Source: Thiomicrorhabdus indica (GTDB taxonomy: Bacteria; Pseudomonadota; Gammaproteobacteria; Thiomicrospirales; Thiomicrospiraceae). Taken from it: a stretch of DNA of 64,000 nt. Where the stretch lies: positions 558,001 to 622,000 of the forward strand of contig NZ_CP033040.1 of the NCBI RefSeq assembly GCF_004293625.1, in the 5' to 3' direction. Shown in pieces: positions 1 through 64,000 of the stretch (the first letter of the stretch is position 1; every line of letters begins with the position of its first letter). A program made the translations under genes and the position numbers. A model generated the notes under the pieces. That model was not told where the DNA came from. It searched no databases and saw nothing but the letters and a program-made list of their open reading frames with translations.

Positions 1-2
1 AA

Positions 3-2888
3 ATGAAGCTTAGACTTGAACCGCAACCATTGGAATGGATTGATCGAAAATCCAGTGTTTCGTTTACTTTTGAAGGGCAAGAAATATCCGGCTTTAAAGG
101 GGATGTAATTAGTAGTGCATTATGGGCTCAGGAGGCGAAAGTCGTTGGTAGAAGCTTTAAATACCATCGTCGCCGAGGCCTGCTTAGCATGGCCAATCAT
201 GATATTAATGCCTTATTTCAGGCTAGTGATCGACCAAATGTTCGTGGTGATGTCGTTGAAGCCGAAAATGGTATGGCTTTGAGTGCTGTTAATACCTTTG
301 GCTCTTTAGCAAATGATAAAGGCGCATTGGTCGAGTGGATTGGAAAGTTTTTACCAGTCGGATTCTACTATCGAGCGTTCTATTCACCAAAATTTCTATT
401 CCCTAAGTGGGAGCGACTGATTCGTGAAATGGCAGGGCTTGGAAAGGTTGATACTAACTGGACCGAAGAGCGTAAGCCTAAACGTTATCGTCATTGTGAT
501 GTTGCGGTAATTGGTGCTGGACCTTCAGGGATGGCAGCAGCGATTGCGGCAGCTAAAAAAGGTGTGGATGTCTGTCTGATTGATGAGAATCCGCATATTG
601 GTGGTTCACTTGATTATCAGTACGTCAATGAAGATGCACAAAAACTTAACCGCCAATTTTTAAAAGAAACGATTGAATTCATGCCGAATATCGAGGTGAT
701 TACATCGGCTTATGTAGCAGGTTATTACGGAGATAATTGGTTAGGAATTAACACTTTAGACGGTTTGATTAAGCTTTCGTCACAGTCAGTTGTTGTGGCA
801 ACCGGTGTATTCGAACAGCCTGCAGTTTTCCGAAATAATGACTTGCCCGGTGTTATGAATGCCTCGGCGGCTCAAAGATTGATGTCTCGTTATGCTGTGG
901 CTCCTTGTAAAGATGCTGTTGTACTCACTGCCAATCCAGAAGGATATCGTGCTGCATTAGATCTGCATAAAAATGGCCTAGCTGTTAAAGCGATTCTGGA
1001 TACTGGAAAAACCGACTGTGAGTGGGCTGCTCAAGCAAAGAGTGCCGGTATTCCGGTGTTTGAAAACGCCAAAATTATTGAAGCCATGGGACGTAAGCAA
1101 CTCGAAGGAGTGAGTTTTTCGGTTGCCGGTATGGAAAAAAATCTTACATGTGATGGTTTATTGATGAGTGTTGGTTGGGCTCCAGCAGGCGCTCCTTTAT
1201 ATCAAGCCGGTGCAAAATTTAGCTATAACCCTATTGTTGAACAGCTACTACCGGTTGCATTGCCTGATGGTGTTTTTGCTTGCGGTCGTATTAACGGGGT
1301 ATTTGATATTGATGATCGAATTAAAGACGGGGAACAAGTCGGTGAAGCCGCAGCACAATTTATGCTAGGTGAGCCAGCTCCCGTTAATAAAGATTATATT
1401 GCTAAATATGCTCATTCTCACCCTTACCCAATCTGGCAACACCCGAAAGGTAAAGAGTTTGTCGACTTCGATGAAGATATTCAGATTAAGGACTTAAAGG
1501 GAGCAATTGCACAAGGGTTTGACAATATTGAATTAATGAAGCGTTTTTCGACCATTGGGATGGGGCCTAGTCAAGGTAAACACAGCAATATGAACGGAAT
1601 CCGTATGCTGGCGAATCTTACTGGTAAAACCATTGATCAAACGGGTTCAACGACTGCTAGACCAATGTTTCATCCAACGCAGGTTTCTCATCTAGGTGGT
1701 ATGCGTTTCCGTCCAGAGCGTTTGACTGCAATTCATAGTTTCCATCAGGAAAACAATGCGTGTTTTATGGAAGCTGGGAATTGGCTAAGACCCGAGTTCT
1801 ACCCAACTCAAGGAAGTCGTGAAGAGTCGATTGCAGCTGAGGTGTCAGCTGTGAGGAATTCCGTTGGTTTGATTGACGTGTCTACGCTTGGAAAGTTGGA
1901 AGTGTTTGGACGCGATGCCGGTAAATTGATGGATCGCCTTTATACCATGCGCATGTCGAATATGAATATAGGCGCTAGTCGCTACGCTTTGATGGTTGAT
2001 GATTCAGGGGTAGTAATTGACGATGGTGTCGCGGTTCGTTATTCGGATGAACATTTTTATGTCACTACTACGACTTCAACCTCTGATTCTGCTTATCGAT
2101 TGATTCAAAAAAAGGCGATTGAATGGGGGCTCAAAGTCACCGTGCTTAACCGAACAGGGCAAATTGGGGCGATGAATTTAGCGGGGCCAAACAGTCGTCA
2201 GATTTTGTCTCAATTGACCGACTTGGATCTGTCTAACGATGGCTTTCCTTACTTAGCGATGCGTCAAACAAAAATTCTGGGCATTGAAGCAACCTTGATT
2301 CGTGTCGGCTTTGTCGGAGAGTTGGGTTATGAGATTCATACTGATTCAGGTTCTGCATTGAGAATTTGGGAAGCAATTATGGATGCCGGTAAAGGATATG
2401 ACATCAGACCGTTTGGTGTTGAAGCTCAACGACTTCTTCGTCTTGAAAAAGGCCACATTATTGTTGGTCAAGACACCGACGGTTTGACGAATCCATTTGA
2501 AGCGAATATGCCTTGGGCTGTGCATTTCAAGAAGCCGTATTTCCTTGGTAAGCCAAGTTTGGCCAAGTTGAAAACCATGCAGAGTCGAACATTAGTGGGC
2601 CTTGAATTACTTTCAAGCGAGAAACGTGATATGCCTCTTGAATCGAATCTGGTAATCGAAAACGGCGAAATGATTGGTCGAATCACCAGTATCGGTCGCA
2701 GTGCAACTCTTAGCAAGGTGATAGGTCTAGCGATGATTGATCTACCTTTCTCCAAAGAAAATCAGAAGTTGAAAGTTAAATTGACTGATGGCCGTTTTGT
2801 CGATGCAAAAGTCGTAAAAACCCCATTTTACGATCCGGAGGGATTAATGCAAAAACCCGATGAGTCAGAGGAAGGAGATGCAGCATGA
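3..2888 (+). CDS. mgdC: N-methylglutamate dehydrogenase large subunit (sarcosine oxidase alpha-like)
   Basis: This 961-residue protein has the layout of heterotetrameric sarcosine oxidase alpha subunits. Residues about 15-90 form a Fer2-like N-terminal region (VGRSFKYHRRRG). A Rossmann FAD/NAD fold with GAGPSG lies near residue 170, and a GCV_T-type folate-binding half runs from about 560 to 950. In the N-methylglutamate pathway this subunit oxidises N-methylglutamate to glutamate and passes the methyl carbon to tetrahydrofolate. The neighbours gmaS and mgsABC argue for MgdC rather than SoxA. The start at the third base matches family N-termini, so the gene is complete. The beta and delta subunits (mgdA, mgdB) should lie just upstream. 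It overlaps the next gene by ATGA. Confidence 0.9.
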   Translation: MKLRLEPQPLEWIDRKSSVSFTFEGQEISGFKGDVISSALWAQEAKVVGRSFKYHRRRGLLSMANHDINALFQASDRPNVRGDVVEAENGMALSAVNTFGSLANDKGALVEWIGKFLPVGFYYRAFYSPKFLFPKWERLIREMAGLGKVDTNWTEERKPKRYRHCDVAVIGAGPSGMAAAIAAAKKGVDVCLIDENPHIGGSLDYQYVNEDAQKLNRQFLKETIEFMPNIEVITSAYVAGYYGDNWLGINTLDGLIKLSSQSVVVATGVFEQPAVFRNNDLPGVMNASAAQRLMSRYAVAPCKDAVVLTANPEGYRAALDLHKNGLAVKAILDTGKTDCEWAAQAKSAGIPVFENAKIIEAMGRKQLEGVSFSVAGMEKNLTCDGLLMSVGWAPAGAPLYQAGAKFSYNPIVEQLLPVALPDGVFACGRINGVFDIDDRIKDGEQVGEAAAQFMLGEPAPVNKDYIAKYAHSHPYPIWQHPKGKEFVDFDEDIQIKDLKGAIAQGFDNIELMKRFSTIGMGPSQGKHSNMNGIRMLANLTGKTIDQTGSTTARPMFHPTQVSHLGGMRFRPERLTAIHSFHQENNACFMEAGNWLRPEFYPTQGSREESIAAEVSAVRNSVGLIDVSTLGKLEVFGRDAGKLMDRLYTMRMSNMNIGASRYALMVDDSGVVIDDGVAVRYSDEHFYVTTTTSTSDSAYRLIQKKAIEWGLKVTVLNRTGQIGAMNLAGPNSRQILSQLTDLDLSNDGFPYLAMRQTKILGIEATLIRVGFVGELGYEIHTDSGSALRIWEAIMDAGKGYDIRPFGVEAQRLLRLEKGHIIVGQDTDGLTNPFEANMPWAVHFKKPYFLGKPSLAKLKTMQSRTLVGLELLSSEKRDMPLESNLVIENGEMIGRITSIGRSATLSKVIGLAMIDLPFSKENQKLKVKLTDGRFVDAKVVKTPFYDPEGLMQKPDESEEGDAA

Positions 2889-3379
2889 TCAATAATCAAC
2901 CTTTACAACTGATCTCGAAAGACTTGTCGAATTTAATGCACCTTCGAGGTGAAGGGATGCAAGAGGTTCTAGCTTCGCTTGGAGCAGAAAACCTAGAGAT
3001 TTTTCAATATCGTTCGGTGGCGAAAGATCAGTTTGTTGCAAATTTAGGAGATGAAGAGCTGTATGTTTGCGTAGAGCAACCTGTGCAGGTCTCACTAGAA
3101 AAGAATCAATATGCATTTCCACGAGGGGATGCTGTATTTGAATTGTTGGGAAATTGGAAAGCTTTGCTGTCAGAAGTCTGTATTTACGACTTTCGTCAAT
3201 GCCGGCCGGGGGATTTCCTGATGGTATCGGTTGCAGGTATATCAGCCTGGTTACTGATTCCGGAAACCGATGAACCACTTATTTTAGGTTGTGATCCCAC
3301 TTTAGGGCACTACTTTCAGGAAACTTTAACAAGGCAAATAGAAGAGTCGCCTTTTCTAAAAAACGGAGTTCGAAAATGA
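2885..3379 (+). CDS. mgdD: N-methylglutamate dehydrogenase small subunit (sarcosine oxidase gamma-like)
   Basis: This 164-residue protein is placed and sized like the SoxG/MgdD gamma subunit. Weak family signatures are visible, such as [13 protein letters not shown] and the closing [11 protein letters not shown] region. It starts within the stop of mgdC and ends within the start of gmaS (ATGA at both junctions), so it is translationally coupled in the operon. The subunit completes the folate/FAD dehydrogenase complex. Assignment rests more on position than on sequence, because gamma subunits diverge strongly. Confidence 0.8.
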
Positions 3380-4710
3380 CGATTGAAGAAGCAAAGAAAT
3401 TTCTCGAAGAGAATCAAATTAAATATATTCTCGCACAATTTGTAGATATTCATGGCGTGGCAAAAACCAAATCGGTGCCAGCTAGCTGTTTGGAAGCGAT
3501 TGTAGAAGATGGTGCAGGGTTTGCAGGGTTTGCTGTCTGGGGTTTGGGCATGGAGCCTCATGATGGTGATTATATGGCTAAGGCTGATTTAAGCACTTTA
3601 AGCCTTGTTCCATGGCAACCGGGTTATGCGCGTATCGCCTGTACGGGTCATGTTCATGACCAACCTTATGAGTTTGATACACGTCATATCATGTTGAAAC
3701 AAATTGAGCGTTTATCTGAAAAAGGCTGGACTTTGAACACAGGGATTGAACCTGAATTCAGCCTACTGCGTCGTGATGAAAAGGGTCATCTGGTGCCGTT
3801 TGATGAAAGTGATACACTGGATAAGCCATGTTATGACTATAAAGGGTTATCTCGTTCTCGTGTATTTCTTGAGAAGTTTGTAGATTCTTTACAGCAAGTC
3901 GGATTTGATGTTTACCAAATTGATCATGAGGATGCTAACGGGCAATTTGAGATTAACTATACTTATTCGGATGCAAAAACCTCTGCAGATCGCATCACTT
4001 TTGTGCGAATGGCAGGAAGCGAAATTGCAAACGAACTAGGAATGATTTGTTCGTTTATGCCAAAACCAAATGCCAATCGAACAGGGAATGGTTTCCACTA
4101 TCATTTATCGATTACCGATGACCAAGGAAATAACTTATTCAAGGATGATAGTGATACCAATAACATGGGACTTTCAAAACTTGCCTACCACTTCCTTGGA
4201 GGGTTGATGCATCATGCGAAAGCACTATGTGCATTTGCTGCGCCAACCGTGAACTCTTATAAACGTCTTGTTGTTGGACGCTCGCTTTCCGGAGCAACTT
4301 GGGCACCAGCATTTATTAGCTATGGTGATAATAACCGCTCGGCAATGGTTCGTGTGCCATACGGGCGTTTAGAGTTCCGCTTACCTGATACAGGATCGAA
4401 TGCTTACCTTGTAACAGCTGCGATTATTGCTGCTGGTCTGGATGGTGTAGCGAACAAGCTTGATCCGGGTGAACCTCACAACATCAATCACTATGCATTG
4501 TCACTAGAAGAAATTAAAGAGCGAGGAATTGATACCTTGCCTCAATCTTTGTCAGAAGCCTTGGATGAGTTGGAAGAAGATTCGTTATTCGTCGAACAGT
4601 TCGGAGAGGGCTTTATGAAAGAATTTATTGATATCAAACGTATGGAATGGGTTGAATACCAACGCCATGTGTCTGATTGGGAGTTAAACCGTTATGCAGA
4701 GTATTTTTAA
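3376..4710 (+). CDS. gmaS: gamma-glutamylmethylamide synthetase (glutamine synthetase family)
   Basis: A 444-residue glutamine-synthetase-fold enzyme. The N-terminal beta-grasp has [14 protein letters not shown], followed by the catalytic barrel with [17 protein letters not shown] and [15 protein letters not shown]. Glutamine-synthetase relatives in N-methylglutamate operons ligate methylamine to glutamate with ATP, giving gamma-glutamylmethylamide. That product feeds N-methylglutamate synthase, encoded by the next three genes. Overlap with mgdD (ATGA) and a 12-bp gap to mgsA show operon membership. A plain glutamine synthetase is unlikely given the context and the type III-like N-terminus. 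Confidence 0.9.
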
Positions 4711-4722
4711 AGGAGAAGGCTC

Positions 4723-5622
4723 ATGTGTGGAATTGTAGGGTTGTATTTAAAAAATAGCGCGCTGGAAAGTCAGCTTGGAAAGCTATTTGAGCCAATGCTT
4801 ATCGCGATGACTGGCCGTGGGCCTGACAGTGCAGGATTCGCCATTTATGGTGATGAAGTGCCTGATGACATGATTAAGTTGACGCTTCAGCATGAAGATG
4901 AACATTATCCTTGGCACAGTTTGGCAGAAAAACTTGAAGAAGTTTGTAAAACAGATGTTTCTGTCATGCACAACGCTAACGCGGCAGTACTTAAGTTGAA
5001 AGCAGATGAAAGTTCTGTGCGTGAAATAATCGCTGAGTTTGATACAAGTATTCGGATTATGAGTGTTGGACGTTCAATTGAAATTCTAAAAGAAGTGGGC
5101 TTGCCTGAACAGATTGCGGAGCGTTTTACTTTGTCAGGTATGAAAGGTTCGCACATTGTTGGACATACTCGTATGGCGACAGAGAGTGGTGTCACTATGG
5201 AAGGTTCTCATCCTTTCTCGACTGGAATGGATCTGTGTTTGGTTCATAACGGTTCACTTTCAAATCATAACCGTTTGCGTGAAGAACTAGAGAAAGAAGG
5301 TATCCAATTTGAGACTGAAAACGATTCAGAAGTCGCTGCTGGTTACCTTACTTGGCGTCTGCGTCAAGGTGCAAGTGTGAAAGAAGCTTTGGAAGGTGCG
5401 ATTGAAGACCTTGATGGTTTCTTTACCTTTACTGTTGGAACAAAAGACGGTTTCGCAGTCGTTCGTGATCCGATTGCTTGTAAACCTGCTGTTATGGCTG
5501 AAACAGAGGATTATGTGGCAATGGCTTCTGAATATCATGCGTTGTCAACTCTCCCTGGTATTGAAAATGCCAAGTTATGGGAGCCGACTCCTGGAAAAGT
5601 ATATTTCTGGGGTAAAGGTTAA
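4723..5622 (+). CDS. mgsA: N-methylglutamate synthase subunit A (class II glutamine amidotransferase)
   Basis: A 299-residue class II amidotransferase domain. It opens with MCGIVGLYL, so Cys2 becomes the N-terminal nucleophile after Met removal. It also has GHTRMATESG and the oxyanion segment VHNGSLSNHNRLREEL. It corresponds to the glutaminase domain of glutamate synthase. In the N-methylglutamate pathway this domain is a separate polypeptide that works with mgsB and mgsC. The RBS AAAGGAG precedes the ATG. Confidence 0.9.
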   Translation: MCGIVGLYLKNSALESQLGKLFEPMLIAMTGRGPDSAGFAIYGDEVPDDMIKLTLQHEDEHYPWHSLAEKLEEVCKTDVSVMHNANAAVLKLKADESSVREIIAEFDTSIRIMSVGRSIEILKEVGLPEQIAERFTLSGMKGSHIVGHTRMATESGVTMEGSHPFSTGMDLCLVHNGSLSNHNRLREELEKEGIQFETENDSEVAAGYLTWRLRQGASVKEALEGAIEDLDGFFTFTVGTKDGFAVVRDPIACKPAVMAETEDYVAMASEYHALSTLPGIENAKLWEPTPGKVYFWGKG

Positions 5623-5662
5623 TTAGTGAAAGACACAGCAAGACAATAAGAAAGGATTTGCC

Positions 5663-6340
5663 ATGAAATTTGATTTAAAAACACAAACGGTGCGTGAGGT
5701 AAATCAGGCTTTGCACGATTTACCAAAAGATAAAGAAGCAGAAGTTGAAGTCAGCGGTATTAGCGGTGATCACAATTTGGCTGTCGGAATGGATCAACCC
5801 GTAAAAATTACTTTAAATGGTCATGCTGGTTACTACTGTGCCGGTATGAATAAAACTGCTGAGATTGTGGTCAATGGAAATGTTGGACAAGGCGTTGCTG
5901 AAAACATGATGTCCGGTAAGGTGCATGTTAAAGGTAATGCAAGCCAATCAGCTGCTGCAACAGCTCACGGTGGACTATTGATCGTTGACGGTGATGCTGC
6001 AGCTCGTTGCGGTATCTCTATGAAAGGTGTCAATATTGTTGTTAAAGGTTCAGTCGGTCATATGAGTGCCTTTATGGGGCAGTCAGGTTGTCTGGTTGTT
6101 TGTGGCGATGCAGGTGAAGCACTTGGTGATTCGCTTTACGAGGCTCATCTTTATGTAAAAGGGAAGGTTGAATCTCTTGGTGCAGACTGTGTGAAAAAAG
6201 AGATGCGCGCAGAGCATATTGAAGAGTTATCTGCTTTGTTGAAAGAAGCAGGTTGTGATGATAACCCTGAAGACTTTACTCGTTACGGTTCTGGAAGACA
6301 GCTGTATACCTTTAAAGTTGACAACACCTCAGCTTACTAA
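5663..6340 (+). CDS. mgsB: N-methylglutamate synthase subunit B (GXGXG domain)
   Basis: 225 residues with the repeated beta-helix pattern of the glutamate synthase C-terminal GXGXG domain (for example NGNVGQGVAENM, GDAAARCGISMKG, GDAGEALGDSLYEAHLYVKG). It is the structural partner of mgsA and mgsC and corresponds to the GltB domain 3-like subunit found separately in methylamine operons. An AGAAAGGA ribosome site precedes the ATG, and the gap from mgsA is 40 bp. Confidence 0.88.
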   Translation: MKFDLKTQTVREVNQALHDLPKDKEAEVEVSGISGDHNLAVGMDQPVKITLNGHAGYYCAGMNKTAEIVVNGNVGQGVAENMMSGKVHVKGNASQSAAATAHGGLLIVDGDAAARCGISMKGVNIVVKGSVGHMSAFMGQSGCLVVCGDAGEALGDSLYEAHLYVKGKVESLGADCVKKEMRAEHIEELSALLKEAGCDDNPEDFTRYGSGRQLYTFKVDNTSAY

Positions 6341-6369
6341 TTTAGCCGATCAAGAATAAGGAGTCTGTT

Positions 6370-7689
6370 ATGACAATGGAGAAACCAGGATTAATCGAGT
6401 CGGCTACTTTTAGTCGTGATGTAATCAATGAAATTCAACGTGCAGCGGATACAGGGATTTATGATATCCGTGGTTTTGGTGCCAAGCGAAAAGTACCGCA
6501 TTTTGATGACCTGCTCTTTTTAGGAGCGAGTATGTCACGTTATCCGCTGGAAGGGTATCGTGAAAAATGTGGAACTGATGTCACTTTGGGAACCCGTTTT
6601 GCTAAAAAGCCAATTAAATTAGATACAGTTGTCACCATTGCTGGTATGAGTTTTGGGGCGCTTTCGGCAAATGCTAAAGAAGCTTTAGGTCGCGGAGCGA
6701 ACATTGCCGGCACTTCTACGACTACTGGTGACGGTGGTATGACACCAGAAGAGCGTCAGAACTCTAAAACTTTGGTGTATCAATATTTACCTTCTCGTTA
6801 CGGAATGAATCCTGATGATTTGCGTAAAGCGGATGCAATTGAAGTTGTTCTAGGACAGGGCGCTAAGCCAGGCGGCGGCGGAATGCTACTTGGACAGAAA
6901 ATCACTGACCGTGTTGCAAAGATGCGTACGCTACCAAAAGGCATTGACCAGCGTAGTGCTTGTCGTCACCCTGATTGGACAGGTCCTGATGATCTAGCAA
7001 TTAAAATTCAAGAATTGCGTGAAATTACGGATTGGCAAGTTCCGATTTATATCAAAGTAGGTGCTACGCGTACTTATTACGATGTGAAGCTAGCTGTTAA
7101 ATCAGGTGCAGATGTTATCGTAGTTGATGGTATGCAAGGTGGTACTGCGGCGACTCAAGATGTCTTTATTGAGCACGTAGGTATTCCAACTATGGCTGCT
7201 ATTCCACAAGCTGTTCGCGCTCTTCAGGAAATGGGGATGCACCGTAAGGTTCAGTTAATTGTTTCCGGTGGTATCCGTAGTGGTGCTGATGTTGCAAAAT
7301 GTATGGCTCTTGGTGCAGATGCGGTAGCAATTGGTACTGCTGCTTTAGTTGCTTTGGGTTGTAACCATCCGAAGTGGGATGATGAATATCAGAAGATTGG
7401 TTCTGCTGCTGGTTTCTATGATGATTATCATGAAGGAAAGTGCCCGGCCGGTATTTCGACTCAAGATCCTGATTTATCATCTCGTCTAGATCCGGTTGAT
7501 GCGGGTCGTCGTTTGGCAAACTATCTGAACGTACTGACGCTTGAAGCGCAGACGTTGGCTCGAGCTTGTGGTAAGTCGCATCTACACAATCTAGAACCTG
7601 AGGATCTTGTGGCGTTAAATGTTGAAGCGGCTGCAATGGCAGGTGTTCCTTTAGCGGGAACAAGTTGGGTTCCTGGTAAGGAGTTCTAA
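6370..7689 (+). CDS. mgsC: N-methylglutamate synthase subunit C (FMN-binding glutamate synthase domain)
   Basis: A 439-residue protein corresponding to the FMN / iron-sulfur synthase domain of glutamate synthase. Visible motifs are GMSFGALSANAKEALGRGANIAGTSTTTGDGGM, GQGAKPGGGGML, DGMQGGTAATQD and VSGGIRSGADVAKCMALGADAVAIGTAAL. With mgsA and mgsB it converts gamma-glutamylmethylamide (or methylamine plus glutamate) to N-methylglutamate. The RBS AAGGAG precedes the ATG. It lies six bases from folD, so one transcript is likely. Confidence 0.9.
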   Translation: MTMEKPGLIESATFSRDVINEIQRAADTGIYDIRGFGAKRKVPHFDDLLFLGASMSRYPLEGYREKCGTDVTLGTRFAKKPIKLDTVVTIAGMSFGALSANAKEALGRGANIAGTSTTTGDGGMTPEERQNSKTLVYQYLPSRYGMNPDDLRKADAIEVVLGQGAKPGGGGMLLGQKITDRVAKMRTLPKGIDQRSACRHPDWTGPDDLAIKIQELREITDWQVPIYIKVGATRTYYDVKLAVKSGADVIVVDGMQGGTAATQDVFIEHVGIPTMAAIPQAVRALQEMGMHRKVQLIVSGGIRSGADVAKCMALGADAVAIGTAALVALGCNHPKWDDEYQKIGSAAGFYDDYHEGKCPAGISTQDPDLSSRLDPVDAGRRLANYLNVLTLEAQTLARACGKSHLHNLEPEDLVALNVEAAAMAGVPLAGTSWVPGKEF

Positions 7690-7695
7690 GCTGTC

Positions 7696-8565
7696 ATGAG
7701 TGCGCAAATCATTGATGGTAAGGCGGTCTCAAAGACCGTCCGCCAGAAGATTAAAACCAAGGTAGATGAACGCTTGTCGCAAGGCCTTCGTGCACCTGGT
7801 TTAGCGGTGATTCTAATTGGTGATGATCCGGCATCTTCTGTCTATGTCAATAACAAAAAACGTGCTTGCGAAGAAGTGGGCTTTGTATCAAAGTCTTGGC
7901 ATTTACCTGAATCGACGACACAGAGTGATTTACTGGCTTTGATTAAGGAGCTGAATGAAGACCATTCAATGGATGGGATTTTAGTTCAGCTTCCTTTGCC
8001 GGATCACATTGAAGATGAAACAGTGATTGAATCGATCCATCCCGACAAGGATGTTGACGGTTTTCATCCCTATAATATCGGTCGTTTGACAGTCAGAATG
8101 CCGACTTTGCGCCCTTGTACACCATACGGTTGTATGACTTTGCTTAATCATTATGGGCTTTCGGCTAAAGGAAAACATGCAGTGATTGTCGGTGCGTCGA
8201 ATATTGTCGGTCGCCCTATGTCTCTCGAGTTGCTTTTGGCCGGTGCGACGACGACTGTTTGTCATCGGTTTACCGAAGATTTACAGACCCATGTCGCAAT
8301 GGCTGATATTTTGGTTGTAGCGGTCGGTAAGGCGAATTTTATTCCAGCAGATTGGTTGAAGCCGGGGTGTATCGTGATAGATGTAGGTATTAACCGTTTG
8401 GAAGATGGTTCCTTGACGGGAGATGTTGAAAACAAAGCTGATGAGATCGCTTCGTTTATCACACCTGTGCCTGGTGGCGTGGGTCCTATGACTATTGCAA
8501 CGCTACTGGAAAATACACTGATTGCCTGTGAAAGGCATCAGCAAAGCCCATATTTTTCTACCTAG
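7696..8565 (+). CDS. folD: methylenetetrahydrofolate dehydrogenase / methenyltetrahydrofolate cyclohydrolase
   Basis: 289 residues, the usual FolD length. Signatures are [14 protein letters not shown], the catalytic-lysine region, [29 protein letters not shown], the Rossmann [11 protein letters not shown] and [16 protein letters not shown]. It interconverts 5,10-methylene-, methenyl- and 10-formyl-tetrahydrofolate. Its place as the last gene of the operon fits a role in processing the methylene-THF formed when N-methylglutamate dehydrogenase loads the methyl carbon onto folate. The ribosome site is weak, which suggests coupling to mgsC. A hairpin terminator follows. Confidence 0.93.
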
Positions 8566-8597
8566 TATTATTTTTTAGTAGACCGTTTACTTCTTTT

Positions 8598-8630
8598 GCC
8601 ATGTTGATCGTTAAGACGCATGGCTTTTTT
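8598..8630 (+). terminator. intrinsic terminator after folD
   Basis: A hairpin with arms GCCATG (8598-8603) and CATGGC (8619-8624) is followed by six T. It closes the methylamine operon. Confidence 0.65.
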
Positions 8631-8650
8631 GGTTCTGGAGATTTAATTTT

Positions 8651-9343
8651 ATGAATGTTGTGGTGTTAATCCATGCGCCTTTTGAAAGGCTCGGGCAGAT
8701 TCAGTTGTGGCTCGAGCAACGTGCTGCCGTAATTCATGAAGTATGTGTTTATCAACAAGACGCTGTTTATCCTCCATTGGATGAAATAGACCTAGTCATC
8801 GTACTTGGCGGTCCGATGAGTGTAAATGAGGAGGATAAGTATCCTTGGCTAGTTGGTGAGAAGGTGTATATACGAGAGATTATTGAGGCAAATATCCCAT
8901 TGTTGGGTATCTGTCTAGGAGGACAATTGATTGCCACAGCTTTAGGCTCTAAAGTGACCTTGAATCCTGAAATGGAGATTGGTTGGCATCTGGTTGAGCG
9001 TACTTCGAATTCTGTTGATGTTTTCCAGTTTCCGAAAAGTTTAGAGGTTTTTAATTGGCATGGTGAAACCTTTGAATTGCCAAAGGGAGCAAAACGTTTA
9101 CTGAGAAGTAAAGTTTGTGAGAATCAAGGGTTTCAGATTGGTAGGCGTGTAATCGGTCTGCAATGTCATCCAGAAGTTCGCAAACAGGAAATTTCGGAAT
9201 GGATTTCTGAAATTGGTGGTCAGATGGAGCAAGGAGACTATGTGCAAAGACCCGAAGAAATGCTAAATGACGCTGACCGTAAAATGCTTGCTGTAAGGCC
9301 GGTATTGTTTGAACTTTTGGAGTACTTGACTGCTCCAACTTAA
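8651..9343 (+). CDS. type 1 glutamine amidotransferase (GMP-synthase-like)
   Basis: A 230-residue class I amidotransferase with a recognisable triad: nucleophile Cys88 in GICLGGQL, and His173 and Glu175 in GLQCHPEV. It also carries LGGPMSVNEEDKYPWL and NWHGETFELP, typical of stand-alone GMP-synthase-like amidotransferases. The acceptor substrate is unknown. It follows the methylamine operon after a terminator and has its own leader. A role in releasing gamma-glutamyl or glutamine nitrogen is possible but is inferred only from position. The MITE copy begins one base after its stop codon. Confidence 0.8.
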   Translation: MNVVVLIHAPFERLGQIQLWLEQRAAVIHEVCVYQQDAVYPPLDEIDLVIVLGGPMSVNEEDKYPWLVGEKVYIREIIEANIPLLGICLGGQLIATALGSKVTLNPEMEIGWHLVERTSNSVDVFQFPKSLEVFNWHGETFELPKGAKRLLRSKVCENQGFQIGRRVIGLQCHPEVRKQEISEWISEIGGQMEQGDYVQRPEEMLNDADRKMLAVRPVLFELLEYLTAPT

Positions 9344-9344
9344 G

Positions 9345-9523
9345 TAGTCGATTCTGAATAACTCGTTTAATTTATGGCAAAGCCCCTTCGGGTGGGCGTT
9401 TAAGCAGATATTCTCGTTGTTGTGAACCTCAATAATGGAATAACTATTATCTTCAATCCACGCCTAGAGCCTATCTACTTAAACATCCCACATAAATCTA
9501 AACCAGTTATTCAGAGTCGACTA
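9345..9523. mobile_element. MITE copy 1 (179 bp)
   Basis: The element is bounded by imperfect 19-bp terminal inverted repeats, TAGTCGATTCTGAATAACT at the left and the reverse complement of TAGTCGACTCTGAATAACT at the right. It matches the copy at 28050-28177 with about two substitutions over 128 bp. It also carries an extra 51 bp at 9366-9416. There is no coding capacity. It sits directly behind the amidotransferase stop codon. Confidence 0.75.
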
Positions 9524-9594
9524 AGTATGTCCGGTGTGAGAAGTGGTCGTTCGGTCTGAGTCTGTCCGAATGATTACTTTGGCAAATGAATGGT

Positions 9595-10041
9595 TCAAAC
9601 CAATTTAGAAAAAACTCCGAGTCGAGTATTTAAAAAGTCCTGACTCTGATAAAACTCTATTGCTGAATGATTGTCTAGGTCATAGACCAATTGAATTCGA
9701 TTACATCCATTTTTTACACACCATTTTTGTAGTTCTGCCATCATCGATTTTCCAATTCCCTTCTTTCGAAAATCCGAGTGAATAACAACATCTTCAACCC
9801 ATGCGGATTTACCACCGGTTGCTGTCGAATAAACCCATTGTGCTGTACACATTCCAATAATCTTGTCGCCGGAACATGCCACAAGTGCATATCTATTATC
9901 GTCGTTAATAATTTCTTTTAAGCCTTGAGCAGTGTTTATTGAGCTGAAGTTGAAGTCGGCTTCTATGGAAAATAGCAATTTCAGCAAATTTACCATGTCT
10001 GCAATATCGTTTGTTTCAGCGGGTCGAATCTTAATGTTCAT
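9595..10041 (-). CDS. GNAT-family N-acetyltransferase
   Basis: A 148-residue GNAT domain. It starts with IKIRPAETNDIADMVNLL. The acetyl-CoA loop is VVIHSDFRKKGIGKSMM (the R-x-x-G-x-G/A type motif), and the closing half has NGCNRIQLVYDLDNHSAIEFYQSQDF. The substrate is unknown. It lies downstream of the glnK-amt operon but is separated by a hairpin, so it is probably transcribed separately. Confidence 0.8.
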   Translation of the reverse strand: MNIKIRPAETNDIADMVNLLKLLFSIEADFNFSSINTAQGLKEIINDDNRYALVACSGDKIIGMCTAQWVYSTATGGKSAWVEDVVIHSDFRKKGIGKSMMAELQKWCVKNGCNRIQLVYDLDNHSAIEFYQSQDFLNTRLGVFSKLV

Positions 10042-10064
10042 AGGTTTATTCCGTTTTAACGTAA

Positions 10065-10086
10065 AACGGCCGCATAGGCGGCCGTT
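10065..10086 (-). terminator. terminator hairpin after amt
   Basis: The perfect hairpin AACGGCCGC-ATAG-GCGGCCGTT lies between amt and the GNAT gene. Read on the minus strand it is followed by a short T run, so it most likely ends the glnK-amt transcript. Confidence 0.6.
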
Positions 10087-10107
10087 ATCTTAACAATTAA
10101 TAATAAT

Positions 10108-11358
10108 TTATTGTTTGTGGTCAAATTCTGGATAAGCTTCCATTCCACATTCTTTCATATCCATACCTTCAAGCTCTTCCTCTTGAGAAGGACGTAGTCC
10201 CATGATCTTGTCGATAATGAATAAAACAATCAGAGATGCGATGAACATCCATGCGAAAGTTGCGACAGTACCAATTAACTGCCCCATAAATGTCGCATCG
10301 CTGTTACTGAACATAACTGCAAAGATCCCCCAGATACCCGCGGTACCATGAACTGAAATCGCACCAACAGGGTCATCAATACGGATTTTGTCCATAAACA
10401 TTACTGAGAAGAAAACGACGGCACCACCAACTGCACCAACAAACACTGCCAATTCTGGTGACGGAGCTAACGGTTCTGCAGTGATGGCAACCAAACCAGC
10501 TAGAGCGCCATTAAGTACCATTGTTAAATCTGTTTTGCCAAACTTAATTTTGCTCAAAAGTGCAGCAACAATCATCCCAGCAGCGGCAGCGGCATTGGTG
10601 TTCACAAAGATTCTGGCAACAGCATTCGCTTCGTCAACGTTTGCAATTTTTAGCTCAGAACCACCGTTGAATCCGAACCAGCCCATCCAGAGAATGAACA
10701 TACCTAATGTTGCCATTGGTAAATTTGCACCTGGGATGGCGCGTACTTCACCATTTGGTCCATAACGTCCCAGACGCGGACCAATCATAATTACAGCGGC
10801 TAAAGCAGCAGCTGCACCAGCCATATGAACAACGACTGAACCTGCAAAATCTTGGAATCCAAGCTGATCTAACCAGCCTCCACCCCATTTCCAATAACCT
10901 TCTACTGGATAGATTACAGCTGTCATAACCACGGCAAATACCAAGAATGGCCATAGTTTCATACGTTCTGCAATAGCGCCCGATACGATTGACATAGTCG
11001 CAGCTGCGAAAACCGCTTGGAAGATGAAATCAGACATCGCTGAATAGTAAGGTGCGCCATCACCGCCAGCAACTACAGCTTCAACACTATTATCCGCGCC
11101 TAATAAAAAGCTTAGGTTAGGCAGAAATGAGCTGATTGGATCGCCTGGATACATGACGTTGTAACCGACAAATAAGTATGTGGTACAGGCAACACTGTAT
11201 AACAGCGCATTCTTCGATAAGATTTCAACGGTGTTCTTGCTACGAACAAGACCTGCTTCCAGCATTGCAAAGCCTGCAGCCATCCACATAACAAACACTG
11301 TACTGACTAGAAAATAGAAAGTATCAAGTGCATAAGATAATTGTAAAAAATTTTCCAT
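10108..11358 (-). CDS. amtB: ammonium transporter
   Basis: A 416-residue integral membrane protein of the Amt/Mep/Rh family with about eleven hydrophobic segments. The twin histidines of the pore are present in DFAGSVVVHMAG and VHGTAGIWGIF. Other family signatures are AGFAMLEAGLVRSKN and GFNGGSELK. It imports ammonium and is normally gated by the PII protein encoded just upstream (44-bp gap). The pair is controlled by the sigma-54/NtrC elements upstream of glnK. Confidence 0.93.
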   Translation of the reverse strand: MENFLQLSYALDTFYFLVSTVFVMWMAAGFAMLEAGLVRSKNTVEILSKNALLYSVACTTYLFVGYNVMYPGDPISSFLPNLSFLLGADNSVEAVVAGGDGAPYYSAMSDFIFQAVFAAATMSIVSGAIAERMKLWPFLVFAVVMTAVIYPVEGYWKWGGGWLDQLGFQDFAGSVVVHMAGAAAALAAVIMIGPRLGRYGPNGEVRAIPGANLPMATLGMFILWMGWFGFNGGSELKIANVDEANAVARIFVNTNAAAAAGMIVAALLSKIKFGKTDLTMVLNGALAGLVAITAEPLAPSPELAVFVGAVGGAVVFFSVMFMDKIRIDDPVGAISVHGTAGIWGIFAVMFSNSDATFMGQLIGTVATFAWMFIASLIVLFIIDKIMGLRPSQEEELEGMDMKECGMEAYPEFDHKQ

Positions 11359-11402
11359 AAATTTTTACCTCAAAGTATTTCCTCATTAATTCTGTTGTGA
11401 AG

Positions 11403-11741
11403 TTATAACGCTTCTTCGTCAGACTCTCCGGTACGGATCCGGAGGACTTTTTCTATTGGTGTAACAAAAATTTTCCCATCGCCAATTTTTCCAGATTTGG
11501 AACTATTCATAATTAGATTTAGAGTTTCATCAAGTACGTCATCTGAAACGACGATTTCAAGCATAATCTTGGGTACAAAGTGGATTTCGTATTCGGCTCC
11601 ACGGTAAATTTCTGTTTGTCCTTTCTGACGACCATAACCCTTCACTTCCGTTACAGTAAGTCCACTGATACCTATGTTTATCAGGGCTTCACGAACATCA
11701 TCAAGTTTATAAGGGTTTATAATCGCTTTGATTTGTTTCAT
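11403..11741 (-). CDS. glnK: PII nitrogen regulatory protein
   Basis: A 112-residue PII protein starting MKQIKAIINPYKLDDVREAL. The T-loop has the uridylylatable tyrosine in YRGAEYEIHFVPK, and the nucleotide-binding segment is GKIGDGKIFVTPIEKVLRIRTGE. It senses 2-oxoglutarate/ATP/ADP and blocks the cognate Amt when nitrogen is plentiful. It is named GlnK rather than GlnB because of linkage to amt and the NtrC-type promoter. A strong GGAGG ribosome site precedes the ATG. Confidence 0.93.
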   Translation of the reverse strand: MKQIKAIINPYKLDDVREALINIGISGLTVTEVKGYGRQKGQTEIYRGAEYEIHFVPKIMLEIVVSDDVLDETLNLIMNSSKSGKIGDGKIFVTPIEKVLRIRTGESDEEAL

Positions 11742-11786
11742 AAGCGACCTCCATGAGGAAAATTAGTAATTCATTGATAGAAGAGG

Positions 11787-11800
11787 GCAAAAGATATGCC
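11787..11800 (-). promoter_or_regulatory. sigma-54 promoter of glnK-amt
   Basis: On the minus strand GGGCAT-ATCT-TTTGCC has the essential GG (11799-11800), a 10-base gap and GC (11787-11788). This matches the TGGCAC-N5-TTGCW consensus well. The predicted start lies near 11775, upstream of the GGAGG site of glnK. Confidence 0.7.
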
Positions 11801-11933
11801 CCCTAGATAGTGGTATGGAACAAATATACCGAGGACAACATAGATAGAATCTTGCCATTGATATAAAGTTTATGTTTATCAATGAGTTACTGTATTTTTT
11901 GGCTAAATGATTCCTGGTAGGAAACATTTTTTC

Positions 11934-11967
11934 GCACCTGTTTGGTGCTGTGGCATTGGTTTGGTGC
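11934..11967 (-). promoter_or_regulatory. tandem NtrC binding sites upstream of glnK
   Basis: GCACCTGTTTGGTGC at 11934-11948 is a perfect GCACC-N5-GGTGC NtrC box. A second, imperfect box GCATT-N5-GGTGC lies at 11953-11967, 19 bp away. They sit about 135-165 bp upstream of the sigma-54 element, a usual enhancer distance. Confidence 0.75.
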
Positions 11968-12003
11968 TAAATTTCGAGCAAGGGGCTTTTGAGGAATTCG
12001 CCC

Positions 12004-12591
12004 CTATGGTTTAGAGGAAGGGTAGATAATGATATTTAGAAATTTAATTGGCACTTGAATCAGTTCTTCAGGCCCATGAGAAATGGAGGCATCATAGGTC
12101 AGAGAGTCGCCAGGTTTCATGTGGTATTTTGACTTGCCATGACGGTAAATTAACTCACCCTCGAGCAAAAACATGAATACTTTACCTTCGTGTGTAAACG
12201 ATGGAAATATCTCACTTTTATTGTCTAATGAAATAAGAAACGGTTCGAAAGTTTTATTGGGACCAGAATCATAGGCAAGTAAGTGATAAGTATGGCCTAC
12301 TTTGGTGCCACGTCGGACAACTTCAAGTCGTTCGTCAGTGGTTACTAACTGCGCAGCTTCGCCGCCATTGTCAAACTCTTTAAAAAAAGCAGAGATGGGA
12401 ACACCGAGCGCTGTAGAAATTCGTAGGAGTGAATCCAAACTTGGTGAGACTTGACCATTTTCGATTTTGCTGAGCATACCTCGACTGATGGTTGATTGCT
12501 CTGATACTTCAGCAATCGTCAACCCTTGTTTTTTTCGGAATTCATTTATGACTCGACCAATATAGGAGTCTAGAGAGTTTTGCTTATCCAT
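12004..12591 (-). CDS. XRE-family regulator with C-terminal cupin domain
   Basis: 195 residues. The helix-turn-helix (about 10-65; GLTIAEVSEQSTISRGMLSKIENGQVSPSLDSLLRISTALG) is a textbook XRE domain. It is followed by a cupin fold (about 115-190; FPSFTHEGKVFMFLLEGELIYRHGKSKYHMKPGD). Proteins of this build usually sense a small metabolite through the cupin (PuuR-like, MtlR-like). Its location between the two ammonium transporter genes suggests a nitrogen-related target, but no operator could be assigned. Confidence 0.85.
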   Translation of the reverse strand: MDKQNSLDSYIGRVINEFRKKQGLTIAEVSEQSTISRGMLSKIENGQVSPSLDSLLRISTALGVPISAFFKEFDNGGEAAQLVTTDERLEVVRRGTKVGHTYHLLAYDSGPNKTFEPFLISLDNKSEIFPSFTHEGKVFMFLLEGELIYRHGKSKYHMKPGDSLTYDASISHGPEELIQVPIKFLNIIIYPSSKP

Positions 12592-12745
12592 TGAAATTTT
12601 TGATGTATTGAATTGTAAATGCTTTATAGCATTCTAATAGAAAGGCCTGAACAATTCTAAACAATTCACTATATTTCGTATAAAACTAGCATTAATAGGA
12701 AAGTGATGCGGTTGGATAATTGTCGGTGATAACGACTTGTCGTCG

Positions 12746-12771
12746 GATTTGTTACCGGCCGGTAACAAATC
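12746..12771. repeat. 26-bp perfect palindrome with ACCGGCCGGT core
   Basis: The core at 12754-12763 is extended symmetrically to 26 bp, from G12746 to C12771. It lies in the gap downstream of the Amt-GGDEF gene and upstream of the XRE gene. There is no T run on either side, so it is not a standard terminator. Confidence 0.85.
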
Positions 12772-12862
12772 ATGGTGACAGAATAGTTATTTTGAACGAG
12801 AGTGTAGCGTTACTTTAGTTCTGAAATTATTCTGAAAGCTTTGGTGTCATGCCGTCTGAGCA

Positions 12863-14695
12863 TTAGGCAAGCACCCAAGTGCCTTTTCCGCGCTTTTTGG
12901 CTGAGTACATTGCGGAGTCAGCCTCTTTCAGTAATTCTTCAACTCCAATAGAACAGTTTGGTTCAAAGAGTTTTAAGCCAATTGAGCTATCGACACCGAT
13001 CGTTTGGCCTTGTGTTGTTGTGATTGGCTGACGAATCGATTTCATTAACTGTTCGGTAATATGCGCAGCCTGATTTTCACTGACAATATTTTCAATCAAA
13101 ATAACAAATTCATCTCCCCCAAAGCGAGCGGCTGTATCTTCTTGATGAATCATTGCTTGTATTCGCTGGGCAACCACCTTCAATATTTCATCGCCGGCAT
13201 CGTGGCCGTAGGTATCATTGGCTTTTTTAAAGCCATCTAAATCGATAAACAGTAGGCCATGCAGAAAAGGTAAGTCATCAGCATGCGCTAATAGGCGTTC
13301 AATTTCGGTAAATAAGATGTTGCGCTTGGCTAAACCGGTTAATTGGTCATAGTTTGCTCGATAGGCGGCTTCATCAATAAGTCGTTGATTTTCATCTGTC
13401 AGTTGATTGAATGCACGGGTTACGTTGTTATAAAACTCTGCAATCAAAGCGGCTTCAGAATAAGGCTCGACTGAAATGCGTTGAGTAAAATCTTTTGAAT
13501 TTGCTTGCAGGTTCATCATTTGCACCAAATCGTGCATGGAATTTGAGGCTTTGTGCTCGCTTATATTCATACCGATAATTTCATTTGCTTCACTGGCTCT
13601 CAAAGGCATAAAGTGATTGGCTATTTTTAAGAAAAGATAGGTGACAGTAAACGCATAAAGGCCAACGACACAAATACCGATAAGCTGAATTTGTAACTGT
13701 TCGAGAAACGGCACATTCGGTACAAAGAAGGCGACTGCTAAAGTGCCTGAAATACCGGCAAAAAGATGAACTGGAATGGCGTCAATTGCATCGTCAATTT
13801 TCCAGTGGATGAGGAGCACTCGACCGATTTCATAGGAAAAAAAGCCTAAACTGCCAATGGCGACAGCTTCAAGAGTGCTTGTTAAGTTTGCTGAAGCGGT
13901 AATGCAGACTAAGCCTGCTAAAATTCCATGCATAATGCTATCCACTTCATAAAAGCCATGTTTGTATCGGCTGTAAATTAATCCGCTAAGACCTCCCATA
14001 GAACCGGCTATTAAGGTGTTTAGTATGACCTTTCCTGTTTCGTGGTTGAGCGCTAAAACACTGCCACCATTGAATCCAATCCATCCTAACCAAATCAAGA
14101 AAATTCCCAGTGCACTCATAGCCAAATTGGATTTTTCAAAGTTTTGAGTACGGTTAAATCGTCCAAGCCTTGGGCCGATAATCATGATAGCCGCTAGAGC
14201 CGCCCAGCCGCCGACAGAGTGAACGACGGTTGAACCGGCAAAGTCGATAAATCCGAGTTGCGCCAACCAACCATCCTGATTCCATGACCAATGTGCTTGA
14301 ATGGGATAAATAAACAGGGAAATGAGTACTGCGATTAGCAAATAGGTTGGGTATCGAGTTCGTTCAGCAATTGAGCCTGAAATAATAGTCACGGCCGTGG
14401 ATGCAAACATTGCCTGAAACAGAATAAAGACAATCTCTGAAAAGTTATCTTCATAGAAAAAAAGACTGTCCCAGCCAACCCAACCATTGAGCGAATTTCC
14501 AAGCATTAAGCTTGCACCAATGGTGACAAAGATCATCAAGGCAATCAAAAAGTCGGAGATATTTTTTATGGCTGTGGAGATGGAGTTTTTAGCTCGAGTT
14601 TGACCTGCCTCTAATGCCGTAAATCCTGGTTGCATTAAGGCGACGAGGACTGCACTTATTAAGATCCATAACGTATCGATTAACCCCAAATCCAT
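12863..14695 (-). CDS. ammonium transporter-diguanylate cyclase fusion
   Basis: The start at MDLGLIDTLW gives 610 residues; a TTG 45 bp earlier is less likely. Residues 1-about 400 are a full Amt domain, with TALEAGQTRAKNS and both pore histidines (DFAGSTVVHSVGG and VHLFAGISG). After a helical linker comes a GGDEF domain (about 450-610) with DQLTGLAKR and an intact RFGGDEF. The RxxD inhibitory site is absent (HQED). It is likely a membrane sensor that couples ammonium binding or transport to c-di-GMP synthesis. The transporter half may be a receptor rather than a pump. A sigma-54 element and an NtrC-like site precede it. Confidence 0.88.
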   Translation of the reverse strand: MDLGLIDTLWILISAVLVALMQPGFTALEAGQTRAKNSISTAIKNISDFLIALMIFVTIGASLMLGNSLNGWVGWDSLFFYEDNFSEIVFILFQAMFASTAVTIISGSIAERTRYPTYLLIAVLISLFIYPIQAHWSWNQDGWLAQLGFIDFAGSTVVHSVGGWAALAAIMIIGPRLGRFNRTQNFEKSNLAMSALGIFLIWLGWIGFNGGSVLALNHETGKVILNTLIAGSMGGLSGLIYSRYKHGFYEVDSIMHGILAGLVCITASANLTSTLEAVAIGSLGFFSYEIGRVLLIHWKIDDAIDAIPVHLFAGISGTLAVAFFVPNVPFLEQLQIQLIGICVVGLYAFTVTYLFLKIANHFMPLRASEANEIIGMNISEHKASNSMHDLVQMMNLQANSKDFTQRISVEPYSEAALIAEFYNNVTRAFNQLTDENQRLIDEAAYRANYDQLTGLAKRNILFTEIERLLAHADDLPFLHGLLFIDLDGFKKANDTYGHDAGDEILKVVAQRIQAMIHQEDTAARFGGDEFVILIENIVSENQAAHITEQLMKSIRQPITTTQGQTIGVDSSIGLKLFEPNCSIGVEELLKEADSAMYSAKKRGKGTWVLA

Positions 14696-14736
14696 AACGA
14701 CCCCATCAAATTTTGTTTGAGAATAAGGTGGGTTAA

Positions 14737-14750
14737 GCAAATATTAGACC
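14737..14750 (-). promoter_or_regulatory. putative sigma-54 promoter of the Amt-GGDEF gene
   Basis: On the minus strand AAGGTCTAATATTTGCTT carries GG (14749-14750), ten bases, then GC (14737-14738). The -12 side TTTGCT is good and the -24 side AGGTC is weaker. It lies about 42-55 bp upstream of the chosen start. Confidence 0.5.
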
Positions 14751-14827
14751 TTAATAAGAAATAACTAATATATTGATTGAATTATGATTTTTAAAAATGT
14801 GGTGTGATAGGTTGTGTGTTTTGAGTA

Positions 14828-14842
14828 GCACTAAAAGTGTGC
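14828..14842 (-). promoter_or_regulatory. NtrC-like site upstream of the Amt-GGDEF gene
   Basis: GCACTAAAAGTGTGC keeps the GCAC-N7-GTGC core of NtrC boxes but lacks the inner C/G of the consensus. It lies about 80 bp upstream of the -24 element. Confidence 0.45.
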
Positions 14843-14867
14843 AAATTGAGAATATCTGCTCTCGACA

Positions 14868-15377
14868 TCAGTAATGCGTTTTATCATCTTTGTTTTGCCA
14901 TAACTCAAATGCAGTTTTGGCTTGCTGTTCGAGAAGCCGTTGAGTCGGAATTTTTCGGTTTTCAACCGGCCGGCAAACTTCTTGATATAGAAATTCATCA
15001 TCAAAACCAATTTGAGCGGCATCCTGTCGACTATTGGCATAGTAGATTTTATCCAGTCGAGCCCAGTAAATTGCGCTCAGGCACATAGGGCAAGGTTCAC
15101 AACTGCTGTAAATTTCACAGCCAGATAAATCAAAGGTGTTTAACCGATCGCAAGCTTTGCGAATCGCGACGATTTCGGCGTGAGCAGTGGGATCATGTGT
15201 GCCTGTGACTTGATTAAAGCCCTCGGCAATAATTTCTCCATTGCGAGTAATGACAGCCCCAAATGGCCCTCCACTGTCTTTGTCGAGGTGATGGCATGAC
15301 AGTTCTATTGCGCGTTGCATGAAATCTTCATGGGCATGTTCACAAGATATTGAGGAGGTTTTATTTGATTGGTTCAT
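14868..15377 (-). CDS. guaD: guanine deaminase / nucleoside deaminase of the CDA fold
   Basis: A 169-residue cytidine-deaminase-fold enzyme. The zinc motifs are DPTAHAEIVAIRKAC (His and catalytic Glu) and EPCPMCLSAIYWA. The length and the tail EVCRPVENRKIP resemble bacterial GuaD more than TadA. It would deaminate guanine to xanthine, releasing ammonia, in keeping with the nitrogen theme. A tRNA adenosine deaminase is the alternative. Confidence 0.75.
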   Translation of the reverse strand: MNQSNKTSSISCEHAHEDFMQRAIELSCHHLDKDSGGPFGAVITRNGEIIAEGFNQVTGTHDPTAHAEIVAIRKACDRLNTFDLSGCEIYSSCEPCPMCLSAIYWARLDKIYYANSRQDAAQIGFDDEFLYQEVCRPVENRKIPTQRLLEQQAKTAFELWQNKDDKTHY

Positions 15378-15385
15378 ATTGATTC

Positions 15386-15404
15386 AGTTATTCAGAGTCG
15401 ACTA
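15386..15404. repeat. solo MITE terminus
   Basis: The 19 bases AGTTATTCAGAGTCGACTA equal the right terminal repeat of the two MITE copies. No second terminus is seen nearby. Its last three bases form the stop codon (TAG on the minus strand) of the GGDEF-EAL gene. Confidence 0.7.
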
Positions 15405-17426
15405 CTTAAAGGTATTTTCAATCATTGGGATTTCTTTAAGCGCTTCTTCAATCGGTTTGGGTTTTGACAGCAGATACCCTTGGATTTGGTCGCAGCCAAG
15501 CTGCTTGAGAATCTCTCTTTGCTTTTCATTCTCAATGCCTTCGGCAATAATTTTTTTCTCAAGACCGTGCAGTGCACTAATCATGGCTTCAACTAGAATC
15601 ACATCGCGAGGGTCGTTATCCATTTGACGGATAAATTCTTGGTCAATTTTGATGACATCAAAAGGCAGGTTCTTGAGTTCGCTGAACGATGAATATCCCG
15701 ATCCAAAGTCATCCATGTGTACTTCCAATCCTGCACTTTGCAATTCTAAAATCATTTGACGTGTATGAATCATGTTGCTGATAAACACGCTTTCAGTCAC
15801 TTCTAAAGCAAGCCATTGGGGTGAAATTGAAGATTTCTGAATTCGCTCCAGAACGTATTGCACAAAGTTTTGTTCATAGAGTTGTATTGGTGAAACGTTA
15901 ATGGAGATTTTATACAGTGGCTGATGAGTCTTTTGCCAATGCTCTAAAAGCTCGATGACCGTATCAAATATCCAATGACCGACTTCAATGATCAGTCCTG
16001 TTTGCTCCAGAATTGGGATGAATTGGTCAGGGGGGATTAGCCCTTTTTCAGGATGTTTCCAGCGGATTAGAGCCTCAAACGAGTTGATTTTACTGGTGTG
16101 AAGGTTTTGTTGAGGTTGGAAAAAAAGGCAAAATTCCCGGTTTTCAAGAGCTTCAAAAATGCGCCCCTTTTGAGTTGCTTTTTGAGTGGTTAAATTCAAC
16201 ATGGAAGCATCAAAAAAGGAAAAAGGTTTATACCCACTTTTTTTCGCATGATACATTGCAATATCCGCTTGGCTTAGAAGCATGTCGGGCGTTGTCGCAG
16301 AATCGGGATAAAGTGAAATACCAATGCTGGGCTGAGTATGAATCTGGTGGTCGCCAATTTGAATGTTTTTCTTAAAGCTATTGGTGATTTTTAAACAGAG
16401 GTTTTTAATGTCTGCTAGGTTCGTAGTCCCCTCAACAATTGCGGTAAACTCATCACCGCCAATCCGTGCCACTAAATCTTCTTCTCGAAAAGCATTTCGT
16501 AAACGCTCACTGACTTGATGAAGCAATAGATCACCTGAGGCATGGCCATAAGAGTCATTGATGGATTTAAAGTCATTCAAATCCATAAACAGTAATGCAA
16601 AGCCGCCACCATGACGTTCATAACGATAAATAGTTTTTTCCAGCATTCGCATGAAAAAGGCTCGATTTGGCAGTTTAGTTAAGTCATCAAAATAAGCCAT
16701 TTCTTCGATGCGTTTTTTTGCTTCGTGCAAATCGGTAATGTCATGAATAATGATGAGATTTGCCGGTTCTTCACGCCAAACCGTGGTAATCGTCGAGACC
16801 TCTGCTCGCCCTGGAGCTTGTCCAGGGCGAAGAAAATCAATTTCAAATTTTTCCGTGCTTTGCATTGGTTGAATAAAGCCAAACGGGATACCAATCAAAT
16901 TATCTTTGTCGTAGTACATTAAATCCGCTGCAGCTTGATTGGCAAAAAGAATGATGCCATTGTGATCGGTGATTAAGATTCCGTTTAGGTTATGCTCAAT
17001 GAGCGTTTCAAAATTGGTTTGTGCTTCATAGAGTTCTTCAATAGTGGTTAGGGTATCGCTTAAATCTTTTGCAGAACCGATATAGCTTTCATTGAATTTT
17101 GAGAGTTGGATGGCCATTTCATAATCTTGACCGGCCGGTAAAGACCAATGCATTGTGAATTGCAGATGATTGACGTCCGAATGAGCGAATTTTTGTAATC
17201 GGCTTTGGATAAACATCTGTTCATCGACATGTCGAGTGAGCAGGTTAAAAGACCTGCCTAAAAGTGTTTCACATTGCATGTTGAGTTTATCGGTTGCAAA
17301 CCGGTTTAATGAGATAAGCTTAAAAGAGGCGTCGAGCGAGAACAGCACTTCCTGAGCAACATCAACGTAAGTTTGCATCAGGTATTTCAGTTCATGATGG
17401 CTATTCTGTGTTTCCTGCTCAGACAT
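15402..17426 (-). CDS. PAS-PAS-GGDEF-EAL c-di-GMP signalling protein
   Basis: 674 residues, cytoplasmic, with no membrane segment. Two PAS-type domains lie at about 10-110 and 135-235. The GGDEF domain (from about 245) has DDLTKLPNR, an RxxD I-site (REED) and intact RIGGDEF near 326. The EAL domain (about 415-665) has FEALIRWKHP, ISINVSPIQL, LEVTES, MDDFGSGYSS, IKIDQEF and IAEGIENE, so both catalytic activities look possible. The PAS ligands are unknown. The stop codon lies inside a solo MITE end. Confidence 0.9.
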   Translation of the reverse strand: MSEQETQNSHHELKYLMQTYVDVAQEVLFSLDASFKLISLNRFATDKLNMQCETLLGRSFNLLTRHVDEQMFIQSRLQKFAHSDVNHLQFTMHWSLPAGQDYEMAIQLSKFNESYIGSAKDLSDTLTTIEELYEAQTNFETLIEHNLNGILITDHNGIILFANQAAADLMYYDKDNLIGIPFGFIQPMQSTEKFEIDFLRPGQAPGRAEVSTITTVWREEPANLIIIHDITDLHEAKKRIEEMAYFDDLTKLPNRAFFMRMLEKTIYRYERHGGGFALLFMDLNDFKSINDSYGHASGDLLLHQVSERLRNAFREEDLVARIGGDEFTAIVEGTTNLADIKNLCLKITNSFKKNIQIGDHQIHTQPSIGISLYPDSATTPDMLLSQADIAMYHAKKSGYKPFSFFDASMLNLTTQKATQKGRIFEALENREFCLFFQPQQNLHTSKINSFEALIRWKHPEKGLIPPDQFIPILEQTGLIIEVGHWIFDTVIELLEHWQKTHQPLYKISINVSPIQLYEQNFVQYVLERIQKSSISPQWLALEVTESVFISNMIHTRQMILELQSAGLEVHMDDFGSGYSSFSELKNLPFDVIKIDQEFIRQMDNDPRDVILVEAMISALHGLEKKIIAEGIENEKQREILKQLGCDQIQGYLLSKPKPIEEALKEIPMIENTFK

Positions 17427-17690
17427 AAGCTTATGTTCACCTCTAAATTATTTTAGGGTAGATTTTTAGTCGCGTTTAAACGGTTCAAATTCGAAAAAAA
17501 TGAATGTTTCATTGTAATGAAAATTACTCTCTTGCATAAATATTTGTGGACATAGTTGCTTAATTTGCATCAATTAAGCTGCTTAACAGGGGATGGTTAA
17601 AAATTAGGAAGCAAAATTTTGAAGCAATAGCCAATCATTCTTTCCCCAATGATTTAAAACCTAATTATTTTTGGGCCCAAGTCTGAAAGC

Positions 17691-18509
17691 TCAGTTGTTT
17701 TGAATAAAGAGATAGTGAATTTTTAATTTTCCTTCAAACCAATAATGATTTTGAATGCGTGTGTTATCCGAATGTAACGCCATTTTTGGAAACGGTTCTT
17801 GGTTCGAAACTGTTAAGAGTTGTTGATTGGCGAGGGTGCTGTTTGATCGGCCTTTATTGGTGAACAATGAAATAAACTGCTGTTTTGATTCATCTAATAC
17901 ACGGGTCTTTTGCCAATTGATGTTTACACCTGACCATTGGATGGTTTCTTGAACATGCATTGGGTAGTAGCCATCGAGAAACTTTCGCATGTAGGGGCCT
18001 CGTGCCAGTTGCCAGTGTTGCTGTTTCTGATCAAATGTAAGCGTTTTCGTTTTGCCGGAGATACAAATTTTCGCATCTTTTTGCACATTCCTAAGCGCAA
18101 TGCTTGCGGCTTTTGTCACAGTGCTTCCTATGCCTTTACTAGAGAGAACAGTCAAGTTTTCAGTGGTTTTGGCATTGTAGACAATTTCAATTGCATGAAT
18201 GGCATCCAAGTTGTTATGACATTGAGTGAAGTCAACAAAGCCAGTACTCAGAGAGTCATGGTCAATTGTAATGTCATTTTGCAGCCAATATTTGCCTTGA
18301 GTTTTGTTTGGTTCAACCCACTTAAGTGGAGAATCCTGCACATCAAGTGTTTTAAAAAAAGAATCATCTTCTAAAAATGCCCGTTCTTGAGGGCTTAAAT
18401 CGGATAAGTCATTTTCGGTTGCAGCAGTCGTAGTAATAGGCAAACTCATCATATTGAAAACGACAATTAGACCAGCGATTCGTTTCGAATTAGAGTGCAA
18501 TTTAGGCAT
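17691..18509 (-). CDS. hypothetical secreted protein
   Basis: The start at MPKLHSNSKR (18509) is preferred because GAGAA precedes it; an earlier in-frame start at 18542 is possible. 272 residues. A hydrophobic segment (IAGLIVVFNMMSLPITTTAA) at about 10-30 looks like a signal peptide. The rest is beta-rich, with two cysteines (FTQCHNN and AKICISG) that could form a disulfide. I do not recognise the family. It diverges from the cryptochrome gene and shares the intergenic region with the hexamer operator, so light control is possible. Confidence 0.6.
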   Translation of the reverse strand: MPKLHSNSKRIAGLIVVFNMMSLPITTTAATENDLSDLSPQERAFLEDDSFFKTLDVQDSPLKWVEPNKTQGKYWLQNDITIDHDSLSTGFVDFTQCHNNLDAIHAIEIVYNAKTTENLTVLSSKGIGSTVTKAASIALRNVQKDAKICISGKTKTLTFDQKQQHWQLARGPYMRKFLDGYYPMHVQETIQWSGVNINWQKTRVLDESKQQFISLFTNKGRSNSTLANQQLLTVSNQEPFPKMALHSDNTRIQNHYWFEGKLKIHYLFIQNN

Positions 18510-18588
18510 ATTTATTCTCACAATTAATACGATTAATGACATCGTTTTTTGGTAATCGGACGATTGTATGATTTTAGATTTTAAAACT

Positions 18589-18625
18589 TATGCAATTGTT
18601 ATACAATTTGTTTTTATGTTGTATA
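18589..18625. promoter_or_regulatory. hexamer operator/promoter of the cryptochrome gene
   Basis: TATGCA (18589), five bases, TATACA (18600), fourteen bases, TGTATA (18620). The same hexamer-N5-hexamer-N15-hexamer layout occurs at 29222-29259 and 30884-30921. TGTATA at 18620 may double as the -10. The hexamers resemble boxes of light-responsive LitR/PplR MerR-type regulators (TGTAYA). Confidence 0.55.
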
Positions 18626-18644
18626 GGTGTGGTCTGGTTCATTG

Positions 18645-20387
18645 ATGTCATCTGTGATTGAAGTTGTCTGGTTTAAACGTGATTTGAGAATAGAAGATCA
18701 TGCGCCACTAGTCGAAGCTTGTAAAAGAGCGGAGTATAACGGGACAGCGGTGTTAGCGCTCTATGTGATTGAACCTGAAATTTGGCTGGCGGCCGATGCA
18801 TCTTGGCGTCAATGGCAATTTGTTGAAGATTGCATTCAAGAGCTAGAAGTGCTTTTGAACAAGATTGGAATTCCATTTTTAAAGGCCTTTGGTCATGCTG
18901 AAAACGTGTTGGCCTTGTTGGCTCAACGTTTTTCCATTGCCAATGTTTGGAGTCATCAAGAAACTGGCAACGCTATAACGTTTAAGCGGGATTTGAGCAT
19001 AAAAAAGTTCTGTAAAGCGCATGCGATTCCATGGATTGAGAGCCTTCAACATCCTGTGCAACGTGCAGGGATTAATCGAGATCATTATCACGAATTTAGC
19101 CAAGCGTTTTTTGACCGGCCGGTAGAAAAACCTCCAGTGATATCGGGGGAATTATGGCAACGGCAAAAAGCCTTCTTTCAAGCGTGTGATGCAAGTTTAA
19201 GTGAGGCGCTTGAAGCCATCGCACCCATGCCGATGCAAGAATTTTGGCAACAGCTTCGGGCGAGAGCTTACCCGAGAGAATCAACCCAGCGTGGTGGGCG
19301 TGAGAGAGGTTTACGTTGTTTACACCGAATTTTAAACAATCATGGGAAGGGGTATTTAGCCACTTTGGCAAAACCGTTTGAAGGTGCAACAGGTTCTTCT
19401 CGTTTGAGTCCGCATTTGGCTTGGGGCAGTTTGTCGATTCGAGAGGTTATTCATGCAACTTTGACGCAGATCCAGTCAATTAGCGAGTTAAGTTCCGCGG
19501 TCGACGGGCAAAAAGCCAGCACGCGTGATTTGCGGGCATTGCTATCACGATTGTTTTGGCAAAGTCATTTCATGCAAAAACTCGAAGCGGAAGCAGATAT
19601 GGAATTTCATGCACTGCATCCGTTATATAAGGATTTGCGGCCTTGGAATGCGCAAGATGAACGTCAGCAAATGGTATTGTGGGCTTGGCAAAATGCTCAA
19701 ACTGGCATGCCGATGGTGGACGCATGCATGCGTTGTCTTCAGCAAACTGGTTGGTTGCCGTTTCGGATGCGAGCAATGGTTGTCAGTTATGCCGCTTATC
19801 AATTGTGGTTGCCATGGCAGAAATTTGCGCCTTTTTTAGGGGCTTTGTTCACGGATTATGAACCGGGGATTCATTATTCCCAAGTACAGATGCAATCCGG
19901 CACAACCGGCATTAACCAAATGCGAGTTTACAATCCGGTGAAGCAGGCAAAAGATCATGATTCACACGGGCGTTTTATTGCCAAATGGATTCCAGCTTTG
20001 GCCTCATTACCATTGGAATTTCGATTTGAGCCGTGGCGATTGTCGCCGGAGCAACAAGAGCGTTTTGATTGCGTGTTGGGGCGAGATTATCCATGGCCGA
20101 TTGTGGATCATGAAGAAGCCGCCAAAGTAGCCAAAAAACGATTGGCAGAGGTTCGTAAAGACCCAAATGCAAAACGGCTCAGCCAAGCGGTGTTTTTGAA
20201 ACATGGCAGTCGTTTGAGTAAAGAACAGCGTCGATGGACGCGAACTGGTAAGAAAACTTCGAAACCAAGCTCGCGTAAAAAGTCACCGGCCGGTACTTGT
20301 GCCCGAATGGGTACTTGTGCCCGAATGGGTACTTGTGCCCGTATGGGTAAGAATGCTGTGCCGGATGCACAAATGTCGTTGTTTTAA
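18645..20387 (+). CDS. cryptochrome/photolyase family protein
   Basis: The ATG at 18645 gives 580 residues. The N-terminal antenna domain starts IEVVWFKRDLRIEDHAPL. The FAD-binding half has SRLSPHLAWGSLSIREV, RLFWQSHFMQKLE, GMPMVDACMRCLQQTGWLPFRMRAMVVSYAAYQLWLPW and SQVQMQSGTTGINQMRVYNPVKQAKDHD. It would repair DNA in the light or act as a blue-light receptor; the subclass is uncertain. The C-terminal tail carries three GTCARM units encoded by an 18-bp tandem repeat next to the ACCGGCCGGT palindrome, probably an insertion into a tolerant tail. A DUF2256 gene follows, as is usual for this subfamily. Confidence 0.85.
   Translation: MSSVIEVVWFKRDLRIEDHAPLVEACKRAEYNGTAVLALYVIEPEIWLAADASWRQWQFVEDCIQELEVLLNKIGIPFLKAFGHAENVLALLAQRFSIANVWSHQETGNAITFKRDLSIKKFCKAHAIPWIESLQHPVQRAGINRDHYHEFSQAFFDRPVEKPPVISGELWQRQKAFFQACDASLSEALEAIAPMPMQEFWQQLRARAYPRESTQRGGRERGLRCLHRILNNHGKGYLATLAKPFEGATGSSRLSPHLAWGSLSIREVIHATLTQIQSISELSSAVDGQKASTRDLRALLSRLFWQSHFMQKLEAEADMEFHALHPLYKDLRPWNAQDERQQMVLWAWQNAQTGMPMVDACMRCLQQTGWLPFRMRAMVVSYAAYQLWLPWQKFAPFLGALFTDYEPGIHYSQVQMQSGTTGINQMRVYNPVKQAKDHDSHGRFIAKWIPALASLPLEFRFEPWRLSPEQQERFDCVLGRDYPWPIVDHEEAAKVAKKRLAEVRKDPNAKRLSQAVFLKHGSRLSKEQRRWTRTGKKTSKPSSRKKSPAGTCARMGTCARMGTCARMGKNAVPDAQMSLF
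20285..20348 (+). repeat. palindrome plus 18-bp tandem repeat
   Basis: ACCGGCCGGT (20285-20294) runs into three copies of GTACTTGTGCCCGAATGG (20293-20310, 20311-20328, 20329-20346; the third has TATGG). The repeat stays in frame in the cryptochrome gene. A two-unit inverted relative lies at 35256-35300. Confidence 0.85.
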
Positions 20388-20456
20388 GACACGCAGTCGA
20401 CTATGTGGTTTGCATTGGCAACTTTCAAATAATTTTTGACTGTTAAAGAGGTTTTG

Positions 20457-20615
20457 ATGGCACACAAAAAATTGCAACTTCCTGAGAAAATTTGCGAAGT
20501 TTGTCAAAAATCGTTTGCATGGCGAAAGAAATGGGCGCGAGACTGGGAGCAGGTGAAATATTGTTCTGAACGCTGTCGTCGAAATACGAAAAAAACAACG
20601 AATGAGCGGTTTTGA
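20457..20615 (+). CDS. DUF2256 small zinc-ribbon-like protein
   Basis: A 52-residue protein with four cysteines in a CxxC...CxxxC pattern ([10 protein letters not shown] and YCSERCRRN) and conserved RKKWARDWE. This matches DUF2256 proteins, which are regularly encoded next to cryptochrome/photolyase genes. Its function is unknown; it may be a metal-binding accessory of the upstream photolyase. AAAGAGG precedes the ATG with good spacing. The gene ends seven bases before the exonuclease gene. Confidence 0.85.
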
Positions 20616-20621
20616 TGACTG

Positions 20622-22325
20622 ATGACAATCTCTATCGAAGACAGTAAGCACTTAATGAATGCAACGATTCATGGCTTTCCAGAATCCATGGTTTTGCTCG
20701 ATGTCGAGACAACTGGCGGTAAAGCAACTCGTGACCGCATTATTGAAATTGGCCTGCTGGTGGTAGAAAAGGGCGTTGTGGTGAAAACCTGGCAGACGTT
20801 TGTCAACCCTCAAACGCCTGTGCCTCCTTGGATTCAAAAGTTGACAGCTATTCGTACAGAAATGCTGCAAGATGCCCCAAGCTTTGACGAGATAGCTCCT
20901 ATGATTCAGGGCGTTTGTGAGGGGCGTGTGTTGGTCGCACACAATGCTCGTTTTGATTACGGCTTTTTGAAAAATGAATTTAAGCGTTTGAATCAATCTT
21001 TTCAGGTGAAAACTTTGTGCTCGGTCAAATTGTTACGACGCTTTTATGCGCAATATGCTCGGCATGGTTTAGACCAAGTGATTCAGCGGTTAGGCGTGAC
21101 TGTGGAAAATCGTCACCGAGCGCTAGACGATGCCAAGGTGATTTGGCAATTGTTTGTGCAGATATCGAAAAATTTTGAGGCGGATGATATTGCGGCGGTT
21201 TGTCAGGGGTTTCTGCAAAAGCCAGCGGTGCCGGCGAATTTGGAAGCGATACAAATCAGCCGTTTACCTAACCGGCCGGGAATTTATCGATTTTGGCAAG
21301 AGGATAAATTGCTGTACGTGGGAAAATCGGTGCGAATTCGTGATCGTGTGATGAGCCACTTTACGCAAGATCATGCCGTGGCGAAAGATTTGCAAATGAG
21401 CAGCAAAATCACTGACATTGATTTTGAAGAAACACCGAGTGATTTTGGCGCGCAATTATTGGAAAACTATTTGGTTAAAACTCAGCGCCCCATGCATAAC
21501 CAACGGCTTAAAAAGCTGACCAAGCTTTATCAAGTGCGTTTGAATTTGGATGAACAGGGGTATTTGCGCTGCGAATTAAATGTTGCACAGCAGCAATTAT
21601 TTGATGAAGACCGCGCTTCTATGCAAAGTGCTTGCAGTGAATCAGCGAATGAGTCTAATCAAGCTGTGTTTGGGTTGTTTCGTTCTCGTCGTCAAGCCCA
21701 GCAATGGATGGAAAAGGCGTGTAGCCGTTTTCAACTTTGTCCGCGTTTGACGGGGTTGGAAAATAAAAAATCAGGGCCTTGTTTTGCGATGCAGTTGAAG
21801 AAATGTTTGGGCGCTTGCTGCCAAAAAGAACCTACGGCTTCCTACAATTTTCGGGTTGAACAGGCATTCGACAAACTTAAACAGCAAGTCTGGCCTTGGC
21901 CGGAGCCGGTCGTGGTGGTTGAGCAAGCCACACCCATCCGAGTGATGAGTAAAGAAGCCAGGCGAGACATCCGTGTCAGTCAGGTTTCATGCGAAGAAAA
22001 TCAAAATTGGTATCACTTTCATGTATTGGATCAATGGCGGTATTTACAGAGGTTTACCGATGAGCAAGCGCTACAGGATTGGTTGGTCGATTTTCAAGGT
22101 ACTCAATTGGAGGAGTGGCATTCGCCGATACGTTCAGTGAATCACTTGGATAAATCAGAGCCTCTCGGAGCATCTCTTGGGGCATCGGCCAATTTGGCCA
22201 ACGGAGAATGTTTTGATTTGGATGCGTATTTGATTCTGATTCGATTTTTAATGAAATCACCCCTGCCGGAAGCCTTGAAAGTGATTCCGGTGTCAGATTT
22301 TTTGGCTAAGGCTATACATAATTAA
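20622..22325 (+). CDS. DnaQ-like 3'-5' exonuclease fused to GIY-YIG (UvrC-N-like) nuclease
   Basis: 567 residues. The N-terminal DEDDh exonuclease (about 20-185) has DVETTGGKATRDRIIEIG, VAHNARFDYGFL and HRALDDAKV. The GIY-YIG domain (about 215-300) has RPGIYRFWQEDKLLYVGKSVRIRDRVMSHF, followed by a region resembling the DnaQ/Cho-type proteins with a cysteine cluster (GPCFAMQLKKCLGACC). Such fusions are thought to act in nucleotide-excision-type repair. It lies inside the photolyase cluster and probably shares the cryptochrome transcript. An internal ATG at 20654 could also be the start. Confidence 0.85.
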   Translation: MTISIEDSKHLMNATIHGFPESMVLLDVETTGGKATRDRIIEIGLLVVEKGVVVKTWQTFVNPQTPVPPWIQKLTAIRTEMLQDAPSFDEIAPMIQGVCEGRVLVAHNARFDYGFLKNEFKRLNQSFQVKTLCSVKLLRRFYAQYARHGLDQVIQRLGVTVENRHRALDDAKVIWQLFVQISKNFEADDIAAVCQGFLQKPAVPANLEAIQISRLPNRPGIYRFWQEDKLLYVGKSVRIRDRVMSHFTQDHAVAKDLQMSSKITDIDFEETPSDFGAQLLENYLVKTQRPMHNQRLKKLTKLYQVRLNLDEQGYLRCELNVAQQQLFDEDRASMQSACSESANESNQAVFGLFRSRRQAQQWMEKACSRFQLCPRLTGLENKKSGPCFAMQLKKCLGACCQKEPTASYNFRVEQAFDKLKQQVWPWPEPVVVVEQATPIRVMSKEARRDIRVSQVSCEENQNWYHFHVLDQWRYLQRFTDEQALQDWLVDFQGTQLEEWHSPIRSVNHLDKSEPLGASLGASANLANGECFDLDAYLILIRFLMKSPLPEALKVIPVSDFLAKAIHN

Positions 22326-22343
22326 GGTTTTTAAACGATTACC

Positions 22344-23258
22344 ATGTTTATTGTTCAATTAAACAATTCAACCGAACCGACACCACAAGCGCTTTTGCAA
22401 CAGCCCATTCAGCAGAGTTTTGCTTGTCAGGGGTTTCTTGAAGTGACTCAATCAGGTGACGATTTTTCAGGTAGTAGCCGTGACAAACAAACTTTACCGG
22501 CCGGTAAAGAGTTGGTCTCAATTGAAAAGCGTTTTGCAACCATGGCTTTGCAGCTTGCGCCTAGTCGTCGAAGCGCGATTGAGCGATTGCAAGCATTGGA
22601 TGTCAAAGCTTATGCCAACACTCGCAATCACCTGGATGGGGCCATCACAAAATTGTCCGCGTTTATTGAAAATGGATTAATTTCCGAGCAAGAAATTATT
22701 GGTTTTTTGCAAGATCGCTTAGGGCAAAGTTGGTCAACGGCTTATCGATTTGTACAGCAGTTGAGTTGGCGAGAATTCTTTCAGCAAAAATGGCATCGAG
22801 ATTACATGTCGCCCATGCTCGCGCAACAGGCTTATAAAACCGGTTGGCAAGAAGAGGATTATCAACGGCAGATGCCGAGCTTTATTATGCAAGCAGAAAC
22901 CGATTCAGCATTCATCAATCAGTTGATTCAGGAATTGCAAAGCACCGGTTTTTTACACAATCATGGACGTTTGTATTTGGCTAGCTATATTGTGCACTGG
23001 TGCCAAGTTCATTGGAAAACGGGTGCTCAGTGGATGTTGCAGTATTTGGTGGATGGGAACTTGGCCAGCAATCACTTTTCATGGCAGTGGGTGGCCAGCA
23101 CCAACAGTCCAAAGCCTTACATTTTTAATTTGGAAAATGCCCAGAGGTTTTGTGGCGAGCGCTATGACACTGCAGTGGCCAGCAACCCGAGTTTGGCGGC
23201 CAGTTATGAAGAACTCCATGAGCGGCTGTTTCCTAACTTGGAGAGCAGTCAAAAATGA
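22344..23258 (+). CDS. FAD-binding-domain-only photolyase/cryptochrome-like protein
   Basis: 304 residues, about half the normal photolyase length. It corresponds to the C-terminal FAD-binding helical domain only: QQLSWREFFQQKWHRDY, GFLHNHGRLYLASYIVHWCQVHWKTGAQWM and DGNLASNHFSWQWVASTNSPKPYIFNLENAQRF match photolyase motifs (WREF, N.R, DGDxASNxxxWQW). No N-terminal antenna domain precedes these motifs. It overlaps the next gene by ATGA, and that gene looks like the missing alpha/beta domain. Together they may form a split photolyase with reversed domain order. Confidence 0.75.
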   Translation: MFIVQLNNSTEPTPQALLQQPIQQSFACQGFLEVTQSGDDFSGSSRDKQTLPAGKELVSIEKRFATMALQLAPSRRSAIERLQALDVKAYANTRNHLDGAITKLSAFIENGLISEQEIIGFLQDRLGQSWSTAYRFVQQLSWREFFQQKWHRDYMSPMLAQQAYKTGWQEEDYQRQMPSFIMQAETDSAFINQLIQELQSTGFLHNHGRLYLASYIVHWCQVHWKTGAQWMLQYLVDGNLASNHFSWQWVASTNSPKPYIFNLENAQRFCGERYDTAVASNPSLAASYEELHERLFPNLESSQK

Positions 23259-23833
23259 ATAAGCAGGTGACAGTGAACAGTGAGCTTTGTTTGCAGGATT
23301 GGTTTCTAGGAAAATCCAATGTTCTTTGGTTACAACCGGATGCTTTGTACAAAGCGTTTGCGATGGTAGACAAAGATGAGGCCGGCTTGCAGAAGGTTAC
23401 AAGTTTACCGGCCGGTATAGATGGGGCTATTTTTATCTGGGACGGCGCTTTTTTTAGTCAGAGCAAAATTGGCGAGAATCGGCAGTTGTTTTTGTGGCAA
23501 GCGTTAGAAGCGTTTGCACAAGAGTTAGGTGAACGATTGTTGGTGATTCAAGCGCCTATGCAAATGACGGTGACGGCGTTGATGATGCAATCGATGACTG
23601 TGCATACTCATCGTTCCGTATTAACAGAACCTTTATTTCAGATGGTTCAAAGCCTGCAACAACTGCCTTTTTATCCGGCGCAAGTGAAATGGGTAAAATC
23701 GGAACATTGGATCGATTACCCCAAAGCTTTACCGGCCGGTTTCTTTAAGTTTTGGAAAACGGCTGAAAAACAGTTATTCCCTAGCGCTGATGCTTCACCG
23801 AGCACCTCGCAGAAACAGCGTCCACATAAATAG
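23255..23833 (+). CDS. putative split photolyase alpha/beta-domain partner
   Basis: 192 residues with no clear motif. The pattern is that of the photolyase N-terminal Rossmann-like domain: GAIFIWDGAFFSQSKIGENRQLFLWQALEAFAQELGERLLVIQ resembles the first strand and helix, and a later PKALPAGFFKFWKTAE resembles the segment before the FAD domain. It is translationally coupled (ATGA) to the FAD-domain gene. Two ACCGGCCGGT palindromes encode LPAG in it. The homology is an inference from layout and remote similarity. Its stop TAG overlaps a TAGTCGACTA palindrome. Confidence 0.5.
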   Translation: MNKQVTVNSELCLQDWFLGKSNVLWLQPDALYKAFAMVDKDEAGLQKVTSLPAGIDGAIFIWDGAFFSQSKIGENRQLFLWQALEAFAQELGERLLVIQAPMQMTVTALMMQSMTVHTHRSVLTEPLFQMVQSLQQLPFYPAQVKWVKSEHWIDYPKALPAGFFKFWKTAEKQLFPSADASPSTSQKQRPHK

Positions 23834-23857
23834 TCGACTAAATAGGTGCTGAGAAAA

Positions 23858-25510
23858 ATGCTGCCAAATTGGAAATTCGACTTTAAGTTTGACCGGCCGG
23901 TAAGAAAGCTGGGTTTGATTTTGGGTGATCAATTAAATCAGCAATTAGTCTCGCGGTTGAATCCTTCTCAAGACGCAATTTTGATGTTGGAAGTGTTGAG
24001 TGAATCTCGGCAACCTACGTCAAGTTGGCAAAGAACCACTCTGTTTTTGTCGGCAATGCGCCATTTTGCCGACGATTTAAAACAGACTTGGTCAGAAAGT
24101 GCCATGCATTACGTGACAATTTCACATGGTTGTCCAGATTTTGAGCAAGGTCTTCAGGCGTTTTTTCAATCGTATCAAATGGCTTTTCCCAATGAGTCTT
24201 TACCGGCATTGGAATGTGTACTTGCTGGGGATGATTCGATTAAGCAGTCAATCGACACGTTTGCGCACTCGAATGGGGTGGCGTTGCAATGGTTGGCAGA
24301 TGAGCACTTTATTAGCGAACCCGGGCAATTTCAACGTTGGCTGTCTGGGCGAAAACAACCGAGAATGGAATATTACTATCGATTGCTGCGTCAGCAAACC
24401 GGTTATTTGATGCAAGGAGTTGAGGGGCAGCAATCGTCCAAATCGCAACCTGTCGGTGGCCAATGGAACTACGACAAGGATAACCGCAAAAGTTTTGGAA
24501 AATCCGGGCCTGAGAACGTGCCCGAAGTTCGTCTGTTTGAACTCGATGAAGTGACTGGTTCAGTCGTGGAGACGCTTGTCGAACTGGTGGATAAAAAGGT
24601 TTTGTCTTTGGCTGGTGAGCCTTTAAAACTTGAAAATTTGACACAAAAGGGGTGGTTTTGGCCTCTCACTCGAGCGCAGGCTTTACTGGTGTTAGAGGAT
24701 TTTGTTGGCCACCGCTTAGCGCAGTTTGGTGATTTTCAAGATGCCATGTGGCAAGACCAACCGTGGTTGTTTCATTCTCGGGTTTCTTCGGCTTTGAATA
24801 TGAAGTTACTTGATCCACGCGAAGTGATCGAAGCCGCGATTGAGGCCTTCGAAAAAAATGAGGCGCCCCTGAACGCGGTGGAGGGATTTGTGCGCCAGAT
24901 TTTGGGGTGGCGAGAGTATATTCGTGGACTTTATTGGAGCTATCGCAAAGATTGGTTTCAGGCGAATCACTTGAATGCGCAACGCGATTTGCCCAGTTTT
25001 TTCTGGACAGGAAAAACTCAGATGAACTGTCAATCTCAGGCGGTTTCTCAGGTTTTGCAGACCGGCTATGGACACCATATTCAACGCTTAATGGTTACAG
25101 GTCTGTTTTCACTGCTTTATGGCGTTAAGCCTCAACAGATTCACGAATGGTACTTAGGCTTATTTGTCGATGCGATTGCTTGGGTGGAAATTCCAAATAC
25201 CATCGGCATGAGTCAATTTGCTGATGGTGGGATTGTGGGCTCAAAACCTTATATTGCCAGTGGTGCTTACATTCAGAAAATGTCGAACTATTGCCAGAAG
25301 TGCATTTACAATCCAAAATTACCGGCCGGTGAAAAAGCCTGTCCGATTAGCACGTTATATTGGGAATTTATTGCTCGTCATCAATCTTTACTGGACGGTC
25401 ATCCGCGATTGGGAATGCAGTGGCGAAATTGGCAAAACAAAAGCGATGAACAGCAATTTGCGATTCGAAATCGTGCACGATGGTTGTTTGAAAATATAGA
25501 CGTTGTTTAA
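23858..25510 (+). CDS. iron-sulfur bacterial (6-4) photolyase (FeS-BCP / PhrB type)
   Basis: The ATG at 23858 is chosen (a GTG at 23846 is possible), giving 550 residues. The N-terminal LGLILGDQLNQQL is typical of photolyase-related FeS-BCP proteins. Four cysteines at about 391, 479, 482 and 495 have spacing 88-3-13, the same as the [4Fe-4S] ligands of Agrobacterium PhrB. Other family motifs are RQILGWREYIRGLYW, GYGHHIQRLMVTG, NTIGMSQFADGG and KPYIASGAYIQKMSNYC. It should repair (6-4) photoproducts with FAD and a ribolumazine-type antenna. It lies 24 bp behind the split photolyase pair. Confidence 0.9.
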   Translation: MLPNWKFDFKFDRPVRKLGLILGDQLNQQLVSRLNPSQDAILMLEVLSESRQPTSSWQRTTLFLSAMRHFADDLKQTWSESAMHYVTISHGCPDFEQGLQAFFQSYQMAFPNESLPALECVLAGDDSIKQSIDTFAHSNGVALQWLADEHFISEPGQFQRWLSGRKQPRMEYYYRLLRQQTGYLMQGVEGQQSSKSQPVGGQWNYDKDNRKSFGKSGPENVPEVRLFELDEVTGSVVETLVELVDKKVLSLAGEPLKLENLTQKGWFWPLTRAQALLVLEDFVGHRLAQFGDFQDAMWQDQPWLFHSRVSSALNMKLLDPREVIEAAIEAFEKNEAPLNAVEGFVRQILGWREYIRGLYWSYRKDWFQANHLNAQRDLPSFFWTGKTQMNCQSQAVSQVLQTGYGHHIQRLMVTGLFSLLYGVKPQQIHEWYLGLFVDAIAWVEIPNTIGMSQFADGGIVGSKPYIASGAYIQKMSNYCQKCIYNPKLPAGEKACPISTLYWEFIARHQSLLDGHPRLGMQWRNWQNKSDEQQFAIRNRARWLFENIDVV

Positions 25511-25609
25511 GGAATCTCCGGTTGAACCAGAGGTTCCTTAAGTGCTCTTTAGGGATTGAACGATCTTTAGAATATTACTCAATACTAAGCCTGTTTGAAG
25601 GAGAGAAAA

Positions 25610-26050
25610 ATGGCATTAACAGTGAATGATTTTCGGTTGATTGAATCGGATTATGGCTATGCCAAAAAGGTACGTTACACTTTGGGACATCTTTTTGGAT
25701 TGCGTACGCCCAGCTGTTTGCCTGAGTTGCTGTTACAAGGTTCTCCTGATGAGGTGGATGTGGTGATGCGATTGTTGCAGGCCTTTGCCGAAACAAAAAC
25801 GCAAAATCATCGCTTGCGAGAGATTGCTGAAAAAGGGCTGAGAGAATTTGAGTTAGAACAGGCGTTTGAAGAGGGACGACAGTATGCGATTAAGCAACCG
25901 ATGCAAATGTTGAAAGATCACGGTCTGAATTGGCGTTACAGTAAAAATCCTTACCAAACAGGCAAAGTCGCAACCGATCAGGAAAAGTTTGAGGCGTGGA
26001 GCAATGGATTTAAAGCGCATTTTGATGTCGCTTGCTGTGAGGCTTGGTAA
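25610..26050 (+). CDS. conserved hypothetical protein
   Basis: The ATG at 25610 is chosen because AAGGAG lies six bases before it; an upstream TTG is not needed. 146 residues, mostly helical and charged, starting ALTVNDFRLIESDYGYAKK and with no signal or membrane segment. Two adjacent cysteines occur near the end (VACCEAW). I do not recognise the family. It follows the (6-4) photolyase after a hairpin and has its own leader, so it may be separate from the repair cluster. Confidence 0.6.
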   Translation: MALTVNDFRLIESDYGYAKKVRYTLGHLFGLRTPSCLPELLLQGSPDEVDVVMRLLQAFAETKTQNHRLREIAEKGLREFELEQAFEEGRQYAIKQPMQMLKDHGLNWRYSKNPYQTGKVATDQEKFEAWSNGFKAHFDVACCEAW

Positions 26051-26077
26051 GTAAACCTCACAGGTTTTCTGGGAGGT

Positions 26078-26665
26078 TTAGGAGAGAGGGTACTTAACTT
26101 GAATTCCGCTAAGACCACAGTAACCTTCAGGGTTTTTTTCTAAGTAGCGCTGGTGCTCTTCTTCAGCGCGATTGTAGTTTTTTAGTGGTTCGATTTCTGT
26201 GGTGATTTTGCCATATTTGTTTTCGGTTAACGCTCGCTGGTAGGTTTGCAAACTTTTCTCTGCCACTTCTCTTTGCTGTTCTGTGGTGTAGTAGATACCG
26301 CTGCGATAATTGCTACCAATATCATTCCCCTGGCGATCACCTTGTGTTGGGTTATGTCCTTCCCAAAAAACTTTCAGCAATGACTCTAAGCTGACTTTTT
26401 TCGGGTCAAACGTAACCCTGACCACTTCTGCATGGTTACGAATTTTACTTAAACCTGCGGTAATTGCGCGCTCTGTGGCAAGTACCGACTTGTAATTGGT
26501 ACGCAGCATTTCACCGTTAGCATAGCCCACTTCGACCGATTCGACGCCAAAGTGACGGCGAACTCGTCTTTCGGCTCCCCAGAAACATCCCATGCCAAAG
26601 GCAATTTCTTCTAAATGATTCGCTAAATTTTGTGGATTTGCATGAGTAGGGTGTTGGTGTTTCAT
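26078..26665 (-). CDS. msrA: peptide methionine sulfoxide reductase A
   Basis: A 195-residue MsrA. The catalytic Cys27 lies in AFGMGCFWGAERRV. Family signatures are EVGYANGE, HAEVVRVTFDP, FWEGHNPTQGDRQGNDIGSNYRSGIYYTTEQQ and AEEEHQRYLEKNPEGYCG. It reduces methionine-S-sulfoxide in proteins. Together with the peroxiredoxin gene 12 bp upstream and pdxH it forms a minus-strand group suited to photo-oxidative stress. Confidence 0.93.
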   Translation of the reverse strand: MKHQHPTHANPQNLANHLEEIAFGMGCFWGAERRVRRHFGVESVEVGYANGEMLRTNYKSVLATERAITAGLSKIRNHAEVVRVTFDPKKVSLESLLKVFWEGHNPTQGDRQGNDIGSNYRSGIYYTTEQQREVAEKSLQTYQRALTENKYGKITTEIEPLKNYNRAEEEHQRYLEKNPEGYCGLSGIQVKYPLS

Positions 26666-26677
26666 AATTCATCAATC

Positions 26678-27220
26678 CTATGAATGATCCGATTTCCAGT
26701 TCGATTGAGCCTTTTTCAAATCGTTTAAAACGTCTAAAACATGGGTGTCTGGATCCACATTTCGGTAAGTATGCGTAATTATACCCTTTGGATTGATAAT
26801 AAAACTATGTCGTTTCGCTAAACGTACTATTCCTAAATTGAGCATGGCATCATAACGCGCGGCAGCAATTGCACCAGGGTCTGCGAGCAATTGAAATGGT
26901 AATCGATGCTTTTTTGCAAATTCTTGATGGCTTTCAACGTTATCGATGCTGATGCCTAAAATGGTGGCTTGCTGCTCAATCAGTTTATTAATGTTGTCGC
27001 GAAAACTACAGGCCTCGGTGGTACAACCTGGGGTGTTATTTTTAGGGTAAAAATACAGTACGATCCATTTTCCTTTCAATTCAGATAGGGTGACGGCTTG
27101 GTTGTTTTGGTCGGTGAGAGTGAAGTCGGGTGCAGCGTCTCCTGCTTTGAGTTCTGCATGCGCTTGCCAGCTTAACAGTGAAGCAATGGTAAACACTAAA
27201 ATGGTGAATAGTTTTTTCAT
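26678..27220 (-). CDS. secreted peroxiredoxin (Bcp/PrxQ type)
   Basis: 180 residues with an N-terminal signal peptide (MKKLFTILVFTIASLLSWQAHA). A thioredoxin-fold peroxiredoxin follows. The peroxidatic Cys66 and a second cysteine five residues later (TPGCTTEACSFRD) are the PrxQ/Bcp arrangement. The export signal is unusual for Bcp and implies periplasmic peroxide removal. It lies between msrA and pdxH on the same strand. Confidence 0.88.
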   Translation of the reverse strand: MKKLFTILVFTIASLLSWQAHAELKAGDAAPDFTLTDQNNQAVTLSELKGKWIVLYFYPKNNTPGCTTEACSFRDNINKLIEQQATILGISIDNVESHQEFAKKHRLPFQLLADPGAIAAARYDAMLNLGIVRLAKRHSFIINPKGIITHTYRNVDPDTHVLDVLNDLKKAQSNWKSDHS

Positions 27221-27243
27221 AAAAACCTCTCTTAACTAAAGGG

Positions 27244-27915
27244 TTACGGCGACAAGCGATGGCGGACCCAAGATGGCGCATCGTCTGTGGTCTTGTTTTG
27301 GGTATCTAGGGTATATTCCAAGCGGTCATGTAAGCGGTTTTCACCGCCTTGCCAAAATTCAAAACGCTCGGGAACGACTCGATAGCCTCCCCAGAAATCC
27401 GGTAGAGGAACGTCGCCGTGTTTGAATTTTTCTTTCATTTTTTCAAATTGCGCAAGTAGCAGGCTTTTATTGGAGATGATTTGACTCTGTTGACTGACCC
27501 AAGCGCCAATCTGACTGCCTTTTGGCCGACTTAAGAAATAGCTTAAAGATTCTTTGGTTGAAAGCTTTTCTGCCCGGCCGGTAATCATGACTTGACGTTC
27601 CAAAGGTAGCCACAAAAACTGTAGGGCAATATTGGGATTGTTTTCTAAATGTTGGGCTTTTCGGCTGTGAAAGTTGGTATAAAACACAAAACCGTTTTCA
27701 TCAAACCCTTTTAACAAAACGGTTCGTGTCATTGGGCAGTTATTTTCATCAATGGTCGCCACAATCATTGCATTGGGCTCAAGCAGTTGAGCTTCCCTAG
27801 CTTGTGAGAACCATTTTTCGAATTGTGCAAACGGACTGACATCTGCTGTGGTTTCATCAAGGCTGTCAGAATTGTAGTTGCGGCGCATGGCCTGAATTTC
27901 TTCATTGGAGTGCAC
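27244..27915 (-). CDS. pdxH: pyridoxamine 5'-phosphate oxidase
   Basis: 223 residues. FMN-binding PNPOx fold with RTVLLKGFDENGFVFYTNFHSRKAQHLENNPNIALQFLWLPLERQV, followed by RPKGSQIGAWVSQQSQ, WGGYRVVPERFEFWQGGENRLHDR and the C-terminal dimerisation motif WVRHRLSP. It makes pyridoxal 5'-phosphate. MerR-type light regulons in other bacteria sometimes include cofactor genes, but no operator is seen here. Confidence 0.93.
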   Translation of the reverse strand: MHSNEEIQAMRRNYNSDSLDETTADVSPFAQFEKWFSQAREAQLLEPNAMIVATIDENNCPMTRTVLLKGFDENGFVFYTNFHSRKAQHLENNPNIALQFLWLPLERQVMITGRAEKLSTKESLSYFLSRPKGSQIGAWVSQQSQIISNKSLLLAQFEKMKEKFKHGDVPLPDFWGGYRVVPERFEFWQGGENRLHDRLEYTLDTQNKTTDDAPSWVRHRLSP

Positions 27916-28049
27916 GGGTGGCTCCTTAACTTAACACTAATTTATTTCACTATTTTATAAGCTTTATCAAACTTTAACATTTAAGACGTGGTGAATTTAG
28001 TCATACCCATTCAGGTCTGCGAAGCTTGAAACGTTAATTTTCTAATAAG

Positions 28050-28177
28050 TAGTCGATTCTGAATAACTCGTTGTTGTGAACCTCAATAATGGAATAACCA
28101 TTATCTTCAATCCATGCCTAGAGCCTATCTACTTAAACATCCCACATAAATCTAAACCAGTTATTCAGAGTCGACTA
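28050..28177. mobile_element. MITE copy 2 (128 bp)
   Basis: It has the same 19-bp imperfect terminal inverted repeats as copy 1 and differs from it by two substitutions plus the 51-bp stretch missing here. It contains an internal ATAATGG-AATAA-CCATTAT hairpin. Its right end overlaps the 3' end of the hydrolase gene and encodes its last residues (VDSE) and stop. Confidence 0.75.
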
Positions 28178-29180
28178 TGTATTTGATGGCTTGCTCAAAG
28201 GCTTTTGGTTGTTCAACCCATGGAAAATGACTGCATTTGTCCAGCACAATGATTTTTCTTAAAACTTGATTATTTTCTAAAGCTTGCAAGTTTTCAGGCA
28301 TGAGCGAGTCTTGTCGGCAATCTAAAAAATCAACGGGTAGGCGCCAATTGCGAATTTGCTCATAAGTGATAGGGTTTGCATCATACGCTTTCCAAGCCTG
28401 AACATTTAATTCAATATCAAAGTCCGTGTGATTAAACATTTTTGCGTAGCTTTGGCCTTGCTGGTAGTCATAAAAATATGTTGGCAAAACTTGCGTAATT
28501 TGTCGTTCGGTGATTTCTCTTGCCTGCAGTTCTGAGGCAAGTTCGGAAACTTCATTGTTCCAAGCCTTTTCATCGTCCCAAGTGATTTGTTGAGCTTGCA
28601 GGTTTTTTTGATGAACGTTTTCAGTAAGATCTCGCATGGCATGTTTTTCTGGATCCACAGGGTTGAGTAGTAGGAGCTGAGAAATATGGTCTGGATATTG
28701 TTGTGTGTAGAGCATTGCCATTAAAGCTCCCCAAGAATGACCGATCAAAATGGGTTTTTGCGATGATGTCGCAGGGAGTTGCTGGATTAAGCTGTCAATG
28801 TCTTCTACCCAAAGTTGCGTGATGGTTTTTTGAAGTCTGTGAGTCGCTAGGTTTGAGTTTTCCCCGATGCCTCGCATATCCATTAAATAAGTACTGTGCC
28901 CAAAACTATGTAAAAGCGTTTGGATCGGTTCTAGATTCCAGCTACTAAATCCAGGCCCTCCTCCTAACAGAATGATGGCTGGTTTTGGTTTGTCTAGTTG
29001 GTTAGCGGCTTTCAATTCGTGATAGACAAGAGTTTCATTATGAGCCGTGGTAAGTGTTTGTGATGGTGATGTAAAAGCGGCATTCGCAATAGACGAAACG
29101 CTATACAGGCACGCCGCCGCCAATAAGCAAGCGCTTTGAAAAAACTTGGCTATCGTGTTTTTCAAGAGGTGGTTGTACAT
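28161..29180 (-). CDS. alpha/beta hydrolase, proline-iminopeptidase-like, secreted
   Basis: 339 residues with a signal-like N-terminus (about 10-35, LLAAACLYSVSSIANA). The hydrolase fold has LLGGGPGFSSWNLEP (oxyanion loop), the nucleophile in IGHSWGALMAM, and a late His in KCSHFPWVEQP. The substrate is unknown. The last four residues and the stop codon come from the right terminus of MITE copy 2, so the native C-terminus may have been altered. The upstream region holds the hexamer operator. Confidence 0.8.
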   Translation of the reverse strand: MYNHLLKNTIAKFFQSACLLAAACLYSVSSIANAAFTSPSQTLTTAHNETLVYHELKAANQLDKPKPAIILLGGGPGFSSWNLEPIQTLLHSFGHSTYLMDMRGIGENSNLATHRLQKTITQLWVEDIDSLIQQLPATSSQKPILIGHSWGALMAMLYTQQYPDHISQLLLLNPVDPEKHAMRDLTENVHQKNLQAQQITWDDEKAWNNEVSELASELQAREITERQITQVLPTYFYDYQQGQSYAKMFNHTDFDIELNVQAWKAYDANPITYEQIRNWRLPVDFLDCRQDSLMPENLQALENNQVLRKIIVLDKCSHFPWVEQPKAFEQAIKYIVDSE

Positions 29181-29200
29181 CGTTCTTTCTCAATTGGTTT

Positions 29201-29259
29201 TGTATAAGTTTAAATTTATTTTGTATAGGTATTGTATATTTATTTTAAATACTTATACT
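29201..29259 (+). promoter_or_regulatory. hexamer operator overlapping a plus-strand promoter
   Basis: TGTATA at 29201, 29222 and 29233, then TATACT at 29254. The last three have spacing N5 and N15, the same as at 30884-30921. TTGTAT (29232-29237), N16, TATACT (29254-29259) forms a -35/-10 pair pointing right, toward the small-RNA candidate. On the minus strand the same hexamers precede the hydrolase gene. Confidence 0.6.
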
Positions 29260-29261
29260 AG

Positions 29262-29435
29262 TCCTTAGAGCTAAGGAAGTCTTGAGATTTTATTTCTTGG
29301 TTTCATTAGTTCAGTTGTGACAAAACCATAGAATTTACACCTCTATGGCGTGAAAATGCCTACAACATTTTCAACGCAACGTTGTAACGACTACTCCACT
29401 TTTCATTTTTGGGCGCCATTGGCGCCTATTTTTTT
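29262..29435 (+). ncRNA. candidate light-controlled small RNA
   Basis: Behind the plus-strand promoter lies about 170 bp of non-coding sequence with successive hairpins: TCCTTAG/CTAAGGA (29262-29277), CCATAGA/TCTATGG (29326-29348) and TGAAAATG/CATTTTCA (29351-29373). It ends in GGCGCC-ATT-GGCGCC followed by TATTTTTTT (29412-29435). Both flanking genes are on the minus strand, so this plus-strand terminator has no other gene to serve. No credible ORF is present. Confidence 0.5.
29412..29435 (+). terminator. intrinsic terminator of the small-RNA candidate
   Basis: GGCGCC, a 3-nt loop, GGCGCC, then TATTTTTTT. The T run lies only on the plus-strand side. Confidence 0.7.
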
Positions 29436-29468
29436 GCGTGAAATTCTAAATGTGCAAGCGTGGCTTGA

Positions 29469-29975
29469 TTAGGTCGGAACTGACAGCTTTTGTCGAACTT
29501 TTTTGACGAGCCAGCTCAGTAGGGGGACTTTTTCATAAACGACTTCGGTCGGATCCCAATAATCAATATGGCTGGAAATTAACCCCTGTCGATTAAATGT
29601 CACTTTGCTCATTCCGTCAAAACAGTGCATTTTTTTGGAGTTTTGGGTGGAAAATTCAAATTGCCAATAAAGCATTCCTATGAATTCGGTTTGATTTATT
29701 CGGTGTGCTTTGCGTGCGCGTTGCAAACAGGCATGTGTGACCGTGAACTTGGGGGATTGGAGCGTGGAGAACATGTGCGCAAAAATATTTAATGTGGCTT
29801 CTTTCCCTGTGACTTTATTGAATGGATCTTGAAAAAACACTTGCTCGCAAAACAGAGGTTCAAGAGTGATTCGATAGTTTTCCGAAGATAGGTTTTCAAA
29901 AGCCGATGCATAGGCTTCCAAATTAATTTTAAGATTTTCTTGTTTTAAAAGGATGTTGGTAATCTGAGAGTTCAT
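29469..29975 (-). CDS. SnoaL/NTF2-like protein
   Basis: 168 residues of the NTF2/SnoaL fold: an N-terminal helix, ENYRITLEPLFCEQVFFQDPFNKVTGKEATLNIFAHMF, and the closing strands GMSKVTFNRQGLISSHIDYWDP. Such proteins commonly accompany the SDR / FAD-oxidoreductase / DUF1365 / CFA gene set in light- or singlet-oxygen-inducible operons. The catalytic role is unknown. It is downstream of the SDR gene with a 23-bp gap and so is probably co-transcribed with it. Confidence 0.75.
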   Translation of the reverse strand: MNSQITNILLKQENLKINLEAYASAFENLSSENYRITLEPLFCEQVFFQDPFNKVTGKEATLNIFAHMFSTLQSPKFTVTHACLQRARKAHRINQTEFIGMLYWQFEFSTQNSKKMHCFDGMSKVTFNRQGLISSHIDYWDPTEVVYEKVPLLSWLVKKVRQKLSVPT

Positions 29976-29998
29976 AGTGTTTTTTGAGTCGCTTGTTG

Positions 29999-30814
29999 CT
30001 AGTGATGTTTGAGTGTTTTGCTAGAGAGTTTGAGTGCCCATGATTTGGGTAAACGTTTTAATAGGCTCAGTATACTTGCCAAACTCCACGGAAAACGAGT
30101 TTCAAACCGGCCGGTAGCGTTTATGGCTTGTAAGATTTTGTCTGCGGCTGCGTGAGGTTCCATTAATCCTAACATTGGAAAGTCATTTTTGGCAGTGAGT
30201 CGGGTGTTAACAAAGCCATGATTCACGACTTTTAGTTGAATTTTGTGATGTTGAAGCTCAGGTTGGAGTGATTCGGCCAAATTCATTAAAGCGGCTTTGG
30301 GTGCAGAGTATGCACCGGCATAGGGTAAACCAAAATCACTCGACAGACTGATATTCCATAACCATTCCCCAGATGCTTGTTCTAAAAAGTAGGGTTTAAG
30401 AGCAATCATCATGCGTACCGCTCCCAGATAATTGGTCTGGTTCATTTGAATAAATAACTCTTCATCCCATTGATCAATGCTTAAAGGTTCATAGGAACCG
30501 GCGTTGTAAATCCAACAATCAATGCCTTCAAAGCACTCCCATGCAGAGGCACAAGCATGTGTAATCGTGTCAGGTTTCGTCACGTCAATATTGAGCAATT
30601 GAAGTGAATGTTGATAGCTTTTTTGAAGCTCTAAAAGTTGTGTGGAAGATTCTGCATTTCTTGAAGAAGCAATTACTTTATCACCTTGCTGTAGAAGTTT
30701 TTCACATAGTGCCAAACCAATGCCAGCAGATGCGCCGACTAGCCAAAATTTTCTTGAAGGATGCGTTGTCAAAGGTTGAGTTTGATTGGCATGAGTCATT
30801 ACGGCCTCCGACAT
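29999..30814 (-). CDS. short-chain dehydrogenase/reductase
   Basis: 271 residues. The NAD(P)-binding motif GASAGIGLALCEKL is near residue 27, NAG is in YNAGSYEP, and the catalytic Tyr/Lys are in AYSAPKAALMN. The start could be either of two methionines (30814 or 30799). It diverges from the FAD oxidoreductase gene across the shared hexamer operator, so both arms are likely induced together. The substrate is unknown, perhaps a lipid-derived ketone given the neighbours. Confidence 0.88.
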   Translation of the reverse strand: MSEAVMTHANQTQPLTTHPSRKFWLVGASAGIGLALCEKLLQQGDKVIASSRNAESSTQLLELQKSYQHSLQLLNIDVTKPDTITHACASAWECFEGIDCWIYNAGSYEPLSIDQWDEELFIQMNQTNYLGAVRMMIALKPYFLEQASGEWLWNISLSSDFGLPYAGAYSAPKAALMNLAESLQPELQHHKIQLKVVNHGFVNTRLTAKNDFPMLGLMEPHAAADKILQAINATGRFETRFPWSLASILSLLKRLPKSWALKLSSKTLKHH

Positions 30815-30883
30815 TTAATCTTGTGAATTTATTAATTTCGTATCGTTATTGTAAAACTTTTGTCGGAATTTATCTTGTGTTTA

Positions 30884-30921
30884 TGTATAAGTTTTGTATA
30901 GAATGTTGGTGAAGTTATACA
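30884..30921. promoter_or_regulatory. hexamer operator/promoter of the lipid operon
   Basis: TGTATA (30884), N5, TGTATA (30895), N15, TATACA (30916). TTGTAT (30894) with TATACA (30916) and a 16-bp gap would serve as -35/-10 for the rightward operon. It lies between the divergent SDR and FAD oxidoreductase genes. Confidence 0.6.
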
Positions 30922-31065
30922 GAAAGTTTGTTTTGCTAGTTGAATGCATAATTTAAACCGGCTTTCGGGGCTTATTTAAGTTTTGAGAGCGTGTGACGTG
31001 TCTCTGATTGTGAGAATCGAGTGGCTGTTTGCGCAATGCGAGTTATGAAAATGGAGATAAATAAA

Positions 31066-32535
31066 ATGTCGAAAATCTTATCGGAAGTCTCTCAAGATTG
31101 CTTAAACGGCGAGTCTGAATCTTTCAAAGTCGCGGTAATTGGCAGTGGAATCAGCGGCATGGCAGCGGCATGGTTTTTAAGCCAAAAACATCATGTGACC
31201 TTATTCGAAAAAAACGACAAATTAGGTGGGCACACGAATACTTTGGAAGTGGACTTACCCGAAGGTCGTCAAGCTGTTGATACCGGTTTTATCGTTTTCA
31301 ATCGTCCAAATTACCCCAATCTTACTGCGATGTTTGAATACCTTGCTGTGGAAACTCAAGAAACCGAGATGAGTTTTGCGGTTTCGATGAATCAGGGACA
31401 GCTGGAGTATTCGGGGAGTAATTTGAATACCTTGTTCGCCCAACGAAGTAATTTGTTTTCTTGGCAACATTGGCAAATGCTCAAAGAAATTACCCATTTC
31501 AATAAACAAGCGAAGCAGGATTTAGCTGCCAACGAATCCGAAGAAGGGTTTGTTGCAGGTTTTTATACCGGCCGGTTAGCTTTGCCACTGGGTACTTATT
31601 TGAATCGGTTGGGTATCAGTGAACATATGAAAAATTCGTACTTGTTACCCATGGCGGCTGCAATTTGGTCATGTCCAGTGGACACCATGATGAAGTTCCC
31701 GGCCGGTAGCTTTTTGCGGTTTTTTGAAAATCATGGACTGTTGAATGTTTCAGATCGCCCTCAATGGGAAACGGTAAAAGGTGGGTCTCAACGTTACATT
31801 GATAAGTTGCTGGAAAAAGCTAAGTTTTTTGCTCAAACGTCTTGCGGTGTGGAGCGCGTGGAAAAAATGCCTTCTGGAAAACTACGAGTCATTAGTCAGC
31901 AACAATCAGAAGAATATGATCACGTGATTTTTGCTTCTCATGGCGATCAGACTTTTCAAATGTTAAGTCCGCAATTGCAACATGAATTTGGTTTTCTGAA
32001 AAATTTCAGTTATCAACAAAACATTGCTTACTTACATTGGGATGAGTCATTGATGCCAAGACGTAAGCTGGCTTGGTCGAGTTGGAACTATTTGCGTGAT
32101 ACAAGTCAAAAAGAAAGTGCGGTTGCGGTGACGTATTGGATGAATGGGTTGCAAGCTATCCAAAGTAAGCGCCCAGTTTTAGTGACCTTGAATCCAATCA
32201 AGCCGCCAAGCTCAGACAAAACTTGGCAACAGATTGTCTATGAGCACCCTGTTTTTGATTTGAAAGCGATGGCGGCGCAGGTAGAGGTACAGAAAGCTCA
32301 AGGCAGAGGTAATGTCTGGTTTTGCGGTGCATACAACGGGTACGGTTTCCATGAAGATGGCTTGAGAAGTGCCGTTGATATCGCTCGTGCATGGGGAATC
32401 GCTCTTCCTTGGGAACAAGCTGAATCCATCTCAAGTCATCAGTCTTCTGTGGCGTCCATGGCCGCGGTTACACCCGTTACAGCAAAAGATGAGTTATCTA
32501 ATTCGTTTGACAAGGATATTGAGGGGGTAGCGTGA
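31066..32535 (+). CDS. FAD-dependent amine-oxidase-like oxidoreductase
   Basis: The ATG at 31066 has GGAG nine bases upstream and is preferred over 31021, giving 489 residues. It has VAVIGSGISGMAAAWFLSQKHHVTLFEKNDKLGGHTNT (FAD Rossmann), followed by a substrate domain and a C-terminal FAD-closing GNVWFCGAYNGYGFHEDGLRSA. It belongs to the family encoded with DUF1365 and CFA-type genes. In Rhodobacter a comparable protein (UfaD) acts with the methylase UfaM in making furan fatty acids, so a fatty-acyl desaturase role is possible. It overlaps the next gene by four bases. Confidence 0.85.
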   Translation: MSKILSEVSQDCLNGESESFKVAVIGSGISGMAAAWFLSQKHHVTLFEKNDKLGGHTNTLEVDLPEGRQAVDTGFIVFNRPNYPNLTAMFEYLAVETQETEMSFAVSMNQGQLEYSGSNLNTLFAQRSNLFSWQHWQMLKEITHFNKQAKQDLAANESEEGFVAGFYTGRLALPLGTYLNRLGISEHMKNSYLLPMAAAIWSCPVDTMMKFPAGSFLRFFENHGLLNVSDRPQWETVKGGSQRYIDKLLEKAKFFAQTSCGVERVEKMPSGKLRVISQQQSEEYDHVIFASHGDQTFQMLSPQLQHEFGFLKNFSYQQNIAYLHWDESLMPRRKLAWSSWNYLRDTSQKESAVAVTYWMNGLQAIQSKRPVLVTLNPIKPPSSDKTWQQIVYEHPVFDLKAMAAQVEVQKAQGRGNVWFCGAYNGYGFHEDGLRSAVDIARAWGIALPWEQAESISSHQSSVASMAAVTPVTAKDELSNSFDKDIEGVA

Positions 32536-33380
32536 GCTCTAACCTAAATGAAGAACTTGTGTCACCCAATATCCCATCGGAGGAACAAGGATCTTGCTTT
32601 TATTTTGGTCAAGTCATGCATGAACGATTTTTTCCGATGACGTATAAATTTCGTTACAGCGTGATGAGCTTGAAAGTCGACGTTGATCGAATTGAAGAGG
32701 AAGCGCAGAGCGTTAAAGGGTTTTCAGTGAACCGTTTCAATTGGTTGTCGGTACATTTTAAAGATTACGGTGCACGCGATGGGTCTAATTGGCGGCAATG
32801 GTTAGAAAGCTTGCTAAAGCAATATGGCGTTCAGCAAAAGCCTGAAAAAATAGAACTGGTTTGTTTCCCAAGAGTATTGGGCTGGGCGTTTAACCCGCTG
32901 GCAATGTGGTACGCCTATGATGAAAAAAATCGTTTGATTGCGGTCGTGGGGGAAGTGAGTAATACCTTTGGTCACTGGCATCACTATGTGTTGACCAATA
33001 ATGGGCGCCCCATAGAACAAAAGACGAATGGCAAACTCAGTGCGAAAGCGACCAAAGTTTTTCATGTGTCGCCTTTTATTGGGATGAAGTGTGAATACCG
33101 CTTTCGATTACAAAAACCGGCAGAACACTACCAGATTGGTATTTATCAATCTGAAGAGGAAAGTCCTGTTTTGGTGGCTGTTCAGTCTGGAAAGCGCCAA
33201 CCTTTGACAACAAGGGATTTAGCCAAAGCGGTGTTTCAATACCCGTTTAACACTTTGAAAGTGGTTGGAATGATTCACTGGTGGGCATTGAAAATCTGGG
33301 TCAAGGGCGGCAAGTTCCGATCAACGCCAAAACCTCAGCTAGAGGAACCTTATGGAAACACGGAGATGACAAAATGTTAA
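32532..33380 (+). CDS. DUF1365 protein
   Basis: A 282-residue DUF1365 protein: YFGQVMHERFFPMTYKFRYSVMSLKVD, CFPRVLGWAFNPLAMWYAYDE, EVSNTFGHWHHYVL and KVFHVSPFIGMKCEYRFRLQKP. The start is GTG at 32532, overlapping the preceding stop. Its reaction is unknown, but the family is almost always found between an FAD oxidoreductase and a CFA synthase. It overlaps the cfa-like gene by seven bases (ATGTTAA). Confidence 0.85.
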   Translation: MSSNLNEELVSPNIPSEEQGSCFYFGQVMHERFFPMTYKFRYSVMSLKVDVDRIEEEAQSVKGFSVNRFNWLSVHFKDYGARDGSNWRQWLESLLKQYGVQQKPEKIELVCFPRVLGWAFNPLAMWYAYDEKNRLIAVVGEVSNTFGHWHHYVLTNNGRPIEQKTNGKLSAKATKVFHVSPFIGMKCEYRFRLQKPAEHYQIGIYQSEEESPVLVAVQSGKRQPLTTRDLAKAVFQYPFNTLKVVGMIHWWALKIWVKGGKFRSTPKPQLEEPYGNTEMTKC

Positions 33381-34621
33381 AAGGTGTGAGTTCAAAAAGA
33401 GGCTTGTTATCACTTTTTGCTGAAAAGCTTATCCATCCAAATTGGATACGTTCAGCGGTCATGCGTTTGCCCTTTGACAAGATTCGACGAGGAAGTTTAA
33501 ACCTAAATTATCAAGGTGAGACTTATCGATTTGTCGGCGAAGAGTCCGGCGTGCATGCAGAATTGGTGATCGTGCATCCATTTCGTGCCTACTGGTTAAT
33601 GAAAACTCAGGGCGTGTTGGGTTTTGCTCAGGCTTACTATGAAGGCGCGGTTGACACCAATTCGCTCGAAAACATTCTTCGTATTGGCATGGATAACGAG
33701 AAAGAGTGGGCGGAGCTCACAGAAAATGGCTTTGGTTCTTGGAAAGACTTGATTTTGCACCGTAAACGCCATAATTCTGTGAAAAACAGCAAAGACAATA
33801 TTTCTTATCATTACGATTTGGGCAATCGCTTTTACCAAAGCTGGTTAGACCCTTCAATGACATATTCCAGTGGTCTGTTTTTAAATGACTCAATGAGTCT
33901 ACAACAGGCTCAGCAAGCTAAATACCAACGCATTTTGAGTGAACTGGACTTATGTGCTGGTCAAAATGTGTTGGAAATTGGCTGTGGCTGGGGTGGATTT
34001 ATGGAAGAAGCTTGCAAAATTGGTGCAAGGGTCAAAGGATTGACCTTATCTTCTGAACAGCAGTGTTATGCCATTAGTCGTTTGAAGTCGACGCCTTTTT
34101 TGTCGCAAGACAGTTATGTGGTGGCGCTTCAGGATTACCGACATGAAAAGCAACAATATGACGCCATTGTCAGTATTGAAATGTTTGAAGCGGTCGGTAA
34201 ATCGTATTGGGATAGCTACTTTGAAGTTTTGCAGCGCTGCTTGAGACCGGGGGGCAAAGCAGTGTTGCAAATTATTACCATTGATGATGACTACGCGGAG
34301 TCTTATCAGAACCAAGTGGATTTTATTCAAAAATATATTTTCCCAGGAGGTCTTTTACCAAGTGAGTCACAATTAAAAAGCTTAGCGAATCAGCACGGTT
34401 TTGAATGGTTAAACAAACATGATTTTGGAAAGGATTATGCGCGTACTTGCCAACTTTGGAAGAGAGATTTTAATCACAAATCTTCAGTCCTAGAAGAGAT
34501 GGGGTATGACAAAGCTTTTCAAAGATTGTGGAATTATTACTTGGATTATTGCCATGTCGGATTTGATGTCGGACGTATTTCAGTGGTGCAAATCACCTTG
34601 CAAAAGCCAATCAACCTATAG
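33374..34621 (+). CDS. cyclopropane-fatty-acyl-phospholipid synthase family methyltransferase
   Basis: The ATG at 33374 (GGAG eight bases upstream) gives 415 residues. The SAM site is VLEIGCGWGGFMEEAC. Family motifs are ISYHYDLGNRFYQSWLDPSMTYSSG, SIEMFEAVG, FIQKYIFPGG and HYARTCQLW-like KDYARTCQLWKRDF. It methylates unsaturated acyl chains of membrane phospholipids. In this operon type it may be the UfaM-like methylase that starts furan fatty acid synthesis rather than a housekeeping CFA synthase. Confidence 0.88.
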   Translation: MLKGVSSKRGLLSLFAEKLIHPNWIRSAVMRLPFDKIRRGSLNLNYQGETYRFVGEESGVHAELVIVHPFRAYWLMKTQGVLGFAQAYYEGAVDTNSLENILRIGMDNEKEWAELTENGFGSWKDLILHRKRHNSVKNSKDNISYHYDLGNRFYQSWLDPSMTYSSGLFLNDSMSLQQAQQAKYQRILSELDLCAGQNVLEIGCGWGGFMEEACKIGARVKGLTLSSEQQCYAISRLKSTPFLSQDSYVVALQDYRHEKQQYDAIVSIEMFEAVGKSYWDSYFEVLQRCLRPGGKAVLQIITIDDDYAESYQNQVDFIQKYIFPGGLLPSESQLKSLANQHGFEWLNKHDFGKDYARTCQLWKRDFNHKSSVLEEMGYDKAFQRLWNYYLDYCHVGFDVGRISVVQITLQKPINL

Positions 34622-34682
34622 AGGGCTTTACATGTGTTGCTTAGCCAAATGAGATCAAAAAACTATGAGAGGTCAAAAAAAC

Positions 34683-35324
34683 ATGCATCGTAAATCTGTT
34701 TTATTGACTATTTTGTTGATGCTGACTTTATCGGGGTGTTCCGTGCCAAAGGTTCAAGACTATACTCATTTCGAGCCTAAATTTGATTTGTTTGATTATT
34801 TTGCAGGTGAAACCTATGCTTGGGGACAGTTTCAAGATCGTTCCGGCAAAGTGATAAGACGTTTTCAGGTAAAAATTCAGGGAACAGTTTCTAATCAGTC
34901 AGGAGTACCGACTTTAGTTTTGGATGAACGCTTTTTGTATGACGATGGTGAACGTCAAACGCGCGTTTGGACGATTGAACGTTTGCCTAAATCCCATCCA
35001 AAGTTTGAAGAAGGGCTTGATGCTCTTTATCGAGGAACTGCAGAGGATGTGATTGGCGAGGCGATTGGGAAAGTCGCTGGTAATGCGTTGAATTGGAAGT
35101 ATGTTTTGAATATGCCTTATAAAGATAGCACGATACAACTCAACTTTAATGATTGGATGTTTTTACAACAAGATGGCGTCTTAATGAACCGAGCAAATGT
35201 CACCAAGTGGGGATTTGATGTGGGGGAAGTGACCTTGTTTTTTACAAAATCTTTACCCGAATGGGCACAAGTACCCGTACGGGCACAAGTACCGGCCGGT
35301 AGCGATTGGCCAGACATCAAGTGA
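34683..35324 (+). CDS. DUF3833 lipoprotein
   Basis: The start at 34683 (MHRKSVLLTILLMLTLSGC) is preferred, though 34665 is also in frame. The lipobox LSGC predicts an outer-membrane or periplasmic lipoprotein of about 213 residues. The DUF3833 pattern is FDLFDYFAGETYAWGQFQDRSGKVIRRF and WRYVLN-like WKYVLNMPYKDSTIQLNFNDWMFLQQDGVLMNRA. It is the usual last member of the FAD-oxidoreductase/DUF1365/CFA operon. Its C-terminal tail (WAQVPVRAQVPAG) is encoded by an inverted copy of the repeat found in the cryptochrome gene. Confidence 0.85.
   Translation: MHRKSVLLTILLMLTLSGCSVPKVQDYTHFEPKFDLFDYFAGETYAWGQFQDRSGKVIRRFQVKIQGTVSNQSGVPTLVLDERFLYDDGERQTRVWTIERLPKSHPKFEEGLDALYRGTAEDVIGEAIGKVAGNALNWKYVLNMPYKDSTIQLNFNDWMFLQQDGVLMNRANVTKWGFDVGEVTLFFTKSLPEWAQVPVRAQVPAGSDWPDIK
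35256..35300 (-). repeat. inverted two-unit copy of the palindrome/18-bp repeat
   Basis: Read on the minus strand, ACCGGCCGGT (35291-35300) is followed by GTACTTGTGCCCG units, the same composite as at 20285-20348 but with two units. It lies in frame at the 3' end of the DUF3833 gene. Confidence 0.8.
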
Positions 35325-35368
35325 ATGCGAACTTTAACATGTTCTTTAATGGGCACTAGGATTTGGAT

Positions 35369-36820
35369 ATGAAAGAGAAAACCACACTGGTTTGGTGTCA
35401 AAGAGAATTGCGACTCCAGCATTTTCCTGCGTTGCAAAGTGCACTTCAATCATCGGACAAGGTTATTGTTGCGTATTTTCATGATCCAGAGATGGCCATC
35501 GGTGAGGCTAATTCTGCTTGGCTGGCAAAAAGTTTGCTGGCTTTGCAAACCTCTTTGCGTGAGCAAGGCGGTGAATTAATCATGCTAGAGGGTAAGTTTG
35601 CAGACTGCCTTAAAGAGGCGTTGGAGTTTTATCGTCCGCAACAGGTATTTTACAGTTTTGAAGTTGGCACGCCTTTTTTTGGGCAACAAAACCAAGCATT
35701 GGATTTTTGCCAATCGCGCAAGATTGCCTTGCAACCGTTTTTTTCTGAATTCTGGTTCGATCCCGGCACAATCGTAAATCAGCAGAATAAACCCTATGTG
35801 GTGTTTACGCCATTTTATAAGGCGGCACAAAAGAAACTTTCCATGTTGCAACCCTTACAAGCCGAGCCGTCTAATCAAATTGGCGACTTAGGTAAAACCA
35901 AAGTTGCTGGCAAATTCGACTCATGGACAAAATTACCACCAAACTTGCAAGAAATTTTGGATAAGCCTTGGGCGCAAAAAATCCTTAAACACTGGAATGT
36001 CGGTGAGACGGGTGCCTGGTCACGATTGCATCATTTCATTGAAAATCATTTAAATGATTATGATGAAGATCGGGATTTTCCAGCGCTCGAAGCCACCAGT
36101 TTATTGTCACCTCATCTGCATTTTGGGGAAATTTCCAGTCGTGCAATTTACTTTGAGTTGCAAGCGTTAAAAGAACAAGACCCGAGCTTGAATATTGATC
36201 CTTGGGTCAGGCAACTGGTTTGGCGAGAATTTGCCCGATTGTTGATGTGGTATTTCCCAAATACGGAACATTCGCCATTCCAAACCAAATTTGAGCAGAT
36301 GGCTTGGGATGTTGGACCTCAAGACTTGTCGGTGTGGCAAAAAGGTCAAACGGGTATTCCGATTGTGGATGCAGGAATGCGTCAACTTTGGGAAACGGGT
36401 TTTATGCATAACCGAGTGCGAATGATTGTCGCTTCATTACTGACTAAAAATTTGAACCAATGCTGGTTAGAGGGCAAGCACTGGTTTGATGACACTTTGG
36501 TTGATGCAGATCCTAGTAATAATGTCATGGGGTGGCAGTGGGTTGCTGGTTGCGGTGTGGATGCTGCGCCTTATTACCGTTTGTTCAATCCATTGCGCCA
36601 AAGCGAACGTTTTGACCCTGACGGTGAGTATATTCGCCAATGGGTGCCTGAAATTAAAGCGCTTTCAGCCAAGGCAATTCATGCCCCTTGGGAAAATTTA
36701 AAAGAGTGTCACATTAAGGGAATCGCTTTAGGCAAAGATTACCCAAGACCGATTGTTGATCTAAGCGAAAGTCGCAAGGAGCATTTGGAGAGAGTTGAAT
36801 CTTTAAAGCAGGTGGTATAA
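35369..36820 (+). CDS. phrB: class I CPD deoxyribodipyrimidine photolyase
   Basis: The ATG at 35369 (after AGG) gives 483 residues. The antenna domain starts TTLVWCQRELRLQHFPAL. The FAD domain has LSPHLHFGEISSRAIYFEL, RQLVWREFARLLMWYFPN, GIPIVDAGMRQLWETGFMHNRVRMIVASLLTKNL and the flavin/tryptophan block DADPSNNVMGWQWVAGCGVDAAPYYRLFNP. It repairs cyclobutane pyrimidine dimers with blue light. It lies 44 bp after the DUF3833 gene and is followed by the MerR regulator. Confidence 0.93.
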   Translation: MKEKTTLVWCQRELRLQHFPALQSALQSSDKVIVAYFHDPEMAIGEANSAWLAKSLLALQTSLREQGGELIMLEGKFADCLKEALEFYRPQQVFYSFEVGTPFFGQQNQALDFCQSRKIALQPFFSEFWFDPGTIVNQQNKPYVVFTPFYKAAQKKLSMLQPLQAEPSNQIGDLGKTKVAGKFDSWTKLPPNLQEILDKPWAQKILKHWNVGETGAWSRLHHFIENHLNDYDEDRDFPALEATSLLSPHLHFGEISSRAIYFELQALKEQDPSLNIDPWVRQLVWREFARLLMWYFPNTEHSPFQTKFEQMAWDVGPQDLSVWQKGQTGIPIVDAGMRQLWETGFMHNRVRMIVASLLTKNLNQCWLEGKHWFDDTLVDADPSNNVMGWQWVAGCGVDAAPYYRLFNPLRQSERFDPDGEYIRQWVPEIKALSAKAIHAPWENLKECHIKGIALGKDYPRPIVDLSESRKEHLERVESLKQVV

Positions 36821-36937
36821 TTGCGCCTGCATCAGTTTTTGTCTAAGATATGCACAGTTTTTCGAATTTGCAAGATTAGGCAAAATACTCGCTTATTCTC
36901 TCTCCAGCACTCAAGGTCTAATGTCTAAGTAAAGTCT

Positions 36938-37813
36938 ATGGATACAAATCAACCACTCTACCCCATTCGTGAAGTTTCGCGTATTACGGGTGTTAATTCG
37001 ATTACTTTGCGCGCATGGGAGCGTCGTTATGGGTTGATTGAACCTGTTCGCACGCCAAGTGGTCACCGACTTTATACTGATGAGCATATTCAACAAATTC
37101 AAACGGCGGTTTCTTTAAATCAGCAAGGCATTCCGATCAGTCGTGTCAAAACGTTATTAGAAAAACCGGCTGAAATAGATTCGACAGAAACAAATGTTGA
37201 TGCATCGACTACGCCACAGCTTTCTGAAGGTGGCTCTGCATTTCTCATAGAGCCATTACAGGCTCTGAATATCATGGGTCTTGAACAAGCGTTTGACCAA
37301 TTGCTTGCTGATTTTCCTGATAAGAAGGCTTACCAAATTTTGGTTCAAGCAAATTTACAGTTCTCGGAATGGACTTTAGCTCAACAGTTGTTATGGCAAA
37401 GTTTGTTATCCATACGTTTAAAAACACGTTTGCGCCATCAGTTGCGGCTGTTTCCAAAACACCGTGCTAATCGTGTGTTGTTGGTCAATGCATCACAACA
37501 AATGAACAGAGTCAGTTTAGATTTGTTGCGTTTGTACTATGCCATGAACGGTTGTTTGACTATTGAAGTGCAGCGTGATGAGTTGGGTGCAGATTTGAGT
37601 GTTTTGGCGAACCTCCTGAAGACTTTTGAGGCGCAAACCTTATCGTTGTTGACAGAGCAAGCGATGCCGGATGAACCTTTATGGGTAGATTGGAGCGAGC
37701 GTTATTCAGCGCTTGAGATGCATATTTGGTGGCAGGCTAATGAACCAGTTGAGTTAGCGGCTTTTGTGCAAAATCAGAGTTATGCTTTGGATACATTATT
37801 TACCGGCCGGTAA
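36938..37813 (+). CDS. MerR-family light regulator, LitR/PplR-like without a B12 site
   Basis: 291 residues. The N-terminal MerR helix-turn-helix (about 8-75) is YPIREVSRITGVNSITLRAWERRYGLIEPVRTPSGHRLY. The C-terminal half has the helical bundle and a Rossmann-like segment (NRVLLVNASQQMNRVSLDLLRLYYAMNGC) aligned with the CarH/LitR B12 domain. The DxHxxG cobalamin motif is missing. In Pseudomonas putida PplR regulators work with short LOV proteins instead of B12; a LOV gene lies next door here. The stop codon falls in a 30-bp palindrome. Confidence 0.85.
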   Translation: MDTNQPLYPIREVSRITGVNSITLRAWERRYGLIEPVRTPSGHRLYTDEHIQQIQTAVSLNQQGIPISRVKTLLEKPAEIDSTETNVDASTTPQLSEGGSAFLIEPLQALNIMGLEQAFDQLLADFPDKKAYQILVQANLQFSEWTLAQQLLWQSLLSIRLKTRLRHQLRLFPKHRANRVLLVNASQQMNRVSLDLLRLYYAMNGCLTIEVQRDELGADLSVLANLLKTFEAQTLSLLTEQAMPDEPLWVDWSERYSALEMHIWWQANEPVELAAFVQNQSYALDTLFTGR

Positions 37814-37821
37814 ATAATGTA
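37792..37821. repeat. 30-bp perfect palindrome at the merR 3' end
   Basis: The ACCGGCCGGT core (37802-37811) is extended symmetrically from T37792 to A37821. It covers the last codons (FTGR) and the TAA stop of the MerR gene. Confidence 0.9.
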
Positions 37822-37949
37822 CTGAAATCACCGTTTAAGTCTTTTCTAACGCTTAGGGAGCGATATCGAAAACAACGAGATACAGTTTGCAAATTATCTG
37901 TGAGTCTCGTCATTTTTTTGAACGTTATTTGGAACAGTGAAAACCTGTT

Positions 37950-38393
37950 CTACGAGTTACTTTCCAGTTCAGCAATTCTTTTTTGTGCCGCTTCTAAAGC
38001 ATTACGTAGCTCGACTTCCTCGGTTACATCTTTCTGAATGCCAATGTAGTAGGTGATTTCATCTAGTTCATCATAAAAAGGCGTCACGCTTAATTCGTTC
38101 CAAAAAACCGAACCATCTTTGCGGTAGTTTTTCAAAATAGTTCGAATTGGAGCTTGGTCGTCAATCGCACTTCGGATCAATTTAATCGATTCTTGTTGAG
38201 TGTCTTCTCCCTGCAAAAAACGACAGTCTTGGTAAAGAATTTCATCTGCACGGTAACCGGTTAGTTTCTCAAAAGCCGGGTTTACATAAATTAAAATGGT
38301 ATCGCGACCTTCTTTTTCGGCCACAACAATTCCATCCTGTGCATTTTCGACCAGTTGCAAAAGCAATGCATTTCGCAGTTTGCCGTCTTTCAT
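37950..38393 (-). CDS. short LOV blue-light receptor
   Basis: A 147-residue single PAS/LOV domain with a C-terminal helix. The photoactive Cys57 lies in DCRFLQGEDT. The flavin contacts Asn89 (NYRKDG), Asn99 (FWNELS) and Gln120 (IGIQKDVT) are all present. Size and layout match the Pseudomonas putida short LOV proteins (PpSB1-LOV). It should bind FMN and form a cysteinyl adduct in blue light, signalling by dimer rearrangement. It is convergent with the MerR gene; the two are a likely sensor-regulator pair for the photolyase regulon. Confidence 0.92.
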   Translation of the reverse strand: MKDGKLRNALLLQLVENAQDGIVVAEKEGRDTILIYVNPAFEKLTGYRADEILYQDCRFLQGEDTQQESIKLIRSAIDDQAPIRTILKNYRKDGSVFWNELSVTPFYDELDEITYYIGIQKDVTEEVELRNALEAAQKRIAELESNS

Positions 38394-38704
38394 AATGATT
38401 CCCTAATTCGTTTAGTCACACCTTATTATGAGGCAAAACTTGTGGTCAATGGTGTGCTCAACTTAACGCGCATAAATCGACTTGTCCACAAGGTTTGGTT
38501 TGAGGTTTGATTGTAAACAACTTTCAGGTGAAAGTGGCACTCAATTTAGGCGGTAAACGTCTGTGAACTTCGATTTATGATATTCTTAAAAATCGACTAA
38601 ATAATTATACTTATATGATTCTTGATTGTTGCAAGCGGCCATTGTTAAGCGTTTTGCGAAATGAAACTGTTTATAGGGCGTTTTTAACGCGCTTTGGGAG
38701 GCTT

Positions 38705-39778
38705 ATGAGGAGTCTTACGAGTTCACCGGCAATAATAAAAAGAGTACCGGCCGGTAAGAAAATGACAGGGTTAGGCGTGCTATTTTTATTGGTGTTTTCA
38801 GCCTTCTTGGCGGGGTGTACTGAGTCTCAAGATCCCTTGCCATTAAAGGCCGCGTTTGCCAGTCAGCCCGATAATGCTCTGAATTTTATCGCGTATGAAA
38901 AAGGTTACTTTAAAAAACACGGGCTAGATATTCAAGTTGATTTTTTTCCTTCTGGGAAACGGGCTATCCATGATGGTTTTCTAAAACACGACTATGATAT
39001 TGCGACAACTGCTGAAGTCCCTTTTGTATTTGCCTTAGATGAAAATCCTGATTTACGAATTTTTGCGAGTCTTTATGGCGCTGACAATGTGAACCGCATT
39101 GTGACCCGGTGGGGGGTCGGTTTTAATTCGATTGACCAGATTGCAGGGAAAGTCATCGGCACACAAAAAAGCTCGGCAGTGCATTATTTTTTCCATCGAA
39201 TTTACAATGCTTTTGAGATACCCCGTTCGGATTTTACGTTGAAATTTTATCCAGCAGAAGAGCTACCGCAAGCCTTAGCAAATGGTGAAATTGATGCGTT
39301 TAGCATGCGTGAGCCTTATGTCTCTCAAGCAGAGGCCTTGCTGGATGGCGAAGTGAATATTTTTTCCATGCCGGGAATTTATCATCAGTTTGGAGTGGCC
39401 ATTACCCGAGAGGAAACGTTGCAACAGAAAAATGTTCAACTCGAACGTTATCTTCAAGCTTTGTTTGAGGCGAGAAATTTTGCGATTACAAACCCTCAGG
39501 AATCCATCGAAATTTTGGCGGAATATCTTTCGATATCAATTCCTGAAGCTCGCGCGCTTTGGCGACCAAGCAATTTGCAACTGGGGTTACATCAAGGGTT
39601 AATCAATACGATTGAATCAGAGATTCAATGGCGGAATTTTTTAACGGATTTAGGGTTAGATGATCGTAAAGTCGACTTGGAGGTATTTGATTTATCAGAT
39701 TATGTTCATGTAGATGTGATGTCCAAAGTGAACCCTTATGCAGTGATGGTGGTCTATGAACGGCAGAAGTCTGAATAG
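38705..39778 (+). CDS. NMT1/SsuA-type periplasmic substrate-binding lipoprotein
   Basis: The ATG at 38705 follows GGGAGG; 38762 is an alternative that gives a cleaner signal peptide. Hydrophobic segment and lipobox LAGC (VLFLLVFSAFLAGCTES). The mature domain is of the NitT/TauT/thiamine-precursor type: LKAAFASQPDNALNFIAYEKGYFKKHGLDIQVDFFPSGKRAIHDG, FSMREPYVSQAE. No permease or ATPase gene follows. Instead it overlaps a histidine kinase gene by 23 bp, so it probably presents a ligand to that sensor rather than to a transporter. Confidence 0.85.
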   Translation: MRSLTSSPAIIKRVPAGKKMTGLGVLFLLVFSAFLAGCTESQDPLPLKAAFASQPDNALNFIAYEKGYFKKHGLDIQVDFFPSGKRAIHDGFLKHDYDIATTAEVPFVFALDENPDLRIFASLYGADNVNRIVTRWGVGFNSIDQIAGKVIGTQKSSAVHYFFHRIYNAFEIPRSDFTLKFYPAEELPQALANGEIDAFSMREPYVSQAEALLDGEVNIFSMPGIYHQFGVAITREETLQQKNVQLERYLQALFEARNFAITNPQESIEILAEYLSISIPEARALWRPSNLQLGLHQGLINTIESEIQWRNFLTDLGLDDRKVDLEVFDLSDYVHVDVMSKVNPYAVMVVYERQKSE

Positions 39779-41255
39779 TATTTTTCGGTTTTGGGTGTTG
39801 TTGATTAGTTTGGTAACGGTTGCGTTAGGTTTTGTAACCATCGCACTGTATCAGCAAACTCAAAAACTTTATCAGATGAATGAGTTTAATTTGAATTTGA
39901 GTCAGGATACGACGGCGTTGATTTTACTGGCCAATGAACGCTTAGTTAACGATACAGGACGGTTTCAAAAGCAACTTGAAGATGCGGCTAGCAATCTAAA
40001 GCAAACGTTATATCAATCACGGTTTGCCATCTCTGAAGCGGACAGTGATCTTTTGCTGGTGTATTTATCGGATATTCGGTTTTTATTAAAACGCTATCAC
40101 ATTTTTAATAACCATCTATCGAAGCAAAACATTCAGCGTTCGTCCTATGATGGAGTGATGGCAAAGATTTATGGCATGGATGCCGAAGTGAATCGAATTA
40201 CTGGACAAGCACAACAAGAGTTTAAAGATAGTGCTCAGTTATTTATGATTGTTTTAGGTTTTTTCTTATTGGTGATGTTGGTGCTGCCACTAATGACTCT
40301 CAAAAAATTACGTTGGCAACTAATTGGTGCATTGCAGCAAGTTTCAGATTCTGCTCGCAGAATGATTGATCATAAATTTAAAAAATCCATTGAAGAAACG
40401 CCTTTATTGGAAATCAATCAACTGGTCTCGACCCTGAATAATTTACGTACCCGATTATTAAAAGAGATGGCAAGCAGAGAAGACTTGGAAGTGGAAATTG
40501 AAGCTAGAATCCATGCCGAGACCGAAGCGCGAAAATTGTTGCAAGATTTACAACGAAATCAAGCACAAATGGTCCAAATGGAAAAGCTTTCTGCAATGGG
40601 AACGATGGTCGGTGGTGTGGCACATGAATTGAATAACCCTTTGATGGGAATCATGAATTACATTCAATATTCGCAAAAACGCTGCGAGGATGAGAAAGCG
40701 AAGAAAATGCTCTTAAGAGCGCAAGATGAAGTCAGCCGAGTCCAGAGTTTGGTGAAAAACATGTTGATTTTTTCGCGAAGCAAGCAAGATGTTGAAATGA
40801 GAGTCATTGAGTTATTGCCAATTATTGAGCAGGTTATTGAATTATTTGAAGGCTCTTTTAAGAAACTAGGCATTCATATCGACCTTCAGGTGCCAGACAA
40901 GCTCCGAGTTCGAGCAAATGAAGATTTACTGAAGCAAGTGCTGGTCAACTTGCTTGGGAATGCTCGAGATGCGATACAAAGTGAGGAAAAACCTGTTTTG
41001 AGTGTTGTCTGGCTTCATGAGAAGGAGCAAGAAGGATTGTGCATCATTGATAATGGTGGTGGCATTCCTAAGAAGGTTCAGGAACAAATCTTCGATCCGT
41101 TTTTTACCACCAAACCGGTTGGCCAGGGAACGGGGTTGGGGTTGAGTATTTCCAAAGAAATGGCAACTACCATGAATGCTGAGCTAAAGCTTTTATCGAC
41201 CTCGGAATCTGGAACGAAATTTATATTAGGGTTACAAAAAGTTGATGAGGGGTAG
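39756..41255 (+). CDS. membrane sensor histidine kinase
   Basis: 499 residues. Two membrane segments (about 10-30 and 160-182) enclose a periplasmic helical sensor region of about 130 residues. A HAMP-like region and coiled coil follow. The H-box has His290 in GGVAHELNNPLMGIMNYI. The ATPase domain has NLLGNARDAI, IDNGGGIPKKVQ, FDPFFTTKPVGQGTGLGLSI. It overlaps the binding-protein gene and is followed after three bases by its response regulator. Confidence 0.92.
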   Translation: MNGRSLNSIFRFWVLLISLVTVALGFVTIALYQQTQKLYQMNEFNLNLSQDTTALILLANERLVNDTGRFQKQLEDAASNLKQTLYQSRFAISEADSDLLLVYLSDIRFLLKRYHIFNNHLSKQNIQRSSYDGVMAKIYGMDAEVNRITGQAQQEFKDSAQLFMIVLGFFLLVMLVLPLMTLKKLRWQLIGALQQVSDSARRMIDHKFKKSIEETPLLEINQLVSTLNNLRTRLLKEMASREDLEVEIEARIHAETEARKLLQDLQRNQAQMVQMEKLSAMGTMVGGVAHELNNPLMGIMNYIQYSQKRCEDEKAKKMLLRAQDEVSRVQSLVKNMLIFSRSKQDVEMRVIELLPIIEQVIELFEGSFKKLGIHIDLQVPDKLRVRANEDLLKQVLVNLLGNARDAIQSEEKPVLSVVWLHEKEQEGLCIIDNGGGIPKKVQEQIFDPFFTTKPVGQGTGLGLSISKEMATTMNAELKLLSTSESGTKFILGLQKVDEG

Positions 41256-41258
41256 CTG

Positions 41259-41636
41259 ATGACTAAGCATGTATTTACCATTGATGATGAGCGCTCAATT
41301 CGAGATTCATTTGTTTTAGCGTTAGAAGATTTTGACCATCTTGAGGTTTATGAAGCGGAAAATGGCCTTGAGGGCGTGAAACTAGCCGAACAAATCAAAC
41401 CCGATTTGGTGTTTATTGACTTAAATATGCCTGTCATGAATGGTGTTGATGCCATTAAAGCCATTCGTGAACTCCATCCAGAAGTTCCCATCTACGTGGT
41501 GACGGCGTTTGCCAAGATGTTTTTTGAGCAGTTACACGCGCTTCAAGAGGAAAACATTGCTTTTGAAGTAGCCGCTAAACCCATGTCTATGGATCAAATT
41601 CAAACGATTGTTTCGACAATTTTACCGGCCGGTTAA
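41259..41636 (+). CDS. single-domain response regulator
   Basis: A 125-residue receiver with no output domain. The acidic pair is in IDDERS, the phosphoacceptor is Asp54 (FIDLNMP), and Thr82 (VVTAF) and Lys107 (AAKPM) complete the active site. It lies three bases behind the kinase gene and presumably acts through protein contact, perhaps with the KaiB-like protein or the PhnD-GGDEF-EAL protein encoded next. The last residues LPAG and the stop come from an ACCGGCCGGT palindrome followed by TAA. Confidence 0.92.
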   Translation: MTKHVFTIDDERSIRDSFVLALEDFDHLEVYEAENGLEGVKLAEQIKPDLVFIDLNMPVMNGVDAIKAIRELHPEVPIYVVTAFAKMFFEQLHALQEENIAFEVAAKPMSMDQIQTIVSTILPAG

Positions 41637-41696
41637 AAATAAAAAGACACTCGATGAGTTGTTTCGTTTAAACACCTGTTGAAAAGAGAAAGAATT

Positions 41697-41984
41697 ATGA
41701 GTAAGAAAATAGAATTAAAATTATTTGTGGTGAACCCCAAACAGCATGAGCAATTGATTCAAGAATTCGAGAAAAGTCTGGCTGATAATTTTGAAAAAGA
41801 CTATGTTTTTGAAGTGATTGATGTTTTGTCAACGCCAGAAAAAGCGATGGAAAATCAAGTGTTTGCAACACCAATGCTTATGCGTGAGTTTCCTGAGCCC
41901 GTGCAAAAAATTTTAGTGGATATTGCTAAATTACATGATGTGTTTTTGACCATTAGTAATGCGAATGGTGCTGAAATCATTTAG
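41697..41984 (+). CDS. KaiB-like protein
   Basis: The ATG at 41697 gives 95 residues, close to KaiB length. It has the KaiB pattern: IELKLFVVNP, FEVIDVLSTPEKAMENQVFATPMLMREFPEPVQKILVDIA, comparable to the VIDVL...ILATPTL...PPPVRRIIGDL core of cyanobacterial KaiB. No kaiA or kaiC is in the window. In KaiC-free settings such proteins are thought to be stress or signalling adaptors. It lies between the response regulator and the large PhnD-type sensor in the same direction. Confidence 0.88.
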   Translation: MSKKIELKLFVVNPKQHEQLIQEFEKSLADNFEKDYVFEVIDVLSTPEKAMENQVFATPMLMREFPEPVQKILVDIAKLHDVFLTISNANGAEII

Positions 41985-42023
41985 ACGCTTGAATTGAGTG
42001 TGAATGGGATAAAAGTAAGGTTT

Positions 42024-45000
42024 ATGGAGCAGCAAAGAGTTTCCAGTAACAAATCGTCAGTATGGCCGCTATTAACCGTTTGGTTAATGAGCCTATGGTT
42101 GCTAGCGGGCGCAGTTCAAGGGGCACCTATGCAAGTTGCTGAGTCTGATGCCACTTCGCAAATGTCTACTCCAACTGCTAAGGCTGTTCAAGTTCAGACG
42201 ATTTCGGAGGCAAAAACCATGCCTTACGTCATTGGGGTGTTGGCATTGAATTCCATTGAGGAGGCACAAGAACAGTGGCAACCCTTAGCGGATTATCTGA
42301 ATGTGCAGATGCCTAACTTCGGGTTTGAAGTGAAGCCGTTGGATTTTGATGAAATCTTGCCGGCTATTGAAAACGCCAAAATTGATTTTCTCATTGCAAA
42401 CCCCGCTTTCTATGCTATTTCAGAACAAAAATACCAAACCTATGCGATTGCCACTTTGGTAAAGCATACCTTGCACGCCGATGTGTCAAAGTTTGGTGGA
42501 GTAGTCTTTAGCCAATTTGGTGTTGATGTTGAAGATACAATCAAACTTCATCAAGAAGAAGTGGCTGCAGTTGCTCCCTTTTCGTTAGGTGGTTACTTAG
42601 TTCAGAAAAAGTTCTTTAAAGATCGTTTTAATATTGATTTGAATGACCGAAGGATTACTTTCTATCATTCGCATCGAGATGTTGTAAATGCCGTATTGGC
42701 CGGTGAAAAAAAAGTTGGCATGGTTCGAACCGGCATTCTGGAATCAATGCAAAAAGAATCGATGGTTGAAACTTTTCGTCTCCCGGATACTCCAAATTAC
42801 CAGTTATTACTGACGACGAAACTATATCCAGAATGGCCTTTTGCCGCTTTAAAACATATTCCAGTTATCGAAGCAGAAAAAGTGCTTATCGAACTTTTGG
42901 CATGGAAAAGTGGCGTTGTTGGTCGAGACAGCTTTGCAAAAGTTGACGACCGTTTTAGCTGGTCGATTTCGCAGACTTATCAGCCAATAATGACATTATT
43001 GAAACAATTTAACGTCACGCCTTACAACACCGAAACCGAGATAAGTTTCAAGGTTTGGTTAGAACAATATCAAGAATGGGCTTTATTTTTTATTGCGCTC
43101 TTACTGGGTGTGATTTTAATGGCAAGCCTTTTAAATCGAAATGCTCTAATGGGAACGACCAAGCAGCGTAAACTCCATGATGAAATTGCTAGGCGGGATG
43201 ATGTGATTGCAGAGTTGGAATTGGCAAATCAAACTCTTACTTATCAACAGGAGCGCTTTCAAATATTAAGTGATGCCTCGAACGATGGTGTAGTAATTTT
43301 TTCTTTTTCAGGGCATATCGAGTATATCAACCCTCATGCCTTACGGTTTTGGGGTAAAGAGTATTCAACAGTTGATCGGTTGAATGCGTACCATTTGTTT
43401 AGCGATGTAAAGGATCGTAATCGCATTCATCAAATGATGGATACTTTGAATGAAGCGACCCAAAGTCCCATTTTTTTGGATGAGTTTTCTGCGAAATTGG
43501 TTGCTGCAGATAGCAGCATCAAAAGCGCTTCTCTTCGTCTAAGTGCTTTGCAGCGCAAAGGCAAGTGGCTGATAGCTATGAATTTCAATGATCAGTCGGA
43601 AAAAAAATTACTTGAAAAGTCTTATCATCAAGCGATATTCCTCGCGCAGACCTACATTGAACAGAGTGATCAAGCGGTATTTACGTTTGATACAGAATTT
43701 AAGTTGCAAACCGTGAATTCCAAAAGTTGCGCTTTGCTGACAAAAGGGGAGGAGTATAAAGGTCTATGTGGCGCAGAAAATGTTGAAAAATTACCGCTTG
43801 AAGACATTAGTGCGCATCAGATTGAATGGCTGAAACTCTGTTTTGCAGAAGATGAACGGACAGAATTGGTTTTGGAATTGAATGAGTTGATGCGAGAGGA
43901 CCGGCCGTCACATTTTGATTATCGGGTTTCACCTATGCATCAAGGGCCTTTTGAAAATTATCATTTTCATTTTTCTTATGTCGAAAATGTGCTTTTAAAT
44001 GAAGCGTTTTTTCTGTGTGTCGCACAAAATGTTTCTGTCCTTGAAGGCGCGCAACCATTCTTCAACGGAACGCGTCAATATTTGGAAAGTGTTTTGAACC
44101 AGAATCAGTCAGGGGTACTGATTTTGGATTCTCATGGTTTGGTGCAGTATTGTAACCATGCTGTTGAAAGTCTTATGAATGTGTCAAGTAAAGAACTCGT
44201 GGGCAGTGAGTTTGGCGTACCATCTAGTTTGAGTGAGACAAAGCACCATGAATTTGAAATTCTCACGGCTGATGGTTCCTCAGGGGTTGCTGAATTAATC
44301 TATACAGAAACCGTGTGGCAAGGTGAAAAAGCGTTTATGGTGCTGATGAATGATGTCAGTGACATTAAAGCCGCTCAGGCAGAAATGAGCTATCAAGCGT
44401 TGCACGACTCGTTGACAGGCCTTCCGAATCGACGCTTGTTGATACAACAATTAGACAATTTGATTGAGGCCAACCGCTTTAGTCATTCGCCGTTTACTTT
44501 GGTATTTGTCGATGTCGATCGCTTTAAGCAACTTAATGATACGTTCGGTTTCAGAATGGGGGATGAATTGTTGGTGCAAATTGCGCACAAGCTTAAAGAA
44601 ACCGTGCGCAGTTCTGATTCAGTGACTCGATTAGCAGGGGATGTTTTCGCGCTGATTTTGCCGGGTGTAGAAAATCAGGAAATGCTGAATTCATTGGTTC
44701 AAAAAATCTTCCATGCATTTGAAGATAAATTACTGTTTAGCAGTGGTTCTGTGAGTGTTTTTTTAAGTATGGGAGCGGTGATTCATCCAAATTATGGGCA
44801 CAGTTCTACTGATCTTCTGAAAATGGCTGACATTGCAAAACACTATGCTAAACGATCCGATAGTATTAATTGTAGGCTTTTCAATGACCGAGAAATGGGC
44901 GCTTCACTGAATACTTACAGCTTGGAAAATGAGTTAAATCGCGCGGTGTTGGATAACGAATTTTGTCTGTATTATCAGCCGCAAGTACTTGCTAAAACAG

Positions 45001-45668
45001 GCGAACTCATCGGAGTGGAGGCTTTGTTAAGATGGAACCATCCAACTCGAGGAGTATTGGCGCCAGAGCTGTTTTTGTCGACGTTGGAGAATAATGGGAA
45101 AATTGATGAGCTTGGAACATGGGTGATTGAGCAGTGTTTGCTTAAGCTTAAGGATTGGAAGTTTGCCGGCACCCAAAAACGCTTGGCCATTAATGTGTCT
45201 GCAAGACAGCTGTTGAGGCCGAATTTTAGTGAGTTTTTTGCCGATAAATTAGCTGAGTATGAGGTGGCAGCAGAGCAAATAGCCATCGAAATTATTGAAA
45301 ATACACTGTTGAATGACCCTCACCAAGTAGCTTTAGTGCTTCAAAGTCTTCATGCAATGGGGGTTGAGATTCATCTGGATAATCTCGGTGCAGAGTTCAG
45401 TACTTTGACTCGTCTGAAAAACATGCCAATTGACTGGGTAAAAATTGAACGCCATTTGATGGCGTTACTAGTTGATGATGAAAAACCAGATTTAATGGTG
45501 AAAGCACTGATTGAATCGTTGCAGTCCTTAGGTATGCAGGTGATTGCATTGGGTGTTGAAACCCAAGCGCAAAAGCAGGCTTTATTGACTCTTGGATGCG
45601 ATATTCATCAAGGGTATTTGTACTCTGAACCAATGGATGAAAAAGCATTTGAAAAACGCTATATTTAA
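42024..45668 (+). CDS. PhnD-type sensor with PAS domains and degenerate GGDEF-EAL
   Basis: The ATG at 42024 gives 1214 residues; a TTG at 41994 is also in frame. A signal-like segment is followed by a PhnD/phosphonate-binding-type periplasmic domain (about 60-320, MPYVIGVLALNSIEEAQEQWQPLADYLN, IDFLIANPAFYAI). A membrane segment lies near 355-375, then PAS-like regions (about 410-780). The GGDEF motif is LAGDVF (near 870), with a kept RSSD I-site. The EAL domain starts EALLRWNHP (near 997) but has DNLG for DDFG, KIER for KID and ALGVE for AEGVE. It is probably a c-di-GMP receptor or scaffold rather than an enzyme. Confidence 0.88.
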   Translation: MEQQRVSSNKSSVWPLLTVWLMSLWLLAGAVQGAPMQVAESDATSQMSTPTAKAVQVQTISEAKTMPYVIGVLALNSIEEAQEQWQPLADYLNVQMPNFGFEVKPLDFDEILPAIENAKIDFLIANPAFYAISEQKYQTYAIATLVKHTLHADVSKFGGVVFSQFGVDVEDTIKLHQEEVAAVAPFSLGGYLVQKKFFKDRFNIDLNDRRITFYHSHRDVVNAVLAGEKKVGMVRTGILESMQKESMVETFRLPDTPNYQLLLTTKLYPEWPFAALKHIPVIEAEKVLIELLAWKSGVVGRDSFAKVDDRFSWSISQTYQPIMTLLKQFNVTPYNTETEISFKVWLEQYQEWALFFIALLLGVILMASLLNRNALMGTTKQRKLHDEIARRDDVIAELELANQTLTYQQERFQILSDASNDGVVIFSFSGHIEYINPHALRFWGKEYSTVDRLNAYHLFSDVKDRNRIHQMMDTLNEATQSPIFLDEFSAKLVAADSSIKSASLRLSALQRKGKWLIAMNFNDQSEKKLLEKSYHQAIFLAQTYIEQSDQAVFTFDTEFKLQTVNSKSCALLTKGEEYKGLCGAENVEKLPLEDISAHQIEWLKLCFAEDERTELVLELNELMREDRPSHFDYRVSPMHQGPFENYHFHFSYVENVLLNEAFFLCVAQNVSVLEGAQPFFNGTRQYLESVLNQNQSGVLILDSHGLVQYCNHAVESLMNVSSKELVGSEFGVPSSLSETKHHEFEILTADGSSGVAELIYTETVWQGEKAFMVLMNDVSDIKAAQAEMSYQALHDSLTGLPNRRLLIQQLDNLIEANRFSHSPFTLVFVDVDRFKQLNDTFGFRMGDELLVQIAHKLKETVRSSDSVTRLAGDVFALILPGVENQEMLNSLVQKIFHAFEDKLLFSSGSVSVFLSMGAVIHPNYGHSSTDLLKMADIAKHYAKRSDSINCRLFNDREMGASLNTYSLENELNRAVLDNEFCLYYQPQVLAKTGELIGVEALLRWNHPTRGVLAPELFLSTLENNGKIDELGTWVIEQCLLKLKDWKFAGTQKRLAINVSARQLLRPNFSEFFADKLAEYEVAAEQIAIEIIENTLLNDPHQVALVLQSLHAMGVEIHLDNLGAEFSTLTRLKNMPIDWVKIERHLMALLVDDEKPDLMVKALIESLQSLGMQVIALGVETQAQKQALLTLGCDIHQGYLYSEPMDEKAFEKRYI

Positions 45669-45874
45669 AAATTAATCAGACTGTTCAATCCAATATTTCG
45701 GGGTGTATAAACTTTACCGGCCGGGGTCTTTTTATTGAAATTTTCTATTTGTAAATAAGTGGTATTTGTTACGGTTTTTTCATATTGGGTGATATATTTA
45801 AGAAAAAATTAATCGCTTTCTTATCGCAATCACCGCCGGTGAACAAAGGGGGGTGTATCAAGGAAACAGAATTT

Positions 45875-47896
45875 ATGCCTTCAACACCTCAGGTAAAAAA
45901 TCAGAAAACTTATTCGAAATTTAAGCGTTTTTGGTCTGATTTTTTGCCGACATCTTTAAAGTCTCCCCATTCTTTATCATCGAAGAATGACAATAGTCAT
46001 CGGAATTTTTCGATTCATGAAGCGCCAAAGCTTTCAGTCAGTATTCTTGTGATTTGCGGAATTTTATTATTGGGTGTGTTGTGGAATGCCCAAAATTCGG
46101 TGACGCAAATCAAACTTCATGCACAAAAAGCTTATCAGTCAAAATTAAAATCGGAAATTGACAACCTTGTCACAGAAAAGCGCCAAATATTTATGGGTTT
46201 GGCACATGCCCTGTCTAAAACGTCTGATGTTCAAAACCTTTTATGTAAAGAATGCCCGAAACGCCGTGTTGATTTAAAACCATTGATTGCAAGCCTTAGT
46301 GTATCGATTAATTATCCAGACTTATGGGTGCAAGTTTTAGATTCGAATGGTGTAAGCCGTTATCGAAGTTGGACAGAGGTCAAAAATGATAATTTGTTAA
46401 AAGTCCGTCGAGATTTACGCGATTTTTATGAGGATTTGCAGCCAGCGAGTTCCGTATCGGTTGGAAAATTTACTCTATCGATGAAATCAACTGTGCCTAT
46501 TTATGATGATCAAGGTGCATTTATCGGCGCTTTGGAAGTGATAGCGCCTTTTGACCCAATGGCCAAATTGCTACCAAATGAAAACAGTCAGGTTTATTTA
46601 TTTGCGGATAAGTCTTTAAGAAGTAAACTCGTTAGGGCGGACGCAGAAGGATTTATTAACGGTTATTATTTGTTGAATCGAGATATAGAGCCACAGCAAC
46701 AACGATTTCTGAGCTTGAATATAGAGTCTCTCGTAAAAGCAGAGGAGCAGTCTTTTAATGGTGAGGATCAGTGGCTGAGTCAACCGATTACTAATGACTT
46801 CAATCGTGTGCTGGGTTTCTGGCTAGTTCATTATGATCAGAGTGTTTTATTTACGGATGAGATTAATACGTTATTGAAACAAACTGTCTACAACGCAGGG
46901 GCTTTGTTGTTCATGCTGTTAATGTTTCTCATGGTGTATGGTTTTAAGTTTCGAGCTGAAAAAAGGCATTATTACTATCGTCAAATTTTTAATTCAGCTT
47001 CGGATATTTTATTCGTGACGGATGGTGAAACAGTTTTTGAAGCGAATAATCATTTTTTTGGATTTTTTAAAGATATTCGCACGCTTGATGAGTTTAACCG
47101 TTCGCATCGTTCGATTTACACTCAGTTTGTTCCAGAGCCTGATGTATTGCATTTTGAAAAAGAAGGGCAGTTTTGGTTGGACTATATTGAAAACCACCCT
47201 GATGAGCAGCACAAAGTGAAAATTATGAAGGATGATAGCGAGTGCTATTTTTCTGTCAGGGCGGTACGTATAAATCAAAAGGAGCCTTTATATGTGGTTG
47301 CCTTGCAAGATATTAGTAAGCAAATTGAATATCAGAATGAAATAATAAAAGTTGCCAATACTGACGCTTTGACAGGGATAGGAAATCGTTTGTCTTTTGA
47401 TAGACAACTAAAGTCAGAGGTAAAGCGAGCACACCGTTATGAAGCGCCACTGAGTTTGATTGTATTTGATATTGATGCTTTTAAAGACGTTAACATCGAA
47501 TATGGTCACGGTGCTGCAGATGACGTTTTGCGTTGGATGAGCCAATCAGTGGGAGCAATGCTTCGTGAATCCGACGTTTTGTGTCGCTGTGGAGGGGAAG
47601 AATTCGCTTTGATTATGCCAGAGACCGAATTGGATAATGCCGCAAAAAAAGCGGAGAAAATCCGTATTATGATTCGTTCTCAGTTTTCACCGGTTGAAGG
47701 TTTGCATATGACTGTAAGTTTCGGTGTGGCTGAGTTGTCGATTTGGGATAATCCTGATACCTTGCTGACACGCGCAGATAACGCTTTGTATAAAGCGAAA
47801 CAAGATGGTCGAGATCAGGTTGTAAAAGGTTATCATGAGATGTTGCAAAACTCGCAGACTCTAAAAGAGAATTTTTCTCGTTATCTCAGTTCTTAA
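45875..47896 (+). CDS. membrane-bound diguanylate cyclase with periplasmic sensor and PAS
   Basis: The ATG at 45875 with AAGGA upstream gives 673 residues; 45785 is also in frame. Membrane segments at about 53-72 and 341-360 enclose a periplasmic Cache/CHASE-like sensor domain with KECPKRR. A PAS domain follows. The C-terminal GGDEF domain has DALTGIGNRLSFDRQL, an RxxD I-site (RESD) and active RCGGEEF near 571. It synthesises c-di-GMP in response to an unknown extracellular cue. It lies about 200 bp after the PhnD-GGDEF-EAL gene and may belong to the same signalling neighbourhood. Confidence 0.9.
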   Translation: MPSTPQVKNQKTYSKFKRFWSDFLPTSLKSPHSLSSKNDNSHRNFSIHEAPKLSVSILVICGILLLGVLWNAQNSVTQIKLHAQKAYQSKLKSEIDNLVTEKRQIFMGLAHALSKTSDVQNLLCKECPKRRVDLKPLIASLSVSINYPDLWVQVLDSNGVSRYRSWTEVKNDNLLKVRRDLRDFYEDLQPASSVSVGKFTLSMKSTVPIYDDQGAFIGALEVIAPFDPMAKLLPNENSQVYLFADKSLRSKLVRADAEGFINGYYLLNRDIEPQQQRFLSLNIESLVKAEEQSFNGEDQWLSQPITNDFNRVLGFWLVHYDQSVLFTDEINTLLKQTVYNAGALLFMLLMFLMVYGFKFRAEKRHYYYRQIFNSASDILFVTDGETVFEANNHFFGFFKDIRTLDEFNRSHRSIYTQFVPEPDVLHFEKEGQFWLDYIENHPDEQHKVKIMKDDSECYFSVRAVRINQKEPLYVVALQDISKQIEYQNEIIKVANTDALTGIGNRLSFDRQLKSEVKRAHRYEAPLSLIVFDIDAFKDVNIEYGHGAADDVLRWMSQSVGAMLRESDVLCRCGGEEFALIMPETELDNAAKKAEKIRIMIRSQFSPVEGLHMTVSFGVAELSIWDNPDTLLTRADNALYKAKQDGRDQVVKGYHEMLQNSQTLKENFSRYLSS

Positions 47897-48011
47897 TTTA
47901 CCCTGCCTCTTAATTCGTTATATTTCAGAATAAAATTGAAATGTGATTTGTCCGGATGCGAGTGAATAAAAGCTACGGTTTTTCCATATCAATCATGTTA
48001 TGATTTTGCAA

Positions 48012-48031
48012 AATTTACCGGCCGGTAAATT
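48012..48031. repeat. 20-bp perfect palindrome with ACCGGCCGGT core
   Basis: The core at 48017-48026 is extended by five AT pairs on each side. It is intergenic, about 65 bp upstream of gcvH. Confidence 0.88.
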
Positions 48032-48095
48032 ATGAACATTTCACCAAGCAGGCGAAAATAGTCATGACTCAGCCAACTAGAATCAGGAGACCAGT

Positions 48096-48485
48096 ATGAG
48101 TGTATTACCAAGCCATTTAAAATATGCTGAAACGCACGAGTGGGTGTACATTGATGAAGACGGTAATGCGGTCGTTGGCATTACCGACTTTGCGCAAGAG
48201 TCGTTAGGCGAATTAATGAGTGTGACGTTTTCTGAACTGCTAGGTGATGATTTGGTTCAAGGTGATGAGGTCATGTCAGTCGAATCGGTAAAATCGGCTT
48301 CCGATATTTTTGCACCGATTAGTGGTGAATTGATTGAATTTAATGAAGCCTTAGAAGATGAGCCTGAATTGGTGAATGAAGAACCCTATGATGGCGGTTG
48401 GTTATTTAAAATTGCGCCGCACGATGTCGATGAGCTTGAAAACTTATTGAGTGATGAGGAATATCAAGCGCAAATTGACGGCTAG
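48096..48485 (+). CDS. gcvH: glycine cleavage system H protein
   Basis: A 129-residue GcvH. The lipoylated Lys66 lies in VMSVESVKSASDIFAPISGEL. Other features are ETHEWV near the start and NEEPYDGGWLFKI near the end. It carries the aminomethyl group between the glycine cleavage enzymes. No gcvT or gcvP is adjacent, so it is a solitary gene here, with its own AGGAG site and a downstream terminator. Confidence 0.93.
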   Translation: MSVLPSHLKYAETHEWVYIDEDGNAVVGITDFAQESLGELMSVTFSELLGDDLVQGDEVMSVESVKSASDIFAPISGELIEFNEALEDEPELVNEEPYDGGWLFKIAPHDVDELENLLSDEEYQAQIDG

Positions 48486-48525
48486 AGTTTAGGGTCTATT
48501 CAACAGACCAGAGCCTTATTTTTTT

Positions 48526-48568
48526 AAAAGATGAGTCGGTAAAGGACTGCCACTCATCTTTTTTGTTT
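48526..48568 (+). terminator. intrinsic terminator after gcvH
   Basis: Arms AAAAGATGAGT (48526-48536) and ACTCATCTTTT (48552-48562) are followed by a T-rich stretch just before rlmI. Confidence 0.7.
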
Positions 48569-48583
48569 TTAGCGAGAGAGAAA

Positions 48584-49777
48584 ATGCTACCCAGTTTACG
48601 TTTAAAGAAAAATGAAGAGCGACGTATTAAGCAAGGGCATCTTTGGGTGTTCAGCAATGAAGTCGATAATTCAGTCACGCCGCTTAAAGAGTTTGAAGCC
48701 GGTCAAGAAGTAGTGATTGAAGCGAGTAACGGTAAACCTCTGGGAATGGGGTATGTGAACCCAAATAGTTTGATTTGTGCGCGAATTTTGTCGCGAAGTG
48801 CGAAAGTGCAGTTTAATCAAAAATTCCTGAAACGACGCATCCAAGAAGCGCAACAGTTACGTGAATTAAGCTACCAAAAACCGTACTACCGTCTGATTTT
48901 TGGCGAAGCCGATGGCTTGCCAGGGTTGGTTGTTGACCGTTTTGGTGATGTGTTTTCAGTTCAAATCAGTACGGCAGGTATGGAAGTTAAAAAAGCCGAT
49001 ATTCTACAGGTGCTGGAAAATCTTTATCATCCACAAGCGATTGTCATGAAAAACGATCTGTCGAGCCGACAACTTGAAGGTTTAGAGCTGTATGAAGAAG
49101 TGGCCACAGGCGAATTACCAGAGCAAATTCTGATTGAAGAAAACCAAACTAAATTTGTCATTCCTGTGGTTGAAGGGCAAAAAACTGGTTGGTTTTACGA
49201 TCACCGAGATTCTCGTGGTTACTTGCAAAACTTGGTCAAAGGCAAGCGAGTTTTGGATGTTTTCAGTTATCTTGGTGGCTGGGGGGTTGCTGCCTTAACC
49301 GCAGGCGCTGAGGAAGTTACCTGTGTGGATGCATCCGAAACAGCGTTGGATGGTGTGGATACCAATGCGCAGGCAAATGGCTTGGCAGAGAAGTGCATCA
49401 CTATTCAAGGTAATGCGTTTGAAGTGTTAAAGGCTTTAAAAAACGAGGCGCATAAATATGATGTGGTTATAGTTGATCCACCGGCGTTTATTAAGCGTAA
49501 AAAAGACTTCAAAAAAGGTTTTGAAGCCTATCAGCGTATTAATCAGTTAGCGATGCGCGTTTTGGAAAAGGATGGCATTTTAGTTTCAGCATCTTGTTCA
49601 CATCACTTGTCTCGCGACCAGTTAATGCAATCGGTACAGACAGCCGCGCGTCATATTGACCGTCAAGCACAGTGTTTTGCACAAGGGCATCAAGCCGCAG
49701 ACCATCCGGTACACCCAGCAATCCCAGAAACTGAATACATTAAAACGTTATTTTTTAAAGTCGGTGCCAGCTGGTAA
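48584..49777 (+). CDS. rlmI: 23S rRNA m5C methyltransferase RlmI family
   Basis: The ATG at 48584 (GAGAGAG upstream) gives 397 residues. The N-terminal PUA domain is LKKNEERRIKQGHLWVFSNEVDN. The RNA-methyltransferase-specific middle has IFGEADGLPGLVVDRFGDV. The Rossmann domain has KTGWFYDHRDSRGYL, VLDVFSYLGGWGVAAL, VDPPAFIKRKKDF and a catalytic-cysteine region SASCSHHL. It methylates a cytosine of 23S rRNA. The stop codon touches an ACCGGCCGGT palindrome at 49777. Confidence 0.9.
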   Translation: MLPSLRLKKNEERRIKQGHLWVFSNEVDNSVTPLKEFEAGQEVVIEASNGKPLGMGYVNPNSLICARILSRSAKVQFNQKFLKRRIQEAQQLRELSYQKPYYRLIFGEADGLPGLVVDRFGDVFSVQISTAGMEVKKADILQVLENLYHPQAIVMKNDLSSRQLEGLELYEEVATGELPEQILIEENQTKFVIPVVEGQKTGWFYDHRDSRGYLQNLVKGKRVLDVFSYLGGWGVAALTAGAEEVTCVDASETALDGVDTNAQANGLAEKCITIQGNAFEVLKALKNEAHKYDVVIVDPPAFIKRKKDFKKGFEAYQRINQLAMRVLEKDGILVSASCSHHLSRDQLMQSVQTAARHIDRQAQCFAQGHQAADHPVHPAIPETEYIKTLFFKVGASW

Positions 49778-49809
49778 CCGGCCGGTAAGGTTGATTGGTT
49801 TTCGATTCT

Positions 49810-51129
49810 ATGGTCTTTTCAGCACATTCCACTCCACCACAGTCCGTTGAGTTTGTTATTGCGCCAACAGTGAGTGATGCCAAACAAAAAACATTGGCAA
49901 AATTCTGTTTTTGGGAAGCATACGATCAAGTTCTGTGGGTGGATGCGCGTAAGATATTCCCCGAAATTGGGGTTTTGAAATTACCTGCCTGGGATTTAAT
50001 GTTGATGGATCATGAATTAATTCCTGATTATCCGGAATTTCTCAAACCATTGGATTGGCCAAGAATTGCCCAAACGAATGATTGGTTACGCCAGATTCCC
50101 AGTTGGGTAGCAGATTCTTGTCGACTATTTCCAAGCCATCAGTTGACTCTGTTGCATTATGTGGGTAAATATCCTCAACTGTTAGAGTTACTGGATCATG
50201 CTCCGTATCTGGCTTGGCGTTTGGTGACCTCTAAACTTCAAGAACCCGAAATGGTGGCTTTATTAAGCGGTAAACGTCAACAGATTGTCGAGCAACTCGG
50301 TTGGCCGGGTTTGGATGAGACGCTGAAATTCTTGAAAAACCTGCGTCTTCGACAAGTGACACCAATGATTATTGAACAGGTCGAAACCTGCGCTCTAGAT
50401 CCTAAGCGGTTAAGTGCTTTACAACATTTGCCTAGAATTAACTCTATGGCTTTAACCTTAGCATCACGCTTTCCTGAACTGATTGGATGCCCGCTACATT
50501 TATCTTTGGCAAAACAACCTTGTCAGCCAATGCAGTGCCAAAGTATGGTGGCATTGTTGGAGGATGTTTTTCGCTTCATTAGTCAATTAGATTTAGGCGA
50601 TTCAGCCGTCGAAAAAGTCAAGCAGTGCTTATATCTCTCTCAAGTCCATCATCTGTATTTACAATGGATGCTTCAAGCTATGCCCAATGCTCCTTTAGCT
50701 AAGACATTGGCGGAAAGCTTGAACAGTGAAAGCTCGGATTTTCAATTGCAATGGAGTGCTCAGGTGCAACGAGTTTTGCAAAAGCAAATTGATGCATGGC
50801 AATTGAGCACGCAACCTAAACCTTTAGTTGGGGTGCAGAATTGGCAGATACTAAGCCTTCTGCAAGAGCATGCTTGGTGGTTAGAAGCAAGTGAAGAGAA
50901 AGTGTTGTACGTTTGGTTGGAAGATTCAAAGTCATCTAGCTCTTCAGGCAAGCAAATAAACGATGAAGGACTGTCGTTATGGGGGGCTTTAGTGAATATT
51001 CACTCAATCTCTCCTGATGTGCCTGTAAATATTTATCGAGTGAGGGGAATGCAAAGCCGATTACCGCAATCTAGGCAATTATCGGATTTGCATATTTTTT
51101 TGGCAGGTTCATTGCCCAAGAAGGTTTAG
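49810..51129 (+). CDS. hypothetical protein
   Basis: The start at 49810 or 49795 gives about 440 residues. No signal peptide or membrane segment is clear. The protein is mostly helical, leucine- and glutamine-rich, with WDLMLMDHELIPDYPEF and a low-complexity SSSSS near the C-terminus. I do not recognise the family. It sits between rlmI and the convergent lysA; a bidirectional hairpin follows. Confidence 0.6.
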   Translation: MVFSAHSTPPQSVEFVIAPTVSDAKQKTLAKFCFWEAYDQVLWVDARKIFPEIGVLKLPAWDLMLMDHELIPDYPEFLKPLDWPRIAQTNDWLRQIPSWVADSCRLFPSHQLTLLHYVGKYPQLLELLDHAPYLAWRLVTSKLQEPEMVALLSGKRQQIVEQLGWPGLDETLKFLKNLRLRQVTPMIIEQVETCALDPKRLSALQHLPRINSMALTLASRFPELIGCPLHLSLAKQPCQPMQCQSMVALLEDVFRFISQLDLGDSAVEKVKQCLYLSQVHHLYLQWMLQAMPNAPLAKTLAESLNSESSDFQLQWSAQVQRVLQKQIDAWQLSTQPKPLVGVQNWQILSLLQEHAWWLEASEEKVLYVWLEDSKSSSSSGKQINDEGLSLWGALVNIHSISPDVPVNIYRVRGMQSRLPQSRQLSDLHIFLAGSLPKKV

Positions 51130-51142
51130 TTTTTGGGCTTAA

Positions 51143-51174
51143 CTCATCGAATTAAATTAAATCAATTTGATGAG
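51143..51174. terminator. hairpin between convergent genes (hypothetical and lysA)
   Basis: Arms CTCATCGAATT and AATTTGATGAG (one G-T wobble) enclose a 10-base AT-rich loop. It lacks a clear T run. Confidence 0.45.
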
Positions 51175-51210
51175 CGGCGCATTTCTATCCCAAAGTTTCT
51201 TGAAAAAACG

Positions 51211-52458
51211 TCAACTAATTAGCTTTTCTGAACCCATAAGATCTTCATAAGTTTCTCTCGGACGAATTTCCCAAACCTTATCGTCTTGAACCATGATTTC
51301 AGCGGCTCTTGGACGAGTGTTGTAGTTAGAGGCCATAGTGAAACCGTAAGCACCCGCTGACATAACAGCTAATAAATCGCCCGCTTGTAAGTTTAATTCA
51401 CGATCCTTTCCTAGAAAATCACCCGTTTCACAGACAGGGCCAACAATATCCCATTTGGCTTTGGTACCGTCACTGTGAAGTTTTACCGGCTCAATTCGCT
51501 GATAAGCTTGATACAAGGCTGGACGAATCAAGTCATTCATTGCGGCATCAATAATCGCGAAATTTTTATGATCTGTTGGTTTTAGATACTCTACTTCAGT
51601 GACTAAAATTCCAGCATTGCCTGCAATCGCACGCCCCGGTTCAATAATTACCTCAACCGATGAATCATCAAGTTTTTTCAGTAAAGCTTGAATATAAGAT
51701 GCCACTTCCGGCGGTGTTTCATCTGTGTAGGTAATTCCAAGTCCACCACCTAAATCTAAGTGGTGAATCTCAATACCATTGTCTGCTAAATGTTGTTTAA
51801 GTTTAAGAACTCGCTCTAAAGCATCAACAAATGGTGCGATTTGCGTTAACTGAGAACCGATATGACAATCAATTCCAATGGGATTGATATGACTGTAATT
51901 CGCAGCTGTTTGATAAAGCTCAGGCGCTTTTTCAATATCAACACCAAACTTGTTGTCTTTGAGACCTGTCGAAATGTACGGATGTGTTTGTGCATCGACA
52001 TCTGGGTTCACCCGAATTGAAACTGGGGCGACAATATCCATTTGTTTGGCCACGGTTTGAATTCGGTCTAGTTCGGCGAATGACTCGATATTAAAACAAC
52101 GAATGCCAACTTCTAGTGCGCGTTGAATTTCAACGGACTGTTTGGCGACACCTGAAAAAACCACTTTTTTAGGATCGCCACCGGCACGCAGTACTCGTTC
52201 AAGTTCCCCTCTGGAAACAATGTCAAATCCTGAACCAAGTTTTGCAAGCACATTCAAAATAGCAATATTTGAATTTGTTTTGACGGCATAGCAAACTAGA
52301 TGGGGTTGGTCAGCGAAGGCTTCATCAAACATTTTCCACCGTTGTTCAAATTCGGTTTTTGAATAAACATAAAGTGGTGTTCCGTATGTTTGTGCAAGTT
52401 GGCTCACGCAAACGTTTTCAGCGAATAATGTTTGATTTTGATAATTAAACTGTGACAT
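51211..52458 (-). CDS. lysA: diaminopimelate decarboxylase
   Basis: A 415-residue alanine-racemase-fold PLP enzyme. The cofactor Lys60 lies in CYAVKTNSNIAIL. Further motifs are GSGFDIVSRGELERVL, HIGSQL, LDLGGGLGITY, EPGRAIAGNAGIL, GPVCETGDFLG and MSAGAYGFTMASNYN. It makes lysine from meso-diaminopimelate in the last step of the pathway. The lptM-like lipoprotein gene lies immediately upstream, an arrangement common in gammaproteobacteria. Confidence 0.95.
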   Translation of the reverse strand: MSQFNYQNQTLFAENVCVSQLAQTYGTPLYVYSKTEFEQRWKMFDEAFADQPHLVCYAVKTNSNIAILNVLAKLGSGFDIVSRGELERVLRAGGDPKKVVFSGVAKQSVEIQRALEVGIRCFNIESFAELDRIQTVAKQMDIVAPVSIRVNPDVDAQTHPYISTGLKDNKFGVDIEKAPELYQTAANYSHINPIGIDCHIGSQLTQIAPFVDALERVLKLKQHLADNGIEIHHLDLGGGLGITYTDETPPEVASYIQALLKKLDDSSVEVIIEPGRAIAGNAGILVTEVEYLKPTDHKNFAIIDAAMNDLIRPALYQAYQRIEPVKLHSDGTKAKWDIVGPVCETGDFLGKDRELNLQAGDLLAVMSAGAYGFTMASNYNTRPRAAEIMVQDDKVWEIRPRETYEDLMGSEKLIS

Positions 52459-52487
52459 CTGGTTTTCCTGATAATTAAGGCGTGACT

Positions 52488-52634
52488 TTATAGTGATAAT
52501 TCACTGTTTTGCGATGCAACGAGAGAACTTTCGGGTAAGCTTAGAGGGCTTTTTTTGCCGCAACCGCTTAAACCGATGCCGGTAATTGCCACCACAATGA
52601 TGGCCATAATTGTTGCTTTCCACATTTTCATCAT
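52488..52634 (-). CDS. lptM: LptM (YifL)-like small lipoprotein
   Basis: A 48-residue protein with a signal peptide and lipobox (IVVAITGIGLSGCGKKSPLSLPE); the GCGxKxPL segment is the LptM/YifL signature. LptM helps mature the LptD/E lipopolysaccharide translocon in the outer membrane. It lies 29 bp upstream of lysA on the same strand, as in other gammaproteobacteria. AAGG precedes the ATG. Confidence 0.88.
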   Translation of the reverse strand: MMKMWKATIMAIIVVAITGIGLSGCGKKSPLSLPESSLVASQNSELSL

Positions 52635-52855
52635 GCCAAGCCTTAATATTTTTGAATGGGATTAGGGATTTGCTATGCGTTTTCAATTGCCCCTAAAGTT
52701 TCGGGTATTTTAGCAGAAGCTTGAATAGAATGCGGCGCATGATACTTGCTTTGAAGTCGAAGTTTTTAGAGCGATTATCAACATGAATGTTGAGTTTTTG
52801 CGATAATGTAAAACTCTTAATCAATGCCTATTCATACTTGATTTTTAAATTTGAT

Positions 52856-53527
52856 ATGCCGAATTCTTCGAAAACAACTATAGAACCTATTTTGATTGAA
52901 TCACCAAGTTTACCGGCCGATGCAGCAGTCATTTGGTTGCACGGTCTTGGTGCTGATGGCCATGACTTTGAGCCAATCGTTTCCGAATTGGGTTTATCTG
53001 AGAATCATTCGATTCGTTTTATTTTCCCTCATGCGCCGATTCAGTCCGTTACGATTAATGGTGGTATGGAAATGCGATCTTGGTACGATATTCGCTCATT
53101 GGATTTATTAAATGATTTTGATGTTTCCGGTGTTGCTCGCTCAGCACAAATGGTTGCTTCGTTGATAGACCAGCAGATTCAATCAGGAATATTGCCAGAT
53201 CGAATTGTCTTGGCAGGTTTTTCCCAAGGTGGGTTAATTGCTTTGCATGCTGGGCTGACTTATCCGCAACCATTGGCTGGTATTATGGCTTTGTCTACCT
53301 ATTGTCCAACTGGTGAATCGTTTCAAGAGCGCAGTGAAATGCCGATTTTAATGATGCATGGTCAACAAGATTCTGTGATTCCCATAGAGGTGGCTGAATG
53401 GTCCAAACAGATGCTTTTGCAAAATGGATATTCGGTTGAATGGCATACGTATTCCATGCAGCATCAGGTAATTCCAAGTCAAATTCAACGAATAGGTCAG
53501 TGGTTGAAGGCACGGTTAATCCGTTGA
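52856..53527 (+). CDS. carboxylesterase/phospholipase family hydrolase
   Basis: The start at 52856 gives 223 residues, the usual length of this family; an upstream ATG at 52787 is less likely. The alpha/beta hydrolase has AAVIWLHGLGADGHDFEP, GMEMRSWYDI, the nucleophile in LAGFSQGGLIAL, the Asp in HGQQDSVIP and the final His in SMQHQVIPSQ. It resembles bacterial carboxylesterases of the EstB/acyl-protein-thioesterase type. The physiological substrate is unknown. An ACCGGCCG variant encodes LPAD near the start. Confidence 0.88.
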   Translation: MPNSSKTTIEPILIESPSLPADAAVIWLHGLGADGHDFEPIVSELGLSENHSIRFIFPHAPIQSVTINGGMEMRSWYDIRSLDLLNDFDVSGVARSAQMVASLIDQQIQSGILPDRIVLAGFSQGGLIALHAGLTYPQPLAGIMALSTYCPTGESFQERSEMPILMMHGQQDSVIPIEVAEWSKQMLLQNGYSVEWHTYSMQHQVIPSQIQRIGQWLKARLIR

Positions 53528-53609
53528 ATTTAAAAATCTTGTTTTGAATACTCAATAGGTCCTAGGTGAATTTTAATTTTTTAGGAGCTATTTTTTTAGG
53601 AGCTAGTGC

Positions 53610-54524
53610 GTGCTTAAAAATGTAAGACGTTATTTTCGTTATGATTTGCAAATGTCATGCAAGATTTTGCCGGTACAGGATTTTGTCGAGGTGAATGAGC
53701 GTTTGCAAGTTATTCTGGAACCGTCTTTTTCAACGATTCAAAATCAACGCAACCTAGAACAGCTAATCGGAAAGTTGAAGACTGCTCAGAGTAAATCCTT
53801 GCCCATCTTTACAACACTAGAGCAGAGACTTGAGTTTATCGCGTGGATGTTGAAGCATTTTGCTGAGGGCAAAAATCCAAAGTTACAGTCCGGCTTTGCA
53901 CAAAAATACAAGTTGGATAAAGCACAAAAGCGTCCAAATTTATCTGAAAGCTCTCATATTGCGCCTTTGATTTTAGGGTTGTATGACCAAATTGATTGGG
54001 TGATTTCGGAGCTGTTGGATGTGATTCGAAATACGCTTCGCGATACTATTTTTTTCTTCCCTGTCTCGCAGCTAGAAAATTTTTTCTCGACAAAATATAT
54101 TACCAACCTTTCAAGTTTAGCCGGCCGGGAAATTCTACCGGCTCAAATCTTGGAGTCTTTAATCGCTCACTTTAATGTTCAAATTGAGTCGATGAACTTA
54201 TTGATTGAAGAGCATAAAGAGGTCTCAGATATCCGCTTGTGGCCAAACGACAAAATTAATCTGAGTGCTGGTGGTATTGCTTTCAATACTCGTAATCATT
54301 TCGAAAAGTTTAGCTTGGTGGATTGTTTACTTAACATGGATGGCAAAATATTGCTGATGCGAGGCAAGGTGCTCAATCAGATTGAGCAAAGAATGGGAAC
54401 TTTCAAAACAGTGGTGGATTTTGTTTTGCCAACTGAAGTTGAGCAAAGCCAAATCCATCTTTTTATCCAAAAAGCTGAATTAATCGAAACTATGGAGTGG
54501 CAAAAGTCACAGTCAGATACATAG
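53610..54524 (+). CDS. PilZ-type protein with a long helical insertion
   Basis: 304 residues. The N-terminus carries an RxxxR-like motif (VRRYFRYDLQMSCKI). A helical region of about 180 residues follows, then NLSAGGIAFNTRNHFEKF, which fits the (D/N)xSxxGG part of the PilZ c-di-GMP site, and the remaining beta strands. Start and end together would make one PilZ fold with an insertion. A paralogue with the same build lies at 55060-56013. It could be a c-di-GMP effector for the cyclases in this window. A run of nine G follows the gene. Confidence 0.65.
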   Translation: MLKNVRRYFRYDLQMSCKILPVQDFVEVNERLQVILEPSFSTIQNQRNLEQLIGKLKTAQSKSLPIFTTLEQRLEFIAWMLKHFAEGKNPKLQSGFAQKYKLDKAQKRPNLSESSHIAPLILGLYDQIDWVISELLDVIRNTLRDTIFFFPVSQLENFFSTKYITNLSSLAGREILPAQILESLIAHFNVQIESMNLLIEEHKEVSDIRLWPNDKINLSAGGIAFNTRNHFEKFSLVDCLLNMDGKILLMRGKVLNQIEQRMGTFKTVVDFVLPTEVEQSQIHLFIQKAELIETMEWQKSQSDT

Positions 54525-54540
54525 CGGTGCTGAGAAAGAA

Positions 54541-54549
54541 GGGGGGGGG
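54541..54549. repeat. G9 homopolymer tract
   Basis: Nine consecutive G after GAAAGAA, 17 bp behind the PilZ gene stop. It is intergenic and outside any reading frame I can support. Confidence 0.8.
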
Positions 54550-54609
54550 CAAACAAATCATTAGCTGAGCATTGTTGATTTTGAATTCACGGGGTAAATT
54601 GTAAAATCA

Positions 54610-55035
54610 TTACCGGCCGGTTGTTTTCTGTTTGTACAATTGATTTTGCCGTTTGACGGCATCAATTTGTGTTAACCAGTCTGCGAATACAGGGTGTTCT
54701 CTTTGAACAATTAAGGCTAAGTTCTGTGCATCAATATTTGGAAATCCCAGACAAAACCCTGCAATCTCCACCAGTCGGTCTAGATAAATGGTTGGAAACC
54801 CAAAGCGAACTTTAAAGTAGCTCAATTTGGTCAGAATGACCGCATCAAAGACCTCTGTCCATTGTTCTTTTTTTAGAGAGTAACGTCTTTCTAGGACTTC
54901 ATCTGGTCCTTCAAGACGCATTTCTAGCATCTGTTTCAGGCTTGCAAAGTTGAAAATTTCCATTGCTGCATTTCGATGCGCCAAGGGTAAATTATCAAAA
55001 AAAGAAGTGGCTAGACTGTCTTGTTCACTAAACAT
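54610..55035 (-). CDS. hypothetical protein between PilZ paralogues
   Basis: A 141-residue soluble helical protein (MFSEQDSLATSFFDNLPLAHRNAAMEIFNFASLKQML). No family is recognised. It lies 24 bp behind the minus-strand PilZ gene, so it may be co-transcribed with it. Its last residues TGR and stop are made by an ACCGGCCGGT palindrome followed by AA, as in the MerR gene. Confidence 0.6.
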   Translation of the reverse strand: MFSEQDSLATSFFDNLPLAHRNAAMEIFNFASLKQMLEMRLEGPDEVLERRYSLKKEQWTEVFDAVILTKLSYFKVRFGFPTIYLDRLVEIAGFCLGFPNIDAQNLALIVQREHPVFADWLTQIDAVKRQNQLYKQKTTGR

Positions 55036-55059
55036 TCCGTTCTCGTCTTTTAAACTTCA

Positions 55060-56013
55060 TTAAAAAGGGAGTTTTATTGCAAGGGTCTCTTCGACTTCAT
55101 GCTGATAAATGAGTTGTTGAAGCTCATCTTGAAGCGAAGATTCCGGTAGCTCAAAGTTGATGGCAATGCGTTCACTATCGCGTTCTTTATCCACTTTGAC
55201 AACAGAACCATCAAAATTCAACACAATATCTTGGTTTTCAAAATATAGATGAACGCTTACCCTTGAAAATAACTCGAAACTTTTGGGGCTTTTTAAGGCA
55301 ATTCCTCCAATGCTGACATTGACATCGCGCATTGGCCAGAGTTTTGGATAATCTTTCAGAAAATGATCATTATAGAAGTTTGTGAAAACTTCAATATATA
55401 AATCCATAAGATGGTTCAAATGGATAATGGATTGCGCTAAAGCCACACGGTGGTATTGTGGTTGGTTTAACGTCTCGCAAAGTTGGTCAATTTTGAAATC
55501 CAGTTTTGGCAAAGGTTGAGGTGCAGAAAAGTGATTAATATTCGAACGTTCAATCGAATTTACCAGAATTGCGACAAATGTACTGAATTTCTTGGTAATT
55601 TGCTTTAAATACTGGTAAGTCTTGGGTGAGTTGGTCGATAGTCCCTCAATTTCTTGAATACCTTGAGTTGTTTTGACAAGGCTATGCCAATGAATTGATT
55701 GTTGTCGTGGGTCTTTGCCTTGGGAGGCATCAATAACTGCATCCAAAAAAATCTCAAAATAGTGCTCAATCGCAGAGAAAACCTGCTGTACGATTTTTTT
55801 GTTTTCTGAAGGTAGATGAGCAAGCCGGTTTTCTAATTCGATTTTTTGTTTTTTAATTCTATGCTGTGTGGAAACAGGGTAGTAGTCGATGCCCAATGCA
55901 AAAATTTGACGTTGATAGATTGGTTCTTTGGGCGTGATAAAACATTGTACTGGCAAGTTGACGCGGTGAAAACGCCGACTGTTGCCTTTATTAAACCATG
56001 TTTGAAGATTCAC
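55060..56013 (-). CDS. PilZ-type protein with a long helical insertion (paralogue)
   Basis: 317 residues with the same build as the gene at 53610: N-terminal SRRFHRVNLPVQCFI (RxxxR-like), a helical middle of about 190 residues, then DVNVSIGGIALKSPKSFELFSRV, with N-x-S-x-G-G, and final strands. The two genes converge on a small hypothetical gene. It is a likely c-di-GMP binding protein, but the function is unknown. Confidence 0.65.
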   Translation of the reverse strand: MNLQTWFNKGNSRRFHRVNLPVQCFITPKEPIYQRQIFALGIDYYPVSTQHRIKKQKIELENRLAHLPSENKKIVQQVFSAIEHYFEIFLDAVIDASQGKDPRQQSIHWHSLVKTTQGIQEIEGLSTNSPKTYQYLKQITKKFSTFVAILVNSIERSNINHFSAPQPLPKLDFKIDQLCETLNQPQYHRVALAQSIIHLNHLMDLYIEVFTNFYNDHFLKDYPKLWPMRDVNVSIGGIALKSPKSFELFSRVSVHLYFENQDIVLNFDGSVVKVDKERDSERIAINFELPESSLQDELQQLIYQHEVEETLAIKLPF

Positions 56014-56100
56014 GCTTGCTTACCTATTTGACTCATTTATCTGTTTAGTGATTGTAAGAGATTTGACGGTGTGCTGTCACTGCCTCAAGGGATTAAATGT

Positions 56101-56128
56101 ACCGGCCGGTAAATTACTTAGTCGACTA
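56101..56128. repeat. adjacent ACCGGCCGGT and TAGTCGACTA palindromes
   Basis: In the intergenic region 56014-56305 the palindrome at 56101-56110 is followed eight bases later by TAGTCGACTA (56119-56128). The rest of this gap shows only an AT-rich leader and a small TAACA/TGTTA hairpin near 56270 before the DUF4395 gene. Confidence 0.8.
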
Positions 56129-56305
56129 CTTATCATTCACTTTCCAATCAAATAAGCAAAACCTATACCTTTTTCAGAGGTGTTGCTTGCCGGCAGATAA
56201 TTTTCATCTATAGCGTTAAAGAAAATTTAGTGGTGAAGCAGATTGATTTTTAATACATAGACTTTAAGCTAACAACTGTTAGTTCAAATTTATTAGGAAT
56301 CGCCT

Positions 56306-57052
56306 ATGTTTAAATATCATTTTCACCATTTATGGTTTCGAGATAAATCAGAAGACATCGTTTTTATTAATCGACATGCTGTTCAATTACGTGCCGGTTT
56401 AATGTTACTGATTCCGGTTTATATGGTGATTATCCTGTTTACCACGGTATTGGCTCCGACTTGGACGGTGTTACCGAATACGTTGGTCGAGGAAACGTTT
56501 GATATGACCCAAGAGTGGCGAACCATTTATAACGTTCAAGCCTTTAGAACGGTGTTTGAATACAGTATTCCAAGCATGGTGTTGTTTTATGGATTGTTTG
56601 AAATGTTCGCAGGGATGTTTGTGCGAACCGCGTATTTGTCGCCAACGATACATATAGCCACTTTTTTGACTCGTAACCGACGTCCGCAGTGGGAGCCCTT
56701 AAAACCCAAACGTTTTGCCTGGATGATTGGCGCAACTTTAATCATATTGTGTTTGATTTTCTTTAACCCTGACAGTTTTGCGCGTTTTGTGAATGCAGTC
56801 TTCAGCGGTGAAATTTTGCCGACGGATACTAACTATATGCCAGACTATATTCCACTATTTGTGTTTGTCTGTTTCTCTTTGATGTGGTTGGAAGCGGTTT
56901 TTGGTTTTTGTTTAGGATGTAAAATGCATTGGCTGCTCGCAAAAATCGGAATTTTCAAAGAACATTGCTACGATTGTATGAATGTTGATTTTGAACAGCG
57001 TGCTTGGATAGAAGAACGGAAAGCACAAGAGAAGGCATTGTCTGAATCTTAG
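56306..57052 (+). CDS. DUF4395-like membrane protein
   Basis: 248 residues with about four hydrophobic segments (near 30-50, 90-110, 143-160 and 188-210). The C-terminal FGFCLGCKMHWLLAKIGIF, a CxxC pair at the membrane boundary, fits DUF4395 proteins. A further CYDC pair follows. The function is unknown. It has the ribosome site AGGAA and a strong bidirectional terminator behind it. Confidence 0.65.
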   Translation: MFKYHFHHLWFRDKSEDIVFINRHAVQLRAGLMLLIPVYMVIILFTTVLAPTWTVLPNTLVEETFDMTQEWRTIYNVQAFRTVFEYSIPSMVLFYGLFEMFAGMFVRTAYLSPTIHIATFLTRNRRPQWEPLKPKRFAWMIGATLIILCLIFFNPDSFARFVNAVFSGEILPTDTNYMPDYIPLFVFVCFSLMWLEAVFGFCLGCKMHWLLAKIGIFKEHCYDCMNVDFEQRAWIEERKAQEKALSES

Positions 57053-57064
57053 TGTTATCAATTT

Positions 57065-57100
57065 AAACTCGGCAAGGAATATTTCTTTTGCCGAGTTTTT
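57065..57100. terminator. bidirectional terminator between DUF4395 and metW
   Basis: Arms AAACTCGGCAA (57065-57075) and TTGCCGAGTTT (57088-57098) are followed by T on the plus strand and preceded by A-rich sequence for the minus strand. Confidence 0.8.
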
Positions 57101-57121
57101 ATGGGAAAGCAGCAATAAGTT

Positions 57122-57736
57122 TTACGTGCTCTTTTTTTGAATTTTATAAAGTGCGATTTCGCCTAACCAATTTGGCGCAAGACGCATTCCAATTGAGGAG
57201 CGATGATCTCGATTCACCACCGTACGTGCTACGACCTCAATGCCTTTTTGTTCACAGAGGCTTTCGAAGTCTTGGAAAGTGCACATATGGATATTAGGAG
57301 TGTCGTACCAGTGATAGGGCAGTGTTTCTGTTTCTGGCATAGTGCCTTGAAACATTAACTGAGCACGATTTCTCCAGTGACCAAAGTTCGGGAAAGTGAT
57401 AATACTCTGCTTACCGATACGAAGCATTTCATCCAGCAATTCATCAGGACGACGAACGACTTGTAAAGCTTGCGTCATAATGACAAAATCAAAAGAGTCT
57501 TCATCAAAATAACGGTTCAATTCATGTTTATTCAAATCGCTTTGAATCACATTTAGACCTTTTTGAACGGATTCGACAATATGTTCAGGATTGAGTTCCA
57601 TCCCGTAGCCATTCACTTGATGGCGTGAAATCAAGTGCGCAAGCAAAGTACCATCGCCACAACCTAAGTCTAGCACTCGGCTTTTAGGTGTAATCCAATC
57701 AGAAATCAATTTAAATTCTGGCGTTATTGTTTTCAT
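57122..57736 (-). CDS. metW: MetW methionine biosynthesis protein
   Basis: A 204-residue class I SAM-methyltransferase fold: VLDLGCGDGTLLAHLISR, DFVIMTQALQVVRRPDELLDEMLRIGKQSIITFPNFGHWRNR. MetW is the partner of the MetX homoserine acyltransferase encoded 11 bp upstream, and the pair acts in methionine biosynthesis. Its length and neighbourhood are standard for proteobacteria. Confidence 0.93.
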   Translation of the reverse strand: MKTITPEFKLISDWITPKSRVLDLGCGDGTLLAHLISRHQVNGYGMELNPEHIVESVQKGLNVIQSDLNKHELNRYFDEDSFDFVIMTQALQVVRRPDELLDEMLRIGKQSIITFPNFGHWRNRAQLMFQGTMPETETLPYHWYDTPNIHMCTFQDFESLCEQKGIEVVARTVVNRDHRSSIGMRLAPNWLGEIALYKIQKKST

Positions 57737-57747
57737 TTCTTTATTCC

Positions 57748-58890
57748 TTAATCGCCATTCACTTGAGCATCTTGCGCAACGCGCTGCATGTAATTTCGAA
57801 AGACACCTTCGTAATGAGCATTAGGTAATAAGAAAGCGTCGTGACCATGCTCAGATTGGATTTCGGCATAGCTGACATCGGCATCATTATCAAGTAATGC
57901 TTTAACGATTTCATGTGAGCGTTCTGGAGAGAAGCGCCAGTCAGAGGTAAATGAAACCACCAAAAATTTAGCTTGGGCTTGTGCCAATGCCTTACTTAGG
58001 TCATCCTCAAACTCAGAAGCCGGGTCAAAATAATCGAGTGCTTTGGTCATGAGTAGGTATGTATTTGCATCAAAGTTCATTTTAGTGGCAAATTTTTCAC
58101 CTTGATAGCGCAGGTAGCTTTCAACCTGAAACTCTACACCGAAGTTGTACTGAAGTTTGCCTTCTCGAAGTTCTCGGCCAAATTTAATGCCCATCATGTC
58201 ATCGGATAAATAAGTTAAGTGCCCCAACATTCGAGCTAAAGCCAAACCACCTTTTGGTGTGGTGTTGTGCTCAATAAAACGGCCTTCGTGAAATTCTGGA
58301 TCCGACATAATTGCTCGGCGAGCAACTTCGTTAAATGCGATGTTCTGTGCAGATAATTTGGGTGCGGCAGCAATCACAATCGCATGCTTTAGTTTTTCAG
58401 GGTAATCAATGGCCCACTGTAAAACTTGCATGCCACCCATTGAACCGCCAACTAATGCAACCCATTGTTCAATGCCCAGATGTTCGCGTAAAGCATTTTG
58501 GCTTTGTACCCAATCTCTGCAGGTCATGATGGGGAAGTCTGGACCATAGACTTTACCTGTTTCTGGGTTAATGCTGGTCGGGCCGGTTGAGCCGCGACAG
58601 CCTCCAAGATTGTTTGAACAGACGACAAAGAATTCATTAGTGTCAATGGCTTTACCAGGGCCAATGTAGCCATTCCACCAGCCAGGCTTGCCATCAGAAT
58701 CCACACCAGACACATGGTGGTCACCACTTAAAGCATGGCAAACCAGTATTGCATTCGAGGCGTCGGCATTCAATTCGCCATAGGTTTCGTAGATTAAGTC
58801 ATAGCGTGGCAATTGATTCCCGCTGGCAAGTTCCAGAGGGGTTTCGACAGAGAATATTTCTGCTTGCGTTGGTTGGATTTGTTCACTCAT
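57748..58890 (-). CDS. metX: homoserine O-acyltransferase
   Basis: A 380-residue alpha/beta hydrolase of the MetX family. Motifs are [29 protein letters not shown], the nucleophile in [14 protein letters not shown], the Asp in [15 protein letters not shown] and the final His in [10 protein letters not shown]. It acylates homoserine with acetyl- or succinyl-CoA; proteobacterial MetX proteins paired with MetW often use succinyl-CoA, and the sequence alone does not decide this. It is in one operon with yggT and proC upstream. Confidence 0.93.
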
Positions 58891-58893
58891 TGA

Positions 58894-59481
58894 TTAACCT
58901 GCAATACCTGAAAGTGGTTGTGCAAATTGCACTATTGAACCCACAATAACAATTTGAGCCAATTTAATGGCTAGAATTGCAAATATTGGCGATAAATCCA
59001 TTCCTCCGACAGGAGGAATTAAGCGACGGAATGGTGCCAGAATCGGCTCAGTGATTTGAATAAAAATCGCTGTATTAGGATTGTATTGTGGAGAAACCCA
59101 ACTGAGTATAACCTGAATAATAATCAGCCAGAACATCATGTCTAGTAACTGATTGGCAACTTCGGTGAGTGAGGCAATCACAATAAAGACTGCACCAAAC
59201 TCTTTGCCGGTCATCCAGCCAATAAATAATACAAATAAGGCTTGAATAATAAATGCAGTGATAAGCGCGGCAATATCCCAGCGCCCTTTGGCTGGCAAAA
59301 TCTTGTTAACTGGAAAGCAGATTGGGTTAGTGACCTTTGCGGTGAAGTTAACAATTGGGTGGCGCCAATCAGCGTGCGTTGCTCGGAGTAGAAAGCGTAG
59401 CATCAGAATGAAAATCACCATGCCAATCAAAAATTGGATTAAAAATAAACCACCGTCGGTCAGTGGAGTTCCTGTTCCCAT
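58894..59481 (-). CDS. yggT: YggT family membrane protein
   Basis: 195 residues with two YggT repeats, each a pair of hydrophobic helices (about 10-30 with LRFLLRATHADWRHP, and about 105-125 with WVSPQYNPNTAIFIQITEPILAPFRRLIPPVGGMDLSPIFAILAI). The family is implicated in osmotic tolerance or membrane protein placement. Its start overlaps the stop of proC by one base, and metX follows three bases later. Confidence 0.9.
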   Translation of the reverse strand: MGTGTPLTDGGLFLIQFLIGMVIFILMLRFLLRATHADWRHPIVNFTAKVTNPICFPVNKILPAKGRWDIAALITAFIIQALFVLFIGWMTGKEFGAVFIVIASLTEVANQLLDMMFWLIIIQVILSWVSPQYNPNTAIFIQITEPILAPFRRLIPPVGGMDLSPIFAILAIKLAQIVIVGSIVQFAQPLSGIAG

Positions 59482-60305
59482 TAATCTTCTCCTAACTCTT
59501 CTGCAAGTTCAGCAGCACGTAATTGAGCTTGTTTCATTGCAGTCTCAATAGTTCCTCGCATGTCGGCAGACTCAAACGATTGAATTGCTTTTTCAGTTGT
59601 TCCATTCGGTGAGGTGACGTTTTTCCGAAGGGTTGCACAATCCTGTCGGCTTTCCATGACCATTTTGGCTGCACCTAAAGCGGTTTGCATGGTTAGCAAA
59701 TGCGCACTTTTTTCATCTAAACCCATTTTGACAGCCGCTTGTTCCATAGCTTCCATAAACAAGAAATAATAAGCTGGACCACTTCCAGAAAGTGCGGTGA
59801 CGACATCTAACTGCGCTTCGTCATTGACCCAGAGAGTGACCCCCGCTGCACGCATAATATGCTCAGATTGGCTTTTTTGCTCATCGTCTACTTTGTCATT
59901 CGCAAATAAACCTGTCGCCCCCGTTTGAATCAATGCAGGGGTGTTTGGCATGGTGCGAACAATGGAAAGGTCTCCTCCTAACCAACGCTCAATGGCCTCA
60001 CATTTGATACCGGCCGCAACAGACAAAATTAATGGTTTTTGAGCTTGAATCGATTCGGCAATGTTCTGACAAACATTTTGAAGAATCTGAGGTTTGACGG
60101 CCAAAACGACAATGTCGGATTGTGCAATGGCTTGATGATTATCACTAATACAATCAATACCGAACTGTTCAATGATGATTTTCTGAATATCGGCATTAGG
60201 ATCTGTGGCCATTAATTTGTCTTTTGGGTAATCACTGGCAATTAACCCACCGATGAGGCTTTGAGCCATGTTTCCTGCACCAATAAAACAAATTTTCGTC
60301 TGCAT
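59481..60305 (-). CDS. proC: pyrroline-5-carboxylate reductase
   Basis: 274 residues. The Rossmann start is KICFIGAGNMAQSLIGGLIASDY, followed by VVLAVKPQ, VRTMPNTPALIQTGATGLFAN, ALSGSGPAYYFLFMEAMEQAAVKMGL and the C-terminal TSPNGTTEKAIQSFE. It makes proline from pyrroline-5-carboxylate. It leads the proC-yggT-metX-metW operon. Confidence 0.95.
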   Translation of the reverse strand: MQTKICFIGAGNMAQSLIGGLIASDYPKDKLMATDPNADIQKIIIEQFGIDCISDNHQAIAQSDIVVLAVKPQILQNVCQNIAESIQAQKPLILSVAAGIKCEAIERWLGGDLSIVRTMPNTPALIQTGATGLFANDKVDDEQKSQSEHIMRAAGVTLWVNDEAQLDVVTALSGSGPAYYFLFMEAMEQAAVKMGLDEKSAHLLTMQTALGAAKMVMESRQDCATLRKNVTSPNGTTEKAIQSFESADMRGTIETAMKQAQLRAAELAEELGED

Positions 60306-60587
60306 AAAGTCTTCTCCTCACAAATTTAGGGGTGTTCATCCGTAAAACAACCCTAACCTTAGTGTTCATAGATTTCAATGAGGAAATATTATATGCGAAA
60401 TTCAGCGAATCCCCGACCTCTTGCAGCATAAAAAAACAACAGTTTTTTTATTTATGCTTTTTTAATTTAAAAATAAAATGACTTAAAAATCCTTAAGTTT
60501 ATGAATTTACAGCCGTTATTAAAATTATGTTAAAGAGTCTTGGTGTTTAGGTTATCATCAGGCAATGCAGATTTTGGGAGAGAAACG

Positions 60588-61547
60588 ATGGCAACGACAA
60601 TTAATCCAAATTCAATGATTGACCGTCTTGTAGGCGGTACGAATTCCAATAAGGACAAGGCTCATGCGGCGACGGATGATAAAATTAGTTCTTTGCTTAA
60701 TTCCAATGCACAATCCCCAAATTCTGTGCCCCAAGATACGTCTTCAATCAGTGCGGCCATGATTCGTCAAGCAGAGCAAGCTTATGGCTATAGTCAAACT
60801 ATGAGTTTGCAACTGACCACCAAAGAAGGTGATCAGGTTTCAGTTGATTTTCGTCAGCTTTATACACAATACCAATCGTATAAAGAAGCTGTAGCTGGAC
60901 AGCAGAATCCTTCGGGAGTTCGATATTTCGAGAGTCGTGAAGCGCTTGAAATGACCGCATTTGAAGAACGTTTTGCCTTCAGTGTCGAAGGGGATTTAAA
61001 TGAAGATGAGTTAAAAGCAGTGTTTGATGTGTTTGAGCAGGTCGATAAACTCTCTGACCAATTCTATGGTGGAAATATTGAACAAGCACTGCAAGAAGCG
61101 ATGAATATGGAAATCGATTTTGGCCAGTTGCAGGGAATGCAGCTGAGCATGACTCAAACGCAAGTTGCTATGAGTCGTCAGCAGCAAGCCGCCGCTGCGG
61201 AGTATGAAGCGACTCCTGACAAAGCGACAGTGGCTGAGCTGCCTGAATATTTACAAAAGTGGCAAGAGGCGATCGAATCGCTAGATCAGTGGTTTGAAGA
61301 TGCGCAAGGTGCATGGAATGAATTGATGGCAGGCGTAACATCGCAACGCTTTCCAGAACAAGATTCTCCAAAAGGTTGGTTTGAACGTGTACAAGAGTTT
61401 CATGGAAAATTGTCAGAAATGGCAAATTTACGAAATGAAACATTGAATTCTCAAGATGAACCCGTCGTTGAAGAACCTGTTCAGACGGATGATGTGGTGA
61501 ATGAAAGTGCGAATAAGCCGGTGAATGAAACCGAACAAACATCTTAA
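60588..61547 (+). CDS. DUF5610-like hypothetical protein
   Basis: The ATG at 60588 with GGGAGAG upstream gives 319 residues. Low-complexity N-terminus and acidic C-terminal tail (VVEEPVQTDDVV). The middle MSLQLTTKEGDQVSVDFRQLY and DELKAVFDVFEQVDKLSDQFYGGNIEQALQEA resembles DUF5610-type proteins. There is no signal or membrane segment. The function is unknown. Confidence 0.65.
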   Translation: MATTINPNSMIDRLVGGTNSNKDKAHAATDDKISSLLNSNAQSPNSVPQDTSSISAAMIRQAEQAYGYSQTMSLQLTTKEGDQVSVDFRQLYTQYQSYKEAVAGQQNPSGVRYFESREALEMTAFEERFAFSVEGDLNEDELKAVFDVFEQVDKLSDQFYGGNIEQALQEAMNMEIDFGQLQGMQLSMTQTQVAMSRQQQAAAAEYEATPDKATVAELPEYLQKWQEAIESLDQWFEDAQGAWNELMAGVTSQRFPEQDSPKGWFERVQEFHGKLSEMANLRNETLNSQDEPVVEEPVQTDDVVNESANKPVNETEQTS

Positions 61548-61604
61548 AGAAACTGAATAAATTCACCTAAAGGTTTTAACCGGCCGGTCGTTCTATTCAT
61601 TAGA

Positions 61605-61720
61605 GAGGTGGCAAGTGATTAAGAATTAAACCTTAACAGACCACCTCCGGTATTTGAATTGTCGCGATTCAAATTCAAAAAGGAGATAAAGCCCGAGTAG
61701 TCAATTACTTGGGCTTTTTT
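61605..61720 (+). ncRNA. structured RNA candidate
   Basis: Three stems lie in order: GAGGTGG (61605-61611) with CCACCTC (61641-61647) enclosing TTAAG/CTTAA; ATTTGAAT (61652-61659) with ATTCAAAT (61667-61674); and a terminator hairpin GCCC...GGGC with six T (61688-61720). It could be a small RNA or the 3' UTR of the preceding gene. No good promoter was found. Confidence 0.4.
61688..61720. terminator. terminator between the DUF5610-like gene and yggS
   Basis: AAAGCCCGAGTA pairs with TACTTGGGCTTT (one G-T wobble), followed by T on the plus strand. It probably serves both convergent genes. Confidence 0.75.
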
Positions 61721-61750
61721 ATGTGTTGAATTTATGGCGAGCTTTTCAGG

Positions 61751-62449
61751 TTAAGAATAATTTCGAGCGCCAAAAATATCGGTGCCGATGCGCACGATGG
61801 TCGCACCTTCGGCAATGGCTGCTTCTAAATCGCCAGACATGCCCATAGATAAGGTGTCGAGTTGTGCGTTTGGAAATTTTTTCTGTAGGTGTTCAAGCAA
61901 TTGGTGCATTTGTGCAAAAGCATGATGTTGTTTTTCGACGTTATCGGTGGCTTGTGGAATTGCCATGAGTCCTCTAAGTTCAAGATTTGGCAATGCCAAG
62001 ACTTTTTCGCAAATATCTTGCGCTTCATCTGGGTGAAACCCTGATTTAGACGCTTCGTTATCAATGTTCACCTCTAATAACACATGAAGTGGGGGTAACT
62101 CTTTTGGCCTTTGGCGACTCAAACGCTCAGCGATTTTCAAACGATCAATACTGTGCACCCATGCAAAATTCTCAGCAATGGATTTGGTCTTGTTCGATTG
62201 AATCGGGCCAATGAAATGCCAAGTCAAATCAGGGCGTTCAGTGATTTTTTGTAAGGACTCTTGCAGATAGTTTTCGCCAAAATCAGTTTGCCCGAGCTTT
62301 GCAATGGCATTTACGGCATCGATAGGTTTGGTTTTACTCACCGCCAACAACTGCACACTTTCAACCGGCCGGTTAGCTTTCTCACAAGCTTGCATAATTC
62401 GCCGTTGAACGTTTTCAAAGTTTTGTGAAAGCTGTTCGACATCTGGCAT
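61751..62449 (-). CDS. yggS: YggS-family PLP homeostasis protein
   Basis: A 232-residue PLP-binding barrel: VQLLAVSKTKPIDAV holds the cofactor lysine, followed by FGENYLQESLQKI, WHFIGPIQSNKTK, VLLEVNIDNEASKSGF, LRGLMAIP and the final LSMGMSGDLEAAIAEGATIVRIGTDIFG. It buffers pyridoxal 5'-phosphate and affects amino-acid metabolism. It is usually near proC, as here. Confidence 0.94.
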   Translation of the reverse strand: MPDVEQLSQNFENVQRRIMQACEKANRPVESVQLLAVSKTKPIDAVNAIAKLGQTDFGENYLQESLQKITERPDLTWHFIGPIQSNKTKSIAENFAWVHSIDRLKIAERLSRQRPKELPPLHVLLEVNIDNEASKSGFHPDEAQDICEKVLALPNLELRGLMAIPQATDNVEKQHHAFAQMHQLLEHLQKKFPNAQLDTLSMGMSGDLEAAIAEGATIVRIGTDIFGARNYS

Positions 62450-62851
62450 AAGCGTCGTTTCCTTTTTGTTGATTATAGTTAGAGGGGAGAGAACGAATTG
62501 GAATATTCTAACGACTTAAGGGCCAGTCTGTGGAGAATTCATAATTAAGCGCTTTACTCAGTTATATTCCTTCTAACAAGGTTGCGTCGGAGTTGAATAT
62601 GAATTTTCAACAGGCTCTAAACATGAAACAAACGACAGTTTAATTTTGCCTATAAAGTCTGGACAGTATGCTTATCTGTTATCAATTTTTGACGCGATTT
62701 TAATGTTTAGGTGCAAGAAACTACCGGCCGGTAACTTTTGTTCTTTTTCTAGAGGTTTATACTAAATGGAGACAATATTTTATTAGATTCCATTTATTCG
62801 TTCAGTGTTTCAAGTCGAACGAAGGTTCTTCCATTCAAGTGAGAAAGTTTT
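62450..62851. other. intergenic region between yggS and ppk2
   Basis: About 400 bp without a supported gene. It contains one ACCGGCCGGT (62723-62732) and a TATACT near 62758 that could be the -10 of ppk2. I see no riboswitch or other structure. Confidence 0.5.
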
Positions 62852-63646
62852 ATGAAAAAAGTCATTTCCAGTGAAAATAATTACCCATACAGCGAAAAAA
62901 TCCGTCGAGCAGATTATGAAGAACAAAAGCGTCTGTTACAGATTGAATTGCTAAAGTTGCAAAAATGGGTGAAAGAAAATGACGAACGAATTGTGATGTT
63001 GTTTGAAGGCCGGGATGCTGCGGGTAAAGGGGGAACCATTAAACGAATTATGGAACATCTTAACCCTCGTGGTGCTCGCGTTGTGGCTTTGGATAAACCT
63101 TCAGAAACCGAAAAAGGGCAGTGGTATTTTCAGCGTTACATCAGTCATTTGCCGACCAAAGGTGAAATTGTGCTCTTTGACCGTTCTTGGTATAACCGGG
63201 CCGGTGTTGAGCGAGTGATGGGGTTTTGTTCGCCTCCTGAGTATAATCAATTTATGCATCAAGCGCCTGAGTTTGAAAGAATGGTCACTGCAGACGGTGT
63301 GCGTCTGTTTAAGTTTTGGTTTTCAGTGGGACGTAAAGAACAGCTACGTCGTTTTAATGCGCGCAAAACCGACCCTCTAAAGCAGTGGAAGTTAAGTCCA
63401 ATGGATTTGGCTTCACTTGATCGTTGGGATGACTACACCAAAGCGAAAGAAGATATGTTTTTTTACACCAATACTAACCATGCGCCTTGGACAGTGATTA
63501 AATCAAATGACAAAAAACGTGCACGATTGGAAGCCATGCGCTTTATTTTGTCGCAGATTCCTTATCACGGTAAAGATGAGAACATTGTCAACGGTTTTGA
63601 TGAGTTGATTGTCAGTTCTGGTGAAGATATTTTTGAAGACGCTTAA
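62852..63646 (+). CDS. ppk2: polyphosphate kinase 2
   Basis: A 264-residue PPK2 of the single-domain class. The Walker A is MLFEGRDAAGKGGTIKRI, and the Walker B / catalytic part is VLFDRSWYNRAGVERVMGF. The lid has FKFWFSVGRKEQLRRFNARKTDPLKQWKLSPMD. It transfers phosphate between polyphosphate and nucleotides. GTGAGA precedes the ATG. A small gene follows in the same direction. Confidence 0.93.
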   Translation: MKKVISSENNYPYSEKIRRADYEEQKRLLQIELLKLQKWVKENDERIVMLFEGRDAAGKGGTIKRIMEHLNPRGARVVALDKPSETEKGQWYFQRYISHLPTKGEIVLFDRSWYNRAGVERVMGFCSPPEYNQFMHQAPEFERMVTADGVRLFKFWFSVGRKEQLRRFNARKTDPLKQWKLSPMDLASLDRWDDYTKAKEDMFFYTNTNHAPWTVIKSNDKKRARLEAMRFILSQIPYHGKDENIVNGFDELIVSSGEDIFEDA

Positions 63647-63681
63647 CAGAGCTGAAAATTAGGGATAAGAGGAGATTAACA

Positions 63682-63909
63682 ATGAATGTACAAAAACGTG
63701 CTTATGATGTGGTCAACGGTTTCAAGGCGAGTCTTGAGCCTGAACAATTAGCTATATTGACCGATGAGAACTTTGAAGAGTTACAGATTCTAGTGGAAGC
63801 ATCGATTGGCGCCAATGCGGCCACGATTTTGCATGATATGGCAAAACAGCTAGAAGCATTATCCAGTAAAACTCGTCACCGTGCTGCGGAAATCGAAGAC
63901 GATACCTGA
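63682..63909 (+). CDS. small hypothetical protein downstream of ppk2
   Basis: A 75-residue acidic, mainly helical protein (VQKRAYDVVNGFKASLEPEQLAILTDENFEELQILVEASIGANAATILHDMAKQLEALSSKTRHRAAEIEDDT) with a good AGAGGAG ribosome site. It is 35 bp behind ppk2 and probably co-transcribed. No family is recognised. Confidence 0.7.
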   Translation: MNVQKRAYDVVNGFKASLEPEQLAILTDENFEELQILVEASIGANAATILHDMAKQLEALSSKTRHRAAEIEDDT

Positions 63910-63942
63910 GACTAAAGGTTCAGTGAGCGAGGTACTGTATTT

Positions 63943-64000
63943 CTAAGAGCACTGTTCAAGCGTTTCTAGAAGTTTGTCAAACTCTTCACGAGTTTGAAGT
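63943..64000 (-). CDS. partial 3' end of a minus-strand gene
   Basis: The window edge carries an open minus-strand frame ending in LQTREEFDKLLETLEQCS and a TAG at 63943-63945. The sequence reads like a real helical C-terminus, but the gene lies mostly outside the window. Confidence 0.4.
   Translation of the reverse strand, partial: LQTREEFDKLLETLEQCS

Follow-up and report, generated by a model that had tools for sequence, protein, structure and literature searches.

Positions 38705-45668 of the window, the 64,000-nucleotide stretch of the Thiomicrorhabdus indica genome analyzed here, hold a real, rare and conserved signaling operon that contains a KaiC-independent subfamily of KaiB. Its parts are of known kinds, but their combination and the KaiB subfamily itself are new relative to the literature searched, in which we found no paper on the five-gene module.

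The five genes lie tightly packed on the plus strand, and profile matches confirm the domains that a preliminary description had given them. The first (38705..39778) encodes an NMT1/SsuA-type substrate-binding lipoprotein (lipobox LAGC; Pfam NMT1, E=1e-15) and overlaps the gene of a membrane histidine kinase (39756..41255; HisKA with H290, HATPase_c, two transmembrane segments) by the 23 bp originally reported. There follow a stand-alone receiver, or response regulator, of 125 aa (41259..41636), a KaiB-family protein of 95 aa (41697..41984) and a protein composed of a PhnD-like periplasmic domain, a transmembrane segment, PAS domains, GGDEF and EAL (42024..45668). Start codons were inspected by eye together with their ribosome-binding sites. 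The site at 38705 is good; the last reading frame is open from TTG 41994, and ATG 42024, with the better ribosome-binding site, is the best start. An Rfam scan of the operon region gave no match, and a promoter/terminator scan returned no more sites than did shuffled sequences. The segment just upstream (35363-38393) is a light-stress neighborhood, in which a gene of the photolyase/cryptochrome family stands with those for a MerR-type regulator and a short, single-domain PAS protein of LOV type on the opposite strand; it is not conserved at the related operons described below. Downstream, a GGDEF gene (45785-47896) was considered as a sixth member and rejected, as it lies about 200 bp off and is likewise unconserved at those operons.

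Two further genomes of the same family show the same gene order, from binding lipoprotein through histidine kinase, receiver and KaiB-like protein to GGDEF-EAL protein, so that the genes co-occur outside the source strain and the earlier view of a coherent module is borne out. One is a metagenome-derived genome of the same genus (L010, also found as L012) and the other a single-contig genome of another genus (L011). Because the order is kept in three genomes and two genera with different flanking genes at all three operons, the arrangement is more than chance. Identities of the two relatives to the window proteins are 38-39% for the binding protein, 30-36% for the kinase, 53-60% for the receiver, 42-44% for KaiB and 30-31% for the GGDEF-EAL protein. 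In both relatives the receiver stop codon overlaps the KaiB start, and in all three operons the GGDEF-EAL gene begins within about 40 bp after KaiB. The PhnD part, initially described as a constant component, is missing from the last gene in L010; the core is therefore five genes, with PhnD optional.

Operons of this type number only three to date. Of 63 family and order genomes, three encode KaiB of the operon type, and these are also the ones with a binding protein close to that of the window (E<1e-170). The window's binding protein is the only strong match in its own genome. A fourth genome contributes a distant relative (E=1e-21), located away from any operon of this kind. When 84,980 species genomes were searched with an alignment of the three KaiB sequences, a single locus came back, that of the known relative; because the search patterns were narrow, this suggests that the subfamily is rare and stops short of proof. 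A plasmid search for operon-type KaiB gave distant KaiB matches only.

The preliminary description called KaiB without KaiC beside a two-component pair uncommon, and KaiC is absent from all three operon genomes. The complete source genome encodes one KaiB and lacks a KaiC-like double ATPase, and neither relative contains KaiC at E<1e-10, although the absence is weaker for L010 because that genome is 95% complete with 8% contamination. KaiBC clock-type systems, by contrast, need KaiC in the genome. One could still imagine that the KaiB-like protein belongs to a timing device with a very diverged, unrecognized ATPase, as its family membership and its fold-switch prolines (see below) would allow. 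The best KaiC-family ATPase matches in the source genome, however, are short, weak and confined to partial domains (in frames of 362-501 aa), and with no match at the above threshold in the relatives we consider such a device very improbable.

Elsewhere, KaiB keeps company with KaiC. In 369 genomes sampled from the class, all 19 other KaiB carriers also have KaiC, and among 41 other KaiB neighborhoods from class and phylum, 39 have KaiC next to KaiB; the genomes of the two exceptions (L041 and L051) encode it at another place. A 2017 survey of clock proteins found bacterial KaiB only with full-length KaiC, in a data set that retained only KaiC-bearing organisms (PMC5520375). The objection, raised at the outset, that KaiB might prove to occur mainly with kaiC is thus correct for the family at large but not for the operon subfamily, which was never met with kaiC.

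The sequences of the operon KaiBs also set them apart. The window protein passes the cut-off of Pfam PF07689 (47.0 bits against 27) but falls well below those of the NCBIfam clock-KaiB models TIGR02654 (40.1 against 145.3) and NF006798 (41 against 110), and so is not assigned to the clock equivalog. In a midpoint-rooted tree of 62 KaiB sequences (three from the operons and 59 for comparison), the operon proteins form one clade with a support of 0.976 on a long branch. At position 74 (codon 41916..41918 in the window), where all 59 comparison proteins have the glycine of the IGDLS motif, the window protein has valine and its two relatives isoleucine, and the three share the derived residues N53, F56 and D81. 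The window protein otherwise resembles the KaiBs of KaiBC and KaiABC systems, with which it has in common the Pfam family, the predicted ground-state topology and the proline triad P59, P66 and P68, present in all three operon proteins. Isomerization of these prolines limits KaiB fold switching (PMC11551320).

These features bear on the possibility that the operon is a remnant of a KaiBC signaling cluster that lost kaiC, leaving the KaiB-like gene decaying or weakly used. KaiBC clusters in other Pseudomonadota do often include receivers, kinases and GGDEF/EAL genes, and a long branch could be read as decay. The gene is nevertheless intact in all three operons, with the proline triad and most core residues conserved; together with the shared derived residues and the common loss of the glycine, this points to selection for a different job. 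We judge the remnant explanation improbable.

The predicted fold is closest to that of ground-state KaiB. An AlphaFold2 model of the window protein, made from a thin two-sequence alignment, predicts a helix at 67-77 followed by a strand at 82-88 (pLDDT 73.6). In Foldseek searches with this model, the top ranks go to ground-state KaiB crystals (TM 0.61-0.70), with fold-switched KaiB, Lpp1115 and SasA far below. A shift toward the ground state would agree with the model, but since the alignment is thin and other KaiBs likewise favor that state, locking in it does not follow. A converse idea, that the operon KaiBs are locked in the thioredoxin-like state, arose because the alignment places A and R of the L010 protein where the engineered fold-switch mutant G89A/D91R has its changes. 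It was dropped, as the model is ground-state-like and the positions concerned vary in KaiC-linked KaiBs. In the loci fetched, KaiB is never fused to a receiver, kinase or EAL domain; in SasA-type kinases a KaiB-like domain is fused to the kinase, whereas here the two are separate genes in all three operons.

In the sensor half of the operon, the binding protein resembles binders of aliphatic sulfonates, thiamine precursors and nitrate, and transporter genes are absent beside its gene. Relatives of it are encoded by 43 of 398 genomes from the phylum. Of 20 further loci fetched, 18 have a sensor kinase, mostly a hybrid one, as the following gene, so that the binding-protein/kinase pair is an established unit. 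Only in the present operons is it joined by receiver, KaiB and GGDEF-EAL genes. At one of those loci, L106, a related binding-protein/hybrid-kinase pair has as its divergent neighbor a KaiBC cluster that includes receivers and two KaiBs; as one case in 18 it is compatible with chance, and we did not retain it as a meaningful link. Kinase and receiver both retain their phosphorylation residues (D9/D10, D54, T82 and K107 in the latter). The periplasmic region of the kinase, about 120 aa long, is predicted to be an all-helical four-helix bundle, with weak structural matches (best E 0.007) that include NarQ, LytS in complex with XylFII, and QseE, whose partner QseG is a lipoprotein. As in XylFII-LytS, a transporter-less binding protein is encoded beside a kinase in all three operons, and the window kinase has a predicted helical-bundle sensor; the likeness of the sensors is one of fold only (E about 0.03). 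The systems differ in that the binding protein here is of the NMT1/SsuA type, a DNA-binding domain is missing from the receiver, and KaiB and GGDEF-EAL genes follow.

In the output half, the window protein has a degenerate GGDEF motif (RLAGDVF, with the signature AGDVF at 44634..44648), and two positions that are usually essential are changed in its EAL domain, with DN for DD in the metal site (45378..45383) and A-L-G-V-E for A-E-G-V-E (Leu codon 45549..45551). Judged by its motifs, this copy does not qualify as an active c-di-GMP phosphodiesterase or cyclase, and because the active-site residues of both domains are degenerate, it is probably catalytically inactive. Both motifs are intact in the two relatives. 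The N-terminal domain matches that of TtrS (E=1.5e-33); PhnD-fronted sensors of the TtrS kind share this domain, which here precedes a GGDEF-EAL output rather than a kinase. Since the NMT1 and PhnD domains both belong to the type II periplasmic-binding proteins, the initial statement that two different ligand-binding folds feed the locus does not hold.

Proximity of KaiB to c-di-GMP genes extends beyond the module. Of the 41 KaiB loci outside it, 12 have a same-strand GGDEF or EAL gene no more than 200 bp from KaiB. Genomes with these loci have 11-58 GGDEF matches each, and genes of this type make up about 1-2% of the total, with gene counts estimated from genome size. There is therefore a tendency for KaiB and c-di-GMP proteins to be encoded close together, with or without KaiC, which suggests a wider link between them. 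The 12 loci, most of them with KaiC, are L040, L041, L044, L045, L050, L051, L054, L059, L150, L152, L153 and L158. The source genome itself has a very high load of c-di-GMP genes, with 61 GGDEF domains in 2.83 Mb.

How might these parts work together? We regard with moderate confidence the following route as the most economical, and put its being correct somewhat short of an even chance: a signal would pass from binding protein to kinase, receiver, KaiB and GGDEF-EAL protein by protein contact, with KaiC uninvolved. First, the lipid-anchored binding protein would sense a small solute in the periplasm and contact the helical-bundle sensor of the kinase, which would then control phosphorylation of the receiver. 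Second, as the receiver has no output domain, its likeliest partner would be the adjoining KaiB-like protein, in the manner of CikA and KaiB. In the cyanobacterial clock, CikA docks through its receiver-fold domain on strand 2 of KaiB in the fold-switched state (PMC6378743, PMC12632262), weakly so without KaiC (PMC6378743). Here, too, there are a receiver-fold protein and a KaiB, in this case encoded side by side, but the operon receiver is canonical, phosphorylatable and a separate protein, and the contact is proposed by analogy. Third, KaiB or a receiver-KaiB complex would act by contact on the GGDEF-EAL protein and change c-di-GMP turnover; for the window copy an altered c-di-GMP binding or relay is more likely, because both of its catalytic motifs are degenerate. 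The operon, its conservation, the missing KaiC and the divergent KaiB clade are demonstrated, whereas each protein contact, the ligand and the direction of signaling are inferred, in the last two steps from adjacency and analogy. Several observations count against the route: CikA binds fold-switched KaiB and the operon KaiB model is ground-state-like; KaiB and the GGDEF-EAL protein are tied by gene adjacency, in a genome with 61 GGDEF domains; and the operons number three, with no KaiB fusions in the fetched loci.

Another arrangement is also conceivable, in which an ordinary two-component sensor, made up of binding protein, kinase and receiver, has its output elsewhere, KaiB is a bystander or a modulator of kinase or receiver, and the GGDEF-EAL protein separately senses a ligand of its own through PhnD. 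Stand-alone receivers often act on distant targets, binding-protein/kinase pairs are widespread without KaiB, and two of the three loci give the GGDEF-EAL protein a sensor of its own. Set against this, KaiB always lies directly between the receiver and GGDEF-EAL genes in three divergent operons, and it was found nowhere else in the 63 genomes. This arrangement is a real possibility, if an unlikely one. Returning to the contact route, a more specific form of it, in which the KaiC-independent subfamily is an adaptor controlled by the phosphorylated receiver, possibly fold-switching, that links the binding-protein-gated kinase to c-di-GMP signaling and so employs a metamorphic switch outside the clock, is unlikely though conceivable.

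The operon offers a complete genome with KaiB and without KaiC, together with a conserved gene setting that hints at a job, and suggests that the KaiB fold can serve as a signaling component outside any clock. If KaiB works here without KaiC, the operon would be a simple system in which to ask what role the fold had before or beside the clock, and whether a phosphorylated receiver can drive the KaiB fold switch. It would also link KaiB to c-di-GMP, as the frequent GGDEF-EAL neighbors of KaiB in KaiBC clusters hint.

Finally, the source genome is rich in a 10-bp palindrome, ACCGGCCGGT (the core of TTTACCGGCCGGTAA), with 1025 copies in 2.83 Mb, or about one per 2.8 kb, within and between genes. 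Its reversed control occurs once, and 61 family relatives have 0-15 copies of the palindrome, which seems confined to this one genome. Sites in the window include 12754, 22496, 35291, 37802, 38746, 41624, 48017, 56101 and 62723. HIP1 is likewise an iterated palindrome, of cyanobacteria, but differs from it in sequence.
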